Shown: one piece after another, positions 1 through 64,000 of the stretch
Position numbering within the stretch: position 1 is the first letter of the stretch
Layout of the letters: each line of letters starts with the position of its first letter
Assembly: GCA_028278525.1 (NCBI GenBank)
Contig: JANQEE010000011.1
Coordinates: forward strand, 124,001-188,000
Direction of reading: 5' to 3'
Origin: Minwuiaceae bacterium
Lineage (GTDB): Bacteria; Pseudomonadota; Alphaproteobacteria; Minwuiales; Minwuiaceae
Length of the DNA: 64,000 nt
Program-made: the position numbers and the translations under genes
The notes under the pieces: generated by a model
Told to the model about the DNA's origin: nothing
What the model saw: the letters and a program-made list of their open reading frames with translations, nothing else
The model's database searches: none

Positions 1-301
1 CTTTATCGAAGGGGCGGACGACGTGACCGTGATTTCCGTGGCCGAAGGCGGCATTTCGACGCGCCATGGCGACGCGCTGGCGGATTATCTGGCATGGCAC
101 GATATCGACGCGGCCGAAATCGAAGCGAGCGCCGGTACGCACGACGTCGGCGCCGTCCTGTTGGCGAAGGCGGTGGAGGCCGATGCCGACCTGCTGGTCA
201 TGGGTGCCCGGATGCGGACGTCGCTTGGCCGCTGGATCTTCGGCGGCGCGACCGGCGCGGTGCTTGGCCATGCCGCCATTCCGGTGCTGATGACCGCCTG
301 A
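1..301 (+). CDS. Universal stress protein (UspA family), C-terminal part, cut by window start
   Basis: The reading frame is open from the first bases, so the N-terminus lies outside the window. The visible ~100 residues end with the UspA nucleotide-binding signature: DLLVMGARMRTSLGRWIFGG followed by GAVLGHAAIPVLMTA, the G-x2-G-x9-G-(S/T)-like ATP-binding loop and final beta strand. UspA-like domains are small cytosolic alpha/beta proteins that bind ATP/AMP and are induced by stress. The last domain is complete at its C-terminus; whether the protein has one or two Usp domains cannot be seen. It is followed by a gene on the opposite strand, so it ends its transcription unit here. Confidence 0.85.
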   Translation, partial: FIEGADDVTVISVAEGGISTRHGDALADYLAWHDIDAAEIEASAGTHDVGAVLLAKAVEADADLLVMGARMRTSLGRWIFGGATGAVLGHAAIPVLMTA

Positions 302-336
302 CGTCTGTCTGCTATCGGTCCCGTATAAAGCGGTTT

Positions 337-1359
337 CTATAAGTTGCGGGACTGTTGATGCACGGCCTGGTCGGCGAAGTCTTCCTGTCTGCCCGCCAGT
401 TGCAGCATGCCGGACCCAACGACGCCTTCGGTTGCCGGAACCAGTATGTCCATCATGCGTATGCCGATGGTCACCGCGACCGCGGCTTCGATCTCCAGCC
501 CCATCAGCATTAGGGCGCCGGTCCAGACGGCATCTATGGTGCCGATACCAAGGGGTGGATGAATAGGCAAGGCCGATATCGTGAACACGCCGACCCCTAT
601 GGTGAAAGCAACGGCCGGCGAGAACGGGACATTGAACGCGAGCTGAAATGACGTCAACGACAGGATCAGGGTAATCGACGTCAGTACCGCCAACAGCAGC
701 GACCGAATCCAGGCGGCGGTTCCGCGGGTGTGGATCAGGCCGGTTTGGAACCGTCTGATCTGGCTGGCGAGGTGCGGCAGTCTGTCGACCATCGGTATCC
801 GGTCCGACCAGCGCGACAATGTGATCAATCCCGCGAAGGCGGCGGTCGATAGTCCCGCGATGAGCCATCCGGCGGGCCCCATGCCCAGGTCCGTCGGGAA
901 CAGGACGGATGCAATGGCGATCAGCAGAACCAGCGCCGCGGCATCGGTCGTGCGCAGCAACAGCCAGACGGGCGTGACTTCGGCGACGCTCGGGACGAAC
1001 TTGAATTTGCGCAGCAGGACGACGAACGCAATTTCGCCGGACTTCATGGGCATTGCGATGTTCAGCATTCGTGTCGTCAGGAAGACCGCGTAAAGCTGCA
1101 TCCAGCGACCATGCGGCTGGAAGAAAAAGCCGAATCTGACGGTGCGGATCAACGTTGCGGACAGGGTGAGCAGTATGCCCAGGACGAAGAAGTCGAGCTT
1201 TGTCCGGGCCAACGACGAAACCAACTGATCGAATGAGATCTGCCGGACAAGAAAGGCGAAAATCGCAATGCCAAAAGCGAGTAAGCCCCATCGCACGATG
1301 GACTTCCAATTGACAACGCGTTTCAACGGCCTGCTCCTGTTGGTGTTCGCCGATATCAC
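337..1359 (-). CDS. Lysylphosphatidylglycerol synthase TM-region-like (UPF0104/flippase-type) membrane protein
   Basis: A 340-residue integral inner-membrane protein with about eight hydrophobic segments spread over its length, beginning at residues ~22-45 (WGLLAFGIAIFAFLVRQISF). It contains the family-typical stretch MPMKSGEIAFVVLLRK and a C-terminal IHPPLGIGTIDAVW segment. This matches the LPG_synthase_TM family, found in lipid flippases and in many stand-alone proteins of unknown substrate; there is no C-terminal LPG-synthase catalytic domain, so lysyl transfer is not expected. The longest frame starts at GTG 1359; an in-frame TTG at 1326 has AGGAG seven bases upstream and is an equally good start. 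Substrate unknown. Confidence 0.75.
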   Translation of the reverse strand: MISANTNRSRPLKRVVNWKSIVRWGLLAFGIAIFAFLVRQISFDQLVSSLARTKLDFFVLGILLTLSATLIRTVRFGFFFQPHGRWMQLYAVFLTTRMLNIAMPMKSGEIAFVVLLRKFKFVPSVAEVTPVWLLLRTTDAAALVLLIAIASVLFPTDLGMGPAGWLIAGLSTAAFAGLITLSRWSDRIPMVDRLPHLASQIRRFQTGLIHTRGTAAWIRSLLLAVLTSITLILSLTSFQLAFNVPFSPAVAFTIGVGVFTISALPIHPPLGIGTIDAVWTGALMLMGLEIEAAVAVTIGIRMMDILVPATEGVVGSGMLQLAGRQEDFADQAVHQQSRNL

Positions 1360-1530
1360 AGACCGACAACCGTCAACGAAACGTTAACGCCGTTGAGAAC
1401 GATGCCCGTTCCCGGGTGTTCGCTTTCGGAGTCCCGGCGAATCAGGCTCGTTCCGTATCCCATAGAAGATGGTGAATAGAGGTATCTTTTACGCGTTTCA
1501 ACCGTCCCGGTTGTCGCGGCCGGCCCGGTA

Positions 1531-1977
1531 TCACGACAGCGCCAGCAGGTCGGCGCGCAGGCGATCGGGGTTCGCGTCCGGAAGCAGCCTGTCGATTTCG
1601 GTATGCGTCGACCGCCAGACCGGCACGGCGGCGACCAGCATGTCGCGGCCGGCGTCGGTGATTTGCAGGCATCGGCCGCGCCGGTCGGTCGGATCCACCT
1701 GCACGTCGACCAGCCCGCGCCGCGCCAACGGCTTCAGGTTGGCGGTCAGGGTGGTGCGGTCCATCGCCAGAATTGACGATATGTCGCCGATCCGCGGCGC
1801 CTCCGGCTGGTTGAGCGCCATCAGCAGGGAGAACTGGCCGCTGGTCAGGCCGAACGGGCGCAGCACCTCGTCGAAGCGCCGGGCGATGGCGCGCGCCGTG
1901 CGTTGGACATGCAGGCAAAGGCAGCGGTCACGGACTTCTTCGGTCACCTTGATGGGAAGATCGGCGCGCATCGTCAT
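1531..1977 (-). CDS. MarR-family transcriptional regulator
   Basis: A 148-residue winged-helix protein. Residues ~60-115 carry the MarR DNA-binding core: ALNQPEAPRIGDISSILAMD, then TTLTANLKPLARRGLV and the wing DPTDRRGRCLQITDAG. The N-terminal helix has CLCLHVQRTARAIARRFDEVL, with a Cys-X-Cys pair (CLC) that could sense oxidants; this is inference. It is divergent from the DUF899/DUF1428 pair (2077-3169), the likely target. A good promoter reading leftwards lies inside a palindrome at 1982-2007, so autoregulation is likely. ATG at 1977 nearly coincides with the predicted transcription start, so the mRNA may be leaderless; ATG 1971 is an alternative start. Confidence 0.88.
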   Translation of the reverse strand: MTMRADLPIKVTEEVRDRCLCLHVQRTARAIARRFDEVLRPFGLTSGQFSLLMALNQPEAPRIGDISSILAMDRTTLTANLKPLARRGLVDVQVDPTDRRGRCLQITDAGRDMLVAAVPVWRSTHTEIDRLLPDANPDRLRADLLALS

Positions 1978-1981
1978 TCCA

Positions 1982-2011
1982 CAATTATGTTGACATCAAC
2001 GTAATTGTCAA
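1982..2011 (-). promoter_or_regulatory. marR promoter inside an imperfect 26-bp palindrome (probable MarR operator)
   Basis: Bases 1982-2007 form an imperfect palindrome (22 of 26 positions symmetric): CAATTATGTTGA on the left, TCAACGTAATTG on the right, two central bases. On the minus strand TTGACA (2011-2006) is followed after 16 bases by CATAAT (1989-1984), a near-consensus sigma70 promoter pointing at the MarR gene. The palindrome covers the spacer and -10, the usual place for MarR self-repression. It lies about 70 bp upstream of the DUF899 start and could also control that gene. Confidence 0.65.
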
Positions 2012-2076
2012 CGAACATCCCATCGTCACCGCCCGAGTATTGGGTTGCGTATTATGCTCGTCAGGGGGAATGAACC

Positions 2077-2790
2077 ATGAAACCGACAGTAGTGTCCCGA
2101 GATCAATGGCTGACGGCCCGCAAGGCGCTGTTGCGGCAGGAGCGCGAAGCGACGCACCTGCGTGACAAGGTCAACGCCGCCCGCCGCGCGCTGCCCTGGG
2201 TCAAGGTCGAGAAAACCTATAGTTTCGAGTCCGCCGACGGGCCGAAGTCGCTCGCCGACCTGTTCCAGGGCCGCAGCCAGCTTTTCGTGCAGCATTTCAT
2301 GCTGGCGCCCGGCAGCGACCATATCTGTGAGGGCTGCGCCGGCATGGCCGACAGCGTGGATACCGCCCGTCGCCATTTCGAAAACGCCGATCTCTCGTTC
2401 GCCGCGGTCTCGCGCGCGACGGTCCAGGATATCGAGAAGGCGAAGGCGCGGTTGGGCTGGACCTTTCAATGGGTGTCCTCCGGCGCCAACAGCTTCAACG
2501 CCGACTACGGCGTGGCCTTCACCCGCGACCAGATCGACCGCGGCGAGGCCGACTACAACTACGGCACCACGCCCTACGCGGCGGAGGACCTGCCGGGGAT
2601 CAGCGTTTTCGCGATGAACGACGCCGGCGCGGTATTCCATACCTACTCCGCCTACACTCGCGGCTTCGAGGCGGTGTTCGCGCCGTTCAACTTCCTCGAC
2701 TTCGCCCCGAAAGGACGCAACGAGGACGGCACCATGAGCTGGGTCCGTTTGCACGACGAATACGAAACCGCCGGTCCCGCGCCGGCCTGA
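2077..2790 (+). CDS. DUF899 family thioredoxin-fold protein
   Basis: A 237-residue protein matching the DUF899 family: N-terminal helix with SRDQWLTARKALLRQEREAT, the segment LPWVKVEKTYSFES, then LADLFQGRSQLFVQHFMLAP, and GSDHICEGCAGMADSVD with a CEGC pair at the position of a thioredoxin-like redox site. Later motifs are WVSSGANSFNADYGVAF and a C-terminal WVRLHDEYE. DUF899 proteins have a thioredoxin/AhpC-like fold and are usually near regulators; no substrate is established. ATG 2077 has GGGGGA seven bases upstream. It is followed 25 bases later by a DUF1428 gene, probably co-transcribed, and is divergent from a MarR regulator. Confidence 0.88.
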   Translation: MKPTVVSRDQWLTARKALLRQEREATHLRDKVNAARRALPWVKVEKTYSFESADGPKSLADLFQGRSQLFVQHFMLAPGSDHICEGCAGMADSVDTARRHFENADLSFAAVSRATVQDIEKAKARLGWTFQWVSSGANSFNADYGVAFTRDQIDRGEADYNYGTTPYAAEDLPGISVFAMNDAGAVFHTYSAYTRGFEAVFAPFNFLDFAPKGRNEDGTMSWVRLHDEYETAGPAPA

Positions 2791-2815
2791 GCCGCACTCG
2801 AACAGGAGAAATCCC

Positions 2816-3169
2816 ATGGCTTACGTCGACGGATTTGTCGCAGCGGTGCCCACCGCCAACCGCGATGCGTTCATTGAACACGCGACGATAGCGGCGGAAG
2901 TGATGAAGGAATGCGGCGCGATCCGGACTGTCGATTGCTGGGGCGACGACGTGCCGGACGGCGAGGTCACGTCCTTTCCCATGGCCGTGCAGAAGAAGGA
3001 CGACGAGACGGTCGTCTTCTCGTGGATCGTGTGGCCCTCGAAGGAAGTCCGCGACGCCGGCATGAAAAAGATGATGGAACATCCGCGCATGCAGCCGGAC
3101 GTCCATCCGATGCCGTTCGACGGGAAACGCGTCATCTTTGGCGGTTTCGAAATCATCTCGGAGGGCTGA
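2816..3169 (+). CDS. DUF1428 (YbaA-like) family protein
   Basis: A 117-residue single-domain protein with the DUF1428 pattern: MAYVDGFVAAVPTANRDAF, ECGAIRTVDCWGDDVPDGEV, then FPMAVQKKDDETVVFSWIVW and a C-terminal MPFDGKRVIFGGFEII. The family has a ferredoxin-like (dimeric alpha-beta barrel) fold and no settled reaction; E. coli YbaA is the usual reference. An AGGAGA ribosome-binding site lies nine bases before ATG 2816. It sits 25 bases after the DUF899 gene and likely shares its transcript and MarR control. The full family length is present. Confidence 0.88.
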   Translation: MAYVDGFVAAVPTANRDAFIEHATIAAEVMKECGAIRTVDCWGDDVPDGEVTSFPMAVQKKDDETVVFSWIVWPSKEVRDAGMKKMMEHPRMQPDVHPMPFDGKRVIFGGFEIISEG

Positions 3170-3521
3170 TCCGCCGGAGGCCGCCGCCGAAACGCGGATT
3201 CCACTTGCCCGCCCACCCGCTTTTCGACTATCAGAACGAATTCACGGAGCGCTGTCGGAGCCCCCTTTTGCCTTCATAACCGCCGGTCTCACCAGTTTCC
3301 TCGCGTAAGCACGGCTGAGCCGCTCTCGGCGCTGTCGTTCGTTTGTATGCGTTCGTCGAGGTGGCGGTATGAGGCCGGTTTGGCATGTCTGGCCTATGGC
3401 CTCGCACCGCAGCGCTCGGCTTCCGAGCTCCTTCGCCTTTCTATCCCTGCCATACCGCACCGAGTGATCGGGCCTTCAAACCGTCGTCCTGGCGAACTTC
3501 CGACAGGAAGGTCAAGACAGG
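3170..3521 (+). other. Intergenic stretch without a supported gene
   Basis: About 350 bases between the DUF1428 and DUF1062 genes. Short open frames exist here on both strands, but none has a recognisable domain or a good ribosome-binding site. I see no clear terminator, tRNA or repeat. It probably holds the promoter of the DUF1062 gene, which I could not place. Confidence 0.5.
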
Positions 3522-4154
3522 ATGGTCGGCACTCTTTATGTGCGATGGACCGTCGTTCCGACGGTCGCCCCCCAACCGCTGCTCGCCTGCGCGCGTTGCG
3601 GCGATGTCACCCCGTTCCGCAGCAGCGGTAAGGTCCGCCTAAATGCCCAGGGCAAGCGAATGGACGCCTGGCTGGTCTACGGTTGCACCGTCTGCGGCAA
3701 GACCTGGAACCGGCCGATCCTGGAACGTCGCCGCGTTCGCGACGTCGAGCCTGATCTGCTTCATGCCCTCCAGGCCAACGAGGCCGGTCGGGTGCGGGCG
3801 CTGGCGTTCGACGTGCACGCCCTGCGCCGGCACGCGCGGCGTTTGAGGGAGTCCACCGATGTAGAGGTACGGAAGCAGGCGTTGTCGGCCGACCCGCGCC
3901 CCTGGTCGGATTTGAGAATAGCGTTCGACGTCCCGTTCCCGCTTCCGGCGCGAATGGATCGTTTGCTTGCCGTGACGCTCAATCTGTCGCGCGCCCGTAT
4001 CCAAAAGCTGGAGACGAGCGGACGCCTGCGCCTCTTGCCGCAAACACGTCGCGGGCTTCGGCAACCGGTAGCCGATCGACTGCGGGTCAGCATCGATCTG
4101 CTGGGTCTGAGCGATGGTCAGGATCTGGCGGACGTTGCCTCTCGGGACGGGTGA
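3522..4154 (+). CDS. DUF1062 domain-containing protein
   Basis: A 210-residue cytosolic protein. It begins with a zinc-ribbon-like pair, CARCGDVTPF near residue 23 and GCTVCGKTWNRPILER near residue 54, which is the hallmark of DUF1062. The middle (FDVHALRRHARRL) and the C-terminal part, rich in Arg and with RMDRLLAVTLNLSRARIQKLETSGRLRL, resemble an S4-like or helix-turn-helix RNA/DNA-binding segment. The function of DUF1062 is not known; a nucleic-acid-binding role is inference from the zinc ribbon and basic tail. It converges with the GFA gene 15 bases downstream. Confidence 0.8.
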   Translation: MVGTLYVRWTVVPTVAPQPLLACARCGDVTPFRSSGKVRLNAQGKRMDAWLVYGCTVCGKTWNRPILERRRVRDVEPDLLHALQANEAGRVRALAFDVHALRRHARRLRESTDVEVRKQALSADPRPWSDLRIAFDVPFPLPARMDRLLAVTLNLSRARIQKLETSGRLRLLPQTRRGLRQPVADRLRVSIDLLGLSDGQDLADVASRDG

Positions 4155-4169
4155 TGATGTGGACAGGCG

Positions 4170-4652
4170 CTAGTCCCGAAGCGCCCGCAACCGCTCCCGG
4201 CTCTCGGCCGGCCAGTATGCCTTCCGGTCGTAATACTCGGCCACGGCCGGAACGTCCGGCGGCAGAACCAGCCAGGGCTGCTTCGACGCCGTGAAGATGT
4301 GGATGTCCGGCGGCAGCCGGTCGGGTTCGTCCAGGGTGCCGGTGCGGACGAAGCAAATCTTGTCGCCGGCCGCCATGGCGTAGTGGCTCCATACGGCGAT
4401 CCGGCAGGCCGGGCAGCGGACGATCCTCTGTCCGCGGCCGCTGTTCGACGGTGTGTCGACCACCGCCGGGTCGCCCTGCAATACGATAACGCGGTCTCGT
4501 TCGATCATTGCGTTCAGCGCGAACGACCCGCCGGTCTCGCGCTGGCACCAACGGCAATGGCAGCAATGCACGAACATCGGGGCGCTCGTCAGCCGGTAGC
4601 GGACGGCGCCGCAGACGCAGCCGCCCTCGAATGTCTGGTCCTTGTCGCTCAT
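4170..4652 (-). CDS. GFA (glutathione-dependent formaldehyde-activating/CENP-V) family zinc protein
   Basis: A 160-residue protein with the GFA zinc-site pattern in order: GGCVCGAVRY, CHCRWCQRETGG, and RCPACRIAVWSHY. These seven cysteines bind two zinc ions in the family. Family members include Paracoccus Gfa, but most paralogues have no shown reaction, so formaldehyde-glutathione activity is not implied. ATG 4652 is preferred over an upstream in-frame start at 4691 because AAGGGAG lies six bases before it on the minus strand. It stands alone, convergent with DUF1062. Confidence 0.85.
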   Translation of the reverse strand: MSDKDQTFEGGCVCGAVRYRLTSAPMFVHCCHCRWCQRETGGSFALNAMIERDRVIVLQGDPAVVDTPSNSGRGQRIVRCPACRIAVWSHYAMAAGDKICFVRTGTLDEPDRLPPDIHIFTASKQPWLVLPPDVPAVAEYYDRKAYWPAESRERLRALRD

Positions 4653-4827
4653 GTCGCGCTCCCTTTTGGGTGGCTGTCTCTCCAGCGCCAATTTGGTGAT
4701 GAGGTAGGTTGGGCGCCAGTACAGAAATTGAACCTTTTCGCCGGTTAAGAAGGCGGTCGAAACCGGCCATGCGGTCTTCGCAGTATAGACGACGTCATGC
4801 CCTAAGGCGTGTCGGTATAAAAACTAG

Positions 4828-4856
4828 TGGACAAACTAGATCGATCTACATATTTT
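4828..4856 (+). promoter_or_regulatory. Predicted sigma70 promoter with TetR-type operator for the 4.9-9.6 kb operon
   Basis: TGGACA at 4828-4833 (five of six to TTGACA) is followed after 17 bases by TATTTT at 4851-4856. Between them lies a perfect 12-bp palindrome TAGATCGATCTA (4837-4848), and CTAGT-N6-ACTAG (4824-4839) overlaps the -35. A palindrome inside the promoter spacer is a classical repressor site. The TetR gene at the end of this operon (9005-9586) is the obvious candidate ligand-responsive repressor. The surrounding 100 bases are AT-rich compared with the flanking genes. Confidence 0.6.
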
Positions 4857-4894
4857 AATAACTACATTAGTGAAGTTTATATCAAGGAATGGCG

Positions 4895-5269
4895 ATGCCG
4901 GGTCGAAAACGAGTCGAGGAATTCATCGCCGCCGTTGTCGGCGGCGATCATGTGCAGGCAATCGCGGATTTCTATCACGAAGACGCGTCGATGCAGGAAA
5001 ACAGCGAAGCGCCCCGGGTGGGGCGGGATCTGCTGTTGAAGCATGAGAGGAACGCCCTTCGCCGTGTGCAGGCGATCGAGACCAGGCCGGTCAAGACGTT
5101 CCTTGTGGACGACGAAGTCGTCGTCGTGCATTGGGTGTTCGTGGCGACGGACCGGACGGGCGTGAAACGGCGTCTGGAGGAACTGGCCCTGCAGCGCTGG
5201 CGCGGCGACCGCATCCAGGAAGAGCGCTTTTTCTACGATACGGCGCTTGCCTGGCAGGCCATCGAATGA
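4895..5269 (+). CDS. SnoaL-like / NTF2-fold protein
   Basis: A 124-residue protein of the NTF2-like superfamily: GRKRVEEFIAAVVGGDHVQAIADFYHEDASMQENSEAPRVGRDLLL-type N-terminal helix and strand pattern (written here in part only: FYHEDASMQEN, then LVDDEVVVVHWVFVATD), ending in LALQRWRGDRIQEERFFYD. SnoaL-like domains serve as small-molecule isomerases or hydrolases or as non-catalytic binding domains; catalytic residues are not diagnostic here. ATG 4895 is preferred over ATG 4889 because AAGGA lies six bases upstream of it. It is the first gene of the operon running to 9586, under the promoter at 4828-4856. Confidence 0.75.
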   Translation: MPGRKRVEEFIAAVVGGDHVQAIADFYHEDASMQENSEAPRVGRDLLLKHERNALRRVQAIETRPVKTFLVDDEVVVVHWVFVATDRTGVKRRLEELALQRWRGDRIQEERFFYDTALAWQAIE

Positions 5270-5327
5270 GCGCTTCACTGCAACAGGCGGCGTTCTCAAT
5301 GATGCCGGCCGGTTTCGGGAGATCGGC

Positions 5328-6113
5328 ATGCAGCTAGGGCTCCGCGACCGCGTCGCCATGATTTCCGGCGGCACCAAAGGCATCGGGCTGGCGATTGCCC
5401 GCGCTCTGGCCGCTGAGGGAATGCGCTTGTCGATTTGCGCGAGGAACGAACAAGAACTCGCGGCGACGGCCGTCGCTCTGACGGAGGAGTTCGGCGTCGA
5501 CTGTCTTTCCCATGCCGGCGACCTAAGCGACGAGCGGGCGATTGACGAATGGGTGCGCACTACTGTCGAGACATGCGGCGGCATCGATCTGCTGGTCAAC
5601 AACGCAGGGTCCGCGCCGCCTGGCTCGTTTCTCAAGCAAACCAGCGATGTCTGGCGCGACGCCTTCGAAATCAAGCCGTTCGGCTACATTCGTGCCGCCC
5701 GCGCCGCCTGTCCGCACCTGATGTCGCGCAAGGGATGCATCGTCAATGTCATCGGCCTCGCCGGTCACCAACCGTTGCCGAATTTTATGATCGGCGGGGC
5801 GGGGGATGCCGTGTTGATGAACTTCACCAAAGGTCTGGCCGACGAAATGGCAGGGCAGGGCGTGCGCGTGAACGCAGTCAGCCCGGGTTTCACCAGAACG
5901 GAAAGGTGGGATGTGATCGTCAGGGGAAGTGGGGCGATGATGGGCGTCGCGCCGGAGGCGGCCGAGCGCACGCTTCTGGCGACCATGCCGCTCGGCCGAC
6001 CGGCGGAACCGGCGGAGGTCGCCAACGTCGTTGTCTTTCTCGCCTCTTCGGCGTCCAGCTACATCACCGGCGTTACGATTCCGGTCGATGGCGGCGCGAC
6101 GCGGAGCATTTAG
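5328..6113 (+). CDS. SDR-family oxidoreductase with a non-canonical active site
   Basis: A 261-residue Rossmann-fold short-chain dehydrogenase/reductase. The cofactor motif SGGTKGIGLAIARALA is near the N-terminus, followed by GDLSDE, LLVNNAGSAPPG and the C-terminal PGFTRTERWD...GVTIPVDGGATRSI. The region that normally holds Ser and Tyr-x3-Lys reads IVNVIGLAGHQPLPNFMIGG then AGDAVLMNFTKGLADE: Gly replaces the Ser, and no Tyr-x3-Lys is present. It may use other residues or bind substrate without classical hydride chemistry. ATG 5328 has GGGAG six bases upstream. It lies 58 bases after the SnoaL-like gene, in the same operon. Confidence 0.85.
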   Translation: MQLGLRDRVAMISGGTKGIGLAIARALAAEGMRLSICARNEQELAATAVALTEEFGVDCLSHAGDLSDERAIDEWVRTTVETCGGIDLLVNNAGSAPPGSFLKQTSDVWRDAFEIKPFGYIRAARAACPHLMSRKGCIVNVIGLAGHQPLPNFMIGGAGDAVLMNFTKGLADEMAGQGVRVNAVSPGFTRTERWDVIVRGSGAMMGVAPEAAERTLLATMPLGRPAEPAEVANVVVFLASSASSYITGVTIPVDGGATRSI

Positions 6114-6166
6114 TATGCACCGCTCGATGCCGCCTCTGCGCCGGTACGGCCGGGCCCGGTGAAGCG

Positions 6167-7087
6167 ATGGCGGACTACACGGTCGCGGAGATCTGGCGCT
6201 ACCCGGTCAAGTCGATGCAGGGCGAACGGCTCGCGGAGGCGGATGTTACGTCGAGCGGCATCCGTCACGATCGAAGCTGGGCCGTTCGCGATGAGAAGAC
6301 CAGGACCATTCGCGGCGCCAAGCATTTTTCGGGTCTTTTGAACTGCCATGCGCGCCTTCTCGACGGCGCCGGCATCGGCGGCGTTCCCCATGTCGAAATC
6401 ACCCTGCCGAACGGGGAGCGCACCAACTCTAAGGAGCCATACGTGCATGAAGCACTGTCCGACATCGTCGGCCGCGCGGTTACGCTATGGCCTCTCCTAC
6501 CGGCGGAGGCCGCGCGGCACTATGCCCTGAACGCCGCCGGCGGGGATGGCGGCATGGCGGAATGGCGCCGCACTTTTGGCCTGGAGGACGGCGAACCCTT
6601 TCCCGACATGTCCGGCTTTCCGAAGGAGATGCTGGCAGAATTCATGGCCTATGCGACGCCGCGCGGCACCTACTTCGACGCCTATCCGATCGACATTCTG
6701 ACCGAAGCGTCGCTACGCAGGCTGGCGGCCCTTTGCCCCGGCGCGGACCTGGATGTCAGGCGGTTCCGGCCGAACATTCTGCTCGCGGATAGCGAAGCTC
6801 GTGCCGACTTCGCGGAAGTCGAATGGGTCGGGCGACAGGTCGCGGTCGGCAGCGTCGAACTCGACGTTGTGGTCGATGCCGTGCGCTGCGTGATGGTGAC
6901 CTGTGCGCAGCCGGGGCTACCGCGGGACACGACGATCATGCGAACGCTGGTCAGGGAAACCAAACAGCGCCTCAGCGTTTACGCCGACGTGGTTTCGCCC
7001 GGCATGATCCGCTGCGGCGATCCCGTTCGATTGCCAGAATTCATGCATGGCCGAAACAATTCTCGAGGAGCCGGCGGTGATGGATAA
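6167..7087 (+). CDS. MOSC domain protein with N-terminal MOSC_N barrel
   Basis: A 306-residue protein. The N-terminus (YTVAEIWRYPVKSMQGERLA, then SSGIRHDRSWAVRD) is the MOSC_N beta-barrel; the C-terminal half has RRFRPNILLAD, VVDAVRCVMVTCAQPG and VVSPGMIRCGDPVRLPEF, the MOSC core with its conserved cysteine. MOSC domains occur in molybdenum-cofactor sulfurases and in mARC/YcbX/YiiM enzymes that reduce N-hydroxylated compounds such as hydroxylaminopurine. No ferredoxin domain is attached, unlike YcbX, so an external electron donor would be needed; the FMN reductase of this operon is a possible partner (inference). ATG 6167 chosen; the longer open frame upstream overlaps the SDR gene. Its end overlaps the next start by 8 bases. 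Confidence 0.85.
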   Translation: MADYTVAEIWRYPVKSMQGERLAEADVTSSGIRHDRSWAVRDEKTRTIRGAKHFSGLLNCHARLLDGAGIGGVPHVEITLPNGERTNSKEPYVHEALSDIVGRAVTLWPLLPAEAARHYALNAAGGDGGMAEWRRTFGLEDGEPFPDMSGFPKEMLAEFMAYATPRGTYFDAYPIDILTEASLRRLAALCPGADLDVRRFRPNILLADSEARADFAEVEWVGRQVAVGSVELDVVVDAVRCVMVTCAQPGLPRDTTIMRTLVRETKQRLSVYADVVSPGMIRCGDPVRLPEFMHGRNNSRGAGGDG

Positions 7088-7715
7088 ACGCAACGTCGTC
7101 GACATACCGGCACAGTCGGGAATGGCTGTTCGGGTTCGCGCCGGCCAGATCATCAGCCTGGTCGACGTTGAGGGCGAACAGGTGGCGGATGTTTTCGCCT
7201 GTTCCGCGGCCCGGCGCGACGAATGGCTCAGCGCCGGTCACACCAGAACGCGAACGCGCCGGCTGTTCCCGCGGGTCGGAGACGCGTTTTACACGCGGTT
7301 CTATCGTCCGATCCTTACCTTCGTCGACGATACGTCGCCGGGCGCGCACGACATGCTCTATCCGTCCTGCGAACCCGCCATGTACCGCCGGATGGGCGCA
7401 GACGAGAATCATCCGAACTGCCGGGACAACTTCATGCGGGCGGCAAAGGCGGTGGATTGGGCGCCTGAGGTGATTCCCGATCCGGTGAACTTCTTCCAGA
7501 ACACGCCTGTCAACGCGGCCGGCGAACTGGAGGTGAAGACCGCCCTGTCGAAGCCCGGAGACTTGGTGACCTTAAGGGCGGAAATGGACCTGGTGTTCGT
7601 GGCAACCGCCTGCGCCCAGGATCTGGCGCCGATCAACGGCGCGCGATGCACCGGATTGCGCCTCGAAATCGGCGGTCCGGGCGACCTTGGCGCCATTGGG
7701 GGAGGGCATGAATAA
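7080..7715 (+). CDS. DUF1989 (urea carboxylase-associated) family protein
   Basis: A 211-residue protein matching DUF1989: VVDIPAQSGMAVRVRAGQII, LVDVEGEQVADVFACSA, then SAGHTRTRTRRLFPRVGDAF, the HDMLYPSCEPAMYRRMG and HPNCRDNF motifs and a Cys near the C-terminus (ATACAQDLAPIN, Asn-Gly turn). The family is found beside urea carboxylase and other amide or amine catabolic genes; the conserved Cys and His residues suggest a metal or thiol active site but no reaction is agreed. ATG 7080 has GAGGAG nine bases upstream; ATG 7047 has none. It overlaps the MOSC stop and the next start by 8 bases each, indicating translational coupling. Confidence 0.85.
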   Translation: MDKRNVVDIPAQSGMAVRVRAGQIISLVDVEGEQVADVFACSAARRDEWLSAGHTRTRTRRLFPRVGDAFYTRFYRPILTFVDDTSPGAHDMLYPSCEPAMYRRMGADENHPNCRDNFMRAAKAVDWAPEVIPDPVNFFQNTPVNAAGELEVKTALSKPGDLVTLRAEMDLVFVATACAQDLAPINGARCTGLRLEIGGPGDLGAIGGGHE

Positions 7716-8223
7716 ACGGCGTTTGTTCCCACGCTCGTTCGACATTCCCGGCACCTGTTGGCGGGATGATTTCTCCATTCGTCCGCTTCGTATGGAAGAC
7801 GTGGTCCGGGATTTCACCTGCTATATGAGTTGCGTCGATTACTTGCGCACCGGCGGTTTCATACAGCCACCCGACATGCCATTCGTGGACTTTCCCAGGC
7901 ACGATATGTCATTGCGCTCGGCCCTGGTTCTTCTCGGGGTCGCGGAGCACGAAATGTGGCTTGGCCGCCGCGTCGAGTACGGTCTTTTCAATGCGGCGGA
8001 GACCGAGGAATTCGGCTGCATCTACATCCTGCCCAGCATGAAGCGCGGTTTCGACGCCCAGGTGACGTTCTGGGTCCGCGAGGACCGCCACGTAGACCTG
8101 GATGCCGGCCTGTTCGGGTTTTTGCGGGAATGGGTGCCCGCCGCCTATCCGATGCTGCCGAGAATCCTGTTTCCCGGCCGGGAGATGGCCTGGGAAGAAT
8201 GGGCGCTGCTTGAAGACGCCTGA
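7708..8223 (+). CDS. GNAT-family-like acyltransferase
   Basis: A 171-residue protein with the pattern of a GNAT subgroup: FSIRPLRMEDVVRDFTCYMS, a middle helix ALVLLGVAEHEMWLGRRVEYG, then EEFGCIYILPSMKRGFDAQV and FWVREDRHVDLDAGLFGFLREWV. The GCIYI strand followed by a substrate/CoA segment is the usual GNAT beta-4/alpha-3 area, although a clear R/Q-x-x-G-x-G/A loop is not visible, so CoA binding is not certain. ATG 7708 has GGGGGAGG just upstream and overlaps the DUF1989 stop by 8 bases (ATGAATAA), the same overlap geometry as between the two preceding genes. Confidence 0.6.
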   Translation: MNKRRLFPRSFDIPGTCWRDDFSIRPLRMEDVVRDFTCYMSCVDYLRTGGFIQPPDMPFVDFPRHDMSLRSALVLLGVAEHEMWLGRRVEYGLFNAAETEEFGCIYILPSMKRGFDAQVTFWVREDRHVDLDAGLFGFLREWVPAAYPMLPRILFPGREMAWEEWALLEDA

Positions 8224-8256
8224 GGCGCCCGGCGTCCCGACGGAGATGACCGACAG

Positions 8257-8946
8257 ATGGAAACCTGGAATTCAGAGGGCGCGAAGAAGGTTCTGATTCT
8301 GTCGTCCTCGCCGCGTCTCGAAGGCAACTCCCGCGGTCTTGCGGTTTCGTTCGCCGCGGGCGCTCGCGAGGCGGGCCATGAGGTTGTCGTCGTCGATTTG
8401 GTCAGGCATGTCCGCCACATGCTCGGCTACTGCCGCACCTGCCGGGATGGCGACGGGGAGTGCAGCCTGGACGACGACTTCAAGCCCCTGTTCCTGCACC
8501 TCTATTTGGCTGCCGATGCCATCGTCTTTGCAACGCCGATCTGGTGGTACGGCATGTCGTCGCATATGAAGAACTTCATCGACCGCATGTCCTGTTACAT
8601 CTCGGAAAGTTCGCCGCATGGCGCCCAAGCGAAACCGCGGGTCATGGGCAAACGGGTGGCGTTGCTTCTCAGTGCGGAGGAAAGCAGTTTCGCCTCGCGG
8701 CTCGGACTCGTGAGCCAGGTGGCGGAGTTTTGCCGCCATGTCCGCTGCTCGTTTGTCGGCGTGGTTACGGGGCTCGGCAACCTGCATGGCGAGGTCGACA
8801 GGGATCCGACGAACCCGCTCGAAGAGGCGCGGCTCATGGGACAGCGGCTGTTCGACCTGGAGGACACCGACTATGAACTCGATACGCCGCGATCGGTCGT
8901 GGTGTGGCTGGACGGAAGCGGTCGGTTTCCAAGCTATTGGCGATAG
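8257..8946 (+). CDS. NADPH-dependent FMN reductase-type flavodoxin-fold oxidoreductase
   Basis: A 229-residue flavoprotein. It starts with KKVLILSSSPRLEGNSRGLA, the phosphate-binding loop for FMN, then HMLGYCRTCRDGDGECSLDD, the C-x2-C region typical of the iron-sulfur flavoprotein-like group, and AIVFATPIWWYGMSSHMKNF, the FMN isoalloxazine loop. The C-terminal ~35 residues (LDTPRSVVVWLDGSGRFPSY) are an extension beyond the core fold. It would supply reducing power from NAD(P)H, possibly to the MOSC protein encoded upstream; this link is inference. It lies 33 bases after the GNAT gene and 58 before the TetR gene. Confidence 0.85.
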   Translation: METWNSEGAKKVLILSSSPRLEGNSRGLAVSFAAGAREAGHEVVVVDLVRHVRHMLGYCRTCRDGDGECSLDDDFKPLFLHLYLAADAIVFATPIWWYGMSSHMKNFIDRMSCYISESSPHGAQAKPRVMGKRVALLLSAEESSFASRLGLVSQVAEFCRHVRCSFVGVVTGLGNLHGEVDRDPTNPLEEARLMGQRLFDLEDTDYELDTPRSVVVWLDGSGRFPSYWR

Positions 8947-9004
8947 CGGTTGGCAACTGGTGTAAACTATCCGCCATGCGCACGGTGCCTGTCAGGGTGA
9001 AAGC

Positions 9005-9586
9005 ATGAGTACGAAGGACCGGTTCCTGCAGGCGAGCGGGCAATTGTTTCGCAGTCAGGGCTATTCGGGCACGGGTCTGAAACAGATCGTATCAGCCTCC
9101 GGCGCACCCTGGGGCTCCATGTATCACTTCTTTCCCGACGGAAAGGAACAGCTTGGCGCCGAATCCGTCCGGCATGCCGGTGCGCTAGACAACGAACGGA
9201 TCCGCTCCGCGTTCGCCCGCGCCCATGACCCGGTCGCGGCGGTGCGAAACATCTTCAAGTCGGAGATGCGGCGGCTAAAGGCAAGCGACTTTGCCGACGG
9301 CTGCCCGGTCGCGACCGTCGCCACAGACATTGCCGCCACGTCGGAACGTGTGCGCCAAGCCTGCAGCGACGCCTTTTCAAGCTGGGAGGAAACGATCGCG
9401 GACGCCCTCGTTGGGCACGGCGTCGCGCGGTCGGAGGCTCTGGCCGCCGCCAGTTGTACGCTTTTGGCCCTGGAGGGTGCGACGCTGCTAAGCCGGACCC
9501 ATAAATCGACCAAGCCGATGCGCAACGCAATGGAAATGGCCGCCCGCATCGTCCAGGACGCGCTATCCGACGCGGTTGGAAAGTAG
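9005..9586 (+). CDS. TetR-family regulator (LmrA/YxaF-like)
   Basis: A 193-residue regulator. The N-terminal helix-turn-helix reads TKDRFLQASGQLFRSQGYSG, TGLKQIVSASGAPWGSMYHF, FPDGKEQLGAESV, which is the LmrA/YxaF subgroup signature (YHFFPxGKEQL). The C-terminal ligand domain contains GCPVATVATDIA and a conserved Cys-rich helix. As the last gene of the 4.9-9.6 kb operon it is likely to repress the operon through the palindrome at 4837-4848, whose TAGA-Y-C half-sites look like those I recall for this subgroup. Inducer unknown. The gene converges with the DUF457 gene. Confidence 0.88.
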   Translation: MSTKDRFLQASGQLFRSQGYSGTGLKQIVSASGAPWGSMYHFFPDGKEQLGAESVRHAGALDNERIRSAFARAHDPVAAVRNIFKSEMRRLKASDFADGCPVATVATDIAATSERVRQACSDAFSSWEETIADALVGHGVARSEALAAASCTLLALEGATLLSRTHKSTKPMRNAMEMAARIVQDALSDAVGK

Positions 9587-9606
9587 GGCCGGACCGGTAC
9601 TCAAAT

Positions 9607-9627
9607 CTGCGTCGCCTGACGCAGTTT
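9607..9627. terminator. Short hairpin between convergent genes, possible bidirectional terminator
   Basis: CTGCGTC (9607-9613) and GACGCAG (9618-9624) form a perfect 7-bp stem with a 4-base loop, followed by TTT; on the other side lies AAAT. It sits between the TetR stop (9586) and the stop of the DUF457 gene (9638). The T tract is short, so termination strength is uncertain. Confidence 0.45.
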
Positions 9628-9637
9628 GGACAGACTC

Positions 9638-10726
9638 TCAGCAGGCCCGCTGCGTGCCGCCGTCCTCGGCGACCCGCACCGGTTTGGCGAGATTTACAGC
9701 CATCAGCGCTTCGGCCGGGCGCAGGGCGGATTCGCCGGAGAGGTTGGCGAGAAGCCATTCGGTGTCGCCGTCGGTGCTGCGCACCGTTTCGCGGCGTTCC
9801 GGCGCCATGGGCGTCAGGCCGTCGGCAGTCTCTTGGGCGACGGCGAAGCGGAAGACATAGTTGGGCGTCATCCCCATGCGCAGGTCCGACACCACGACGT
9901 TGCCGTCTTCGACGTCGATGCGGAAGAAGCCGTCGCTGAACGCCGCAAGCTTGGCCAGGGCTTCCGAACCCTCCAGGCAATTCAGGCGTTCTGTGCCGCG
10001 TGGGTGGACATAGGCGGTCACCGCTTCCCGCGATCCGAACACGGGAATGTAGAGATTGATGTAGCGCTCGCCGTCCACCGCGATCGCCTTCCAGAACAAG
10101 GTGTTGAAGGGCGTCGGGCTGGCCATCAGGCGGTCCGGGACCACGCCGGCATCCGCCAACAGGCTTGCGGCCCGCGCCTTCACCACCTGCTGCGCCGCCA
10201 GGCCCCAACCCATGTAGGCGGTGGAAAGCGCCAGGGCCGCAACGACCGACAGGCCGAAGCGCCTCGACCAGGTTCCCTTGACGAAGGCCCAGACGACCAC
10301 GAACAGCAGCGGCAGCGAATAGAGCGGATCGATGATGAAGACCGAGCCCGTCCCCACCGGATCGCGGATCAGGGGCCAGAACACCCGGGTACCGTAGATC
10401 GTCAGCGCGTCGATCACCGCATGGGTCGCGAAAATCAGATAGACGGCAAGGTATGTCCGCAGGCGCTGGTCGCGCAGCCCTTTGAACAGCCGCACCACCG
10501 CCTCACCGACAAGCGGGGCCGCCAGGGCCTGCACGAAAAAGGAGTGGCTGGGCCCACGATGAAGGGTGAAGGAATCGATCGGGTCATCGAAAGGAAAAAG
10601 CACGTCGAGGTCCGGCAGGGTGCCCAGCAGGCCGCCGGCGATAGCGGCTTTGCGCGGTCCGATCCGGGGGCCCAGGGTGGCTGCACCGACGGCGGCGCCA
10701 AGAACAAACTGCGTTACTGAATCCAT
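9638..10726 (-). CDS. DUF457 / YdjM-type membrane-bound metal-dependent hydrolase
   Basis: A 362-residue membrane protein. Its N-terminus (MDSVTQFVLGAAVGAATLGP, then GGLLGTLPDLDVLFPFDDPI and LHRGPSHSFFVQALAAPLV) carries the His/Asp pattern of the LexA-binding inner-membrane hydrolase family, with further THAVIDALTIYGTRVFWPL. About four hydrophobic segments fill residues 1-190; the remaining ~170 residues form a soluble domain without hydrophobic stretches. A catalytic role through metal binding is proposed for the family, but the substrate is unknown. ATG 10726 starts exactly at the conserved motif; the frame extends further upstream without resemblance to the family. Confidence 0.82.
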   Translation of the reverse strand: MDSVTQFVLGAAVGAATLGPRIGPRKAAIAGGLLGTLPDLDVLFPFDDPIDSFTLHRGPSHSFFVQALAAPLVGEAVVRLFKGLRDQRLRTYLAVYLIFATHAVIDALTIYGTRVFWPLIRDPVGTGSVFIIDPLYSLPLLFVVVWAFVKGTWSRRFGLSVVAALALSTAYMGWGLAAQQVVKARAASLLADAGVVPDRLMASPTPFNTLFWKAIAVDGERYINLYIPVFGSREAVTAYVHPRGTERLNCLEGSEALAKLAAFSDGFFRIDVEDGNVVVSDLRMGMTPNYVFRFAVAQETADGLTPMAPERRETVRSTDGDTEWLLANLSGESALRPAEALMAVNLAKPVRVAEDGGTQRAC

Positions 10727-10826
10727 GGCGTGCGGGGCTGCGATACCGGTTGGCGGGCGTGGTCGTTGCGGACGGCCGGGCTGGGCGACGCAACACAATA
10801 TAGGTCGGCGCAGCGTCTTGTCATGA

Positions 10827-12089
10827 TTAAGCGGCAGCCATTGAATCGATCACGGCCGCCGCGCCTGCCGCCCCCGGTTCCGCTTGCATGGCGGCGCCGA
10901 TTTCCTCGGCCCGCTTGCGGATCGACGGCGCTCGGACGGCGGCCAGCGCGCCGGCAAGCGCCTCGGCCGAGAGATGCTTCTGCGGCAGCGGCGCGGGGCC
11001 GGCGCCGACCGTCATCACGCGGCGTCCCCAGAAGGGTTGATCGCCGAAAACCGGGCAGACGATGGAAGGACGTCCCCACCTCAGGCCTTCATGGGTAGTA
11101 CCGGCGCCGCCGTGGTGGACGACCGCCGAACAGCGCGGAAACAGCCAGTCGTGCGGCGCGGTATCCAGCACGTGGATGCGGTCGGAACAGTCGACCGTTT
11201 CCAGCCCGTCCCAGCCCGTCGCCAGGATGCCGCGTTCGTCTGCGGACTGCAGGGCTTCGAGCACGATACGCGTGAGCCGCGGCGCGTCTTTCGCCGGCAT
11301 GCTGCCGAACCCGACATAAACGGGTGGCGGCCCGGCATCGAGGAACCGCATAAGCGATTCGGGCGGCTGCCAGTCGGCGGCGTTGTCGGAAAACCAGTAC
11401 CCGGTGACATGCTCCCGGCCGGTCCAATCTTCGGCCGGGGGAACCAGATGGCGGCTGAACGCGTGCAGGCGCGGCACCGCATGGCCGTCCGGAACATAGC
11501 CGTCGAACAGATCCCGCGGGCCTGTGCGGGCCAACCCCAACCGTTCGCGGCGCCACTTGTCGATCTTGCCGGAAAGCAGAAGAGATATCAGCCGCCCGAT
11601 GGCTCTATGGCTCAATGCGTTGCCGAACCGCCCCAGGTTGGCGACGGGCAGGGCAGGGCTCGGATAAGCGCCCGTCGGAACGTACGCCGGGATCAAGGCG
11701 GTCGGGACCGCGGTCGCCGACAGGGCCTCGGCGATGTGCTGGGCGGCCAGCCCCTTGGGATGGTGATAGACGATGACATCGGGTCGCAGCTCCCGCGCGA
11801 CATCCCACATCTCGTCGAGCTGCCGGCGGAACATGCCTTTCGACCGGCGCCACGCCTGGATCTTTCCGGACATCGTCCGCAGCGCTTTCTGGATCTCGGG
11901 AGTCTGCAACAACGAGCGAACGTCGTCCGATAGCGGCGCGGCGGCCAGCCCCTGCGCCTCGATCATTGCCTCGAAGCCGCGCCCGGTGGACACCGTTACC
12001 CCATGACCCCGCGCCCGTAGCGCCGCGCCCAGCGCGACGTAGGGCTGCACGTCGCCGCGCGACCCCAGTGTCAGAATCAGGATGTTCAT
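10827..12089 (-). CDS. UDP/dTDP-sugar glycosyltransferase, MGT/sterol-glucosyltransferase type (GT1)
   Basis: A 420-residue GT-B enzyme. The N-terminal domain begins MNILILTLGSRGDVQPYVAL, the glycine-rich acceptor-domain motif of GT1 enzymes; the C-terminal donor domain has PVYVGFGSMPAKD and the signature SAVVHHGGAGTTHEGLRWGR, then PSIVCPVFGDQPFWGRRV. The HHGGAGTT motif binds the sugar nucleotide. Relatives glycosylate sterols, hopanoids, macrolides or lipids; acceptor here unknown. ATG 12089 begins the conserved domain; a 54-base longer frame upstream lacks family similarity. Adjacent gene 9638-10726 is on the same strand, 100 bases downstream. Confidence 0.88.
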   Translation of the reverse strand: MNILILTLGSRGDVQPYVALGAALRARGHGVTVSTGRGFEAMIEAQGLAAAPLSDDVRSLLQTPEIQKALRTMSGKIQAWRRSKGMFRRQLDEMWDVARELRPDVIVYHHPKGLAAQHIAEALSATAVPTALIPAYVPTGAYPSPALPVANLGRFGNALSHRAIGRLISLLLSGKIDKWRRERLGLARTGPRDLFDGYVPDGHAVPRLHAFSRHLVPPAEDWTGREHVTGYWFSDNAADWQPPESLMRFLDAGPPPVYVGFGSMPAKDAPRLTRIVLEALQSADERGILATGWDGLETVDCSDRIHVLDTAPHDWLFPRCSAVVHHGGAGTTHEGLRWGRPSIVCPVFGDQPFWGRRVMTVGAGPAPLPQKHLSAEALAGALAAVRAPSIRKRAEEIGAAMQAEPGAAGAAAVIDSMAAA

Positions 12090-12230
12090 GCGCCCGACAT
12101 AGTGGGTTCCGCGTCTCCAGTCGACCGTGCGCTGCGGGGCCACGGCAAAGAACTGTTGAGGCGGCCGGCGGTTGCCAGCATTGTTTGTCGTACCGTCGAC
12201 ATGTCGGCCGGACTATGGGAGGGGTCAGCG

Positions 12231-13097
12231 ATGGATATCGGTATTTCCTTTCCGCAAACGGAGATCGGGGCCGATCCGGGCGCGATCAGAGAATTTGCCC
12301 AGGCAGCAGAAGACATGGGCTTCGTCCATATCTCGGTGCTCGACCACGTACTCGGCGCGGGTACGCCGAAGGGGCCCGAGTTCGCGAAGAACTACACCCG
12401 CGACTTCATGTTCCACGAGCCGTTCACGCTGTTGAGCTTCCTCGCCGGCCTGACGGAACGGATCGAACTTGCGACGGCGATATTGATCCTGCCGCAGCGT
12501 CAGGCCGTGCTGGTGGCCAAGCAGGCGGCGGAACTCGATGTCCTGAGCGGCGGCCGGCTCCGCCTCGGCGTCGGTCTCGGCTGGAACGAGGTCGAATTCA
12601 CGGCGCTCGACATGAACTTTCGCAACCGCGGTCGTCGGGTCGAAGAGCAGATCGACGTAATGCGCCGTCTATGGACGGAGGATCTCGTCACCTTCGAAGG
12701 CGAGTGGCACCGGATCGAAGACGCCGGCCTCAACCCGCCGCCGGTGCAGCGCCCGATCCCGGTCTGGATCGGCGCCATGAGCGAACCGGCGCTCCGCCGC
12801 GCCGGGCGGATTGCCGACGGCTGGTTCGTCTATCCCCGTCAGGCGCCCGACGCCGCGGCCGCGGCCATGCTCGACCTGCTTCATCAGTCGGCGCGGGACG
12901 CCAATCGGGATCCGGAATCGGTCGGTGTCGACGCCACCGTCTACGCCCACCAGGGTGGCGGGCCGGACGATTGGCATCGCTTGATCGAGGCGTGGCGAGA
13001 GATCGGCGCCACGCGTATCACCTTCCGCACCATGGAATCGGGGCTGGATTTCCCGGACGGCCACATCGCGGCGATGCGCCGGCTGATGGACGCTTAG
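12231..13097 (+). CDS. LLM-class (luciferase-like, FMN/F420-type) oxidoreductase
   Basis: A 288-residue TIM-barrel flavin-dependent enzyme: MDIGISFPQTEIGADPGAIR, DMGFVHISVLDHVLG, LATAILILPQRQAVLVAKQA, then LDVLSGGRLRLGVGLGWNEV and the later PVQRPIPVWIGAMSEPALRR. This order is the bacterial luciferase-like monooxygenase family, in the subgroup often labelled TIGR03619 F420-dependent. Whether the cofactor is F420 or FMN cannot be decided; F420 genes are not in the window. ATG 12231 has GGGAGGGG about eight bases upstream. It is divergent from the glycosyltransferase and converges with the cytochrome pair. Confidence 0.88.
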   Translation: MDIGISFPQTEIGADPGAIREFAQAAEDMGFVHISVLDHVLGAGTPKGPEFAKNYTRDFMFHEPFTLLSFLAGLTERIELATAILILPQRQAVLVAKQAAELDVLSGGRLRLGVGLGWNEVEFTALDMNFRNRGRRVEEQIDVMRRLWTEDLVTFEGEWHRIEDAGLNPPPVQRPIPVWIGAMSEPALRRAGRIADGWFVYPRQAPDAAAAAMLDLLHQSARDANRDPESVGVDATVYAHQGGGPDDWHRLIEAWREIGATRITFRTMESGLDFPDGHIAAMRRLMDA

Positions 13098-13104
13098 GCC
13101 GGAC

Positions 13105-13458
13105 TCACTCCGCCGCCAGGCTCTGCAGATAGGCGATGATCGCGTCGATTTCCTGGCGCGTCAGGTCCAGGTTTGGCATCAACGGGTGCGGGTCGACCAG
13201 GAAGCCGCGCAGCCTTTCAGGCGTTGTCGCGGGGTCCTTGGCGATGTGCGTGAACGGCGGCGCCGTATCGCCGCCTCTGCTACCGCCAGCCTCGACGATA
13301 TGGCAATTGATGCACCATTTCTGGGCTATCCGCTTGCCGTCGCCCACCGGGTCGACCTGCGCCATGGCGGTCGTCGCGGGCAGGCAGAGGCAGGCGGCCA
13401 ATGCCAGGCCGGCTGGCAGCCGGGCCTTGCTGACAATACGGTTGCCCGACTTCCTCAT
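13105..13458 (-). CDS. Secreted monohaem cytochrome c
   Basis: A 117-residue periplasmic protein. Residues 1-33 are a signal peptide (basic start, then LPAGLALAACLCLPATTAMA, cleavage before QVDP). One haem motif CINCH follows at about residue 49, and PNLDLTRQEIDAIIAYLQSL closes the fold with the likely axial Met in PHPLMPNLDL. It is a small class I electron carrier. Its ATG overlaps the stop of the upstream cytochrome gene by four bases (ATGA), so the two are co-translated and probably exchange electrons. The terminal oxidoreductase partner is not visible nearby. Confidence 0.85.
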   Translation of the reverse strand: MRKSGNRIVSKARLPAGLALAACLCLPATTAMAQVDPVGDGKRIAQKWCINCHIVEAGGSRGGDTAPPFTHIAKDPATTPERLRGFLVDPHPLMPNLDLTRQEIDAIIAYLQSLAAE

Positions 13459-13970
13459 TCCTGCTCCTCCTGATCCTGCAACAGGTCGTAACGCTCGTCG
13501 ACCATCCAGTCGCGGATCAGGTCGGGCACGTCGTCGACTGAAAACTGCATCTGCTCCTGACGATCATGCACGAAACCGAAAATATCGGCCAGTTCGTCTC
13601 CGGTGAGGTCGATCTGATAGCCGAGTTCCATCGATTGCAGCTCGATCATCGCGGAGGAGCCGCGCCACATCCGGGCCATGAAGTCGAACATGTCCGCGTA
13701 AGGCTCTTCGGTGTCGACGTCCAGGGCCGGCGCGGCCAGCCCGCCGACGCCGTTGATCTGATGGCAGACGACGCAGCCCTTGCCGACGAACAGCGCGCGG
13801 CCGCGTTCGGGGTTGACCACGGGAACGACGAAACCCCGCTTGTCGTACAGGCTCTCATACTGCCGGCTTTCGGCCTGCGCCGGTCCCGGCGCGCAGCCGG
13901 TAATCAGCATGAAAAGGGCGGCCAGGACGGCCGTGAAAGACGGCAAGGCTGGAGTGTGCATTCGGACCAT
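13455..13970 (-). CDS. Cytochrome c lipoprotein
   Basis: A 171-residue protein with a lipoprotein signal: hydrophobic SFTAVLAALFMLITGC, with Cys as lipidation site, then APGPAQAE. The haem motif CVVCH lies in FVGKGCVVCHQINGVGGLAAP. The C-terminal half (MFDFMARMWRGSSAMIELQS to a strongly acidic tail) is longer than a class I cytochrome and has Met-rich helices that may supply the sixth ligand. ATG 13970 has AGAGAG about seven bases upstream; ATG 13961 is possible. It is the first gene of a two-gene operon with the small cytochrome 13105-13458. Confidence 0.82.
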   Translation of the reverse strand: MVRMHTPALPSFTAVLAALFMLITGCAPGPAQAESRQYESLYDKRGFVVPVVNPERGRALFVGKGCVVCHQINGVGGLAAPALDVDTEEPYADMFDFMARMWRGSSAMIELQSMELGYQIDLTGDELADIFGFVHDRQEQMQFSVDDVPDLIRDWMVDERYDLLQDQEEQE

Positions 13971-14164
13971 AAGCGCTCTCTTTGGCTGAAAATGGCGGTT
14001 TCCCGCGCGAATCGGAGACAATTCACAGTCGCAGTCCCTGCATGGATTGCCCATGATCTGGATCAAGACGGGCCGGTCGCGAAATCTGGCCCGGGGGCGT
14101 TGAGGCGGACGGCCGGTTCTGATCCAATCGGCGGCTTAGATCGAACCAATGGATTGCTTACGCC

Positions 14165-15103
14165 TTGCAGAACCAGTATTCGCCGTACCGGCATTTCACC
14201 ATCGGCGCCTGGAGCCGGTTGCGCAACGACACGCCGCTGCCGCTCGAGGAGGCGGACCTTGCGCGTCTGCGCGGCATCAACGAGTTTGCCTCGATGCGGG
14301 AGGTCGAGCAGGTCTATCTGCCGCTGTCGCGCCTGCTCAGCCTGTATGTCGCCTCCACCATGGCATTGCATCGCGAGACCGGCGATTTTCTGGGCACGCG
14401 GTCTGCCAAGGTGCCCTACATCATCGGCCTGGCCGGCAGCGTCGCCGTCGGCAAGAGCACGACGGCGCGCATCCTGCAGGCGTTGCTGGCGCGCTGGCCG
14501 GACCATCCCAAGGTCGACCTGATCACCACCGACGGCTTCCTGCACCCGAACCGGGAACTGGAACGGCGCGGCTTGATGCAGCGTAAAGGCTTTCCGGAAA
14601 GCTTCGACCGCGCGGCCCTGTTGCAGTTCGTCTCCGACGTGAAAGGCGGTCGCCGCGAGGTGTCCGCGCCGGTCTATTCGCACCTGGTCTACGACGTGGT
14701 GCCGGGGCAGCGGGTGGTGGTCGACCAGCCGGACGTGTTGATCGTCGAGGGGCTGAACGTGCTGCAGACCGGCAAGCTGGCCGATGGCGAGCCCCGTGTC
14801 TTCGTCTCCGACTATTTCGATTTTTCGATCTATCTCGATGCCGACGAGACGGTTATCCGCGACTGGTACGTCGAGCGGTTCCTCGCGCTGCGCCAGACCG
14901 CGTTCAGCGACCGGCGTTCCTACTTTCACCGCTACGCGACGCTCAGCGACGACGAGGCCGTGGCGACGGCGGACGGTATCTGGACCAGTATCAACCTGAA
15001 GAACCTGCGCGAGAACATCGGCCCGACCCGGCAGCGGGCCGACCTGATCCTGCGCAAGCGCGCCGATCATGCCATCGATGAGGTATTCCTGCGCAAGATC
15101 TGA
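14165..15103 (+). CDS. coaA: Type I pantothenate kinase
   Basis: A 312-residue cytosolic enzyme that phosphorylates pantothenate with ATP, the first committed step of coenzyme A synthesis. The P-loop is in [20 protein letters not shown]; other family motifs are [54 protein letters not shown] and [13 protein letters not shown], matching the prokaryotic type I (E. coli-like) enzyme over its whole length. The start appears to be TTG 14165: family alignment begins right there ([14 protein letters not shown]) and no ATG or GTG lies in frame upstream before unrelated sequence. It stands alone between divergent and unrelated neighbours. Confidence 0.93.
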
Positions 15104-15148
15104 GCCTGTAAGGTCGCGCTAGCGACGATTCGGGAAAAGGGTCCGGCG

Positions 15149-15574
15149 ATGCGTATCATACTCGCCCTGTTTGTTCTGGTCGGACTATCGTTGCCGGCCG
15201 CGGCCGACGCCCTGCGGGATATCGGCCTCGGCGAGGCGGCGATGGACCGGCGGGACTTCGACGCCGCCGTCGAAGCCTACAGCCGCGCTATCGATTCCGG
15301 CGACATCTTTTCGGACCTTGTTCGTTCCCAGGCGCACTTCAACCGCGGCCGGTCGTATTTCCAGCTGCGCAAGTTCGACCAGGCGATCGCCGATTTCGAT
15401 GTCTTCATCGGGCTCCGGCCGAACTACGCCGGCGGCTACTACAACCGCTTCATCGCCTACGAGCAGAAAGGCGATGGCCAGCAGGCGCTGGAGGATCTAA
15501 AGGCGGCGCATCGCCTGCAGCCGGACCATCCCCGGATCCAGGCCAAGATGCGCGATCACGGGCTGCTGGACTGA
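15149..15574 (+). CDS. Periplasmic TPR-repeat protein
   Basis: A 141-residue exported protein. Residues 1-20 form a signal peptide (MRIILALFVLVGLSLPAAAD). The rest is three tetratricopeptide repeats: GEAAMDRRDFDAAVEAYSRA, AHFNRGRSYFQLRKFDQAIA, and YYNRFIAYEQKGDGQQALED, followed by a capping helix KAAHRLQPDHPRIQ. TPRs mediate protein contacts; no partner is indicated. It is clearly paralogous to the TPR part of the gene at 31472-32227 (same spacing and the shared KAAHRL-P-HP/DP cap). Its 3' end overlaps the convergent histidine kinase by 19 bases. Confidence 0.82.
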   Translation: MRIILALFVLVGLSLPAAADALRDIGLGEAAMDRRDFDAAVEAYSRAIDSGDIFSDLVRSQAHFNRGRSYFQLRKFDQAIADFDVFIGLRPNYAGGYYNRFIAYEQKGDGQQALEDLKAAHRLQPDHPRIQAKMRDHGLLD

Positions 15575-17481
15575 AGCCGGGCCGGCCCGGCTTCAAAGGG
15601 CTCTTGTTCGGCCGTCTCGGCAACCGAGGCCGGTAGTGTCAGGTGCACGCAGGTGCCCTCGCCGGGTACGCTGTCGATATGCATAGCGCCGCCATGCAAC
15701 TCGATCATCGTCTTGGCGATCGGCAGGCCGAGGCCGGTGCCGGCATGCTTGCTGACATAGACGCTGTCGACCCGTTCGAACGGTCGCAGCACGCGGGGAA
15801 TATCGTCCGCATCTATGCCGCAGCCGCTGTCGCGCACCTCGATCGTGAACGTCCCGTCGACGCCGCGCGTCGCGCTCAACGCGACGCTGCCGCCCTCCGG
15901 CGTGAATTTCACCGCGTTGGACAGGATATTCAGCACCGCCTGCTTCAGCTTGGTTTCGTCGACCATCAGATTGGGCCAGGCGTCGCAGTCGCCCAGCACG
16001 CTGACCCGGACATTGCCGTCCTGCGCCGTGCCCATCACCAGCCGCACGCATTCCGCGATCAGGCTGCTGGCCCGCACCGGCGCCGCGTTAAGCCGCACCT
16101 TGCCGGCCTCCACCTTCGACAGATCCAGAATGTCGCCGATCACCCCCAGCAGGTGATGCCCGCTTTTCTGGATATAGCCGGCATATTCCTGGTAGCGGCG
16201 GTCGCCGAGCGGGCCGTACATCGCGCATTCCAGCACTTCCGAAAAGCCGATGATGGCGTTCAGCGGCGTTCGGAGTTCGTGGCTCATGCTGGCCAGGAAC
16301 TGCGACTTCGCCTGGTTGGCGCGGATCGCCTCGTCGCGCGCCGCCGCCAGGCTGCGCGACGTCTCCTCGACCTTGCGGTGCTCGTTCTCCAGCTTGGAAT
16401 AGGCCTCCGCCGCTTCGCTGGATTTGCGCTCCACCTCGCCGTGCGCGGCGATCAGTGCGGCCTCGTGCTCCTTCAGTTCCGTAATATCGATATGGGCGAC
16501 GACCAGGTGGTTGCGCTCGGTCCGGCGCGTCACGGTCTTCAGCCAGCGGCCGTTGTCGAGCTGTTCGATGGCCGACCGCTGGCCGCCTTCGCCGAGATCC
16601 CGTTGCCGGTCGATCCAGGCCTCGCGCGCGATGCTTTCGCCGTCCACCCGGCAGGGCGCCGCGCATTGGCGCAGCAGATCGGCGCGTTTCGCGCCGCGCA
16701 CCAGGCTCTCGTCGGGAAACGACAGAAGCTGCCGGAAATTGTCGTTCCACAGCAGCAGCCTGTCATCTTCGTCGTACAGCGCGATCGCCTCCGCCGTGCC
16801 GGATATCTCCAGCCACTCCTGCCGTTCCTCCTGGAACTGGGCCAGCAGCAGGGCGTTGGTCCACTGCGCTTCGACATTGCCGAGAAAGGTGACAAAAACG
16901 ATCCTGGACGACAGCAGCATGGCGGCGACGAAGATCACGCCGACGCCGGCCACCGCCAGGCTGGTCGAATCCCCCTGGGCGACGAAATAGACGATGGCGG
17001 GCAGAATGGCGCTGACGATGAACGCCGCCGCCGCCGCCGGTACCGCGGCCATGGTCGACGAGGCGCCGGCGGCCATGCCTGCCAGCATGATCATCAGCAG
17101 CAACTGGCGGGTCGGTGTGGCGTCCGGAAAGAACAGGATGCTGCTGCCCCACACCATGCCGGACAGCAGCGCCCAGATGGCCGCTTTCCTTAAGACATGC
17201 GGGCCGGCCCGCCCGGACCGACGCCTGTTGCGGCGGCCGAACCACCGGATGGTCTGCGCCGCGCCCATGGCGACCAGCGCCGCCGCCCAGACCAGGATCC
17301 AGACATTGCCGCTGCCGGAATAGAATACCGCCGCGGTGATGCTTGCCGTTACGGCGCTGATAACGCCGTTGATCGGCGTGTAGCGAACCAGAACGGCGAC
17401 TTGCTCGCGTTGGATTTTGCTGGGTTCGGAGACCGTTGCTTTGCGAAACAACAATGGCCAGTGTAACGACGCTGCCCGCAT
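15556..17481 (-). CDS. Membrane-bound PAS sensor histidine kinase
   Basis: A 641-residue hybrid of sensor and kinase modules. Residues ~30-195 hold about six transmembrane helices in an MASE-like arrangement; ~210-330 form a PAS domain ([20 protein letters not shown], then [20 protein letters not shown]); ~335-390 a coiled coil; the H-box [20 protein letters not shown] places the phosphorylated His at residue 401; the ATPase domain has [14 protein letters not shown] (N-box), [12 protein letters not shown] (G1) and [18 protein letters not shown] (G2). No response regulator is encoded beside it, so its partner is elsewhere. ATG 17481 is the longest start; a start some 16 codons later is possible. 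Confidence 0.9.
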
Positions 17482-17707
17482 TGAGGCTTCCGGTTTCGTT
17501 GACGGCGGGCAGCGCGTTGCGCGGCCCGATTGTTTGCAATATGCGCCCTGTTGTTACGCAGCTCAACCGAACTCTACAGGCCAGATAGTCTATCCTGATT
17601 TTCGCGCAAGTCGATCCGTGACATTGCGTATGGTTGTCGAAAGAGATTCCGGCACGCGCTTCAATTGAAGGCTTGCCGGCCCGCCCGCCAAGCCGATGCG
17701 CGCCGCG

Positions 17708-17992
17708 TCAGATCGGCTTTCGCCGTCCGGCCAAAAACGCCAGCAGGGCGCGGATGCGCCGCCGTTCTTCAACCCCCGCCTTGCTGTAGTACCCGTGTTT
17801 CAGGGCATTGAGGTTGCCCGGCTGCCCGCCCGATCCTTTCGCGCCGCCATGCATTCGGCAGCGTTTTTTGCCCTTTACCGCCGGGGCCCGGCACGGTTTG
17901 CCTTGCCGGGTGCGGGCGCCGCAGCGAACGGCGCGCTGCATAAGGCCGATGTCTTTATGCGGCGGCCGCGCGGACCCATCGGCGCGGGCCAT
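17708..17992 (-). CDS. HGG-motif zinc-finger-like small protein (phage packaging-associated type)
   Basis: A 94-residue basic protein. A Cys/His cluster, CGARTRQGKPCRAPAVKGKK followed by RCRMHGG, is continued by GQPGNLNALKHGYYSKAGVE. This is a family common in alphaproteobacteria, often next to genes like the one upstream and sometimes near phage terminases; it probably binds zinc. Its ATG lies one base after the TAG stop of the upstream gene (TAGAATG), so the pair is co-translated. I recognise the family by pattern but it has no firm function; a terminase small-subunit relationship is a hypothesis. Confidence 0.65.
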   Translation of the reverse strand: MARADGSARPPHKDIGLMQRAVRCGARTRQGKPCRAPAVKGKKRCRMHGGAKGSGGQPGNLNALKHGYYSKAGVEERRRIRALLAFLAGRRKPI

Positions 17993-17993
17993 T

Positions 17994-18611
17994 CTATGGT
18001 TTCCCGTTATCGGTTGGGACAGGCCGGTTGCCGGCGACCGCGCCGACGATGGCTTGGCCGCCGCTCTCAATCGTCACCCGCTCCACGCGCACCGTCTGTT
18101 GTGCGGTGCCCCGGCTCCGTGACAGCCGGCCCATCTGGTCGATATAGAGCCGCATGAACTTGCCCGCCAGGTGGGCGTAGCCGGACACGATATGCGGCGC
18201 GTCGGCATGCCGGGCCCGCCGGTTCATCTCCATCGCCATGGTGTGGCAGGCGACCATCTGCACCGCCAGCATCGCCTCCGTCGTGCTCGATGGCGCGATA
18301 CCGGCGACGGCGGCCAGGGCGCCGTTCAGAACGGCGCTCACGTCCTGGCCGTCCGCATCGCCGTTGCCGGTTTTTCCGTTTTCGAACTGGTTGGCCAACT
18401 CGCCCAGCAGCAGATCCGCCAGCGCCGGGTCTTCGACGCCCAGCGTTTCCTGCAGCACCCGTTGCCAGGTGCCGAAGTCGTGCTGCTCGGGAACGATTTC
18501 CAGCGCCACGCGCCGGTCCGGCGACGCTTGGGTCGTCGCTTTCGCGGTGCGGATCTTGGCGGTCCGCTTTTGGGGCGCGCGGGCGGGCACGCCGGTCTCT
18601 TTTCCCGACAT
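17994..18611 (-). CDS. Conserved protein of unknown function paired with the HGG-motif gene
   Basis: A 205-residue protein. The N-terminal ~45 residues are basic and low-complexity (RAPQKRTAKIRTAKATTQAS). The centre is helical (LADLLLGELANQFENG, then MLAVQMVACHTMAMEMNRRA) and the end reads TVRVERVTIESGGQAIVGAV, a motif I know from a widespread alphaproteobacterial hypothetical family that occurs directly before HGG-motif proteins. There are no membrane segments and no catalytic motif. No portal, large terminase or capsid genes are nearby, so if the pair is phage-derived it is an orphan remnant or domesticated module. Confidence 0.6.
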   Translation of the reverse strand: MSGKETGVPARAPQKRTAKIRTAKATTQASPDRRVALEIVPEQHDFGTWQRVLQETLGVEDPALADLLLGELANQFENGKTGNGDADGQDVSAVLNGALAAVAGIAPSSTTEAMLAVQMVACHTMAMEMNRRARHADAPHIVSGYAHLAGKFMRLYIDQMGRLSRSRGTAQQTVRVERVTIESGGQAIVGAVAGNRPVPTDNGKP

Positions 18612-18704
18612 CGCAGGATAAAGGGATAAATGGCCGCGGCTGCCAACCGGATTCTTGTATTGCCCGATTTACCCGCCGCCTGGCCGCGTACCGCAAGTCG
18701 CGCC

Positions 18705-19610
18705 TCAGTCGGCCTTCTGCGATTGCTGCAGGATCTGCCAGACCCGCTCGCTGTCGGCGGAAGAAGCGTTGGCCGTCGCGTAGAGAACGATCTCCATCGG
18801 GCAGCGCCCCAATTGCGCTTCCAGCGAATGCAGTTGACCCGACTTTAGTTCGGCGCCGATCAGGCCGGCGGGCAGCCAGGCGATGCCCATGCCGTTCACG
18901 GCCATTTCCTTCAGTCCGGCCGAAAACGCCGACTCGCAGATCGTCTCCACGTTGAACGTCTTCATCAGCGCCGGCAGGTGCTCGTTGCGTTGCACCCTGC
19001 CAAGAAATACGTCCTCCGGATACAGCAGCAGCGGCAGCGTCGAGCCTTCGCGAGGGACGTGTATCGGGTGCCTCTTGTCGTCGCCGCCGGTGACGGGCAC
19101 CAGGTTTTCGGGCCCGATGGCGGTGCGCCGGGCGGCAATGGCCGGGCGGGCGTTTTCCACCGTCCGGCTTTCGTAGCAGAGCAGGAATTCCGCCTGCCCT
19201 CTCACCATATGCGTCACGCAGTCGTCCTGGTTGGCGGATCGGACGCGATAAGAAACCCGCGGGCGCAGGCCTTCGACCATGCGCAGCATTTGCGGCAGGT
19301 GGGTGATGGTCAGGGTGTGCTGGGCGGTAAACACCACCTGGTGCTCGGACCTCGCCTCGGCGCGCATTCGGCTTCTCAATTCGTAAAAGCGGTTCACGAT
19401 CTGGCGGATTTCCGCTTCGCTGGCGCGCGCCGATTTGGTGAACTGCAGCGGGTTTCGGCTGCGGTCGACCAGATCGGCGCCCAGCCAGTTCTCTAAAGAC
19501 CGGATGCGCCTGGAAAACGCCGGCTGGGTGACGTTGCGCCGCTTGGCGGCTTTGGAGAAACTGCCTGTCTCCAGCAGCAACAGCATGTCCTCAAGCCACT
19601 TCAGTTCCAT
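18705..19610 (-). CDS. LysR-family regulator of the adjacent sulfonate operon (CuyR-like)
   Basis: A 301-residue LysR-type regulator. The N-terminal helix-turn-helix reads MELKWLEDMLLLLETGSFSK, AAKRRNVTQPAFSRRIRSLE, and the C-terminal effector domain has PEDVFLGRVQRNEH and MAVNGMGIAWLPAGLIGAEL. It is divergent from cuyA with a 169-base shared promoter region holding an inverted repeat (19694-19718), the usual layout for a LysR activator and its target operon. The effector is inferred to be a sulfonate such as cysteate or sulfolactate. ATG 19610 begins the conserved HTH; a longer in-frame extension upstream does not resemble the family. Confidence 0.88.
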   Translation of the reverse strand: MELKWLEDMLLLLETGSFSKAAKRRNVTQPAFSRRIRSLENWLGADLVDRSRNPLQFTKSARASEAEIRQIVNRFYELRSRMRAEARSEHQVVFTAQHTLTITHLPQMLRMVEGLRPRVSYRVRSANQDDCVTHMVRGQAEFLLCYESRTVENARPAIAARRTAIGPENLVPVTGGDDKRHPIHVPREGSTLPLLLYPEDVFLGRVQRNEHLPALMKTFNVETICESAFSAGLKEMAVNGMGIAWLPAGLIGAELKSGQLHSLEAQLGRCPMEIVLYATANASSADSERVWQILQQSQKAD

Positions 19611-19693
19611 ATTCGGCTCCGGCGATGCCCATACCGGCCATGGTATGCAGAAAAGTATGAATAGGGAAGAACAGCGGCATTGGACCGCGATTG

Positions 19694-19718
19694 CAATCCC
19701 CACTAATCTGCGGGATTG
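19694..19718 (+). promoter_or_regulatory. Inverted repeat in the lysR-cuyA divergent region (candidate LysR-binding site)
   Basis: CAATCCC (19694-19700) and GGGATTG (19712-19718) are perfect inverted repeats separated by 11 bases. The spacing and position, 62 to 86 bases before the cuyA start, fit a LysR recall site. ATTGCAAT overlaps the left arm. Confidence 0.5.
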
Positions 19719-19779
19719 ATTGCGATGGGCTCGTTTTCGCCCAGTTTCCTATGCGAATAATTTAGAAAAGGATTGGCCG

Positions 19780-20793
19780 ATGCATCTCGCGCGCTTCCCC
19801 CGGCTGCGTTTCGCCCACTTACCCACACCGCTGGAGCCGCTGGAGAACCTCAGCGCCCATTTGGGCGGCCCGAATATCTGGGTCAAACGCGACGATTGCA
19901 CCGGGCTGGCGATGGGCGGCAACAAGACGCGGAAGTTGGAATTCCTGATGGCGGACGCGCTCGATCAGGGCGCGGATACGATCATCACCCAGGGCGCGAC
20001 GCAGTCGAACCACGCCCGGCAAACCGCGGCGATTTCGGCCAAACTTGGCCTGGAATGCCATGTCCTGCTGGAGGATCGGACCGGCAGCAACGACCCAAGC
20101 TACAACTACAACGGCAACGTTCTGCTGGATCAGCTTTACGGGGCGACCATTGCCAAGCGGCCAGGCGGCGCCGACATGAACCTGGAGATGGAGAGCCTGG
20201 CCGAACAGCTGGGCGGGCAGGGGAAGAAGACCTATATCATTCCCGGCGGCGGCTCCAATCCGGTCGGTGCGCTTGGCTACGTCAACGCCGCTGTCGAATT
20301 GCTGGCCCAGGCGAATGAGATGGGGTTGGTTATCGACCATCTGGTGCACGCCACCGGCAGCGCCGGCACGCAGGCGGGTCTGGTTACCGGCCTGGTCGGG
20401 TCCAACAGCAGCATTCCCGTGCTCGGCATCGGCGTCCGGGCGCCGAAGGAGAAACAGGAAGCGTCGGTGTTCGGGCTGGCGGAGCGTACGGCGGACCATA
20501 TCGGTCTCGGCGGTGTGGTAAAACCGGAGCATGTGGTTGCCAACTGCGATTATGTCGGCGGCGGCTACGGGGTGCCGACCGAGGGGATGGTCGAAGCCGT
20601 CAAGCTCCTGGCCCGCACGGAAACCATACTTCTGGACCCTGTTTATTCGGGCAAGGGCATGGCCGGACTGATCGACCTCATACGAAAAGGACACTTCTCC
20701 AAGGATGAAAACGTCGTCTTCCTCCATACGGGCGGTGCTGTGGGCTTGTTCGGTTATCCCGACAGTTTCGATCTGCCCGGCTATCTGGCCTGA
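19780..20793 (+). CDS. cuyA: L-cysteate sulfo-lyase (CuyA), D-cysteine desulfhydrase superfamily
   Basis: A 337-residue PLP enzyme of fold type II. The sequence follows CuyA closely from its first residues: [40 protein letters not shown] (PLP lysine Lys49), [20 protein letters not shown], then [19 protein letters not shown] and [20 protein letters not shown]. CuyA of Ruegeria/Silicibacter cleaves L-cysteate to pyruvate, sulfite and ammonium; related enzymes act on D-cysteine or ACC, so the alternative is D-cysteine desulfhydrase. The HpsN-like gene 12 bases downstream supports the sulfonate role. ATG 19780 begins the family alignment; an upstream in-frame ATG at 19720 adds unrelated residues. 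Confidence 0.85.
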
Positions 20794-20805
20794 GCCTGTC
20801 GCGCG

Positions 20806-22119
20806 ATGCTGTATCTGAAACAGGCGGGCGCACCGGACGAAACCGCCGACCGGGCGGTCCGCGAAACGGTCGAGGGCATGCTGGCCGACATCGCCAAGCG
20901 GCGGGAAGAGGCGGTTCGAGAATACGCGGAGCGCTTCGACGGTTGGAGCGGCGATTTCGTACTCTCGGACGCGAAAAAGGCCGACCTGATCGCTCAGGTT
21001 CCCGACAGCACGAAGGACGATGTCCGCTTTGCGCACGATCAGGTGCGCCGGTTCGCCGAAGCGCAGCGCGACAGCCTCCGGGAATTCGAGATAGAGACGG
21101 AGCCCGGTGTCCGGCTGGGCCAGCGGGTCATCCCGGTTCAATGCGCCGGCTGCTATGTGCCCGGCGGCCGGTATGCCCACGTATCTTCCGCGATCATGAG
21201 CGTGACGACCGCGAAAGTGGCAGGCGTCCCGTTCGTCGTTGCCTGTTCGCCGCCGCGCGGCGAGGCGATCGACCCTGCGGTCGCCTTTGCGATGGATCTC
21301 GCCGGCGCGGACGCCATTCTGGAAATGGGCGGCGTGCATGGGGTGGCCAGCATGGCCTTCGGGCTTTACACGGGCCGGGAAGCCGACATTATCGTCGGGC
21401 CTGGCAACGCCTACGTCGCCGAGGCCAAGCGCGCCTTGTTCGGGCAGGTCGGGATCGATGTGTTTGCCGGCCCCACCGAATCCGCGATCATCGCCGACGA
21501 TCAGGCCGATGCGATGACGATTGCCGTCGATTTGGTCTCCCAGGCCGAACACGGGCCCAATTCCCCGGTTTGGCTGTTCACCACGTCCGAGGCGCTCGGA
21601 CGCGCGGTGATAGAACTCGTGCCCCGGGTCGCCCGCGACATGCCGAATGCCGAAGTGGTTCTGACGGCCTGGGAGGAGTGCGGCGAAGTGCTGCTATGCG
21701 GCGACCGCGAGGAGGTGGTCAGGGCCAGCGACCGGTACGCACCGGAACATCTTCAGGTCATCGCATCCGATCTGGAATGGTGGAAAGCCAATCTCGGCAA
21801 CTACGGATCGCTGTTTCTCGGCGAAGGCAGCACGGTGACCCACGGCGACAAGTGCTCGGGCACCAACCATATTCTGCCGACCAAGCGGGCCGGCCGGTAT
21901 AGCGGCGGTCTCAACGTCCACAAGTTCATGAAGGTGCTGACCTACCAGGAACTCGACGAACAGGCGAACAAGACGTTCAGCGCCGTAGCGTCGCGCATCT
22001 CCCGTGTCGAGGGCATGGAGGGCCACGCCCGTGCCTGCGACTGGCGGCTACGAAAATATTTCCCGGACGAGGATTGGCCGTTCCAGGTTTACGATCAAAC
22101 CCGGTACGACGGCTCTTAA
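20806..22119 (+). CDS. hpsN: Histidinol-dehydrogenase homologue, likely sulfopropanediol 3-dehydrogenase (HpsN)
   Basis: A 437-residue enzyme of the HisD superfamily: CAGCYVPGGRYAHVSSAIMS, VGPGNAYVAEAKRALFGQVG, DLVSQAEHGPNSPVWLFTTS, SDRYAPEHLQVIASDLEWW and GDKCSGTNHILPTKRAGRYS, with the zinc and catalytic His/Glu positions kept (AEH, PEH, TNH). True HisD reads differently at several points (for instance GLxRFVLPGG-type PGG and QAEHDP), and genomic context is sulfonate not histidine. HpsN oxidises (R)-2,3-dihydroxypropane-1-sulfonate to (R)-sulfolactate with NAD. It is co-transcribed with cuyA, 12 bases upstream. Confidence 0.8.
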   Translation: MLYLKQAGAPDETADRAVRETVEGMLADIAKRREEAVREYAERFDGWSGDFVLSDAKKADLIAQVPDSTKDDVRFAHDQVRRFAEAQRDSLREFEIETEPGVRLGQRVIPVQCAGCYVPGGRYAHVSSAIMSVTTAKVAGVPFVVACSPPRGEAIDPAVAFAMDLAGADAILEMGGVHGVASMAFGLYTGREADIIVGPGNAYVAEAKRALFGQVGIDVFAGPTESAIIADDQADAMTIAVDLVSQAEHGPNSPVWLFTTSEALGRAVIELVPRVARDMPNAEVVLTAWEECGEVLLCGDREEVVRASDRYAPEHLQVIASDLEWWKANLGNYGSLFLGEGSTVTHGDKCSGTNHILPTKRAGRYSGGLNVHKFMKVLTYQELDEQANKTFSAVASRISRVEGMEGHARACDWRLRKYFPDEDWPFQVYDQTRYDGS

Positions 22120-22135
22120 GAAAAGGCCGGGACCC

Positions 22136-23356
22136 GTGAAGACCTTCACAAAACCGTTCACGCAGCAGGAGCCGATCCCGGAGGCCGCGATTGCCCGGGC
22201 GGTCGAGGTTATGCGGACCGGCCGCCTGCATCGCTACAACACGCTCGGCGACGAACCATCCGAAACGGCGTTATTGGAATCGGAGCTTGCCGCGTATCTG
22301 GACGTTCCCTACTGCCTGACCTGTGCGTCCGGCGGCTATGCGCTGCACGTCGCGCTGCGTAGCGTCGGCGCGGGGCCGGGGGATGCCGTGCTTTGCAATT
22401 CTTTCACGCTGTCTCCGGTTCCCGGCGCCATCGACAATGCCGGCTGCCGGCCGGTGCTCGTCGAGACCGGCCCGGATTACAAGATCGACATCGCGGATCT
22501 GGCGGCGAAAGCGGAGGCCAGCGGCGCCGGGTTTCTGCTGTTATCTCACATGCGCGGTCACATCGCGGATATGGACTCTATCGTCGCAGTCTGCCGCGAT
22601 CACAACCTCGTGCTGATCGAAGACTGCGCCCACACCCTGGGCGCGCGGTGGAACGGCCGGATGAGCGGCAGTTTCGGCGCCGTCGCCTGCTACAGCACGC
22701 AGACCTACAAACATCTGAACTCGGGCGAAGGCGGGTTCCTCGCCACCGCGGATGCGGAGATCATGGCGCGCGCCGTTATCCATTCCGGGTCTTATATGCT
22801 CTATGGCCGCCATATCGCCGCGCCGGACGAGTCTGTGTTCCGCGACATACGCCTGGAAACGCCGAACTACAGCGGCCGGATGGATAACCTTCGCGCGGCG
22901 ATCCTGCGCGAACAGCTTCATCATCTGGATGACAATTGCGCGCGGTGGAACAGGCTGCATGGCGTTTTGGAGCAGGGCTTCCGCGCTTTGCCCGGCATTG
23001 AGATTCCGGCTCGGCCGCAGCACGAGCAGTACGTCGGCAGCTCCATACAGTTCTCGCTTCCCGGTTTTCCGGAACAGGCGGTGCGCGCGTTTATCGGTGC
23101 CTGTGCGGAACGCGGCGTCGAGATCAAATGGTTCGGCGACGAGGAGCCGCGCGCCTTTACCAGCCGTTTCGACAGTTGGCGCTATATAGACCCGGCTGTC
23201 GATCTGCCGGCCACGCGCCGCGTGCTGGCGGGGCTTTGCGACATGCGGGTACCGCTCACCTTCGACGAACAGGATTGCCGTCTGATCGTCGATGTCGTCG
23301 GCGAAGTGTTGGAAGAAGTCCGGCCGATACGACAGGCGTCCGAGGGCGCGGCATGA
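22136..23356 (+). CDS. DegT/DnrJ/EryC1/StrS-family PLP aminotransferase
   Basis: A 406-residue fold-type I aminotransferase. Family motifs: PYCLTCASGGYALHVALRSV, GDAVLCNSFTLSPVPGAIDN, VLIEDCAHTLGARWNGRMSG and the PLP-lysine motif YSTQTYKHLNSGEGGFLATA. DegT enzymes usually aminate keto-sugars, but some act on small keto acids. In this operon it may transfer an amino group to 3-sulfopyruvate or a related keto-sulfonate to give cysteate for CuyA; this is inference. The start is GTG 22136 with AAAAGG nine bases upstream; the open frame continues upstream into hpsN. The stop overlaps the next ATG (ATGA). Confidence 0.85.
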   Translation: MKTFTKPFTQQEPIPEAAIARAVEVMRTGRLHRYNTLGDEPSETALLESELAAYLDVPYCLTCASGGYALHVALRSVGAGPGDAVLCNSFTLSPVPGAIDNAGCRPVLVETGPDYKIDIADLAAKAEASGAGFLLLSHMRGHIADMDSIVAVCRDHNLVLIEDCAHTLGARWNGRMSGSFGAVACYSTQTYKHLNSGEGGFLATADAEIMARAVIHSGSYMLYGRHIAAPDESVFRDIRLETPNYSGRMDNLRAAILREQLHHLDDNCARWNRLHGVLEQGFRALPGIEIPARPQHEQYVGSSIQFSLPGFPEQAVRAFIGACAERGVEIKWFGDEEPRAFTSRFDSWRYIDPAVDLPATRRVLAGLCDMRVPLTFDEQDCRLIVDVVGEVLEEVRPIRQASEGAA

Positions 23357-24045
23357 ACCGTGTGGTCGGTGTGATCGGCGGCATGGGGCCGGATGCTACC
23401 GTCGAACTCATGCAGCGGGTTCTCGCCGCGACCCCGGCGTCGGACGACGCCGACCATATCCACATGATCGTCGACAATAATCCCAAAGTCCCGTCGCGCA
23501 TTGCGGCTTTGATCGAAGGGACCGGGGCCGATCCCGGGCCGGTCATTGCGGAGATGGCGCGGCGGCTGGAACGGGCCGGCGCCGACTTCCTGGTGATGCC
23601 GTGCAATACCGCGCACCACTACCATGCCAAGGTCCAGGCGGCGGTCGGTATTCCGTTTTGGAACCTGATCGACATGACGGTCCGGCGCTTCGCCGACGCA
23701 TCGCCGCCGGTACGGCGGGTAGGCCTTCTGGCGTCTCCCGCGGTCCGTCAGGTCAATCTGTTCGAAGCGCCGTTTGCCGATGCCGGGATCGAGTTGGTGC
23801 TCCCGTCCGATCCGGACCAGGCGGCGCTGCTGGACGTTATCAGGGCAGTCAAGGCCGGTGGGACGGACGATGCCCGGATCGCCGCGTTCAACAACGTTGC
23901 ACGGCGGCTGGAGGAGGCGGGCGCCCAAGCCTTGCTGATCGCCTGTACCGAACTGTCGGTGATCGCCGGAAGCCTGAATAGCGGCGTGCTTATCGTAGAT
24001 AACTTGCAGCTTATGGCGGACGAAATCGTAAAGGTGGCTGCTTGA
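23353..24045 (+). CDS. Aspartate/glutamate racemase family protein
   Basis: A 230-residue cofactor-independent racemase. It begins MNRVVGVIGGMGPDATVELM and has the two catalytic cysteines in LVMPCNTAHHYHA (Cys84) and LLIACTELSVIAG (Cys198), as in aspartate racemase. The normal substrates are Asp or Glu; because cysteate is an aspartate analogue, a cysteate racemase feeding CuyA is a reasonable but untested guess. ATG 23353 overlaps the DegT stop by four bases. It closes the five-gene sulfonate locus. Confidence 0.85.
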   Translation: MNRVVGVIGGMGPDATVELMQRVLAATPASDDADHIHMIVDNNPKVPSRIAALIEGTGADPGPVIAEMARRLERAGADFLVMPCNTAHHYHAKVQAAVGIPFWNLIDMTVRRFADASPPVRRVGLLASPAVRQVNLFEAPFADAGIELVLPSDPDQAALLDVIRAVKAGGTDDARIAAFNNVARRLEEAGAQALLIACTELSVIAGSLNSGVLIVDNLQLMADEIVKVAA

Positions 24046-24150
24046 CAGCCGCAGTTTTCCGGAACTTAGAGACCGGTCCCCTAAATCTATCAAAGCTGCC
24101 CGGATAAAGTGTCGGCTGTCCCAATCCGGCCAATTGCCTGTTGAACGAAC

Positions 24151-25113
24151 TTACTCCTCGTCCAGAGTGGGCTCGCTCATTCCGGCGCGCCGACGAGCTT
24201 TCTTAAGAAAAAGCTTAAGATAGCCTTCCAGATCATCGTAACTGTCCTTTGACATCTGATCGGGGTAGATCAAAACGACATCACCTTCATCCAATGCAAA
24301 GACCTCACGACGCACCCCTTTTGACGGCATATTATCGTCAATTGCATGCATTGGAGGTGGCGTAAAGGTACGTGAACCGCCCGTTGGCTCAAGGGATACC
24401 GCTTCCTGCTGGATTGCTTGTTTCATTGGTATCCACCCTGATTGGCCTGCATCAGACCCAGAACCCTCAACCTTCAAGTATTGCTCGCCATCATCATGGG
24501 TAGCGACTTCAACAACTTTCCAGGGTTCGCGCCATTGGATTTGTCCTTGTATTTCCCAATTTACCGCATCCCCGACTCTAAAGATGTTGTCGCTGTCATC
24601 CTCATCAGGCTTATCAGATTGTGTTAATCCAGCGTAGGCAATAGTTTCGTCATAGACTTTCAGAAACGTTTTTGCGCCTTCGTCGGTGTAGTTTGCTTTA
24701 AGAATGAGTTGGTCCAATCGAACCGCCTCGATTGGAGGATCAGTGAGCCATACCTCCCAATACTTTGCTATTTCCTTCGGCTTGAGCGCCGCCTCGCGAA
24801 TAATACCATTCTTAATCTCGTCCTGTTGGGCACGCAGATACGTGCGAGCGTCATCCGTTAGAGTAGCATCACGCCCGGGGCCAATGCCCGAATAATCTAT
24901 AAATCCAAACGACTTCAGCGCGGCAAGTGTCTGATATGCTTGGCTGCTGCCCTCTTTCATGTTCCAGGCAAGTCCGGCTTTCGTCACCGGAACCGGATGG
25001 CGGCCGAACTTCGCCTCCAACTCCTTAAGGCGCGTGACCGCGACCTTCAAATTGATGAAGGGAAAAGAAGGACTCCGTCCGCGCCGGACGCCGCCTTTGT
25101 TGGTGTCAGTCAT
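24151..25113 (-). CDS. Unrecognised protein with winged-helix-like N-terminus
   Basis: A 320-residue protein I cannot assign to a named family. Residues ~15-95 (SFPFINLKVAVTRLKELEAK, FGRHPVPVTKAGLAW, AYQTLAALKSFGFIDYSGIG) look like a winged-helix module found in many bacterial hypotheticals, with a helical ALKPKEIAKYWEVWL segment next. After residue ~165 the chain is acidic (SDKPDEDDSDNIF), with later repeats of short charged segments and an HTH-free C-terminus ending in a basic KKARRR stretch. No membrane segments. The gene is less GC-rich than its neighbours, stands alone and has its own strong promoter with an 18-bp palindrome, suggesting an acquired, self-regulated DNA-binding protein. 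Confidence 0.7.
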   Translation of the reverse strand: MTDTNKGGVRRGRSPSFPFINLKVAVTRLKELEAKFGRHPVPVTKAGLAWNMKEGSSQAYQTLAALKSFGFIDYSGIGPGRDATLTDDARTYLRAQQDEIKNGIIREAALKPKEIAKYWEVWLTDPPIEAVRLDQLILKANYTDEGAKTFLKVYDETIAYAGLTQSDKPDEDDSDNIFRVGDAVNWEIQGQIQWREPWKVVEVATHDDGEQYLKVEGSGSDAGQSGWIPMKQAIQQEAVSLEPTGGSRTFTPPPMHAIDDNMPSKGVRREVFALDEGDVVLIYPDQMSKDSYDDLEGYLKLFLKKARRRAGMSEPTLDEE

Positions 25114-25147
25114 GGGAACCTCTGATTTTTGGGCCGATCACCGCTCT

Positions 25148-25189
25148 ATTATCGTGTTTTATGGTTTTTTCGTCAATAGGCCTATTGAC
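25148..25189 (-). promoter_or_regulatory. Strong minus-strand promoter with perfect 18-bp palindrome
   Basis: On the minus strand TTGACG (25176-25171) is followed after 17 bases by GATAAT (25153-25148), each five of six to the sigma70 consensus, 35 bases before the ATG at 25113. GTCAATAGGCCTATTGAC (25172-25189) is a perfect palindrome that includes the -35 hexamer, so a repressor bound there would block the promoter. The gene it drives has a winged-helix-like domain and may be that repressor. Confidence 0.65.
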
Positions 25190-25301
25190 AAATGCGGCCA
25201 TAAGCATCAATAAGAATTTAATCGAAGTGGAGGTGCCAATGAGGAGGGTCGCGAGCCCCCGTCGAACTTGCCGACCGGCGCCGGGGGCCAGGAATAACAG
25301 G

Positions 25302-25345
25302 AAGGGCCGTTGCTTTCCGTGCTAGGGGATACAGCAACGGCCCTT
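25302..25345 (+). repeat. Perfect 13-bp inverted repeat (hairpin) in a 490-base non-coding region
   Basis: AAGGGCCGTTGCT (25302-25314) is matched exactly by AGCAACGGCCCTT (25333-25345), with an 18-base loop. The region 25190-25604 between the lone gene and ada has no supported open frame. A weak stem TATGG/CCATA followed by six T (25496-25519) lies downstream and could end a plus-strand RNA. It is not a classical terminator because no T tract follows the 13-bp stem. Confidence 0.6.
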
Positions 25346-25646
25346 AATCGGCAATTTCGTGCGCCTTCCCCCTGGGCTACGGGTGGAAGTCCTGGAGGAG
25401 GAACCAAGATCGCACCAGCCCTGTGCCGCTTGATCAGCCAAAGGGCTTGGATCACAACTTAGAGTTAGGCTCCCAGCCATGATCGCAAATGGATATATGG
25501 CAGATTCCATAAGTTTTTTCCAGGAGGCGGCCTAATTGCCTGGCTTTCGTCGAATTCCCATATCCCTCGCAACCTTCGGATAGAGGCGGAAAACGCGCTA
25601 CACTATGTCTAAGGGCACGATCCAGACAGCCCGAAGGACAGAGACG

Positions 25647-26729
25647 ATGACCGATGATCAACGCTGGCAGGCGACGCTGAACCGCGACCCCGCTTCGGAT
25701 GGCGCCTTCGTCTATGCCGTGACGACGACCGGCATCTACTGCCGGCCCATCTGCCCCAGCCGGCGGCCCCGGCGGGAGAATGCGCGCTTCTTCGACCTGC
25801 CCGGCGCCGCCGAAGCGGCCGGTTTCCGGGCCTGTAAGCGTTGCCGGCCGGAAGCGGCCGACATACAGGACCCGCAGGTCAGGGCCGTGCAGCAGGTCTG
25901 CGAAATGATCGAGGCCGAGATGGCCGATGGCGAGGAAGGGTTGCCGACCTTGAACCGTCTCGCCGCCGAGGTGGGCTTAAGCCCGCACCACCTGCAACGG
26001 ACCTTCAAGCGGCTGATGGGCATCAGCCCGCGCGACTATGCCGATGCCCGCCGGCTGGACCGCTTTAAGCAGGGCCTTAAATCCGGTGTCGGCATTGCCG
26101 AAGCCACCTATGGCGCGGGCTACGGTTCGTCCAGCCGGGTCTACGAGAAATCCAACGGCCGCTTGGGCATGACGCCGGCGACCTACGCCAAAGGCGGACG
26201 CGACATGAGGATCGCCTATACCGTAGCGGATTGCCGTCTTGGCAAGCTGCTCGTCGCGGCGACCGAGCGCGGCGTGTCGGCGGTCTATCTCGGCGCCGAT
26301 CCGGCCGAAATGGTCGCCGCGCTGGAGGCCGAATATCCGAAGGCCGAGATCCGCGAGGACGGCAGTGCGCTTGGGCGCTGGGTGACGGCTTTAGTCGGTT
26401 TCCTGGATGCCGACGGCCCGCACCCGGATCTGCCGTTGGACTTGCGGGCAACGGCCTTCCAGCGCCGCGTCTGGCAGGAACTGACCCGCATTCCCTACGG
26501 CGAAACCCGCTCTTATGGCGAGATCGCAGCGGCGTTGGGCCAGCCGAAGGCGGTTCGCGCCGTGGCGCGGGCCTGTGCGACCAACCCGGTCTCGATGGCT
26601 ATTCCCTGCCACCGGGTAATCGGCGCGGACGGCGGGCTGCGCGGCTATCGTTGGGGCGTGGAGCGCAAGGAAGCCCTGCTCGAGATGGAAGCGAAGGGCG
26701 CCAAGGCGGCGGTGAAGGACGTGGCGTAG
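25647..26729 (+). CDS. ada: Ada: methylphosphotriester-DNA/O6-methylguanine-DNA methyltransferase and regulator
   Basis: A 360-residue adaptive-response protein. The N-terminal Ada zinc domain has four cysteines, C32 and C36 in YCRPICPSRR and C63 and C66 in ACKRCRPE; C32 is the expected methylphosphotriester acceptor. Residues ~85-190 form the AraC-type DNA-binding domain (LPTLNRLAAEVGLSPHHLQR). The C-terminal half is the O6-alkylguanine methyltransferase with FQRRVWQELTRIPYGETRSY and the acceptor motif AIPCHRVIG (C321). It repairs alkylated DNA and, methylated at C32, activates its regulon. ATG 25647 starts the zinc domain. Confidence 0.93.
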   Translation: MTDDQRWQATLNRDPASDGAFVYAVTTTGIYCRPICPSRRPRRENARFFDLPGAAEAAGFRACKRCRPEAADIQDPQVRAVQQVCEMIEAEMADGEEGLPTLNRLAAEVGLSPHHLQRTFKRLMGISPRDYADARRLDRFKQGLKSGVGIAEATYGAGYGSSSRVYEKSNGRLGMTPATYAKGGRDMRIAYTVADCRLGKLLVAATERGVSAVYLGADPAEMVAALEAEYPKAEIREDGSALGRWVTALVGFLDADGPHPDLPLDLRATAFQRRVWQELTRIPYGETRSYGEIAAALGQPKAVRAVARACATNPVSMAIPCHRVIGADGGLRGYRWGVERKEALLEMEAKGAKAAVKDVA

Positions 26730-27048
26730 GGCGGCGTTGATGGCCGGCAGGCTGCTGAAACGCGGCTTGTCGGCCGTCCTGAAGCCCCCACGCGGGGCAC
26801 GAGGCGAAAGCGCCCGGTATTCGCCTCAACCGGACACTAGTGCGTCCTTCCCTCCGCCCTCGGCAACCGAACAGAACCAGCCAGTCATTGCGAGCGAAGC
26901 GAAGCAATCTCGACCCGCTGCGCTCCGTGTTTTCCAGATCGCCGCGGCCCTTGCGGGCCTCGCGATGACAGGGAAGCCGCCACACCTGTCGAAGCCTCCA
27001 AACCCCAAGGAGGCCCCGTAGGGGCCGTCTCGAAGGATGGCAACCGGC
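26730..27048 (+). other. Intergenic region between ada and a lytic transglycosylase
   Basis: About 320 bases. It contains the REP-like repeat at 26884-26969 and a small palindrome GGGGCC-N-type hairpin near 27010-27025. No open frame with a recognisable domain was found on either strand; short frames here are compositional. Confidence 0.5.
26884..26969. repeat. REP-like palindromic element
   Basis: The element begins GTCATTGCGAGCGAAGCGAA (26884 on) and ends CTCGCGATGAC (26959-26969), whose reverse complement matches the first 11 bases at 10 of 11 positions. The GTCATTGCGAGCGAAGCGAAGC opening is the form of dispersed extragenic palindromes seen in many bacterial genomes. It lies in the gap between convergent genes, the usual place for such elements. 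Confidence 0.7.
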
Positions 27049-27693
27049 TCAACTGCCCTTTTCAACCGCCTCCTGCCAAGCCGCGCGGCGGGCTAGGTAG
27101 GCCGCGCGGGCGGCTTGGCGCCGCTCCGCCGCCACTCGCCGCCGTTCGTTCGACCAGTGCTTCAACACCCGGCCCCGGTAGGGCCGGTTCAGCTTGGCGG
27201 TGCGGCTGTGGTAGTAGCCCGCCGCCATGCTCCACGACCGCGTCTCGCGATGCAGCTTGCGTAAAAGACGCGCGGCGAAATCGATGTTTCGGGCGGGATC
27301 CAGCGCCTCTTCCAAGTTTGCGAACGCCTCTCCGTGAAAGTGTAGATTGACCTGCGTGCAGCCGACATCGATGTTGCGCACGCCCTTCCGGCGCAGTTCC
27401 CGGACTTCCTCCAAGGCGGCCGCTTTGCTCGGCAGGTAGCGGCCGCGCCCCTCGGCATAAACGGTCCATGGCCAGGCAATCGTTGCCTTGCGTTGCTCGT
27501 TCCAGCGGCCGGATTCGGCCAGGGAAATGGCGCTCATCAGCAGTTTCGGCAGCCGGTGCCGCACCTCCGCCTCGGCGATCAAATCGCGGCAAATCTTTGT
27601 CGAATCAACGGGTTGCGACGCAGCCACGGTGGCCGGGCCGGCCAGCACCGCCACCGTTGCCAGGATGGGAAGATATCGCAACATACCCACCAT
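27049..27693 (-). CDS. Lytic transglycosylase (SLT domain)
   Basis: A 214-residue exported enzyme. Residues 1-26 are a signal peptide (MLRYLPILATVAVLAGPATV, cleavage after AAS). The SLT core shows AISLAESGRWNEQRKATIAW with the catalytic Glu in AESGRW, VGCTQVNLHFHG in place of the usual GLMQV/QIN motif, and YYHSRTAKLNRPYRGRVLKH for the NAGxG-like sugar-binding part. It would cleave peptidoglycan between MurNAc and GlcNAc in the periplasm. The last ~35 residues are Arg/Ala-rich (VAAERRQAARAAYLARRAA) and may bind the wall. Start 27693 or ATG 27684. Confidence 0.8.
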   Translation of the reverse strand: MVGMLRYLPILATVAVLAGPATVAASQPVDSTKICRDLIAEAEVRHRLPKLLMSAISLAESGRWNEQRKATIAWPWTVYAEGRGRYLPSKAAALEEVRELRRKGVRNIDVGCTQVNLHFHGEAFANLEEALDPARNIDFAARLLRKLHRETRSWSMAAGYYHSRTAKLNRPYRGRVLKHWSNERRRVAAERRQAARAAYLARRAAWQEAVEKGS

Positions 27694-27859
27694 CCAGCAA
27701 ACCCCGTGCCATCGGGTCTCCGGCGCATTTCATAGCCATGTTGCGTTGCAGCAACACCGGTCGGAAGACTTCGGTTCCAACCGGCCTTGCATGGCAGATA
27801 TGCGGTTTAAATCATTGGTGACTTCAATTTGTCACTTCACAAATCGGGCCTCCGTCACC

Positions 27860-27968
27860 ATATTGTGCAGTGCAGTAAGGGCCGTCCTGTACGGCATTTC
27901 TGCCGCCCTTATCGGGCGTTTCCTCCCTAGACTTGGGCTGTCTCCGGCTTCGGAGACAGCCTTTTTTT
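27860..27968 (+). ncRNA. Putative small RNA (5' end approximate)
   Basis: A perfect intrinsic terminator on the plus strand (27936-27968) has no plus-strand protein gene before it: both flanking genes, 27049-27693 and 27976-28869, run leftwards. This implies a short plus-strand transcript starting somewhere in 27700-27900. Just before the terminator lies TTTCCTCCC (27920-27928), complementary to Shine-Dalgarno sequences, a feature of several trans-acting alphaproteobacterial sRNAs. The 5' end is a guess; no clear promoter was found. Confidence 0.4.
27936..27968 (+). terminator. Strong rho-independent terminator on the plus strand
   Basis: GGCTGTCTCCG (27936-27946) and CGGAGACAGCC (27951-27961) form a perfect 11-bp stem with a GCTT tetraloop, followed by seven T (27962-27968). 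The minus strand has no T tract after the stem, so the signal works on plus-strand transcripts only. The minus-strand gene 27976-28869 ends eight bases away. Confidence 0.85.
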
Positions 27969-27975
27969 CTTTGGC

Positions 27976-28869
27976 TTAAGGGATTAGGCCGTCCTGGGGG
28001 ATCTTGCCGAGTTCCGCCATCAGTTTGGCCATGTCTTCCGCCAATCGGGCGAGGCCGGGCAGCCGTGAGATCCGCGATTCATCCATATAGAGCGCCCGAT
28101 TGAGCTCTATCTGCAAGGCATGGACCCCGTTGGCGGGGCAGCCGTAATGCAGGGTGCTGAACCCGCCGGCATAGGGACTGTTGCGGGTTACGCGATAGCC
28201 CAGGTCGCGTAGCACCTGTTCGGCCCGTTCCGTCAGGGCCGCCGCGCAGGCGGTCCCGAAGCGGTCTCCCAGCACGATGTCCGGCCGCCGCGCGCCCTGG
28301 TCGCGGTCCGTCGGTCCGCCGACGGACGGCATCGAGTGGCAGTCGACCAACACCGCGCAGCCGAACCGCGACAGAGTGCCGGTCAGCAACTCGCTCAGCG
28401 CTGAATGATAGGGCCGATAACAGGCCGAAATGCGCCGTTCCGCTTCGGCGAACGGCAGTTTGCCGGGGTAGATGTCGTGTCCGTTACTGACCACGCGGGC
28501 GATTACGCCGAGGCCGCCGGCGACCCGCAACGACGTCGTATTGGCGAAGGGCGGCAGATCGTCCTCGAACATCGCCGGGTCGAGCTCGTAGGGCTCCCTG
28601 TTCGGATCGCAGTAGGCGCGCGGGAAAAGGGCTTTCAGCAACGGCGCGCCGATCGCCGGCGCTGCGCCGAAGATCTCGTCGACGAAGCTGTCCTCCGATT
28701 TGCGGAGCGCGATCGGGTCGAGCGGCGAGGCGGCGACGAAGTCCGGCGGGTAGTCGGCGCCGCTATGGGGCGACGCATAGACGAACGGTACCGATTGCCT
28801 GGCCGGCGCGACAACATCGATCGGTTCGCCGGGTTCGGTTGTCTGGAGGGCGCTGTCTGCGCGCATCAT
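27976..28869 (-). CDS. N-formylglutamate amidohydrolase (FGase) family protein
   Basis: A 297-residue zinc-hydrolase-like protein of the FGase family: VPFVYASPHSGADYPPDFVA, FPRAYCDPNREPYELDPAMF, CAVLVDCHSMPSVGG and a C-terminal ALQIELNRALYMDE. The HSG, DxNR and DCHS motifs are the metal and catalytic positions of the family. FGase proper hydrolyses N-formyl-L-glutamate in histidine breakdown, but no hut genes are near; the place next to cpdR and tRNA-Val is a synteny seen in other alphaproteobacteria. A second FGase-family gene lies at 42947-43750. Two ATGs begin the frame (28869, 28866). Confidence 0.85.
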   Translation of the reverse strand: MMRADSALQTTEPGEPIDVVAPARQSVPFVYASPHSGADYPPDFVAASPLDPIALRKSEDSFVDEIFGAAPAIGAPLLKALFPRAYCDPNREPYELDPAMFEDDLPPFANTTSLRVAGGLGVIARVVSNGHDIYPGKLPFAEAERRISACYRPYHSALSELLTGTLSRFGCAVLVDCHSMPSVGGPTDRDQGARRPDIVLGDRFGTACAAALTERAEQVLRDLGYRVTRNSPYAGGFSTLHYGCPANGVHALQIELNRALYMDESRISRLPGLARLAEDMAKLMAELGKIPQDGLIP

Positions 28870-29119
28870 GGAGGACTCGATATCTTTTTGTTAACCGTTG
28901 CCAGCATACACAAGAAGAAGCCGGCAATGGCCGGCTGCGCGATCATAGCACGGTGCCGGTTCGCCGCAATTGCGGTAGACGATGGAAGGGCATTAAAACC
29001 GGGGCTGGCGGCGCGCCGATCGGTCGTTCGCCGGGGCAGGAAAACGCGGGCGGCCCGCTCAACGAGTCGGGCGGGCTTCGTTGCCGGGAGTTGTTACGGG
29101 AAGGGGTATCGGGTCGGAT

Positions 29120-29512
29120 ATGGCAAACATTCTCATCGCCGAAGACGATTCCGCCATGCGCCATTTCCTGACGCGGGAGATGGAACGGGCCGGCCACCGG
29201 GTCAGCGCGGTTGCCGACGGCGTGGATGCCCTGCCGCTGTTGGAAGAAGACACCTTCGACGTGCTCGTCGCCGATATCGTCATGCCGGATATGGACGGTC
29301 TGGAACTTGGCCGCCGGGCCCGCAACATGGACCCGGATATCAAGGTCATTTACATCACCGGTTTCGCCGCGGTCGCCATGAGCGCCCGCGACAGCGTCTC
29401 CGCCGGGACGACCGTTCTGTCGAAGCCGTTCCACCTGCGCCAGTTGGTCGCCGAGGTCAATCGGGCGCTTGGCGAGGAAGAATTGGAAGACGACGTTCCG
29501 CCGCCGGCCTGA
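29120..29512 (+). CDS. cpdR: Single-domain response regulator, CpdR-type
   Basis: A 130-residue receiver domain without output domain: MANILIAEDDSAMRHFLTRE, phosphoacceptor Asp in VLVADIVMPDMDGLELG, conserved Thr in VIYITGFAAVAMS and Lys in VLSKPFHLRQLVAEVNRAL. In Caulobacter and relatives CpdR, when unphosphorylated, brings ClpXP and its substrates to the pole for cell-cycle proteolysis, and receives phosphate through CckA-ChpT. The assignment rests on sequence pattern and on the FGase-cpdR-tRNA-Val neighbourhood. ATG 29120 begins the conserved receiver; the upstream frame does not. Confidence 0.8.
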   Translation: MANILIAEDDSAMRHFLTREMERAGHRVSAVADGVDALPLLEEDTFDVLVADIVMPDMDGLELGRRARNMDPDIKVIYITGFAAVAMSARDSVSAGTTVLSKPFHLRQLVAEVNRALGEEELEDDVPPPA

Positions 29513-29580
29513 GGCCACTTCACACTTGCCATCGCTCCGGCCTACTCTGTATAAGCGGCTGAAGGTGACCGGCCCTTTAA

Positions 29581-29657
29581 GGGCGCATAGCTCAGTTGGT
29601 TAGAGCGCCGTCTTGACATGGCGGAGGTCCGTGGTTCAAATCCACGTGCGCCCACCA
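29581..29657 (+). tRNA. tRNA-Val (GAC anticodon)
   Basis: A complete cloverleaf: acceptor GGGCGCA pairs with TGCGCCC, D-arm GCTC/GAGC, anticodon stem CCGTC/GGCGG with loop TTGACAT and anticodon GAC at 29615-29617, T-arm CGTGG-TTCAAAT-CCACG. The CCA end is encoded (ACCA, to 29657). It reads GTC codons for valine. Confidence 0.97.
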
Positions 29658-29667
29658 TCCTCCCAAT

Positions 29668-30732
29668 CTACGTATTTTTCGGACGTATGCTGGTGAAGAT
29701 AGCCAGGCAGAAGCCGAGCAGCAGCAGCATGCCCGGGGCCGGCACGTCCGCGACGTCGACGGTGTCTTCGCCCGGGTCCGCCGTCGGCTGTTCGGTTTCG
29801 AAGCTGTCGATCCACTCGGCGAGCACCGACACCCGGGTGTCGAAGGCAATCTCGCCGAACGACGCGTTGTGGAATTCGTCGATGTCGGAGGTTTCCCGGC
29901 CGGGGCGCTGCGGGTTGGTGATCAGGTACGAATGGATTCCGGCCACCTGACCGTCGAGGAACGTCGGGCCGCCCGAGTCGCCGACGGCGAAGATTCCTTC
30001 TTCCTCGCCCAGTCCCAGGTCCGGCTCGTCGATATATAGGCCGAAAGCGTCGTTCTTTTCATCGCCGTTGTCGAAATCGAAACCCAACTGGGTGCCTGGG
30101 CTCGTATCGTCGAAATTCGAAAAGACCCCCAGGAAGTCGTCCGGCAGCGCACCCAATCGGTTCTTGGCGGCGTGCTTCTTTATGTCCGAAGACCGCTGTG
30201 CGCCGTCGTTGCCGTTGCCGGACCGGCCGTAGCCGACCACCTCTCCGGTGCGGCCGATCTCGTCGTTGCCGCGATAGATCTCGTAGCGGTCCGCGCCCTC
30301 CGGCGCCTCCGATTCAAGCTCGATGACCGCGATGTCGTAGCCGTGCTGAAGGTCGCCGTTCCAGTTCGGATGTATCGTGAATTTGCCGGTGCGGGGCGTC
30401 TGAACCGTCTGCCCCGGCAGGTCGAAGAAGACGGAGACCTGATCCCGGTCGACCTGACCTTTGCTGTCCGTCAAGCAGTGCGCGGCGGTAAGAACGCGTC
30501 GGCCGCCTTTCAGCAGGGCGCCGTTGCACTTCGTCTTGGCCTTGCCGCCCGAGTAGGTGTGATACCGAACGACGCCATCCAGCCCCGTGCCGGCGGGCAC
30601 GACGAAATCGTTGGGATCGCCGGCGACGACAACGGCGTGCGCTGTTGTCGGTGTTGTTGCCAGTCCAATCGAAAAAGCCAGAACCAGAGAAGATGCAGCG
30701 ACTGAAAACGCTGCCTTGACATCGTAGGCCAT
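29668..30732 (-). CDS. Secreted trypsin-like serine protease with PEP-CTERM-like C-terminal signal
   Basis: A 354-residue S1-family protease. Residues 1-34 are a signal peptide (FSVAASSLVLAFSIGLATTP, cleavage after AHA). The catalytic triad is in VLTAAHCLTD (His), GYDIAVIELE (Asp) and VGDSGGPTFLDG (Ser). The C-terminus is VADVPAPGMLLLLGFCLAIF followed by a short basic end, which is the layout of PEP-CTERM (here VPAP) sorting signals recognised by exosortase: motif, hydrophobic helix, basic tail. ATG 30732 has GGGAGG upstream on the minus strand. It is 10 bases from tRNA-Val, convergent. The exosortase would be elsewhere. Confidence 0.85.
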   Translation of the reverse strand: MAYDVKAAFSVAASSLVLAFSIGLATTPTTAHAVVVAGDPNDFVVPAGTGLDGVVRYHTYSGGKAKTKCNGALLKGGRRVLTAAHCLTDSKGQVDRDQVSVFFDLPGQTVQTPRTGKFTIHPNWNGDLQHGYDIAVIELESEAPEGADRYEIYRGNDEIGRTGEVVGYGRSGNGNDGAQRSSDIKKHAAKNRLGALPDDFLGVFSNFDDTSPGTQLGFDFDNGDEKNDAFGLYIDEPDLGLGEEEGIFAVGDSGGPTFLDGQVAGIHSYLITNPQRPGRETSDIDEFHNASFGEIAFDTRVSVLAEWIDSFETEQPTADPGEDTVDVADVPAPGMLLLLGFCLAIFTSIRPKNT

Positions 30733-30970
30733 CCCCCGCCTCCCACTTAGCCCGACGGTCGCGAACCGCGTCAGCCGAACTGCCCGAAAAAGTGACCGAC
30801 TCACGTCGGACGGTCATTATTCCGGGTAACCGGTTTGGCCAGTGTGGTAATCCTGTGTCAAAGTGACTACTGACAGAACTGGTAGGGCGCGGCGACCAGT
30901 TTGCCGGGCAGGTGCTTGTTCCGGTCGCAATGACGGCGTGAAGCGGCGGCTAAAGAGGCAGGAGTGCCGC

Positions 30971-31189
30971 TTACTTGTGGCGATACGTAATACGCCCTTT
31001 GGTGAGGTCGTAAGGCGACATTTCAACTTCGACTTTGTCGCCGGGCAGAACCCGAATTCTGAACTTGCGCATTTTGCCCGCAGTGTGGGCAATGATCTCG
31101 TGATCGTTTTCAAGCTTCACTCGAAACATGGCGTTGGGCAGCTTTTCGATAACAGTGCCCGGAAACGCCAGTAATTCTTCTTTCGCCAT
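30971..31189 (-). CDS. infA: Translation initiation factor IF-1
   Basis: A 72-residue S1/OB-fold protein matching IF-1 end to end: [60 protein letters not shown] and a final RITYRHK. IF-1 occupies the ribosomal A site during initiation and assists IF-2 and IF-3. It is a single-copy core gene, here alone between a protease gene and the divergent TPR gene. Its full length is present. Confidence 0.97.
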
Positions 31190-31471
31190 ACGTCAGTCAT
31201 CTCCGTTGCATACGGCCCGCAGAAAAAGGCCGGACGGCTGCAAATCTCGATAGATCCCCACTTGTGCGCAGCGTATCTGCCACCATCCGGTCAGCCAACA
31301 AGCCCAAGGCTTCGGGAAAACAGGATTTCCAGGGGTCGAATTACGCCACACAGCGCCGCCAGCCCCTCAGAGCACGGCCCTATATGGCCCCCTGACGCAA
31401 AAAAAACAAGGTTCACCTGGCTGGCGAGACTGTCGGCGACACGGTATATCAACATTATTCCGGGGGATTTA

Positions 31472-32227
31472 GTGGCGGGATTCTTAACGAACAGCCTGCA
31501 AATGGCCGCTCTGGTCGCGATCGTGCTGATTGGGGCCGGCTCGCCGGCGTTTGCCGATGCGGAGAGCGATTGGCATGCCGGATATCAGGCGGCGCAACGG
31601 GGCGAAGATGCCCTGGCCGTTCGGTTTTACACCCGGGCTCTGGAGCGGGGTTGGCTGGAAAAGGCAGACAGAGCGCGAGTGCTGTTCAATCGGGGAGCCG
31701 CGTATCGTCGCCTTGGCGATTACGATTGGGCCATCGAGGACTATGGAAACTCGATCAAGCTCCAGCCCAATTTCGCCGAAGCGTTCCACAACCGCGGCAT
31801 TGCCTACCATCTAAAGGGGGAACAGGCTAAGGCGGCGCTGGACTTCAAGGCTGCGCACCGGCTGCGTCCGGACGACCCGGACATACGGAAGGTGATGCGC
31901 GCCTACGGCCTGCTGGAGGAAGCTGAATCGCTGACAGCGGATGTACCCGTCTCTCCAATCGAGGTTGCAGAAACAGATGAGAAATTCGCTCTGCATCTTG
32001 CCTCTCTCCGCACCAAGGCGGCCGCTAAGCTCGACTGGTCGCGACTGAAAGCAAAATTTCCCGATCTGCTGAGTGGCCGGCAAGCCGAGATCGTACCCGT
32101 GGATCTTGAAGACAAAGGTGTCTTCAACCGGGTATTCGCGTCACCGTTCTCGACGCAAGCCGAAGCGGAAGCGATCTGCGGCGCCCTTCGTGCGCAAGCA
32201 CAGTATTGTAAGGTCGTGAAGCGGTAG
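31472..32227 (+). CDS. Exported TPR protein with C-terminal SPOR-like domain
   Basis: A 251-residue protein. Start GTG 31472 gives a signal peptide (VAGFLTNSLQMAALVAIVLI, cleavage after FAD) and has GGGGGA four bases upstream; ATG 31502 would cut the signal. Three TPRs follow: HAGYQAAQRGEDALAVRFYT, RVLFNRGAAYRRLGDYDWAI, AFHNRGIAYHLKGEQAKAAL. The last ~35 residues (NRVFASPFSTQAEAEAICGA, then QAQYCKVVKR) resemble a SPOR domain, which binds denuded septal glycan. A role in cell division or wall remodelling is therefore possible. Its TPR part is paralogous to 15149-15574. Confidence 0.8.
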   Translation: MAGFLTNSLQMAALVAIVLIGAGSPAFADAESDWHAGYQAAQRGEDALAVRFYTRALERGWLEKADRARVLFNRGAAYRRLGDYDWAIEDYGNSIKLQPNFAEAFHNRGIAYHLKGEQAKAALDFKAAHRLRPDDPDIRKVMRAYGLLEEAESLTADVPVSPIEVAETDEKFALHLASLRTKAAAKLDWSRLKAKFPDLLSGRQAEIVPVDLEDKGVFNRVFASPFSTQAEAEAICGALRAQAQYCKVVKR

Positions 32228-32323
32228 ACCGTCCGCAACACCCTCGATTCACGTTAGATTAAGACATGCAGGCCAGCATGCCGGCCACTTTTATCCAGTG
32301 AACAGCGGCAGGCAATACCGATC

Positions 32324-33268
32324 GTGCGACGGATCGCAGAATCAGGCGAACAGGGTCGTCCCGTAACCGCCAACCGTTCGTTGCGTCAGCGGATCGCCGC
32401 CTGGTGGCAAGGACATGATGACAGTGCCTCCGCCGAAGGTTCGCCCGGCGATGCGCCGGACTATCTCGACCTAGGAAAACCCAATCTCAAACGATGGTGC
32501 GATTCGAGAATCGAAGTGGCCGAGTTGCTGTTCGGCCCATCGATGATCACACCCGGCGGCCCCGATGCCGTTCATGCATTGGTCGAACCACTCCGCCTGG
32601 AGACCGGTCATACCGCGGTTGAGATCGGCGCCGGTCTCGGCGGCATCACACGGCTTGTCGCGGAGGAGACCAGCGCGCGCGTCGTCGGCATCGAGGCGGA
32701 CCCAGTACTGGCGGAAGAGGCGATGCGCCGTTCCGCCGACGCGGGGTTGAAAAAGCAGGCGGGCGTTTCGTGCTATTCGCTAGATACCTTCAGCCTCAAG
32801 CCGCGAAGCGCGGATGCCGTATACGCCAAGGAGTCCTTCCTGTTCGTTGAGGATAAGCAGTACCTATTCGAGCGGATCGCGAAGATCCTGCGGTCGCAGG
32901 CCAGACTCACCTTCACGGACTTCGTTCTGATCGGACCCGATTCCCGCAGTCCGGAAATCGCCATCTGGGGTGCTCACGAGGCGTTTCCCATCCACGTCAT
33001 TCCAACAGATCGGATCGAAAGCCTTCTGGATTCGGTCGGGTTCGATCTGATCGACAGATACGACATGACAGACGTTTACCGAGAAGCCATCCTGAAAGCA
33101 TTCGCTTCCGCCGCCCAAACCCTGAAGGCGAAAGGCAGCGCCGCGGCCGGGTATGCCGAGTGGCTGGCGGCTGAGGGCGATATGTGGAAACGTCGGGCAA
33201 CAGTCCTCTCCACCGGGGAGGTCCAGGTGCAGCATTTCCATGCCCAGGTGCGGCGGGTAGCGGACTGA
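32324..33268 (+). CDS. Class I SAM-dependent methyltransferase
   Basis: A 314-residue methyltransferase. The SAM-binding motif I is [20 protein letters not shown], motif [22 protein letters not shown], with the acidic residue after beta-2 in [13 protein letters not shown]. The N-terminal 60 residues ([15 protein letters not shown], then [14 protein letters not shown]) and the C-terminal ~80 residues are extra to the core fold, and the closest general type is the cyclopropane-fatty-acid/methyltransf_11 group. Substrate unknown. The start appears to be GTG 32324; the ribosome-binding site is weak, so a later start is possible. It precedes the L36 gene by 83 bases. Confidence 0.8.
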
Positions 33269-33351
33269 TTAAGGCCGGCCCGGCGTTGACAGGAGCGCCG
33301 ACCCTGTCTATTTTCCGCCGCCGCAGCCAGCGTACACCAAGGAGACCGGCC

Positions 33352-33477
33352 ATGAAGGTCGTCAACTCGCTCAAATCGACCAAAAACCGGCACCGGGACA
33401 ACCGCGTGATCCGGCGCAAAGGCCGCGTCTACGTGATCAACAAGCGGAACCCGCGCTTCAAGGTCCGCCAAGGCTGA
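33352..33477 (+). CDS. rpmJ: 50S ribosomal protein L36, zinc-free (C-minus) form
   Basis: A 41-residue basic protein: [20 protein letters not shown] then [21 protein letters not shown]. It matches the L36 family (YkgO-type) over its whole length. The cysteines that bind zinc in the classic form are absent; DNRV stands where C-containing DCQV is common. It is a structural protein of the large subunit near the peptidyl-transferase centre. ATG 33352 has AGGAGA ten bases upstream. Confidence 0.95.
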
Positions 33478-33550
33478 CCCAGCCAGCGCCGCGCCTGCAG
33501 CCGATCCGGGGCTTGGCGAGCGGGTCGCCCGATCACATTCCTTCCGAACT

Positions 33551-34168
33551 GTGACAAAAGCGCCGCCCAAAGCGGTGGTTTTCGACGTTGGGGGCGTCCT
33601 TCTGGACTGGAATCCGCGTCACCTCTACCGAAAGCTGTTTTCCGGTCGAGAGGCCGATATGGAAGCGTTTCTGGCTGAAATCTGTACTCAAGCCTGGAAC
33701 GAGCGCCAGGATGGTGGCCGGCCGTTCGCCGAGGGCGTGGCGGAGCTTACAGCCCAGTATCCGGACAAGGCCGACCTGATCGCCGCTTACGATCTCCGCT
33801 GGGAGGAAATGGTCTCCGGCGAGATTGCTGACACGGTCGCCCTGCTGCTTGAGCTGAAGGCCAAAGGATGTCCTGTCTTTGCGTTAACCAATTTCTCGGC
33901 TGAAAAATTCCGGCTGACGCGCCAACGGTTCGCTTTTTTTGATGTCTTCGACGGGTTGGCAGTTTCGGGAGAGATCGGCGCCATCAAGCCGGATCGGGCC
34001 ATATTTGACCACCTGTGCGACACGTTCGATTTATCGCCCCCTGAGACGGTGTTTATCGACGACACCCAGGTCAACATCGCGGCGGCGTCGGCGCTGGGCT
34101 TTCAGGCGCTGCGTTTCTGGTCGCCCGACCTGCTGGGCGCCGATCTGAGGCGCCTTGGACTGCTTTAG
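33551..34168 (+). CDS. HAD-superfamily hydrolase (subfamily IA, haloacid-dehalogenase-like)
   Basis: A 205-residue hydrolase with the HAD motifs: nucleophile Asp in KAVVFDVGGVLLDWNPRHLY, motif II Thr/Asn in VFALTNFSAEKF, motif III Lys in GAIKPDRAIFDHLC and motif IV in TVFIDDTQVNIAAASALGF. The subgroup resembles YihX-like glucose-1-phosphatases and dehalogenase-like phosphatases; the physiological substrate is not known. Start GTG 33551. It lies 73 bases after the L36 gene and 92 before glcD, with no sign of coupling. Confidence 0.85.
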   Translation: MTKAPPKAVVFDVGGVLLDWNPRHLYRKLFSGREADMEAFLAEICTQAWNERQDGGRPFAEGVAELTAQYPDKADLIAAYDLRWEEMVSGEIADTVALLLELKAKGCPVFALTNFSAEKFRLTRQRFAFFDVFDGLAVSGEIGAIKPDRAIFDHLCDTFDLSPPETVFIDDTQVNIAAASALGFQALRFWSPDLLGADLRRLGLL

Positions 34169-34260
34169 CCGCCATCACTCTCCGGGCTTGCCTGCGGCGG
34201 AACGTGCTTTACCCTATAGGTTTGGCGGCAGCGAATAGACTGCCGTATGGGAGGATTGCC

Positions 34261-35748
34261 ATGCAGATGCCGGAGCCGGACCAAGCGGTAATCGGTCGCC
34301 GCCGGGAGCTGATCCAGGCGCTACAGCGGATCGTTGCCGGCGAGGGCGTGATTTACGACGAGGCCGCGCTGAAGGCCTTCGAATGCGACGGTCTGACCGC
34401 CTACCGCCAACCGCCGATGATCGCGGTCCTTCCAGAAACCACCGAGGAGGTCTCGGCGGTGCTCCGTCTCTGCCACGAGGAAGGCGTGAAGGTGGTGCCG
34501 CGTGGCGCCGGAACATCTTTATCCGGCGGCGCCTTGCCCCTGGCGGACGGCGTTTTGCTGGGAATGGGCAAATTCAACCGGGTGCTGGAAATCGACTATG
34601 AAAACCGTTGCGCGGTGGTGCAGCCCGGCGTGACCAATCTGGGAATCACACATGCCGTCCAAGACGAGGGCTTCTATTATGCGCCGGACCCGTCGAGCCA
34701 GATTGCCTGTACCATCGGCGGTAATGTCGCGGAGAATTCGGGCGGCGTGCACTGCCTGAAATACGGTCTGACCACCAATAACATCCTGGGTCTGGAATGT
34801 GTGCTGATTACCGGCGAGGTGATCCGGATCGGCGGCAAGCACCTGGATTCCGAAGGCTACGACATGATGGGCCTCCTGACCGGGTCGGAAGGCCTGTTGG
34901 GCGTCGTCACCGAAGTGACCGTCCGCATCCTGAAGAAGCCGGAGACGGCACGGGCGCTGCTGGTCGGTTTCCAGGACCTGGAGAAGGCCGGTGACTGCGT
35001 CGCCAAAGTGATTGCCGCCGGTGTCATTCCGGCCGGCATGGAAATGATGGACAGGCCGGCCATTCACGCCGCCGAGGCATTCTGCCAGGCAGGGTATCCG
35101 ATGGATGTCGAAGCCCTGCTGATCGTCGAACTGGACGGCCCGGCGGCGGAAGTAGACCATCTGATCGATGTCGTGCGTGGCATCTCGGAATCCTGCGGCG
35201 CGGTCTCCGTCCGGGTCAGCGAGAGCGAGGAGGAACGGCTCAGCTTTTGGGCGGGGCGTAAGGCGGCCTTCCCGGCCGTTGGGCGCATTTCGCCGGATTA
35301 TTACTGCATGGACGGCACCATACCGCGGCACAAGCTGCCGCACGTCCTGACCCGCATATCGGAATTGTCCGAGCATTACGGGCTGCGTGTCGCCAATGTT
35401 TTCCATGCGGGCGACGGCAACCTGCATCCGCTGATCCTGTACGACGCCAATCAGCCCAACGAATTGGAGCGGGCGGAGGATTTCGGTTCCGACATACTGA
35501 AGCTCTGTGTGGAGGTCGGCGGCGTGCTGACCGGGGAGCATGGGGTTGGGGTGGAGAAGCGCGATCTGATGGGCGAGATGTTCTCGAAAGCGGATCTCGA
35601 CCAGCAGCAGCGGGTGAAATGCGCGTTCGATCCCGACGGGCTGCTAAATCCCGGCAAGGTGTTTCCGACCCTGCACCGCTGCGCGGAACTCGGCCGGATG
35701 CATATCAGCCGCGGCCAGATGCCGTTCCCAGACCTGCCACGGTTCTAA
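34261..35748 (+). CDS. glcD: Glycolate oxidase subunit GlcD (FAD-linked)
   Basis: A 495-residue flavoprotein. The FAD-binding PCMH domain shows VVPRGAGTSLSGGALPLADG and PDPSSQIACTIGGNVAENSG, then LTGSEGLLGVVTEVTVRILK; the FAD-oxidase C-terminal domain has ANVFHAGDGNLHPLILYDAN and the end GGVLTGEHGVGVEKRDLMGE with the conserved His/Glu site. GlcD oxidises glycolate to glyoxylate together with GlcE and GlcF, passing electrons to the quinone pool. ATG 34261 has GGAGG five bases upstream. Its stop overlaps the glcE start by one base (TAATG). Confidence 0.93.
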   Translation: MQMPEPDQAVIGRRRELIQALQRIVAGEGVIYDEAALKAFECDGLTAYRQPPMIAVLPETTEEVSAVLRLCHEEGVKVVPRGAGTSLSGGALPLADGVLLGMGKFNRVLEIDYENRCAVVQPGVTNLGITHAVQDEGFYYAPDPSSQIACTIGGNVAENSGGVHCLKYGLTTNNILGLECVLITGEVIRIGGKHLDSEGYDMMGLLTGSEGLLGVVTEVTVRILKKPETARALLVGFQDLEKAGDCVAKVIAAGVIPAGMEMMDRPAIHAAEAFCQAGYPMDVEALLIVELDGPAAEVDHLIDVVRGISESCGAVSVRVSESEEERLSFWAGRKAAFPAVGRISPDYYCMDGTIPRHKLPHVLTRISELSEHYGLRVANVFHAGDGNLHPLILYDANQPNELERAEDFGSDILKLCVEVGGVLTGEHGVGVEKRDLMGEMFSKADLDQQQRVKCAFDPDGLLNPGKVFPTLHRCAELGRMHISRGQMPFPDLPRF

Positions 35749-36980
35749 TGAGCGGTTTGTTGAAGCCTGCCGACGCGGAACAGGCACGCGAGGCGATTGC
35801 TTGGGCAGTTGCCGAGGAGACGCCGGTCGAGATCAGGGGGCGGGGCAGCAAAGCCTCGCTCGGCCGGCCGCAGCAAACCGACTATCAGATCGATCTGTCC
35901 GGCCTATCCGGCATCAGCCTGTACGAGCCGGACGAACTGGTGATGTCGGCCGGACCGGGTACTCCGCTCGCCGAAATCGAGGCCGCATTGGCGGAACACA
36001 ACCAGGAACTCGCTTTCGAGCCGGCCGACTATGGGCCGCTTTTGGGCGTCGCCGCCGAGGCTGGCAGCATAGGCGGCGTATTCGCCTGCAATCTGGCCGG
36101 CCCACGCCGGATCAAGGCCGGCGCGGCGCGCGATCATTTCCTGGGTGTGCATGGCGTCTCCGGCCGTGGGGAGGCGTTCAAATCGGGTGGCCGGGTCGTC
36201 AAGAACGTCACCGGCTACGACCTCTGCAAGTTGATGACCGGTAGCTACGGCACCCTTGCGGCGATGACGGACCTGACGTTCAAAGTTCTGCCCCTGCCGG
36301 AAAAGACGAGGACGGTGCTGGCGCTCGGGCTGCAGGACGAGGCCGCCGTTGCGCTGATGTGCGAGGCGGCAGGATCGCCGCACGAAGTGTCGGGGCTCGC
36401 GCATCTTCCGGGGCCGGTGGCGGCACGGAGCGGCGTTTCCTATGTTGCCGGTGCCGGAACGTCCGTCACCGCCATTCGGGTCGAAGGGCCGGGTCCGTCC
36501 GTGGAATACCGCTGCGACGCGCTGAAGCAAATGGCCTCCGGGAAGGGCGCCGTGGAGGAGTTGCATAGTCACAACTCGGCAGCCTTGTGGCGGGAGATAC
36601 GCGACGTAACTGCGTTCGCGGCGGACGCTGTGGGAAGTGAGCGGCCGCTTTGGCGGCTGTCGGTAACGCCGACGAACGGCGCCGAGGCAGCCAAGAAGAT
36701 TCAGGATCAGGCGGAAGGCGAAGCCGTTTTCGATTGGGCCGGCGGATTGATTTGGCTGTCGCTAGCGGCGGCCGACGATGCCCATGCCGACCTGGTTCGC
36801 GGCGCCGTCGCCGCTGCGGGAGGGCATGCAACACTGGTCCGGGCGGCCGATGCGGTACGGGCCGCCGTTTCGGTATTCCAGCCGCAGCCAGCGGCACTGG
36901 CTGCCCTGTCGGCCCGGGTGAAGGACAGTTTCGATCCGCGCAGAATTCTCAATCCCGGCCGGATGTATCCCGGGGTTTGA
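35748..36980 (+). CDS. glcE: Glycolate oxidase subunit GlcE (FAD-binding)
   Basis: A 410-residue second flavin subunit of glycolate oxidase. FAD-binding domain: VEIRGRGSKASLGRPQQTDY, DELVMSAGPGTPLAEIEAAL, AAEAGSIGGVFACNLAGPRR and GYDLCKLMTGSYGTLAAMTD. It is shorter than GlcD and ends with RVKDSFDPRRILNPGRMYPG, the same C-terminal motif as GlcD-like oxidases. It is co-translated with glcD through a TAATG overlap and precedes glcF by three bases. Confidence 0.93.
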   Translation: MSGLLKPADAEQAREAIAWAVAEETPVEIRGRGSKASLGRPQQTDYQIDLSGLSGISLYEPDELVMSAGPGTPLAEIEAALAEHNQELAFEPADYGPLLGVAAEAGSIGGVFACNLAGPRRIKAGAARDHFLGVHGVSGRGEAFKSGGRVVKNVTGYDLCKLMTGSYGTLAAMTDLTFKVLPLPEKTRTVLALGLQDEAAVALMCEAAGSPHEVSGLAHLPGPVAARSGVSYVAGAGTSVTAIRVEGPGPSVEYRCDALKQMASGKGAVEELHSHNSAALWREIRDVTAFAADAVGSERPLWRLSVTPTNGAEAAKKIQDQAEGEAVFDWAGGLIWLSLAAADDAHADLVRGAVAAAGGHATLVRAADAVRAAVSVFQPQPAALAALSARVKDSFDPRRILNPGRMYPGV

Positions 36981-36983
36981 ACC

Positions 36984-38273
36984 GTGCAAACCAACTTCAG
37001 CCTGGCTCAGCTTGCCGACCCCGATTTTCAGGAATCCAACGATATTCTTCGGAACTGCGTGCATTGCGGGTTCTGCACGGCGACATGCCCAACCTATGTA
37101 ACCCTGGGCGACGAGCGGGATTCGCCGAGGGGTCGCATTTACCTGATTAAGGAAATGCTGGAGTCGGCGGCGGCGCCGGAGCCGGCCGTGGTGACTCATA
37201 TCGACCGCTGCCTGTCTTGCCTATCCTGCATGACGACCTGCCCATCCGGCGTGCACTACATGCATCTGGTCGACCATGCGCGGGCCTATATCGACGAAAC
37301 CTATGTGCGGCCATTGCCAGAGCGGATGTTGCGGCATTTGTTGGCGATGGTGCTGCCGAACCCCGGGCTATTCCGCCTGTCGTTGCTTGGCGCGGCGTTG
37401 GCCCGGCCATTCGCCAGTCTGCTGCCCGGGCGGCTGAAGGGCATGGTGGCGATGGCGCCCGGCAAGCTGCCGCCACGCTCGCCAACCGACCGGCCGCAGG
37501 TGTTTCCGGCCGTCGGCGAGCGACGCGTGCGGGTGGCCCTGATGACGGGCTGCGCGCAGCGGGTGCTCAACCCGGCGATTAATGACGCGACCGTTCGCCT
37601 GCTGACGCGACACGGATGCGAGGTGGTTGTCGCGTCCGGGGCGGGATGCTGCGGTGCGCTGACCCATCATATGGGACGGGAAGCCGAGGCGCTGCGCAGC
37701 GCGAAGGCAAACGTTTCGGCCTGGCACGACGAGCTTGAAGCAAATGGTTTGGATGCGATCGTCATCAACGCATCCGGCTGCGGCACGACGGTGAAGGACT
37801 ACGGATTCATGCTGCGGAGCGATCCGGATTGGTCCGCGCGGGCAAAGGCGGTCAGCGAGCTGACCGTCGACATTTCCGAATTGATGACGACACTGGGTTT
37901 ACAGAACGCCGTTGCGCCGGAGCCGCTGTCGGTGGCGTATCATTCGGCCTGTTCCCTGCAACATGGCCAGAAGGTTACAGCGGCGCCGAAAAAGTTGTTG
38001 TCGGCGGCCGGTTTCGCCGTCCGCGACGTGCCGGAGGCGCATCTATGCTGCGGCTCTGCGGGAACATACAACCTGATGCAACCGGAACTGGCGACACGGC
38101 TGCGCGACCGGAAAGTGGCCAATATAGAGAGCACCGGGGCAGACGTGATCGCCGCCGGCAACATCGGCTGTCAGGTGCAGATCGCCGGCGGCACCGAAAT
38201 TCCGGTCGTGCACACGGTTGAACTGCTGGACTGGGCGACCGGTGGGCCGAAACCAGCCGTTCTTTCCGCTTAG
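36984..38273 (+). CDS. glcF: Glycolate oxidase iron-sulfur subunit GlcF
   Basis: A 429-residue protein with two 4Fe-4S clusters: C25, C28, C31, C35 in CVHCGFCTATCPTYV and C76, C79, C82, C86 in CLSCLSCMTTCPSGVHYMH. Two CCG domains follow, marked by GAGCCGALTHHMGREAEAL, and AHLCCGSAGTYNLMQPELAT near the C-terminus. It carries electrons from GlcDE to the membrane. Start GTG 36984, three bases after the glcE stop. The glcDEF unit is complete; no glcC regulator or glcA permease is adjacent. Confidence 0.94.
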   Translation: MQTNFSLAQLADPDFQESNDILRNCVHCGFCTATCPTYVTLGDERDSPRGRIYLIKEMLESAAAPEPAVVTHIDRCLSCLSCMTTCPSGVHYMHLVDHARAYIDETYVRPLPERMLRHLLAMVLPNPGLFRLSLLGAALARPFASLLPGRLKGMVAMAPGKLPPRSPTDRPQVFPAVGERRVRVALMTGCAQRVLNPAINDATVRLLTRHGCEVVVASGAGCCGALTHHMGREAEALRSAKANVSAWHDELEANGLDAIVINASGCGTTVKDYGFMLRSDPDWSARAKAVSELTVDISELMTTLGLQNAVAPEPLSVAYHSACSLQHGQKVTAAPKKLLSAAGFAVRDVPEAHLCCGSAGTYNLMQPELATRLRDRKVANIESTGADVIAAGNIGCQVQIAGGTEIPVVHTVELLDWATGGPKPAVLSA

Positions 38274-38344
38274 TCCACGTTGACCGGTTTTTGATCACCC
38301 GACGGCTTGGCGGCGGCGCCAGAGCGGCCTATCCTTTTAACGTG

Positions 38345-38893
38345 ATGAGACGGCTGATACTCATTTGGTTCGTTCTCGCGGCGCTGGCTCTACCGGCTGC
38401 CGCAAAGCAGGACGACGACAGGCTAGAGCCGCTGTTCGAGCAGTTGCTGACGGTTGATGACAGGTCCGTCATCGTGGCGGCGGAACGTCAGATCTGGGGT
38501 ATCTGGCACGAGTCGGGCAGCGATACCATCGACCTGCTGATGCAAAGCGGTATCCAGGCGATGAACCGCGGCGACCATAAGGATGCGGTCGAACAATTCA
38601 CCGCCGTGGTCGAGATTGCGCCGAATTTCGCGGAAGGCTGGAACAAGCGGGCGACGGCGTATTACCTGGCTGGCGATTACGACGCGTCGGTCACCGATAT
38701 TGCCAGGACGTTGGAGCTCGAGCCGCGGCACTTCGGCGCTTTGTCCGGACTGGGGTTGATCTACGATGCGATCGACCAGCCAGAGGGTGCGTTAAAAGCG
38801 TATCGCCGGGCACTGGCGGTGCATCCGCACTTGCAGCATCCGCGCCGGCGCGTCGAGGCGCTGAAAAAAGAACTGAAAGACCGAAATATCTAA
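38345..38893 (+). CDS. Periplasmic TPR-repeat protein
   Basis: A 182-residue exported protein. MRRLILIWFVLAALALPAAA is a signal peptide, cleavage before KQDDD. Three TPRs follow: SGIQAMNRGDHKDAVEQFTA, GWNKRATAYYLAGDYDASVT, ALSGLGLIYDAIDQPEGALK. TPR proteins of this size are common in alphaproteobacteria and act as scaffolds; no partner is indicated. GTG 38342 directly precedes ATG 38345. It lies 71 bases after glcF on the same strand and converges with pyk. Confidence 0.82.
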   Translation: MRRLILIWFVLAALALPAAAKQDDDRLEPLFEQLLTVDDRSVIVAAERQIWGIWHESGSDTIDLLMQSGIQAMNRGDHKDAVEQFTAVVEIAPNFAEGWNKRATAYYLAGDYDASVTDIARTLELEPRHFGALSGLGLIYDAIDQPEGALKAYRRALAVHPHLQHPRRRVEALKKELKDRNI

Positions 38894-38924
38894 CGGGCCG
38901 GCTAGGTCTTCGACAACTAAGGCC

Positions 38925-40355
38925 CTAACGCCAGTCTTCGCCGCCGACCCAGGCTATGCGCAACAGGTTGGTAGCGCCGGGCGTTCCGACAGGCATGCCG
39001 GCGGTGATGACAATCCGATCCCCGGTCTTGGCGAAACCCTGCTGGAAGGCGACGCGACAGGCCTTGTCGACCAGGTCGTCGACGTCCGTGGCGTCTTCCG
39101 TCAGCACGCAATAGACGCCCCAAGCGGCAGCCAGGCGGCGGGCCGTGTGGACGTTTGGTGTAAGGCCGACGATCTGTTTGTCCGGCCGCTCCCGAGAGGC
39201 TCGCAAGGTCGTCGAGCCGGAGGTGGTGAAAGTGACGATCGCGGCGGCATCGATGGTGTCGGCGACCTGGCGGGCAGCGGCGGTAATCGCATCGGCCGCC
39301 GTCGGTTCCGGATCGGTTCGGGCGGTTTCCACCAAACTGCGGTAGAGCGGATCGCGTTCGACCTGCTCCGCGACCTGATTCATGGTCGAGACGGTCTCGA
39401 CCGGATAGTCGCCGGCAGCTGTTTCGGCCGACAACATGATGGCGTCGGCGCCGTCATAAACGGCGGTCGCGACGTCGGAAACCTCAGCCCGAGTCGGAAC
39501 CGGGGACGCGACCATCGATTCCAGCATCTGCGTCGCGACGACGACGGGCTTCCCGGCACGGCGGCTGGCGCGGATAAGCCGTTTCTGCAGCCCGGGAACC
39601 TCCTGCAACGGCATCTCGACGCCCAAATCCCCGCGCGCGACCATGATCGCGTCCGACAGTTCCAGGATTTCCTCCAGGCGGTGAATGGCCGCCGGTTTTT
39701 CGATCTTCGCCAGAACGGCCGCCCGGCCGGCGATCAGCTTGCGCGCTTCGGCTATGTCCTCAGGCCGCTGTACAAAGCTGAGCCCGATCCAGTCCACGCC
39801 GAGATTGACGGCGAACTGAAGGTCCGACCGATCTTTCTTGCTGAGCGCGCTAAGCGGCAGGATCGCTTCGGGCACGTTGACGCCTTTGCGGTCGGACAGG
39901 GTCCCACCGGTGACGACGACGGTTTCGGCGAAATCCGATCCCGCCTGTTCCACCCGAAGCACGATCCGGCCGTCATCCAGCAGCAGGTGGGTGCCGGGCT
40001 CGACGGCTTCGAAGATTTCCGGATGCGGCAGGGGCGCGCGTTTCGCGTCTCCCTCTTTGTCGTTCAGGTCGAGGCGGAACTTGTTACCCACGGTGAGTGA
40101 GACCGGGCCGTCGGCGAATGTACCGATCCGAAGTTTGGGGCCCTGCAGGTCGACAAGGATACCGATGGGGTGACCGACTGCCTTCTCGATATCGCGGATG
40201 GCAGCGTGGCGCGCCCGATGTTCGTCGTGGCTGCCGTGACTGAAGTTCAGCCGAAAAACATCGACGCCGGCTTCGAACAATTGCCGGATCGTGGCCGGTT
40301 CCGAACTAGCCGGACCCAGCGTGGCCACAATTTTTGTATGCCTGAGACGCCGCAT
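38925..40355 (-). CDS. pyk: Pyruvate kinase
   Basis: A 476-residue glycolytic enzyme converting phosphoenolpyruvate and ADP to pyruvate and ATP. Motifs: TKIVATLGPASSEPATIRQL, FRLNFSHGSHDEHRARH, DWIGLSFVQRPEDIAEARKL, the active-site region AIMVARGDLGVEMPLQEVPG and KPVVVATQMLESMVASPVPT, then GADAIMLSAETAAGDYPVET. The C-terminal allosteric domain is present. It lies nine bases after the glycerate 2-kinase gene on the same strand, so the pair makes 2-phosphoglycerate and pyruvate in sequence with enolase supplied elsewhere. Confidence 0.96.
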   Translation of the reverse strand: MRRLRHTKIVATLGPASSEPATIRQLFEAGVDVFRLNFSHGSHDEHRARHAAIRDIEKAVGHPIGILVDLQGPKLRIGTFADGPVSLTVGNKFRLDLNDKEGDAKRAPLPHPEIFEAVEPGTHLLLDDGRIVLRVEQAGSDFAETVVVTGGTLSDRKGVNVPEAILPLSALSKKDRSDLQFAVNLGVDWIGLSFVQRPEDIAEARKLIAGRAAVLAKIEKPAAIHRLEEILELSDAIMVARGDLGVEMPLQEVPGLQKRLIRASRRAGKPVVVATQMLESMVASPVPTRAEVSDVATAVYDGADAIMLSAETAAGDYPVETVSTMNQVAEQVERDPLYRSLVETARTDPEPTAADAITAAARQVADTIDAAAIVTFTTSGSTTLRASRERPDKQIVGLTPNVHTARRLAAAWGVYCVLTEDATDVDDLVDKACRVAFQQGFAKTGDRIVITAGMPVGTPGATNLLRIAWVGGEDWR

Positions 40356-40364
40356 GGCGTGCCC

Positions 40365-41633
40365 CTATTTCGAACCGCCAACCAAAATGGCGCGAAAATC
40401 ATTAACATTCGTAAATGTTGGTCCGGTGACGACCAAATCGCTCAAGGCGGAAAAGTAGGTATAGGCGTCGTTGTCGCGAAGGAAGGCGGCGGTGTCGAGG
40501 TTCTGCTCGCGCGCTCTGACGAGCGTGGTGTCGTCGATCACCGCGCCGGCATTGTTTTCACTGCCGTCGATGCCGTCGGTATCGCAGGCTATGGCCCGAA
40601 TGCCAGTCGCGCCATCGAGGGCCAGAGCCAGTGCCAAGAGGTATTCGGAATTGCGCCCGCCGCGCCCCTCTCCGGTCATCGTCACCGTTGTTTCGCCGCC
40701 GGAGATCAGTGCGACCGCCGATCCACCGGCGAGGTGTTGAAGCGCCAGACGGCCGTGTTCGGCGGCGAGATCGCGGGCTTCGCCTTCCAGGTCGTCGCCG
40801 AGCATGATCGGCCGGTAGCCGGCCTGTTCGGCCACCCGCGCGGCGGCGGTTAGAGACTCGTAAGGGCGCGCGACGATTTTCAGGTCGGCATCGGCGAATA
40901 CCGGGTCGCCCGGTTTGGGCGATTCGTCCTCTGCGCGTTCGAGTATTTCCGACACGGCTTTCGGTGGGTCGATCCGGTACTTGGCAAGAACCGACCGGGC
41001 GTCCGCAAAGGTGGTCGGGTCCGGTACCGTCGGACCAGAGGCGATGACCGCCGGATCGTCGCCCGGCACGTCGGAAATCGTCAGCGTCACGACGTGGGCC
41101 GGGGCGGCGGCTGAGGCGAGGCGACCGCCCTTGATCGCAGAGAGGTGTTTGCGAACGCAATTGATCTCGTCGATAGTCGCGCCGCAGCGCAAAAGGCTGT
41201 TGGTGATTTTCTGTTTGTCTTCCAAGGTCAGGCCTGTGGCCGGCAGCGTGAGCAGGGAAGAGCCGCCGCCGGAGATGAGGCAGAGGGCCAGGTCGTCGGG
41301 GCCCAATTGACCGGCCATATCCAGAAGCCGCTCCGCGGCTTTCCGGCCGGCGAGATCCGGAACCGGGTGGGCGGCTTCGACAACCTCAATTCGTTCCGTC
41401 GGCACCCGGTGGCCGTAGCGAGTAACCACGAGGCCGCCGATCGGGCCTGGCCAGTGGTCCTCCACAGCCTTCGCCATTGCTGCTGCCGCTTTGCCGGCGC
41501 CTAGCACGACGGTTCGTCCGGATGGCGCTGGGGGGAGGTTGGGCGGCACGCAAACCACCGGCAACGCGGCATCCACCGCGGCCTGGAACATTTGTCGGAG
41601 CAGGGCCCGGCCTGTTTTTGTTGACTTATTCAT
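40365..41633 (-). CDS. gckA: Glycerate 2-kinase (MOFRL family, GckA/TtuD-like)
   Basis: A 422-residue kinase of the glycerate kinase/MOFRL family: TVVLGAGKAAAAMAKAVEDH, LALCLISGGGSSLLTLPATG, LSAIKGGRLASAAAPAHVVT, DVPGDDPAVIASGPTVPD and the MOFRL end GGETTVTMTGEGRGGRNSEY plus ACDTDGIDGSENNAGAVID. It phosphorylates D-glycerate to 2-phosphoglycerate; older annotations call it hydroxypyruvate reductase TtuD. ATG 41633 begins the conserved part. The genes downstream (pyk) and nearby (glcDEF) suggest use of glycerate from glyoxylate. Confidence 0.9.
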   Translation of the reverse strand: MNKSTKTGRALLRQMFQAAVDAALPVVCVPPNLPPAPSGRTVVLGAGKAAAAMAKAVEDHWPGPIGGLVVTRYGHRVPTERIEVVEAAHPVPDLAGRKAAERLLDMAGQLGPDDLALCLISGGGSSLLTLPATGLTLEDKQKITNSLLRCGATIDEINCVRKHLSAIKGGRLASAAAPAHVVTLTISDVPGDDPAVIASGPTVPDPTTFADARSVLAKYRIDPPKAVSEILERAEDESPKPGDPVFADADLKIVARPYESLTAAARVAEQAGYRPIMLGDDLEGEARDLAAEHGRLALQHLAGGSAVALISGGETTVTMTGEGRGGRNSEYLLALALALDGATGIRAIACDTDGIDGSENNAGAVIDDTTLVRAREQNLDTAAFLRDNDAYTYFSALSDLVVTGPTFTNVNDFRAILVGGSK

Positions 41634-41881
41634 CGGAACGAGAGGCTTGGCGCAGTGCCCTTGCGCCCGGATGGTGTCGTGACATAATTCCCATAGTGCG
41701 GAAAAACCTACCGGACTCACCATAGGCGAGTTGCATGGAACCGCAACAACGCAGCAAAGGTAGCGGTCAGGATGTCATGTTCGGGAGAGCCGGTCGAAAA
41801 CGGGGCCGGCCGTAAGGCGGTGCTTGGCGATCCGGTCGAGACGGCAGCGGCAATCGCTGGCGAGCTGGGTGGGCTGATGCC

Positions 41882-42883
41882 ATGAAGGGCGGAACCTTTT
41901 TCTGTGTCGATGCGCATACCTGCGGCAACCCGGTCAGGGTGGTCGCGGGCGGGGCGCCAGTACTGACCGGGAAATCGATGAGCGAGCGCCGGCAGCATTT
42001 CCTGGAAGAGTTTGACTGGATCCGGACCGGCCTGATGTTCGAGCCGAGGGGCCATGACCAGATGTCCGGCAGCATTCTGATGCCGCCCTGCAGGGATGAC
42101 TGCGATATCGGCATCCTGTTTATCGAGACCAGCGGCTGCCTGCCGATGTGCGGCCACGGGACCATCGGCACGGTGACCGTCGCGGTCGAGCGTGGGCTGG
42201 TGCGGCCTGAAGAGCCCGGTAAATTGCGGCTCGATACGCCGGCCGGGCGCGTCGATGCCGAGTACGACCTGGCCGGCGACCATGTGGAGAGCGTGCGGAT
42301 CACCAACGTACCGTCGTTTCTGCATTCGACAGGGCTGGAAGTCGACTGTCCGGACCTGGGCGTCCTGACGGTGGACGTCGCCTATGGGGGCAATTTCTAC
42401 GCCATCATCGAGCCGCAGGCGAACTACCGCGACATGGCCGACCTGACGCCGGGAGACATTCAGCGCCTAAGCCCGATTTTGCGAAGCCGGTTGAACGAGC
42501 GCTACACGTTCGTGCATCCGGACGACGAGACGATCCGCGGGCTCAGCCACATCCTCTGGACCGGCGCGCCGACCGTGGCGGGGGCCGATGCCCGCAATGC
42601 GGTGCTGTATGGGGAAAAGGCGATCGACCGGTCGCCCTGCGGCACCGGCACGTCGGCGCGGATGGCCCAACTGGCGGCGCGCGACGAGTTGGCGGTCGGC
42701 GCGTCGTTTGTCCACGAGAGCATCATCGGCAGCCTGTTCAAGGGGCGGGCGGAGAGCCGGACAAGCGTGGGGAACTACCCGGCGATCGTGCCGAGCGTCG
42801 AAGGATGGGCTCGGATTACCGGGCTGAACACGATCTTCATCGACGAGCGGGACCCGTTCGCGCACGGCTTTCAGGTCGTCTAG
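41882..42883 (+). CDS. 4-hydroxyproline 2-epimerase (proline racemase family)
   Basis: A 333-residue cofactor-free epimerase of the proline racemase family. Both catalytic cysteines are present: LPMCGHGTIGTVTVAVE and DRSPCGTGTSARMAQLAARD. The pair Cys/Cys separates epimerases from the dehydratase branch, which has Thr or Ser at the second position or first. The N-terminus reads FFCVDAHTCGNPVRVVAGG. It interconverts trans-4-hydroxy-L-proline and cis-4-hydroxy-D-proline; proline racemase is less likely because of the organism group. It heads a plus-strand set with an FGase-family gene and a YbdK-type ligase; no D-hydroxyproline dehydrogenase is next to it. Confidence 0.85.
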   Translation: MKGGTFFCVDAHTCGNPVRVVAGGAPVLTGKSMSERRQHFLEEFDWIRTGLMFEPRGHDQMSGSILMPPCRDDCDIGILFIETSGCLPMCGHGTIGTVTVAVERGLVRPEEPGKLRLDTPAGRVDAEYDLAGDHVESVRITNVPSFLHSTGLEVDCPDLGVLTVDVAYGGNFYAIIEPQANYRDMADLTPGDIQRLSPILRSRLNERYTFVHPDDETIRGLSHILWTGAPTVAGADARNAVLYGEKAIDRSPCGTGTSARMAQLAARDELAVGASFVHESIIGSLFKGRAESRTSVGNYPAIVPSVEGWARITGLNTIFIDERDPFAHGFQVV

Positions 42884-42946
42884 GGGGCCGGCGGCGAATG
42901 TTCCCCGTTTACCTATTTCCATCCTTTGTTGAGTTATGATGGCGCC

Positions 42947-43750
42947 ATGTCAGTGACGCCCCAACAAAGCGATCCGGCAGCGGCCGATCATGACGATCCG
43001 GCCCCGTTCGAGGTGCTCAACCCGGAAGGTAAGAGCCCGATGCTCCTGGTCTGCGACCATGCCAGCCGGACTATTCCGAAAATGTACGGATTGCTGGGGC
43101 TGGACGAGGCGATGCTCTGGCGGCACATCGCCTGGGATATCGGCGCGGCCGACGTCACGCGCCGATTGAGCGCCGCCATCGACGCGACGGCGGTCCTGGC
43201 CGGCGCGTCCCGGCTGTTGATCGACGTGAACCGGCGGTTCGACGATCCGAGCCTGATACCGGCGCGGAGCGACGGCATCGACGTGCCGGGCAACCGGTCC
43301 GTCGACGAAGTCGACCGGCAGCGCCGCATCAATGCCTGGCACCGGTCTTACCACGACGAGATAGCGAGGCAGATCGTTGCCAAGCGGCGGAAAGGCATCG
43401 TTCCGGGAATCCTGTCCGTGCACAGCTTCACGCCGGTGATGAACGAATTCGAGCGGCCCTGGCATATCGGCGTGTTGTGGAACCAGAAATCGCGGATCGC
43501 GGAACCGTTGATGGAGCGCCTGAAAGCCAATACATCCCTGGTCGTGGGTGACAACCAGCCCTACACCGCCGAGGAGCCCTATGGCTATACGATCCATGTA
43601 CATGGCCAGGATAATGGACTACCGTTCGTCGCAGTGGAGATTCGCCAGGATCTGATCGATACGCATCACGGGGCGGAGAGTTGGGCGAACCTGATGGCCG
43701 ATGCGACGAACCATGTGCTGGCGGCTCGCGCGCCGTTTGAAGCGGAGTAA
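42947..43750 (+). CDS. N-formylglutamate amidohydrolase (FGase) family protein, second copy
   Basis: A 267-residue protein of the FGase family but from a different branch than 27976-28869: MLLVCDHASRTIPKMYGLLG, SRLLIDVNRRFDDPSLIPAR, GILSVHSFTPVMNEFERPWH and LPFVAVEIRQDLIDTHHGAE. The DHAS, DVNR and VHSF motifs correspond to the metal and catalytic positions. Members of this branch are often encoded next to GCS2-type ligases and may hydrolyse gamma-glutamyl or N-acyl amides rather than formylglutamate. It lies eight bases before the ligase gene. ATG 42947 is preferred; an upstream ATG at 42926 is possible. Confidence 0.82.
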   Translation: MSVTPQQSDPAAADHDDPAPFEVLNPEGKSPMLLVCDHASRTIPKMYGLLGLDEAMLWRHIAWDIGAADVTRRLSAAIDATAVLAGASRLLIDVNRRFDDPSLIPARSDGIDVPGNRSVDEVDRQRRINAWHRSYHDEIARQIVAKRRKGIVPGILSVHSFTPVMNEFERPWHIGVLWNQKSRIAEPLMERLKANTSLVVGDNQPYTAEEPYGYTIHVHGQDNGLPFVAVEIRQDLIDTHHGAESWANLMADATNHVLAARAPFEAE

Positions 43751-43758
43751 ACCGGGCC

Positions 43759-44910
43759 GTGGTCGTCAAGGCACCTGAGCTGACCGTCGGTATCGAGGAG
43801 GAATACCTGCTGGTGGACCCGGTGACCCGAGACCTGGCCGTGGATCCGCCGACGCAGATTCTGGAAGAATGCCAGCGCCGGGTGCCGGACCAGATCGTCA
43901 CGCCGGAGTTCCTGCGCTCCCAGATCGAAATCGGCACCCGGGTCTGCGGGTCGATCAAAGAGGCACAGTCAGCATTGACCGAGCTTCGGTGCAACGTCGC
44001 AGACGTCGTTCGGGAGCATGGCCTGGCATTGGTCGCGGCGTCGACCCATCCGTTTGCTGCATGGCAGGACCAGAAACCGACGGCCAAGGAACGTTACGAG
44101 ATTCTCGCCCGTGACATGCAGGCGACGGCGCGACGTCTGCTGATCTGCGGCATGCACGTGCATGCGGCGATCAGCGACGAGGATCTGCGCATCGACCTGA
44201 TGAACCAGGTGACCTATTTTCTGCCGCACCTGCTGGCGCTAACCACATCGTCGCCGTTTTGGCAGGGTGAGGAGTCCGGCCTGATGTCGTACCGTCTCAG
44301 CGTGTTCGACGGCCTGCCGCGCACCGGGGTCCCCGACTATTTCAATTCCTATGGCGAATACGAGCGCCTGGTCAGTCAGATGATCAGGGCCGGACTGATC
44401 GAGGACGCAACCAAGCTGTGGTGGGACATCCGCCCATCCGACAAATACCCGACGCTGGAAATGCGGATGACCGATGTCTGCACGCGGCTGGACGACGCTG
44501 TTACGGTTGCTGCCTTGTATGTCTGCCTTCTGCGTTGGCTGTACAGACTGCGCGCATCCAATCAGCGCTGGCGGATCTATCCCTCGGTCTTGATCGCAGA
44601 GAACAGATGGCTCGCCCAGCGGCATAGCTGTACCGGGCAGATGGTCGACTTCGGCATGGGCGAGCAGGTTCCCTACGCAAATCTGCTGGACGAGGTAATC
44701 GAATTCGTTGCGGAGGATGCTGAGGCGCTCGACTGCGTGGAAGAGGTAAAACGCTCGCGTGATATCGTGGCCCGCGGCACTTCGGCGCATCGCCAACTCG
44801 CCGTATTTCGGGCAGCGAAGGAGAGCGGCGCCGACAATACCGAGGCGATGCGCCAAGTGGTGGATATGCTGATCGAGGAGACCATGTTCGGGACCGGTTT
44901 GGAGAATTAG
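43759..44910 (+). CDS. Carboxylate-amine ligase, GCS2 (YbdK-like) family
   Basis: A 383-residue ATP-dependent ligase: LTVGIEEEYLLVDPVTRDLA, LRSQIEIGTRVCGSIKEAQS, then LICGMHVHAAISDEDLRIDL and the late KLWWDIRPSDKYPTLEMRMT. These are the GCS2 motifs, with EEEY and GMHVH forming the metal and substrate sites. E. coli YbdK has weak glutamate-cysteine ligase activity; family members link a glutamate gamma-carboxylate to an amine. It starts with GTG 43759, eight bases after the FGase gene, so both probably act on the same gamma-glutamyl compound (inference). Confidence 0.87.
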   Translation: MVVKAPELTVGIEEEYLLVDPVTRDLAVDPPTQILEECQRRVPDQIVTPEFLRSQIEIGTRVCGSIKEAQSALTELRCNVADVVREHGLALVAASTHPFAAWQDQKPTAKERYEILARDMQATARRLLICGMHVHAAISDEDLRIDLMNQVTYFLPHLLALTTSSPFWQGEESGLMSYRLSVFDGLPRTGVPDYFNSYGEYERLVSQMIRAGLIEDATKLWWDIRPSDKYPTLEMRMTDVCTRLDDAVTVAALYVCLLRWLYRLRASNQRWRIYPSVLIAENRWLAQRHSCTGQMVDFGMGEQVPYANLLDEVIEFVAEDAEALDCVEEVKRSRDIVARGTSAHRQLAVFRAAKESGADNTEAMRQVVDMLIEETMFGTGLEN

Positions 44911-44994
44911 GGCTTCACAGTTGCCGACCGGTGCACAATGTTGCAAGTGAACCGAAACGGGTTGGCGTTTAGCGGGGCAGGAAGGATTTAGACC

Positions 44995-45300
44995 ATGGAT
45001 AAGAAAACCCAGACGGAACTTGAGGCGGCCGCCTTTCGCCGCCTTGTCGGCCATTTGCGGGACCGGACGGACGTCCAGAACATCGAGCTGATGCAGCTTG
45101 CCGGCTTCTGCCGCAACTGCCTGTCGAACTGGTACCGCGAAGCGGCGGAGGAATCCGGTGAGGCCATGACCAAGGACGAGTCGCGCGAGATCGTCTATGG
45201 CATGCCCTACAGCGAATGGAAGGCCAAATTTCAAACCGAGGCCACGCCGGAGCAAAAGGCCGCCTTCGAGGAACATCAGAGGAGCGAAGGGCACTCCTGA
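44995..45300 (+). CDS. DUF1244 family protein
   Basis: A 101-residue cytosolic protein matching DUF1244 throughout: AAAFRRLVGHLRDRTDVQNI, MQLAGFCRNCLSNWYREAAE and TKDESREIVYGMPYSEWKAK. The CRNCLSNWY segment, with a Cys-x2-Cys pair, is the family signature. The function is unknown; the family is widespread in proteobacteria and in alphaproteobacteria often neighbours the GapR gene, as here. Codon usage and GC content look native. Confidence 0.9.
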   Translation: MDKKTQTELEAAAFRRLVGHLRDRTDVQNIELMQLAGFCRNCLSNWYREAAEESGEAMTKDESREIVYGMPYSEWKAKFQTEATPEQKAAFEEHQRSEGHS

Positions 45301-45397
45301 GCCGCGCTTTGTTGCGGCAACGCCGACCGTTGCAATTGCCCACCTGCTGACGCCCGGTTATTGTCGCCTCGCGTGGCCGCTGGCTGCGCGGAAAACA

Positions 45398-45418
45398 CGC
45401 CCCGCCTTCGGCGGGGCG
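45398..45418 (+). terminator. GC-rich hairpin between DUF1244 and gapR
   Basis: CGCCCCGCC (45398-45406) and GGCGGGGCG (45410-45418) form a perfect 9-bp stem with a TTC loop. Few T follow (GATCTGTTC), so it is an imperfect rho-independent terminator; it may reduce read-through from DUF1244. Confidence 0.5.
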
Positions 45419-45459
45419 ATCTGTTCGTGACCTAATCGGATCGAGAGGAGCCACCATCC

Positions 45460-45696
45460 ATGGCAGAAGCCGTTGCCGCGGAGCGATTGCAGTCTTTTGT
45501 CGCCCGCATCGAGCGCCTGGAAGAAGAAAAGGCCGCGCTCGCCGCGGATGCCCGAGAAGTCTATGCCGAAGCGAAATCGGCCGGCTTCGACACCAAAATA
45601 TTGCGCCAGGTGATACGCTTGCGGAAACTGGACAAGAGTGAGCGGCAAGAACAGGAAGCGTTGCTGCAACTCTACCTCGACGCGCTGGGAGGCTAA
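45460..45696 (+). CDS. gapR: GapR-family DNA-binding protein (DUF2312)
   Basis: A 78-residue helical protein matching DUF2312/GapR: AAERLQSFVARIERLEEEKA, ALAADAREVYAEAKSAGFDT and KILRQVIRLRKLDKSERQEQ. GapR binds overtwisted, AT-rich DNA in Caulobacter, tracks positive supercoiling and supports replication. Its small size, coiled-coil helices and Lys/Arg surface fit the known tetrameric clamp. ATG 45460 follows AGAGGAG closely. The next gene starts two bases after its stop. Confidence 0.92.
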   Translation: MAEAVAAERLQSFVARIERLEEEKAALAADAREVYAEAKSAGFDTKILRQVIRLRKLDKSERQEQEALLQLYLDALGG

Positions 45697-45698
45697 CC

Positions 45699-47015
45699 AT
45701 GAGCCGCGAGATCAAGTCGGTTGCCGTGTTGGGCGGGGGCACGATGGGTGCCGGAATCGCCGGCGCCTGCGCCAGCGACGGGGTGCCCGTATTGCTGCTT
45801 GATGTTTCGAGCGATGCCGCCGCCGCCTCGCTGGACCGGATCAAGACCGGGAAACCGCCGGCAATCGACGATCCCACGAAGGCCGACCTGATCTCGATCG
45901 GCAGCTTCGACAACGATCTCGCGCGTATCGCGGAATGCGATTGGATCTGCGAGGCGATCATCGAAGATCTGGCGACGAAGCGGGCACTGTTTGAAAAGCT
46001 GGAACCGTTGCGGCGCCCAGGCTCGGTCATCAGCACGAACACGTCCGGCATTCCGCTTCGCGACGTAACCGCCGGTATGCCGGAGAGCCTGCGCCGCGAT
46101 ATTGCGGTCACCCACTTTTTCAACCCGGTCAAAGTGATGCGGCTGATGGAGTTGATCCCGGGCGAGGACACCACGCCGGACGTCATGGCGGCTTTCGCCG
46201 ATTTTTGTGGCCGACGGCTCGGCAAAGGCGTTGTTTACGCTAAGGACACGGTGAACTTCATCGGCAACCGCATCGGCTGTTTCTGGATGCTGTCGGGCCT
46301 GCACAAAGCCAAAGCCGCACTTGACGCCGGCCTCAGCATGGAGACGATCGACGCCCTAATGGGCAAGCCCGTCGGTCTGCCGCCGACCGGCCTCTATGGC
46401 CTTATCGACTTGATCGGCCTGGATGTGATGGATCTGGTCGGCAAGAATCTCGAGGTCAACTTACCGGATGGCGATGCCGGCCGCGCCTACACCCGGTTTC
46501 CGACGGTCGAGGCGGCGATGCTGGCGCGGGGCCAACTCGGCCGTAAAACCGGCGGCGGCTTCTATCGCATGACGAAACTGGATGACGGCAGCCGTCGTAA
46601 AGAGGTGTTCGACCTGCAGGCCGAAGACTGGCGAGACGCGGGCGATTCAGATATTGGCGACGCGCACGATACCGCCGAAGCGCTGTTGTTCGCCGACGAT
46701 ATGGCCGGGCGATTTGCCTGGGACCTGATGGGTGGCGCCCTGGCCTATGCAGCCGACCTCGTGCCGGAAATCTCCGATGACATCGTCAACATCGATCGCG
46801 CGATGCGTTGGGGCTTCGCATGGCGCCAGGGTCCGTTCCAGTTGTTGGATGCACTGGGCCCGCCGCGGTTTGCCGAGCGGCTGGAAAACGAAGGCAAGCC
46901 TTTGCCGGCGATGTTGGAGGTGTTGCGTGATGCGGGGGCGCAGAGCTTTTACAGGACCGATGGATCGGAGTTTCTAGGGCGTGACGGCGCATGGCACCGG
47001 GTCCCGGCGGAATAA
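45699..47015 (+). CDS. 3-hydroxyacyl-CoA dehydrogenase, two 3HCDH domains, no crotonase part
   Basis: A 438-residue NAD-dependent dehydrogenase. Residues 8-30 hold the Rossmann motif VAVLGGGTMGAGIAGACASD; then ADWIC-type ECDWICEAIIEDLATKRALF, the family's HFFNPVKVMRLMELIPGED and KDTVNFIGNRIGCFWMLSGL. A second C-terminal 3HCDH-like domain has WGFAWRQGPFQLLDALGPPR. Fused FadB/FadJ/FadN proteins carry an enoyl-CoA hydratase domain in addition, which is missing here. It oxidises 3-hydroxyacyl-CoA in beta-oxidation. The start lies two bases after gapR, but a functional link is not obvious. Confidence 0.88.
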   Translation: MSREIKSVAVLGGGTMGAGIAGACASDGVPVLLLDVSSDAAAASLDRIKTGKPPAIDDPTKADLISIGSFDNDLARIAECDWICEAIIEDLATKRALFEKLEPLRRPGSVISTNTSGIPLRDVTAGMPESLRRDIAVTHFFNPVKVMRLMELIPGEDTTPDVMAAFADFCGRRLGKGVVYAKDTVNFIGNRIGCFWMLSGLHKAKAALDAGLSMETIDALMGKPVGLPPTGLYGLIDLIGLDVMDLVGKNLEVNLPDGDAGRAYTRFPTVEAAMLARGQLGRKTGGGFYRMTKLDDGSRRKEVFDLQAEDWRDAGDSDIGDAHDTAEALLFADDMAGRFAWDLMGGALAYAADLVPEISDDIVNIDRAMRWGFAWRQGPFQLLDALGPPRFAERLENEGKPLPAMLEVLRDAGAQSFYRTDGSEFLGRDGAWHRVPAE

Positions 47016-47021
47016 CGTTGA

Positions 47022-47705
47022 TTATTCCGACTGTTCGGCGCTGAGGCGGAATTCCCGCGGTACGAAGAACAGATAGTCCTGATCGGCCTTTTGCGTGTGG
47101 CAGCTATGGCAGAATTCGACCTGATCGGCATTCTGTCCGCGGCTGTCGCCGAACAGGCTGCCGTCGGCCAGTATCATCAGATAACGCCAATCGGCCGTCT
47201 TTGGACTGGCGCCGGTGGCGAGTTTTTCCATGACGAACAACGGTGCTCCGAACACCTTGCCTTCTTCCGTCACCGTAAAGCTGTCTTTGGCAAGGACGGA
47301 ACCGGGGGGCATGACGCCGGCGTTCTCCATTCTTGAATAGCTCCGTGCGCGTCCATTGGCGAAGTTGTTGATGTAACGATTCCCGTGCGTAGCGGAGCGA
47401 TAGGGCGTGTCGTTGAAGATTCGCCAACGCCGATAGTCTACAACAACGTCTTGCTCCGACGCAGCGTATCCACGCGCCAACTGTGCGGCGATGTCTTCAT
47501 AGATCGCCTTGGCCTCGGCTTTGCCAAGGTCTGCCGGATTCTCGATCGTCAGATGTTGTTTGGGCGTCAGCCTTATCGTGTCGTCGGTTGTCTGGGCGCC
47601 AATTGGTAGGCTGGAGACGAGTAGCATCGCAACCCCGCCGGCCAAAGACGGGATTATCGGGACAATGGACCGGTCGGACGTGGATCGGGTTGCCAAGTCA
47701 GCCAC
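47022..47705 (-). CDS. Cytochrome P460-family haem protein
   Basis: A 227-residue exported protein. After a signal-like hydrophobic stretch (IPSLAGGVAMLLVSSLPIGA), the P460 fold is marked by DYRRWRIFNDTPYRSATHGN, RYINNFANGRARSYSRMENA and VLAKDSFTVTEEGKVFGAPL. The haem motif is FCHSCHTQKADQDYLFF. Cytochrome P460 proteins oxidise hydroxylamine or detoxify nitric oxide in some bacteria, using a lysine-linked haem; the crosslinking lysine cannot be named with certainty here, so a plain cytochrome role is possible. Start GTG 47705 or a nearby later start. It is convergent with the 3HCDH gene. Confidence 0.75.
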   Translation of the reverse strand: MADLATRSTSDRSIVPIIPSLAGGVAMLLVSSLPIGAQTTDDTIRLTPKQHLTIENPADLGKAEAKAIYEDIAAQLARGYAASEQDVVVDYRRWRIFNDTPYRSATHGNRYINNFANGRARSYSRMENAGVMPPGSVLAKDSFTVTEEGKVFGAPLFVMEKLATGASPKTADWRYLMILADGSLFGDSRGQNADQVEFCHSCHTQKADQDYLFFVPREFRLSAEQSE

Positions 47706-47847
47706 CGCGTTACCAAGTGAACGATCACTTCCCCAAGATGATGAGCTTGCTCAACCGCTTATGGTAGCGATAGGTCGCCACATTCACTCGGATGTGATGA
47801 TTTGTGACACGGGTTGCTCACGCGCCGGCAGTGCTGCGCTGCTCGGA

Positions 47848-48726
47848 TCACTGGTGGAGAGCGGCGCTTCTCCGACTGTTCTCAAGCAAATAGGCGACGA
47901 TATCTTCCGCCGGAACGGCGAACGCAACGCGCGGAGAGACATAGTTTGCCTTCGACGTATCACCCAGCAGGATGCTGGCGACCATGCCGATCAATTCACC
48001 CTTGCGGTTGAACAGCGGGCCGCCGGAGAAACCGGGTTCGATCTCCATATCCAGCCTTACCCCATTGTCGAACCCGTACGGGGCGTAACGGACCCGTTGC
48101 GCGATCCGCGGCGTTTGGATGCGGCCGACCGAGACGACGCCAGGCCGGTTGCCAGGTGTGCCGATGGCGAATACAGGGTCGCCCGCGCGCGTATCGATGG
48201 CGCGCGAGATACGCACCGGGCGCATGCCGGGAAACGGCGGTACCCGCAGTAAAGCGAGCTCGCGGTCCGGGTCGACGCTTAGGATTCGTGCTTTGAACAC
48301 CCTGCCGTCGCGGGTAATGACCTGCGCGTCGTTGTGGACGGCCAAAGCGATATGGGCCGCCGTAATGACGAAGCCGCGGGCATCCAGAAGAATACCGCTG
48401 GCGGCGGTAATTACGCCGCCGGGGTCGGAACCGCTGTACGGCCCGGCCCGGACGGTAGGCGCGGTAATGCGGACCCGTACATAGCTGTCCGCAACCGCTT
48501 CGGCGGCATTCTTATAGTTGGGAAAATCCCTTGCTTCGGCCGTTGCCGCCGGGAATGTCAGGGCGACCGGGGCGACCCGGTTTCCCAATCCGCCAACCCC
48601 CGCCGTCCCCGCGCAGGCGACGACGACGAAAAGGCAGGAAACCAACAAGCAGAGCCGCCGGGCAACATATCCGACGGCGCTACGGTGCGATGCGGCCAAA
48701 TACTTCCGGTCCATACCTTCGACCAT
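47848..48726 (-). CDS. Trypsin-like (S1C/HtrA-type) serine protease, probable lipoprotein
   Basis: A roughly 292-residue protease without PDZ domain. The N-terminal signal (RLCLLVSCLFVVVACAG) has a lipobox-like VVAC, so the mature protein may be lipidated. The triad is in GFVITAAHIALAVHNDAQVI (His), DRELALLRVPPFP (Asp) and EIEPGFSGGPLFNRKGELIG (Ser in GFSGGP, where GNSGGP is usual). Family relatives degrade or sense misfolded envelope proteins. Start is uncertain: ATG 48726 is given, ATG 48714 is possible; an upstream in-frame extension to 48840 is unlike the family. Confidence 0.78.
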   Translation of the reverse strand: MVEGMDRKYLAASHRSAVGYVARRLCLLVSCLFVVVACAGTAGVGGLGNRVAPVALTFPAATAEARDFPNYKNAAEAVADSYVRVRITAPTVRAGPYSGSDPGGVITAASGILLDARGFVITAAHIALAVHNDAQVITRDGRVFKARILSVDPDRELALLRVPPFPGMRPVRISRAIDTRAGDPVFAIGTPGNRPGVVSVGRIQTPRIAQRVRYAPYGFDNGVRLDMEIEPGFSGGPLFNRKGELIGMVASILLGDTSKANYVSPRVAFAVPAEDIVAYLLENSRRSAALHQ

Positions 48727-48900
48727 ACCCGAACTGCTTGGTCCATCGACAAACATCGGCTGATTGGCGTCTGCCAACCAGCAGTCTTTAAGGATACCCG
48801 ATTTTCTGCCGTTATCCCAACCTGAGATGGTGCCACCCACCTATCGTTCCAATCCGCATGCCGAAGTCAACATGAAACGCTCAGCCTTCGGGTGCGGCGC

Positions 48901-51900
48901 CTATTCTGCGGCTACCGAGTGGGCAATGGGACTGCGGAATTGCGACAGAAGCGCCTTTTCGAGAGCCTTGGCCTCCGTGAGATGGCGTTCCTTGACATGC
49001 CCGTAGCCGCGAATCCGCTCCGGTACCTCGGCGATTTTCACCGCGAGGCCGTGATTGTCGGGCGTCAGGCCGTCCAGCAACTCGCCGACGGTCGCTTCAT
49101 ACTCGGTAATGAGACGCCGCTCCCTCCGCCGTTCCTGAGTGTGGCCGAAGATATCCAGGGGTGTCCCGCGCAGGCGCCGGAATCGGGCCATGAACGCGAA
49201 CGCCTTCATCATCCAGGGGCCGAACTCCCGCTTCCTCGGGTGACCCGTCTCGGGGGCCTCCTGCGCCAGGAGAGGCGGCGCCAGGTGGAATTTGAGGCGG
49301 TAGTCGCCGTCGAAGGTCGCCTCGACCTGCCTGAGGAATTGGCCGCTGGTGTATAGCCGAGCCACCTCATACTCGTCCTTGTAAGCCAGCAGTTTGAAGT
49401 AGTACCGCGCCACCGCTTCGGCGAGGCCACTAAAGCCGGCAGCCCGTTGCTGTTCGGCCTGCCGTGCCTTCGCGACGAGGACGCTATAGCGGCGGGCATA
49501 ACGTGCGTCCTGATAATCGGTCAGGAACGCAACCCGTTTGGCGATGATGTCGTCCAGGTCGACGGCGAGTTCTTCTTCCGCTTGCCCGTCCAGCACCGGC
49601 GCCGTCGCGGTCTGAACCCGGGAGGGATCGTGTGCCATCAGCCGGCCCCATTGCAGGGTGCGTTTGTTGTTCTCGACGGCGACGCCGTTCAACTCGATCG
49701 CCTGCTCCAGCGCTTCGAGACTGATCGGCACAAGGCCGCGTTGGAAGGCATAGCCCAGCATGAACAGGTTGGTGGCGATGGCGTCGCCCATCAGGGCCGT
49801 GGCAAGCCGCGTGGCGGGCACGAATTCCGCCAGATTGTCGCCGGTGGCGTCGCGGATCGTCTGCTTCAGGTAGTCGCCACCGAAGCGCGCATCCGGGTCC
49901 AGTGTGAAGTCGGCCGTCGGCGCCAGGGTGTCGTTGATCACGGCCCGCGTTGCGCCGTTCTGCAGCTTGCCGCGGGCATCGAACGAGCCGGCGACCACCA
50001 TGTCGCAACCGAGCAGCACGTCGGCGCGGCCGGCGGCGATGCGGACCGCGTTCAGATCCTCCGGCTGCGGCGCGATCTGCACGTGGGTCATCACCGCGCC
50101 GCCCTTCTGCGCCAGTCCGGTCTGGTCCAGCACGCTGACACCGCGGCCTTCGATATGCGCGGCCATGCCGAGCAGTGCGCCGATCGTCACCACGCCGGTG
50201 CCACCGATGCCGGTGACCAGAATGCGATGGGGTTCCGTCAGCTCGCCCACGTCCGGCAGGGGAATGTCGCCCATCCCATCGTCCGGCTGTTCGGCGACGC
50301 CCGCCTTGTTCTTTTTCAACTGGCCGCCGTGCACCGTCACGAAGCTCGGGCAGAAGGCGTTGACGCAGGAGAAGTCCTTGTTGCACGAGCTTTGGTTGAT
50401 GCGCCGCTTCCGGCCGAACTCCGTCTGTTTCGGTTCGACGGATACGCAGTTCGATTTGACCGAGCAGTCGCCGCAGCCTTCGCAGACCAGTTCGTTGATG
50501 AAGACGCGTTTGGCCGGGTCGGGAAACTGGCCGCGCTTGCGCCGGCGCCGTTTCTCGGCGGCGCAGGTCTGATCGTAGATCAGGACGGTGACGCCCTCTG
50601 TGTCGCGAAGCGCCTGCTGGACGCTTTCCAACTCGTCCCGGTGGTAGGGCGTAAGCCCCGCGGGGAAGCCGGCGTTGGCCGGGTATTTGTCCGGTTCGTC
50701 GGAGACGACGACGACCTTGGCGACGCCTTCGTTGGCGACCTGGCGGGCGATCTGCGGCACCGTCAGGCCGCCCTCGACCGGCTGGCCGCCGGTCATTGCC
50801 GCCGCGTCGTTGTAGAGCAGCTTGAAGGTGATGTTGACCTTGGCGGCGACGCACGCGCGTACCGCCAGGATGCCGGAATGGTAATAGGTGCCGTCGCCGA
50901 GATTGGCGAAGATGTGCTTCTCCTCGGTGAACGGCGCCTGGCCGATCCACGGCACGCCCTCGCCGCCCATCTGGGTGAAGGTCGCGGTCTCCCGGTTCAT
51001 CCAGGTCGCCATGTAATGGCAGCCGATGCCGGCCATGGCGCGGCTGCCCTCCGGCACCTTGGTCGACGAATTGTGCGGGCAGCCGGAGCAGAAATAAGGC
51101 GTGCGGACGATCTGCGCCGGTTCCCGGTCGAGCTGTCGTTCCTTGGCTTCCAGAAAGGCGAGGCGATCGTCGATGTGCGCCGAGGTGTAGAACCGGCCGA
51201 TCCGCGCGGCGATCACCCGGGCGATCCGAGCCGGGGTCAGTTCACCGTTCGGCGGCAGCAACCATTGCCGGTTCTCGTCGAACTTGCCGACAACGCGGGG
51301 GCGCACGTCCGGCCGCCAGTTGTAGAGCTGTTCCTTAAGCTGGTTCTCGATCAGCGCCCGTTTCTCTTCGACGACGATGACCTCTTCCAGACCTTCGGCG
51401 AAATGGCGCGCGCCCTCCGGCTCCAGCGGCCATGTCATGCCGACCTTGTAGACGCGGAGGCCGATCTCGGCCGCCAGATCGTCATCGATGCCGAGGTCTT
51501 CCAGCGCCTGGCGGACGTCCAGGTAGGATTTGCCGGTGGTGATGATGCCGAGCCTGGGCTTTGGCGTGTCGATCACCGTCCGGTCGATGCCGTTGGCGCG
51601 GGCGAAGGCGAGCGCGGCGTAGAGCTTGTAGTGCTGGAGCCGGTATTCCTGCTCCATAGGGTTGTCCGGCCAGCGGATGTTGAGGCCGTCCTGCGGCAGC
51701 ACGAAGTCCGGCCGATAGAACTCAAGCCGGTGCGGGTCGACGTAGACGGAGGCGGAACTCTCCACCGTCTCCGACACAGCGGTGAAGCCGACCCAACAGC
51801 CGGAATAGCGCGACATGGCGAAGCCGAGCAGGCCGAAATCGAGATATTCCTGCACCGTCGCCGGATGCAGCACCGGCATCATCCAGGAGGCGAAATTGTG

Positions 51901-52380
51901 CTCCGTCTGGTGCGGCAGGGTGGACGAGACGGCGCCATGGTCGTCGCCGGCGACCGCAAGCACGCCGCCGTAAGGGGACGTGCCGGCCGCGTTGCCGTGG
52001 CGGAACACGTCGCCGGACCGGTCGACGCCCGGCCCCTTGCCGTACCACATGGCGAACACGCCGTCGTAGGACGCGCCCTGGAACATGTTGACCTGCTGGG
52101 TGCCCCAGACGGCGGTGGCGGCTAGGTCTTCATTGATACCAGGCTCGAAATGGATGTGCTGCTTGTCGAGGAATTTCTTGGCCCGCCAGAGCGCCTGGTC
52201 GTAACCGCCGAGCGGCGAGCCGCGATAGCCGGAAATGAAACCCGCCGTGTTAAAGCCGGCGGCCGCATCGCGCTGACGTTGCATCAGGGGCAGGCGGACC
52301 AGGGCTTGAATGCCGGTGAGATAAACGCGGCCGGATTCGAGCGCGTATTTGTCGTCCAGAGATACCGCGGCCAGACTCAT
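48901..52380 (-). CDS. Indolepyruvate ferredoxin oxidoreductase, fused IorA-IorB type
   Basis: A 1159-residue enzyme. The N-terminal half is IorA-like: AGFISGYRGSPLGGYDQALW, DRSGDVFRHGNAAGTSPYGG, then the thiamine-binding FANLGDGTYYHSGILAVRAC; an iron-sulfur domain follows with VCEGCGDCSVKSNCVSVEPK and QSSCNKDFSCVNAFCP. The C-terminal part is IorB-like: GIGGTGVVTIGALLGMAAHI and DQTGLAQKGGAVMTHVQIAP. It oxidatively decarboxylates aryl or branched 2-oxo acids with CoA, reducing ferredoxin. The single fused chain is typical of proteobacteria. A long palindrome lies 47 bases upstream. It is the largest gene of the window. Confidence 0.93.
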   Translation of the reverse strand: MSLAAVSLDDKYALESGRVYLTGIQALVRLPLMQRQRDAAAGFNTAGFISGYRGSPLGGYDQALWRAKKFLDKQHIHFEPGINEDLAATAVWGTQQVNMFQGASYDGVFAMWYGKGPGVDRSGDVFRHGNAAGTSPYGGVLAVAGDDHGAVSSTLPHQTEHNFASWMMPVLHPATVQEYLDFGLLGFAMSRYSGCWVGFTAVSETVESSASVYVDPHRLEFYRPDFVLPQDGLNIRWPDNPMEQEYRLQHYKLYAALAFARANGIDRTVIDTPKPRLGIITTGKSYLDVRQALEDLGIDDDLAAEIGLRVYKVGMTWPLEPEGARHFAEGLEEVIVVEEKRALIENQLKEQLYNWRPDVRPRVVGKFDENRQWLLPPNGELTPARIARVIAARIGRFYTSAHIDDRLAFLEAKERQLDREPAQIVRTPYFCSGCPHNSSTKVPEGSRAMAGIGCHYMATWMNRETATFTQMGGEGVPWIGQAPFTEEKHIFANLGDGTYYHSGILAVRACVAAKVNITFKLLYNDAAAMTGGQPVEGGLTVPQIARQVANEGVAKVVVVSDEPDKYPANAGFPAGLTPYHRDELESVQQALRDTEGVTVLIYDQTCAAEKRRRRKRGQFPDPAKRVFINELVCEGCGDCSVKSNCVSVEPKQTEFGRKRRINQSSCNKDFSCVNAFCPSFVTVHGGQLKKNKAGVAEQPDDGMGDIPLPDVGELTEPHRILVTGIGGTGVVTIGALLGMAAHIEGRGVSVLDQTGLAQKGGAVMTHVQIAPQPEDLNAVRIAAGRADVLLGCDMVVAGSFDARGKLQNGATRAVINDTLAPTADFTLDPDARFGGDYLKQTIRDATGDNLAEFVPATRLATALMGDAIATNLFMLGYAFQRGLVPISLEALEQAIELNGVAVENNKRTLQWGRLMAHDPSRVQTATAPVLDGQAEEELAVDLDDIIAKRVAFLTDYQDARYARRYSVLVAKARQAEQQRAAGFSGLAEAVARYYFKLLAYKDEYEVARLYTSGQFLRQVEATFDGDYRLKFHLAPPLLAQEAPETGHPRKREFGPWMMKAFAFMARFRRLRGTPLDIFGHTQERRRERRLITEYEATVGELLDGLTPDNHGLAVKIAEVPERIRGYGHVKERHLTEAKALEKALLSQFRSPIAHSVAAE

Positions 52381-52812
52381 CGAAGCCTCCTACGGTGCCG
52401 GTGAAGATACCCATCACATAGCGCACCGTGGTTTATGGGTCAACAATACTGACCTATAAACCACGATTCAGCGGCACCCCGCCCAGTCTTGCCAGAAAGC
52501 TTGATAAATTATTAACCACGCTGCCTGAGCGGGCGTCCGCGACCGGAAACTTGACTATTCATATAAGCAATCGGGGCCGATTCGGCCAGATTTCGGCCGT
52601 TGGCGTCGACGCGCGCCACGCGCATTTGATCGCCCCGGATCGGCCTGACCGCGAGCCGGATCGCGCCGGTTTATGACTTGTATCGCGCTGGACCGTAGGA
52701 ATCGCCGCTCGATTCAGGACCGCGATGGATACAAACCGTGCCGAACCGCCCCCAGTTGCCCGCTCTAACCCGCCGATCCGACCGCCGCACGCCGAAGGGA
52801 GGCGCGTGAGTC
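52381..52812. other. Intergenic region between the fused oxidoreductase and the AT-rich island
   Basis: About 430 bases with divergent genes at both sides. It contains the palindrome at 52427-52465. No supported gene was found; short frames (for example 52428-52676) have no family pattern. It marks the change from GC-rich core sequence to the island. Confidence 0.5.
52427..52465. promoter_or_regulatory. 39-bp imperfect palindrome upstream of the fused oxidoreductase
   Basis: The left arm (52427-52442, CGTGGTTTATGGGTCA) and right arm (52450-52465, TGACCTATAAACCACG) match at 15 of 16 positions around a 7-base centre. It lies 47 bases before the start codon at 52380. The size and symmetry fit a dimeric regulator operator; a transcribed hairpin is the alternative. 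No regulator gene is adjacent. Confidence 0.6.
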
Positions 52813-54870
52813 ATGGTGGAGATCTTCGACCCTCTCGGCGTGCGGCGGCGTTTCGATGACGACGCTATTGGCGGAGATGATGGTTCGTCATTTTTCTCCC
52901 GACACACCCCAGGCTTGCAGAATGACTTTGCCGCGTTCTCAGACCCGCAACTCGGTGTTCTTCCAGATCAGTCGCAGTTTGGTCAGCCGGACCCAGTAGT
53001 CCTGACAGATCTTTTGTTCCGCCCAGACCGGTTCGGGCGTTTCTCACCGCCTACGCTGAGGACAATGGAGTGCCGTCCGGGAGAATGCACGGGTGAGGGA
53101 GGGCAAAACCTGCCATTTGTCCCCAGCGAACAGCAACCAGAGATGGTTCTGTTTGGAAATCGGGGTACTCCGAACATTGGTCCAGGGCTATCGGGGCAGA
53201 CGCCGGGCTTCTTCGACGATCCGGACCTTGCTCAACAAATTGGCAGCGGCTTCATCGACCCGACTTTCGCACGTCCGTTGCCGCGGCGCGGCAATGAAGA
53301 CCGGTTTCGCCTGCCGGTAGGCACCGACGGCCGTATCGACGAACGCCAGCTTGTTCCCGGTCGCAGGTTTGTCGCGGATACGGACGGCACGGAATGGCGC
53401 TACAACGGCGACAAGTTCGTCAAGCAAAGCTCGCCGAAGCGGCGGCTGACGCTAAGGCAAATGCAAAAAAGGGCGACGGGACAGGGCCCGACTGCGGTCA
53501 GCGTGACGTCGGAGGAGATGCAGAACCGAGTCGAAGCAGCCAACTCCCAGATGAACACTGAAACTTCTTTTGGTCAGCTTGGACTCGGTACTCTCCTAGG
53601 TTCGGATGGTAGCGATGATCCAATTGGGCAACTCGCACCGAACATGGGCCTGCGAATACAAGATTTTGCAAGCCGAACTGGCGACGCGATTCGAAGGGAA
53701 AAAGTAAAAGCAACCACGAAAGATCTTTTCGATCCGGGCAGTCCTGCATTGCAGGGTACGGGCGGTGCGCCATTCGGCTCAAACGTTGGCGATCAAAAAA
53801 GGCCGCCGCTGATAAAAAACATAGCGGCGGAAGTTCAGGATTTCGCGCAGCGAAGTGGCGATGCCGAACGGGCCCGAAGGCAAGAGGCTGAGGCTGCTGC
53901 TGCTTTGGAACGCGCAAGAATTGAACAGAAATCCAAAGAAGTTGCGGCGCAACAGGAGGAGTTCAATAAGAACCTCTCGAGATTCGAGCAAGCCGGAAAC
54001 GCACTGAGTGCCGGGTTCAATACCTTGAAAACCGCAGTTCGTGGATTGGGGTTATTCGTTGACTTAAGTAAACTTCGCAACGCTGGCAGTCTTGCCGAAC
54101 ACAACGAGAAGATGCTCGTTAATCAAGAGAAGCAACTAGCGACGCTTGATGAGTCGATAAAAGATCCCGTGGAGCGGGAAAAAGTGCGGAAGGCACTGGT
54201 TGGCAACATTAAGCACCTCCAAACTGAGGTGGATCGCCTCAATAGAAACACCGGCCTTGCACGAGGTGAGTTGGGAGGCCAGATCAACCGAATTGCTAAA
54301 CTGAGATCGGAGCGAGACGCACTTCCGAAAAATCCAGCTGCCGAAGCAGCTCTTAACGCCGAAAGTTTTGAAGAAGCCTGGGAGATGATAAAGATTGATC
54401 CCGCCGGAGTAGTTGGCCAATTTGCGTTGGAGGCGGTGCCACCGGCGGTGGTTGCTGGGGGAACCGGCGCGGTTGGTGGTGTCGCGGGGGCGGTTCTCAG
54501 CACAGGGGCGGCGGTTACCATGGAGATGGGTATCGCAGTAGTCGAAGAAGTGGAGAAACACGGAGGAAACCCGAAAAACAAAGCGAGTTTTGAGAAGACG
54601 TTCTTCGAGCATGAGCCGGAGATTTCTGAAGCTCTGAAAAAACGAGGCTTCGTGGAGGTGTTCAAAAGCGTAGTTCCCGGTCCAGTTGGGAGAAAGGCCG
54701 GAGGATCGGTCGCAGGTCAATTCGGCAAGGGCACGCTCCTTGGACGTGGATTGGGTGCTGTCGCGGAGAAAGCGACCGGTGCGGCCGTTGGTGTGGGCGG
54801 CGAGGTTATTAAAGATCCAGAGCTGGCGCCAGGAAAAGCTGTTGAAGCAGGTGTTGGCGCCCTATTTTGA
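52813..54870 (+). CDS. Large unrecognised protein, possibly phage-virion- or toxin-like
   Basis: A 685-residue protein I cannot assign. The first ~180 residues are Pro/Gly/Phe-rich and repetitive in feel (GLQNDFAAFSDPQLGVLPDQ, GFFDDPDLAQQIGSGFIDPT). Residues ~330-500 are charged helices and likely coiled coils (RARRQEAEAAAALERARIEQ, LNRNTGLARGELGGQINRIA). Residues ~530-570 are small-residue hydrophobic (PPAVVAGGTGAVGGVAGAVL), and the end is Gly/Ala-rich (GRGLGAVAEKATGAAVGVGG). Such C-terminal segments occur in phage injection/transglycosylase proteins and in large secreted proteins. ATG 52813 follows GAAGGGAGG. The DNA becomes AT-richer along the gene. Confidence 0.7.
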   Translation: MVEIFDPLGVRRRFDDDAIGGDDGSSFFSRHTPGLQNDFAAFSDPQLGVLPDQSQFGQPDPVVLTDLLFRPDRFGRFSPPTLRTMECRPGECTGEGGQNLPFVPSEQQPEMVLFGNRGTPNIGPGLSGQTPGFFDDPDLAQQIGSGFIDPTFARPLPRRGNEDRFRLPVGTDGRIDERQLVPGRRFVADTDGTEWRYNGDKFVKQSSPKRRLTLRQMQKRATGQGPTAVSVTSEEMQNRVEAANSQMNTETSFGQLGLGTLLGSDGSDDPIGQLAPNMGLRIQDFASRTGDAIRREKVKATTKDLFDPGSPALQGTGGAPFGSNVGDQKRPPLIKNIAAEVQDFAQRSGDAERARRQEAEAAAALERARIEQKSKEVAAQQEEFNKNLSRFEQAGNALSAGFNTLKTAVRGLGLFVDLSKLRNAGSLAEHNEKMLVNQEKQLATLDESIKDPVEREKVRKALVGNIKHLQTEVDRLNRNTGLARGELGGQINRIAKLRSERDALPKNPAAEAALNAESFEEAWEMIKIDPAGVVGQFALEAVPPAVVAGGTGAVGGVAGAVLSTGAAVTMEMGIAVVEEVEKHGGNPKNKASFEKTFFEHEPEISEALKKRGFVEVFKSVVPGPVGRKAGGSVAGQFGKGTLLGRGLGAVAEKATGAAVGVGGEVIKDPELAPGKAVEAGVGALF

Positions 54871-55116
54871 TTTTGGCTGGGAAGCCGAATGCGAAACCGA
54901 AATACTGAAAAAAATTGAATTTTCGGCAATGTTGTAGCGTGAGGGTCTGTTGTGTTTCGTGATTCCGGATACATACTTACAAATTCTTAATCTTTAGATC
55001 AGAGGCTTTATCTGGATTTCAGATTGAATGCGATAAATCCAGATGGATTTCAACATCTGTAAGCACAGATCTAAATTCGGCGGCTTCGTGCTGTGTGCTT
55101 ACGAAGGAATGATCTC
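54871..55116. other. AT-rich intergenic with clustered inverted repeats
   Basis: ATCTGGATTT (55010-55019) and AAATCCAGAT (55035-55044) are perfect inverted repeats; ATCTGT (55055-55060) and ACAGAT (55065-55070) form a second pair, and GGATTTCA repeats directly at 55014 and 55045. The cluster stands 47 to 107 bases before the start at 55117, the place of a promoter or leader. No open frame is convincing here. Confidence 0.55.
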
Positions 55117-55620
55117 ATGATCTCAGACGCGACGATGGCGAAAATTGGTGCTGTGTCAGGATTTTTGTCAGCTGTTTTCACCGGAGGGATACTATATGTC
55201 ACTCACGAACAACATTCTGCTCAAGAAGAAGAGGTGCAAAGAAAGCTCAGCCGAATTGAATTCGTAGCGTATATTGATAAGAATCCAGATGATGTAAACG
55301 GAGGGACACTTAACGTATCCCAAATTTCTGGGGATCCGACGATCCTCCATGGTGTTAGACTTCGAGCATCAATTGAATCTGAGACTGGGAAGCATCTGAG
55401 TGCAAAGCCATTTGATCTTCCACTTGAAGGTGGCATAATCGAAAATGGAATGCCAAAATTTGTTGTTGAGGACATTGGAGCGCAGATATGTCATCGACGA
55501 CGACAGTTCGGAAACATACGTTGTGATCCATCGCTTGAATTCGAAGTTCTTTATCAAATTGATATTGAAGGCCAATTAGGGGAACGTAATTTCAACGAAG
55601 CACTCTATAGGTCAGGCTAA
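55117..55620 (+). CDS. Small membrane-anchored protein of unknown function
   Basis: A 167-residue protein from an AT-rich gene. The N-terminus (MAKIGAVSGFLSAVFTGGIL then YVTHEQHSAQEEE) gives one transmembrane helix of about 18 residues with a short cytosolic tail, followed by a charged stretch and a soluble part predicted to be mostly beta strands (IEFVAYIDKNPDDVNGG, GTLNVSQISGDPTILHGVRL). No family recognised. ATG 55117 has AAGGA eight bases upstream. It shares composition with its neighbours and is followed at once by the frame of the next gene. Likely function: unknown envelope protein. Confidence 0.65.
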   Translation: MISDATMAKIGAVSGFLSAVFTGGILYVTHEQHSAQEEEVQRKLSRIEFVAYIDKNPDDVNGGTLNVSQISGDPTILHGVRLRASIESETGKHLSAKPFDLPLEGGIIENGMPKFVVEDIGAQICHRRRQFGNIRCDPSLEFEVLYQIDIEGQLGERNFNEALYRSG

Positions 55621-55696
55621 CTCCAGCGCGGTCAAAATCTTTGCTATTACCGTTGGAGCGGCTTTAATCTTCATCATTTTCGGGATCGGAGATGCG

Positions 55697-56647
55697 GTGG
55701 CCGGATGCTTGCCGTCGCCAAAGACAGCCTCACATACCACCGATTGGAGTGATGAAGGGTGGAAAAACAAGGGACATACAACTGCAATTGTGTCTCAGAC
55801 TTCGTTCTCCAATGTGTACGCGGTCGCCAAGTGTTTGTATGGTCCTAAATTAAAACCAGAATTCAATAACCTAAAAAGAGCGCTTGATGGCGTAAAACCA
55901 AGAGATGTAGCGTTCAATATTGCGATACCGGGTGTAAATCAGTCAGATTGTGCTGTGTACAGTGTTAATACAGATGGAAAAATAGACTACAAAAATCCTT
56001 TAGAATACCTTGGGTTAGTGCGTGATGGGATTCCAGAGTGCAGGGATTTATTTCGAAGAATTGGCCAGTCTATCAATATCGTGGCGGAAGCTTTGTCCTG
56101 GGCTGGGTTCGAGAATGTTTTTTGGACAACTTATCCAGATCCTTTAGTTAGAGATGGGTTGTTGAGACATAGTATTGATAAGATTTCTTTATTCAGCTTA
56201 GTCTATGGGGTTGATAGTGTCGAATATTTAGTCCGGGAGGATTTTGCCAAGACGATAGAATATCCGGTTATTATTTCAGAATCCGAATCTGAAAATTTGG
56301 TTGACGCTTCTGAGAAATTCACCGGAAGTAAAGACAATTGGGTCGAGTTATGGTTGTTGAATAGAAAATCAGTCACTGACCCATGGAATATAAAGAGTGA
56401 TGAAAAAATTGTTATTCCAGCAAAGATTGAAGAATGGAAAGAGGTAAAATTTGATAACGAAACCACAGCAACGATTATAGCAAAGTACGAGTATGGCGCT
56501 CCAGATTTTGAGGACTTGATCGAGTTCATCTGTAGTACACAATCGTCAAGAAAATTTGTAGATCAAGAGGGACGATGCCAAATTCCGATGTACGAGGAAG
56601 TGCAAGGGTTCCGATCAGTGCTGGTTAGCAAGCTGCCCATGGATTGA
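55697..56647 (+). CDS. Unrecognised, probably exported protein in AT-rich island
   Basis: A 316-residue protein from GTG 55697. The same frame is open back to 55580 and there encodes a strong hydrophobic segment (SAVKIFAITVGAALIFIIFG) just before AVAGCLPSP; but no ATG, GTG or TTG lies in that stretch, only ATT, ATA or ATC. The Cys in AGCLPS could be a lipidation site. The rest is a mixed alpha/beta domain; VFWTTYPDPLVRDGLLRHSI faintly resembles the YPDP block of SGNH-type hydrolases, without the GDS motif. Start and function are both uncertain; a frameshift or non-standard start may be involved. Confidence 0.6.
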   Translation: MAGCLPSPKTASHTTDWSDEGWKNKGHTTAIVSQTSFSNVYAVAKCLYGPKLKPEFNNLKRALDGVKPRDVAFNIAIPGVNQSDCAVYSVNTDGKIDYKNPLEYLGLVRDGIPECRDLFRRIGQSINIVAEALSWAGFENVFWTTYPDPLVRDGLLRHSIDKISLFSLVYGVDSVEYLVREDFAKTIEYPVIISESESENLVDASEKFTGSKDNWVELWLLNRKSVTDPWNIKSDEKIVIPAKIEEWKEVKFDNETTATIIAKYEYGAPDFEDLIEFICSTQSSRKFVDQEGRCQIPMYEEVQGFRSVLVSKLPMD

Positions 56648-56975
56648 AATAATTTCCGGCATGCACAGCAGTCAATTTCTCTGGACTTTTACTAGCGCAC
56701 GCAAGTTACCAACTCCACATTCGAAGATCACAACGAGCCGAGCCACCAGCGATTCCGACGAAACAACACACCCAAGAAAAGCAAGTGCCAAAGATCGTAC
56801 GTTCGAAGGAGATCCGTCACAGCCTGGAAAGCTACAGTGATGAAACTTGGGTGATTTCCGTGCATCAGGTTTCTGTTCTAACGTTTCTTGATTGACCCAT
56901 GAGATGGAGACTGGTCTCCGTGTCAATTTACGCTGGCCTTGGCGGATAATTCTCCAGTATTTGCATCAAACCCCC
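56648..56975. other. Intergenic region at the right edge of the island
   Basis: About 330 bases between the island and the first PaaI-type thioesterase. No supported open frame, tRNA or strong hairpin was seen. Composition shifts back to GC-rich at about 56980. A possible insertion boundary, but no direct repeat or integrase was found. Confidence 0.45.
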
Positions 56976-57458
56976 GTGAGCGATCTTATCCCACCCCTAA
57001 GCAAACCCGTCATCGAGGTGATGATCCGGGACAACATTCCGCATTGCGGGGAACTCGGCGTGCGGTTGGTGGATGTCGGGGCCGGGTCGATGACGATGGC
57101 GCTGGATTATCAGGAGCGTTTCGTCGGGAACCCGGAGACCGGGGTGCTGCACGGCGGGATCATCACCACGCTGGTCGATACGGTGTCGGGCATGTCGGTC
57201 TATGCGGCGCTGGGCAAGCTGGTGGCGGTGGCGACGCTGGATCTTCGGATCGACTATCTGAAGCCCGCCATGCCGCACATGCCCCTGATCGCGCATGCGG
57301 AATGCTACAAGACGACGCGGCAGATCGCGTTTACCCGCTGCACTGCCTATCACCAGCCGGACGATCCGGTGGCGACCTGCGTCGGCACCTTCATGATCGG
57401 CTCCAGCAGCAAGCCGCCGGTGCAGATGCCGGCCCAGGCGGGCGGGGCGGTCGAATGA
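56976..57458 (+). CDS. PaaI-type hotdog thioesterase
   Basis: A 160-residue hotdog-fold acyl-CoA thioesterase: VIRD-type N-terminus, GELGVRLVDVGAGSMTMALD, NPETGVLHGGIITTLVDTVS (the hotdog helix with catalytic Asp/Glu and HGG) and AALGKLVAVATLDLRIDYLK. PaaI-type enzymes hydrolyse aryl or short-chain acyl-CoAs. Start GTG 56976 (SDLIPPLSKPV) begins the family region; an open frame extends upstream into non-homologous sequence. The stop overlaps the next ATG by four bases (ATGA), so it forms an operon with the second thioesterase. Confidence 0.85.
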   Translation: MSDLIPPLSKPVIEVMIRDNIPHCGELGVRLVDVGAGSMTMALDYQERFVGNPETGVLHGGIITTLVDTVSGMSVYAALGKLVAVATLDLRIDYLKPAMPHMPLIAHAECYKTTRQIAFTRCTAYHQPDDPVATCVGTFMIGSSSKPPVQMPAQAGGAVE

Positions 57459-57889
57459 AGAGCCTGGAAGAGGCGATCGCCGAGGCCAAGCGGACCGGCG
57501 ACTATCAGGGGATGGTCGACGCGATACCCTACAACGCGTTCCTGGGCTTGCACCTGAAACGGACCGAGGACGGGCCACTTTGCGTGCTGCCGGCGGACCC
57601 GAAGCTGATCGGCAACCCGCTGCTGCCGGCGCTGCATGGCGGCGTGGTCGGGGCCCTGCTGGAATCGGCGGCGCTGATGCAGCTGATGTGGGCGCACGAG
57701 ACGGTGCATGTGCCGAAGACGATCAACCTGACGGTCGATTATCTGCGTTCCGCCAAGCCGGTCGAGACCTTTGCACAGGGGGCGCTGACCCGGCACGGCC
57801 GGCGCATCGCCAACGTCCGGGTCGAGGCCTGGCAGGACGACCGCGACAGGCCCGTGGCGACGGCGCTGGCTCACTTCCTGCTGACCTGA
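57455..57889 (+). CDS. PaaI-type hotdog thioesterase, second copy
   Basis: A 144-residue hotdog protein: YNAFLGLHLKRTEDGPLCVL, NPLLPALHGGVVGALLESAA and KTINLTVDYLRSAKPVETFA. The HGG helix and the following strand match PaaI-like thioesterases. ATG 57455 overlaps the stop of the first thioesterase gene (ATGA). Two adjacent diverged copies suggest a heterodimer or two different acyl-CoA substrates; this is inference. It is followed 94 bases later by pepF. Confidence 0.85.
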   Translation: MKSLEEAIAEAKRTGDYQGMVDAIPYNAFLGLHLKRTEDGPLCVLPADPKLIGNPLLPALHGGVVGALLESAALMQLMWAHETVHVPKTINLTVDYLRSAKPVETFAQGALTRHGRRIANVRVEAWQDDRDRPVATALAHFLLT

Positions 57890-57983
57890 CATTCCTTTTC
57901 CAATTGCGGTAATTCCAGCCGGGCCTTGACCTTCGGCGCTGGCCGGACGAGGTATTAGGTTCTGGCCTGAATCGGAGTCCGTG

Positions 57984-59759
57984 ATGAACGAAACCGTGGC
58001 GCTCGGCGATCTGCCCGAATGGGACCTCAGCGACCTGTATCCGGGGACGGAATCGGCCGAGCTGGCCGGCGATCTGGATCGGGCCGAGGCGGATTCCAAG
58101 GCATTCAATACGACATATGCGGGCAAAATCGGCGATCTGGACGACGCAGCGCTCGGCGCGGCCATCGCGGAATACGAGCGGATTCAGGAAACGCTCGGCC
58201 GGGTGATGTCCTACGCCTATCTGGTTTATGCCGGCAACATGACCGACCCGGCGGTCGCCAAGTTCTTCCAGACCATGCAGGAACGGGTCAACGGCATCAC
58301 CAGCCATCTGCTGTTCCTAACGCTTGAGCTGAACCGGATCGACGACGCGGCGCTGGCGGAAAAGCTAACGGAGCCCGCGGTCGCCCACTATGAACCCTGG
58401 ATTCGAGACACTCGTGTCTTCCGGCCTTACCAGCTTTCAGATGAACTGGAGAAGCTGCTGCACGAGAAGGCGATCAGTGGCCGCAACGCCTGGAACCGGC
58501 TGTTCGACGAGACCATGGCGTCGCTCCGGTTTTCGGTCGACGGCAAGGACCTGACCAGCGAAGAGGCGCTGCACCTGCTGTCCGACGGCGACGGCGCGGT
58601 TCGCAAGAAGGCGGGACTGGCGCTTGGCGACGTGTTTGCCGACAACGTCCGGCTGTTCGCGCTGATCACCAACACGCTCGCCAAGGACAAGGAGATCGAG
58701 GACACTTGGCGCAAGCTGCCGGAGCCGGAAACGGCGCGACATCTCTCCAACCAGGTCGAGCAGAACGTGGTCGACGCCCTGGCCGGCGCGGTCATCGACG
58801 CCTATCCGCGGCTCTCGCATCGCTACTACGCTTTGAAAGCGAACTGGATGGGCCGGGAAAAGCTGGACTACTGGGACCGCAACGCGCCGCTGCCGGACGA
58901 CGACGACCGCCTGATACCCTGGGGCGAGGCGACCGAGATCGTGCTGGGCGCCTACAACCGGTTCTCGCCGGACCTCGGCGCCGTCGGCCAGCGGTTTTTC
59001 GACAATGCCTGGATCGACGCGCCGTCGCGGCCGGGCAAGGCGCCGGGCGCCTTCGCCCATCCGACGGTGCCGAGCGCGCATCCCTATCTGCTGCTGAACT
59101 ACCAGGGCAAGACCCGCGACGTGATGACCCTGGCGCACGAGCTTGGCCACGGGGTGCATCAGGTGCTGGCCGGCGATCAGGGCGCGCTGATGTCCGATAC
59201 GCCGCTGACGCTGGCCGAGACCGCGTCGGTGTTCGGCGAGATGCTGACCTTCCGGGCACTGTTGGACCAGACCGACAATCCGAACCGGCGCCGGATCATG
59301 CTGGCCTCCAAAGTAGAGGACATGCTGAATACGGTGGTGCGCCAGACCGCGTTCTACGATTTCGAACGGCGGCTCCACCGGGCGCGCCGCGACGGCGAGC
59401 TGACGCCCGAAGCCATCGGCGACATCTGGATGGCGGTGCAGACCGAAAGTCTGGGCCCGGTGTTCCGACTGGACGGGGATTACCGGCACTTCTGGTGCTA
59501 TATCCCGCACTTCATCCATTCGCCGTTCTATGTCTACGCCTATGCGTTCGGCGACTGCCTGGTGAACGCGCTCTACGCGGTCTATCAGACCGCCGAGGCG
59601 GGCTTTCAGGCGAAGTATCTGGAGATGCTCAAGGCCGGCGGCACGCTGAGGCACAAGGAACTGCTGGCGCCGTTCGGGCTGGACGCCGGCGACCCGGCCT
59701 TCTGGTCGAAGGGTTTGGGCGTGATCGAAGGCTTCATCGACGAACTGGCAGAGGCGTAG
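57984..59759 (+). CDS. pepF: Oligoendopeptidase F family (M3) metallopeptidase
   Basis: A 591-residue cytosolic zinc peptidase. The zinc site is MTLAHELGHGVHQVLAGDQG (HEXXH near residue 385) with the downstream Glu in TLAETASVFGEMLTFRALLD. The N-terminal helical half includes LPEWDLSDLYPGTESAEL, typical of PepF/M3B enzymes, and the C-terminus has YAFGDCLVNALYAVYQ. It degrades peptides of about 6-20 residues. GTG 57981 immediately precedes ATG 57984 (GTGATG); ATG is preferred. It is followed 12 bases later by the UbiB-family gene, so they may share a transcript. Confidence 0.93.
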   Translation: MNETVALGDLPEWDLSDLYPGTESAELAGDLDRAEADSKAFNTTYAGKIGDLDDAALGAAIAEYERIQETLGRVMSYAYLVYAGNMTDPAVAKFFQTMQERVNGITSHLLFLTLELNRIDDAALAEKLTEPAVAHYEPWIRDTRVFRPYQLSDELEKLLHEKAISGRNAWNRLFDETMASLRFSVDGKDLTSEEALHLLSDGDGAVRKKAGLALGDVFADNVRLFALITNTLAKDKEIEDTWRKLPEPETARHLSNQVEQNVVDALAGAVIDAYPRLSHRYYALKANWMGREKLDYWDRNAPLPDDDDRLIPWGEATEIVLGAYNRFSPDLGAVGQRFFDNAWIDAPSRPGKAPGAFAHPTVPSAHPYLLLNYQGKTRDVMTLAHELGHGVHQVLAGDQGALMSDTPLTLAETASVFGEMLTFRALLDQTDNPNRRRIMLASKVEDMLNTVVRQTAFYDFERRLHRARRDGELTPEAIGDIWMAVQTESLGPVFRLDGDYRHFWCYIPHFIHSPFYVYAYAFGDCLVNALYAVYQTAEAGFQAKYLEMLKAGGTLRHKELLAPFGLDAGDPAFWSKGLGVIEGFIDELAEA

Positions 59760-59771
59760 CGGCGAGTATCG

Positions 59772-61115
59772 ATGGCTTCTGAAAACAACAGTATCGGCGG
59801 TCGCGTCAAGCGCTACGCCCAGGTCTCGACCGCGGTGGGCGGCTTCGCCGCGCGGCTGGCCGGGGAACGGTTCTTCGGGATCGACCTGAACCGGGGCGAA
59901 CATGCGGCGGAACTGAGGCGGGCGCTCGGCGGTCTGAAGGGCCCGCTGATGAAGGTCGCGCAAATTTTATCGACCATTCCGGAAGCACTGCCGCGGGAGT
60001 ACGTGCAGGAACTGAGCCAGCTGCAGGCCGATGCGCCGTCGATGGGGCCGAGCTTCGTGAAACGCCGAATGGCGAGCGAGCTTGGGCCTAATTGGCGCAG
60101 CCGGTTCGCAGAGTTTGACCGCAAGGCGTCGGCGGCGGCGTCGCTCGGTCAGGTGCACAAGGCGGTCGGCCATGACGGCAGTCTGCTGGCCTGCAAGCTG
60201 CAGTATCCGGACATGAAATCGGCGGTGGAGGCCGATCTTCGGCAGCTGAAGCTGATCTTCACGATCTACCGACGTTACGACAAGAGTATCGATCCGACGC
60301 ACATCCATACCGAGATCGCGGCCCGGCTGCGAGAGGAACTCGACTACGAACTGGAAGCGCGGCATATGCATCTCTATCGCGAAATGCTGCGCGACGAACC
60401 GGGTGTGCACGTGCCGGAAGTGGTGGACGATCTGTCGACCGACCGACTGCTGACGATGTCGTGGCTGGAAGGCAAGCGGTTACTCGACTTTCGGGACTCC
60501 GACATAGAGCACCGCAACCAGCTGGCGATGCATATGTTCCGGGCCTGGTATGTGCCGTTCTATTATTACGGCGTGATCCACGGCGATCCGCACCTTGGCA
60601 ATTATTCGGTGCGCGACGACCTGACCGTGAATCTGCTGGATTTCGGCTGCATCCGAACGTTCCAGCCGAAATTCGTTCAGGGCGTAATCGACCTGTACCA
60701 CGCGATCTCTGACGGCGACGAGGCCTTGGCCGTCCATGCTTACGAAACCTGGGGCTTTTCCGGCCTGACCAAGGAAGTGATCGAGACCCTGAATATCTGG
60801 GCCGAGTTCGTCTATGCACCGCTGCTTGAAGACCGGCCGCGCCGCATCCAGGAATTCGAATCGACCGGCGTTTATGGGCAGGATGTCGCGGCGAAGGTGC
60901 ATCGGGGCCTGCGCGACCTGGGCGGCGTCACGCCGCCGCGCGAGTTCGTTTTCATGGACCGTGCGGCGATAGGCTTGGGCGGCGTATTCCTTCACCTGGA
61001 CGCGGAGATCAACTGGTTCCGCCTGTTTCACGACCTGATCGCCGACTTCGATGTGAAGGCGCTGGAGAAGCGTCAGAAGGCCACCCTGAAGAAGGTCGGC
61101 GTACCGTTGCCGTGA
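59772..61115 (+). CDS. ABC1/UbiB/ADCK-family atypical kinase
   Basis: A 447-residue protein-kinase-like protein: LKGPLMKVAQILSTIPEALP (the family's KxGQ motif, here KVAQ), FDRKASAAASLGQVHKAVGH (Ala-rich loop), LACKLQYPDMKSAVEADLRQ, then VIHGDPHLGNYSVRDDLTVN and NLLDFGCIRTFQPK (HGD and DFG). UbiB-type proteins support ubiquinone synthesis, and this one may have ATPase activity. The Gly-to-Ala change in KxGQ also occurs in other members of this branch as I recall. It follows pepF by 12 bases. Confidence 0.88.
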   Translation: MASENNSIGGRVKRYAQVSTAVGGFAARLAGERFFGIDLNRGEHAAELRRALGGLKGPLMKVAQILSTIPEALPREYVQELSQLQADAPSMGPSFVKRRMASELGPNWRSRFAEFDRKASAAASLGQVHKAVGHDGSLLACKLQYPDMKSAVEADLRQLKLIFTIYRRYDKSIDPTHIHTEIAARLREELDYELEARHMHLYREMLRDEPGVHVPEVVDDLSTDRLLTMSWLEGKRLLDFRDSDIEHRNQLAMHMFRAWYVPFYYYGVIHGDPHLGNYSVRDDLTVNLLDFGCIRTFQPKFVQGVIDLYHAISDGDEALAVHAYETWGFSGLTKEVIETLNIWAEFVYAPLLEDRPRRIQEFESTGVYGQDVAAKVHRGLRDLGGVTPPREFVFMDRAAIGLGGVFLHLDAEINWFRLFHDLIADFDVKALEKRQKATLKKVGVPLP

Positions 61116-61217
61116 GGTCGACCCGGCGACACATGCTCGATTCGGTTGCCGGATCGGGTCGGTATGTTATAGAAACCGCACGATTGATCGATACGTCAGG
61201 AATTTGAGGGCCAGGGG

Positions 61218-61346
61218 ATGAGTGATTCAGGGCAAATGGATATCCGCCAAAACCGCGAAATGTGGAAGACTTTCGTGCGGCTGACGGTCTGGATAACCGG
61301 TGGAATCATCGTTCTGCTGATCTTGATGGCCATTTTCCTGCTCTAG
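61218..61346 (+). CDS. aa3-type cytochrome c oxidase subunit IV
   Basis: A 42-residue single-pass membrane protein. MSDSGQMDIRQNREMWKTFV is the soluble start and TVWITGGIIVLLILMAIFLL the transmembrane helix, matching the bacterial CoxIV family (aa3 oxidase subunit IV). It is a small accessory subunit of the proton-pumping oxidase. ATG 61218 has AGGGG directly upstream. In many alphaproteobacteria this gene lies just before pntAA, as here (148 bases). Confidence 0.8.
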   Translation: MSDSGQMDIRQNREMWKTFVRLTVWITGGIIVLLILMAIFLL

Positions 61347-61493
61347 CGGCAAATCCGGAAATCCGGCGTTGGGGGCCGCCGGCTTCGATGACTTGAGCAA
61401 CCCAATCCATGACGTTCCGTCTGTGCGGTCGTTTGACCCATCGGCGGATTTCCCTTCGCGGCTCCCGACCGGCCCGGACAACTGAATAGCGCT

Positions 61494-62645
61494 ATGAAGA
61501 TTGCGATACCGAAAGAACGCAGGGCCCATGAAAAACGGGTCGCCGCCTCGCCGGAAACGGTGAAGAAGCTGGTTGGGTTGGGTGCCGAGGTCGTCGTCGA
61601 AACCGGCGCCGGCCTGGAATCCAGCATTTCAGACAATGAATTCACTCAGGCCGGTGCGAGCATCGGTGGCGACGAGGCGTCGGTGCTTAGCGACGCCGAT
61701 ATCGTGTTCAAGGTCCAGCGGCCGATTACCGAGGCGGAAGGTGGCCCGGACGAACTGGCGATGATGAAGTCGGGCACGGTCCTGATCAGCCAGCTCAATC
61801 CGACCCAGCATCGCGAGCAGGTTGATGCCTACGCGGCAAAGGGTATCACCGCCATTGCCATGGAACTGATGCCACGGATTACCCGCGCCCAGTCGATGGA
61901 CGTTTTGTCCTCGCAGGCGAACCTCGCCGGCTATAAGGCGGTGCTGGATGCCGCGCAGGAGTTCGGCCGCGCTTTTCCGATGATGATGACGGCGGCGGGA
62001 ACGGTGGCGCCGGCCCGGGTGTTCGTGTTGGGCGTTGGCGTAGCAGGCTTGCAGGCGATCGCGACGGCGCGGCGCCTGGGTGCGATCGTCACTGCGACCG
62101 ACGTACGCCGGGAGACCGAGGAACAGGTCGCCAGTCTTGGCGCCAAATTCGTCAAGCCGAAGATCGAGGAAAGCGGTGAGGGCGGTGGCGGCTACGCCAA
62201 GGAAATGAGCGAGGAATATCAGCGGCTGCAGGCCGAACTGGTGCACGAAACCCTGAAGAAGCAGGATATCGCCATCTGCACGGCGTTGATCCCCGGCCGG
62301 AAGGCGCCGACCCTGATCTCCGAAGACATGGTCAAGGACATGAAGCCGGGATCGGTGATTGTCGACCTGGCGGTCGAGCAGGGCGGCAACTGCCCGCTGT
62401 CCAGGCCCGGCGAGGTGGTCGACTACAATGGCGTTCAAATCGTCGGTCATTACAACGTGCCGAGCCGGGTCGCGGTCGACGCCAGCCTGCTCTATGCGAA
62501 AAACCTGCTTAACTTCATCACCCCGCAGATCGACAAAGAGAGTAAGCAGTTGAAGCTCGATTGGGAGGACGAGACCGTCGTCGGTACCGTGCTGACGCGT
62601 GACGGCAAGGTCGTTCATCCGCTGCTTACTGGAGAGGGCGGCTAA
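61494..62645 (+). CDS. pntAA: NAD(P)+ transhydrogenase alpha subunit 1 (NAD-binding domain)
   Basis: A 383-residue soluble domain I of the proton-pumping transhydrogenase: MKIAIPKERRAHEKRVAASP, ISQLNPTQHREQVDAYAAKG, RITRAQSMDVLSSQANLAGY and the Rossmann VFVLGVGVAGLQAIATARRL. It binds NAD(H) and passes hydride to NADP on PntB, coupled to proton entry. In this lineage the alpha subunit is split, with the short membrane part in the next gene. Its end lies five bases before pntAB. Confidence 0.94.
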   Translation: MKIAIPKERRAHEKRVAASPETVKKLVGLGAEVVVETGAGLESSISDNEFTQAGASIGGDEASVLSDADIVFKVQRPITEAEGGPDELAMMKSGTVLISQLNPTQHREQVDAYAAKGITAIAMELMPRITRAQSMDVLSSQANLAGYKAVLDAAQEFGRAFPMMMTAAGTVAPARVFVLGVGVAGLQAIATARRLGAIVTATDVRRETEEQVASLGAKFVKPKIEESGEGGGGYAKEMSEEYQRLQAELVHETLKKQDIAICTALIPGRKAPTLISEDMVKDMKPGSVIVDLAVEQGGNCPLSRPGEVVDYNGVQIVGHYNVPSRVAVDASLLYAKNLLNFITPQIDKESKQLKLDWEDETVVGTVLTRDGKVVHPLLTGEGG

Positions 62646-62650
62646 GACAC

Positions 62651-62947
62651 ATGGAAGCCTCGATCATCGATCCTTTCTTTTTCCGGCTATCGATCTTCGT
62701 TCTCGCGATCTTCGTCGGCTACTACGTCGTCTGGTCGGTTACGCCGGCGCTGCACACGCCGCTGATGTCGGTGACCAACGCAATCTCGTCGGTGATCATC
62801 GTCGGCGCCCTGATTGCCGCCGGTCCCGCCGATGTAAGCCTGTCCAAAATATTGGGCGTGGTCGCCATCGCGCTGGCTGCCGTTAACATCTTCGGCGGCT
62901 TCGCGGTCACCCAGCGCATGCTGGCGATGTACAAGAAAAAGAAATAG
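62651..62947 (+). CDS. pntAB: NAD(P)+ transhydrogenase alpha subunit 2 (membrane part)
   Basis: A 98-residue membrane protein with about three helices: FFFRLSIFVLAIFVGYYVVW, TNAISSVIIVGALIAAG and ILGVVAIALAAVNIFGGFAV, ending in a basic MLAMYKKKK. It forms the first membrane helices of domain II. The short split subunit is typical of the three-gene pnt arrangement of alphaproteobacteria. It lies 14 bases before pntB. Confidence 0.94.
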   Translation: MEASIIDPFFFRLSIFVLAIFVGYYVVWSVTPALHTPLMSVTNAISSVIIVGALIAAGPADVSLSKILGVVAIALAAVNIFGGFAVTQRMLAMYKKKK

Positions 62948-62961
62948 CGAAGGTCGTCATC

Positions 62962-64000
62962 GTGTCAGCCAACCTCACGGCACTTGCCTACCTGATCGCC
63001 TCGATCCTGTTCATCCTGGCGCTGCGCGGTCTGTCATCCCCGGAATCGTCACGCCAAGGCAACATTTTCGGCATGATCGGCATGGCCATTGCGGTGGTCA
63101 CGACGATCGTCGATCCCAATGTCGTATCCTACGTTTGGATTGTCGTCGCGCTGGTGGTCGGCGGTGCGATCGGCACTGTCGTCGCACTCAAGATCCAGAT
63201 GACCGCGATGCCGCAGCTGGTGGCGTTCTTCCACAGCCTGGTCGGCATGGCGGCGGTGCTGGTAGCCGCCGCGGCATTCTACAACCCGGCGGCCTATGGC
63301 ATCGTCGACGCCGCGGGGGCGTTAAAACTGGCCAGCCGGGTCGAGATGTCGCTGGGCGTGGTGATCGGTGCGATCACGTTCTCCGGATCCGTTATTGCCT
63401 TCACTAAGTTGCAGGGCCTGGTTTCCGGCAACCCGGTGGTTTTCCCTGGGCAGCATCCACTGAACGCCCTGCTGGGATTGATCATCCTGGCGTTTATCGT
63501 GCTGTTCTGCATCGATCCGTCGCCGCAGTGGTTCTGGCTGATGACGGCGCTGGCGTTCGTGATCGGCGTGTTGATCATCATTCCAATCGGCGGCGCGGAC
63601 ATGCCGGTGGTCGTCTCGATGCTCAACTCCTATTCGGGCTGGGCTGCGGCGGGTATCGGCTTCACGCTGGAAAACACTGCGCTGATCATCGTCGGCGCGC
63701 TGGTCGGTTCGTCCGGCGCGATCCTGAGCTACATCATGTGCAAGGGCATGAACCGCTCTTTCTTCAACGTCATCCTGGGCGGCTTCGGCGGTGACAGCGC
63801 GGCAGCATCGGCACAGCGGACCGACCGCCCGGTCAAGGCTGGGTCGGCCGAGGACGCTGCCTTCATCATGAAGAACGCCAGCAAGGTGATCATCGTGCCG
63901 GGCTATGGCATGGCGGTGGCCCAGGCGCAGCATGCGCTCCGCGAGATGTGCGACAAGCTGAAAGAGGAGGGCGTGGAGGTCAAACATGCCGTCCACCCGG
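62962..64000 (+). CDS. pntB: NAD(P)+ transhydrogenase beta subunit, cut by window end
   Basis: The first ~346 residues of PntB are visible from GTG 62962. The start carries eight or nine membrane helices of domain II (LIASILFILALRGLSSPESS, HSLVGMAAVLVAAAAFYNPA, KLQGLVSGNPVVFPGQHPLN), followed by the NADP-binding domain III beginning at VIIVPGYGMAVAQAQHALRE. This protein binds NADP and forms most of the proton channel. The missing C-terminal part lies beyond the window. The order pntAA-pntAB-pntB and short gaps indicate one operon. Confidence 0.95.
   Translation, partial: MSANLTALAYLIASILFILALRGLSSPESSRQGNIFGMIGMAIAVVTTIVDPNVVSYVWIVVALVVGGAIGTVVALKIQMTAMPQLVAFFHSLVGMAAVLVAAAAFYNPAAYGIVDAAGALKLASRVEMSLGVVIGAITFSGSVIAFTKLQGLVSGNPVVFPGQHPLNALLGLIILAFIVLFCIDPSPQWFWLMTALAFVIGVLIIIPIGGADMPVVVSMLNSYSGWAAAGIGFTLENTALIIVGALVGSSGAILSYIMCKGMNRSFFNVILGGFGGDSAAASAQRTDRPVKAGSAEDAAFIMKNASKVIIVPGYGMAVAQAQHALREMCDKLKEEGVEVKHAVHP

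Follow-up and report, generated by a model that had tools for sequence, protein, structure and literature searches.

The locus analyzed here raises the question of whether seven genes from unlike protein families, the last of which encodes a TetR regulator, serve one pathway and, if they do, what kind of compound that pathway acts on. The genes, designated g1 to g7, span positions 4889–9586 of the 64-kb stretch of DNA that was analyzed (the window), lie on the plus strand, and are all present as intact open reading frames.

4889–5269, plus strand: g1, SnoaL/NTF2-like protein (126 amino acids; SnoaL_2 PF12680, 4e-9)
5328–6113, plus strand: g2, triad-less SDR, AerF/BacG/PRK06125-like (261 amino acids; adh_short_C2 PF13561, 2e-54)
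6167–7087, plus strand: g3, MOSC_N+MOSC protein, mARC-like (306 amino acids; Pfam; molybdenum-ligand Cys241)
7080–7715, plus strand: g4, DUF1989 protein (PF09347, 1e-50; zinc Cys triad)
7708–8223, plus strand: g5, degenerate GNAT-like protein (171 amino acids; weak PF13302 in 2 of 10 relatives)
8257–8946, plus strand: g6, flavodoxin-fold NAD(P)H:FMN reductase-like protein (229 amino acids; PF02525, 4e-20; PF03358, 1.5e-19)
9005–9586, plus strand: g7, TetR protein with LmrA/YxaF-type C-terminal domain (193 amino acids; PF21993, 7e-29; PF00440)

The intergenic distances from g1 to g7 are 58, 53, −8, −8, 33, and 58 bases, and both 8-base overlaps are of the ATGxATAA kind. The original prediction, made from the DNA letters, described plus-strand genes separated by at most 58 bases with two 8-base overlaps, and the open reading frame coordinates agree with it exactly; the presence of TetR_N and TetR_C_13_2 domains in g7 bears out its further claim that a TetR gene ends the unit. 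An in-frame alternative ATG for g4 lies at position 7047, and the protein has 211–222 amino acids depending on the start used; the start at 7080 is preferred because AGGAG lies upstream of it and because it gives the 8-base overlap. A divergent GFA-family gene upstream (4170–4691, minus strand) and a YdjM-like gene downstream (9638–10798, minus strand) lie outside the unit. The G+C content of the operon (63%) is the same as that of its flanks.

A second copy was found in the genome G175, from another alphaproteobacterial family, which contains all seven genes in identical order and on the same strand. Identity between the host and G175 proteins is 53% for the SnoaL-like protein, 65% for the SDR, 55% for both the MOSC and the DUF1989 proteins, 59–60% for g5, and 54% for both the flavodoxin-type reductase and the TetR protein. 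The junctions in G175 are about as tight as those of the host except for that between g6 and g7 (331 bp), and given this distance the G175 TetR gene may be transcribed separately. The content, order, and strand of the operon are thus conserved in a distant genome, and retention of gene order at such divergence would be most easily explained by selection for a joint function.

Searches with the g5 protein covered 60 relatives, 289 class genomes, and 398 phylum genomes, as well as 25 genomes of the G175 family and nine of the host's order. Only two copies of the operon, those of the host and G175, were found; it is present in 1 of the 25 genomes of the G175 family and absent from the other eight genomes of the host's order. 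Pattern scans of genome contigs with g5 and g2 gave no further copy, short exact patterns being weak evidence. Viral contigs contained no relatives of the operon, and on plasmids we found relatives of single genes and no full set. The expectation that the grouping would be conserved in related genomes was borne out in patches: the set is absent from close relatives and complete in the distant G175. Horizontal transfer or repeated loss could each account for this rare and patchy distribution. The G175 copy has a G+C content of 41–50%, matching its own host, and both copies are adapted to the base composition of the genomes that carry them. Because base composition fits each host, the operon is not a fresh import, and a recent mobile insert was rejected as an explanation.

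Upstream of g1, a candidate promoter and a palindrome within it were located.

4828–4856, plus strand: predicted sigma-70-like promoter (TGGACA, 17-base spacer, TATTTT; consensus scan)
4837–4848, no strand: putative TetR operator, the 12-bp perfect palindrome TAGATCGATCTA, inside the promoter spacer

Taken alone, the promoter scan is weak (three sites in the region versus 1.0 expected). The operator palindrome is the strongest single result of this analysis. When the upstream regions of the host and G175 operons were compared, the one exact 12-mer in common was TAGATCGATCTA. The 5.95-Mb host genome has one copy, directly upstream of the operon, and the 3.94-Mb genome of G175 has two, both within about 305 bp upstream of the operon; about 0.09 (host) and 0.32 (G175) sites per genome are expected from composition. 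A search of the 64-kb window that tolerated one mismatch gave no second site, and 3 of 100 shuffles had one. Because all sites in both genomes are confined to the region upstream of the operon, the palindrome is almost certainly the dedicated operator of the operon's own TetR protein, g7, and the palindromic operator originally proposed at this promoter can be placed at 4837–4848. Its position within the promoter suggests that g7 would repress transcription through it. Based on the seven-gene order kept in two families and an operator confined to this locus, we read the unit as a self-regulated operon. Positions 3000–11000 matched neither a riboswitch nor any other Rfam family (E ≤ 1), and riboswitch control of the operon was rejected on this ground.

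Both domains of g7 scored above the Pfam gathering score (TetR_N, 29.4 bits, cut-off 24; TetR_C_13_2, 100.6 bits, cut-off 27), which makes it a TetR protein of the LmrA/YxaF type. Its best-scoring NCBIfam relative is AcuR, though below cut-off (61.7 bits, cut-off 247, 6e-17). The score against CurR, a regulator associated with curcumin, was 49.4 bits (cut-off 300, 4e-13), and g7 is assigned to neither equivalog family.

The g3 protein contains MOSC_N and MOSC domains and no Fer2 domain. In an alignment with human mARC1, whose conserved MOSC cysteine is Cys273 (PMC10637980), Cys241 of g3 falls at the RC motif; both the domains of g3 and this cysteine are mARC-like. A moaA gene scored above cut-off in the host and in G175, so synthesis of the molybdenum cofactor is possible in both. 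The MOSC subfamily of g3 was also found outside the operon in other alphaproteobacteria, and for this reason the presence of a MOSC protein alone is no proof of an N-oxygenated substrate. In the MOSC neighborhoods of six other genomes the rest of the set was missing, and one had a less similar SDR gene adjoining. The g6 protein scored above cut-off for Flavodoxin_2 (72.9 bits, cut-off 27) and FMN_red (70.5 bits, cut-off 24), its alignment shows conserved cysteines at positions 59, 62, and 69, and its closest solved structure is 1rli. In line with the proposed pairing of a MOSC protein with an FMN reductase, g3, with its molybdenum-ligand cysteine, shares the operon with g6. The known electron partners of MOSC proteins (cytochrome b5 with its reductase, and CysJ) are outside the flavodoxin family of g6, which counts against the pathway that we favor below.

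At the aligned positions, g2 lacks the Ser, Tyr, and Lys of the classical SDR triad. This part of the original prediction, that the catalytic residues are absent, stands; simple loss does not, since the triad is likewise absent from the 28 nearest relatives of g2, from AerF, and from BacG. Because it is missing in all of these proteins, its absence is a clade trait that is compatible with ene-reduction, not a sign of decay. The position of the catalytic Lys is occupied by Asn in the 28 relatives, AerF, and BacG, and by Asp in the host and G175 copies; this Asn is a trait of the members compared and is not known to be required. The best solved relatives of g2 are 6jh7 (AerF) and 3u49 (YwfH/BacG), and its score against PRK06125 (NF004779) was 229.7 bits, below the cut-off of 261. 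Matches to the g2 clade at E ≤ 1e-50 are present in 45 of the 289 class genomes, and the other operon genes were not found beside the six nearest SDR relatives. From its clade, g2 is predicted to be an NAD(P)H ene-reductase.

The g4 protein matched Pfam DUF1989 with 171.7 bits (cut-off 27) and is the sole DUF1989 protein of the host genome. When it was aligned to the structures 3oru and 9q59 (Tdm), the zinc cysteines Cys108, Cys125, and Cys189 (numbered from the 7047 start) were found to be intact, and His122 and Asp192 are also kept. As read from this alignment, C108, C125, C189, H122, and D192 pair with C263, C279, C343, H276, and D346 of Tdm, so that the two proteins have in common a Cys-Cys-Cys zinc site with neighboring His and Asp. 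DUF1989 has been characterized in carboxyguanidine deiminase and, as the zinc domain, in TMAO demethylase; CgdA and CgdB belong to the DUF1989 family (PMC11271267). Unlike CgdAB and Tdm, g4 is a single stand-alone subunit: it scored 112 bits against UAAP2 (cut-off 285) and 66 bits against UAAP1 (cut-off 206), without a paired subunit, and it is below the TMAO demethylase cut-off and consists of the DUF1989 domain alone, without GcvT. The link from DUF1989 to urea breakdown drawn in the original prediction has to be given up, as the characterized members have these other activities and g4 falls outside both subfamilies at the curated cut-offs. DUF1989 relatives in the genomes G087 and G072 are just 30–32% identical to g4, and these contigs were left out as evidence on g4 owing to that low identity.

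The GNAT label first given to g5 is weakly supported, by Acetyltransf_3 (PF13302) matches in 2 of 10 relatives (best E, 5e-4) and by the annotation "N-acetyltransferase" that distant relatives on plasmids carry. The g5 protein itself has no Pfam match, the Q/RxxGxG/A acetyl-CoA motif was not seen in its alignment, no match was found in the PDB, and single-sequence structure prediction gave a mean pLDDT of 37 and no usable fold. It was not classed as a GNAT acetyltransferase, and it may have an accessory or substrate-binding role.

The surroundings of relatives elsewhere, a handful of loci with no statistical control, point to nitrogen-compound metabolism. A MOSC relative (40%) on an Aromatoleum conjugative plasmid adjoins a RidA gene, with an SDR gene nearby, and in Ensifer a g6 relative adjoins genes for a Rid hydrolase and a TetR protein. 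Other g6 relatives are near AllG and a glutamine-synthetase-family gene (G087) or share a short contig with an arginase-family gene (G072). On Streptomyces and Nocardia plasmids, g4 relatives adjoin genes for a PucR regulator, an NADH:flavin oxidoreductase, and a polysaccharide deacetylase, and an amidase gene is close by.

Starting from the observed operon structure, its conservation, the unique operator common to both copies, and the intact metal-site residues, we infer the following reactions and their order. The operon may encode an inducible pathway of reductive and hydrolytic steps that acts on an unsaturated nitrogen compound, probably an N-oxygenated one, a reading that we consider plausible, if somewhat short of probable; a MOSC protein with a molybdenum ligand, next to a flavin reductase and a metal-intact DUF1989 protein, would fit nitrogen-compound metabolism. 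When no inducer is present, g7 would block the promoter by occupying the palindrome in the spacer that separates the −35 from the −10 element, and an inducer, presumably the substrate or a product, would free it from the operator. The g3 protein, with molybdenum cofactor on Cys241, would reduce an N–O group with electrons supplied by the flavoprotein g6. An AerF-like reduction of a conjugated C=C bond with NAD(P)H is the reaction suggested for g2 by its clade, the zinc protein g4 would next cleave a C–N bond, for example by deimination, and the SnoaL-like g1 could isomerize, hydrate, or cyclize an intermediate. Reduction of the N–O group by the MOSC protein is the most characteristic and the least certain of these steps. 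There is no transporter or assimilatory enzyme among the seven operon genes, which counts against this pathway, and the literature searched gave no direct support for an N-hydroxyguanidine substrate (the plant canavanine/hydroxyguanidine idea).

The leading alternative is an operon that responds to stress from electrophiles, quinones, or phenolics, in which the TetR protein would sense a reactive unsaturated carbonyl or a plant phenolic, the SDR ene-reductase and the flavodoxin-type reductase would quench the electrophile, and the MOSC and DUF1989 proteins would have side roles. The membership of g7 in the LmrA/YxaF family with its weak likeness to the regulators AcuR (acrylate) and CurR (curcumin), the relationship of g2 to the alkenal reductase AerF, and the presence of quinone and azo reductases in the families of g6 all make this a real possibility; the regulator similarities, however, are far under the curated cut-offs, and a MOSC protein and a metal-intact DUF1989 protein in both copies are left unexplained, so that we regard it as rather unlikely. 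Another reading is a small cluster for making or tailoring a natural product, in which the AerF/BacG-like g2 and the SnoaL-like g1 would assemble a ring or a non-standard amino acid. This reading would agree with the origin of the nearest solved SDRs in aeruginosin and bacilysin biosynthesis and with g1, as polyketide pathways often contain SnoaL folds. It is improbable given that NRPS, PKS, ligase, cupin (BacA/B-like), and exporter genes are absent from the seven genes and their immediate neighbors and that the triad-less SDR clade is widespread among the class genomes.

Two further explanations have still less in their favor. Membership of g4, as a carboxyguanidine deiminase, in the guanidine (formerly urea) carboxylase pathway is suggested by the family that it shares with CgdA and CgdB, but this deiminase consists of two subunits and the host has a single DUF1989 protein, and the operon contains neither a carboxylase nor an allophanate hydrolase; together with the UAAP scores and the Rfam null result, these findings make such membership very improbable, and it was rejected. 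The absence of the set from the rest of the host's order is what a chance or artefactual cluster of unrelated genes would give, yet complete synteny in G175 and the common operator make this scarcely credible, the second copy having already refuted it.

Nearly all the protein families in the operon are known, and TetR operons that regulate themselves are common; the combination is not described in the literature searched. The original prediction had called this combination unfamiliar, and no paper was found in which DUF1989 and MOSC appear together. The closest regulatory parallel is acuR-acuI-dddL of Rhodobacter sphaeroides (PMC3017554), which is likewise under the control of its own TetR protein and encodes an oxidoreductase that acts on an unsaturated compound. 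The AcuR operator is also an inverted repeat with TAGA half-sites that overlaps its promoter (PMC3017554), although half-site spacing differs. In that operon, by contrast, the TetR gene is at the front, the oxidoreductase AcuI is of the zinc type (COG0604) and not an SDR, and MOSC, DUF1989, SnoaL, and flavodoxin genes are lacking. With Bacillus subtilis LmrA/QdoR, g7 shares the type of C-terminal domain and the small number of operators, whereas the target genes are unrelated. The mARC and YcbX N-reductive systems have the MOSC_N+MOSC architecture and molybdenum-ligand cysteine in common with g3; the operon described here differs in being dedicated and in having a flavodoxin-type reductase in place of cytochrome b5 reductase or a Fer2 domain. 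Like g2, the SDRs AerF (aeruginosin) and YwfH/BacG (bacilysin) lack the Ser-Tyr-Lys triad, but g2 has Asp for the Asn of the clade and no biosynthetic partners in its operon.

To our knowledge, no natural substrate has been assigned to most bacterial MOSC proteins, most DUF1989 proteins, or triad-less SDRs. That a MOSC protein fed by a flavodoxin-type reductase, an SDR ene-reductase, and a DUF1989 protein process a single unsaturated, N-oxygenated nitrogen compound one after the other, in a catabolic or detoxification pathway not previously described, is unlikely on present evidence; if it is true, bacterial MOSC proteins of the g3 type would gain a new electron donor as well as a physiological substrate, and further chemistry would be added to DUF1989. 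The operon ties a MOSC protein, a DUF1989 protein, and a triad-less SDR to a single inducer and a unique operator. What lifts repression would therefore indicate the substrate class, offering a direct route to the substrates of all three proteins.

In G175, the genome from a second alphaproteobacterial family with all seven genes in the same order, the 12-bp palindromic operator is present in two copies upstream of the SnoaL-like gene (operon locus L007, positions 6219-6230 and 6477-6488, 258 bp apart), whereas the window contains one. Given this difference, repression may be tighter in G175, or the operon may have two promoters there.

The region immediately upstream of the G175 operon (L007:2943-6132) encodes an HpaB-type 4-hydroxyphenylacetate hydroxylase, a flavin reductase, and a second protein with a flavin-reductase domain; no such hydroxylase or flavin-reductase genes adjoin the operon in the window. 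Upstream of the window operon, two neighboring plus-strand ORFs (2077-3169) encode putative DUF899 and DUF1428 proteins, as judged by eye.

Relatives of the MOSC protein with 45% identity were found in G130 (C12:389549-390409, L045) and G098 (C69:73321-74172, L046), each with one stop codon (TGA or TAG) within the match. When the G098 locus was read (L083), a 301-amino acid frame was open, so such stops may simply reflect a match that overruns the end of the gene. On Aromatoleum aromaticum plasmid 2 (L016:7986-10317), genes for a MOSC protein (40% identical), a RidA protein, and an SDR are consecutive and surrounded by transposases.

A Streptomyces plasmid (L017:7971-12936) and a Nocardia plasmid (L019:6585-10602) each carry a relative of the DUF1989 gene together with genes for an NADH:flavin oxidoreductase, a polysaccharide deacetylase, and a PucR regulator; an amidase gene lies nearby. 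This shared set is a distinct, conserved, putatively nitrogen-catabolic cluster.

The G087 contig that carries a close relative of the flavodoxin-type reductase gene (C53; L116 and L117) also encodes several proteins resembling FAD-dependent amine dehydrogenases, as well as one that by eye is similar to a trimethylamine methyltransferase, and this gene content suggests the use of methylated amines.
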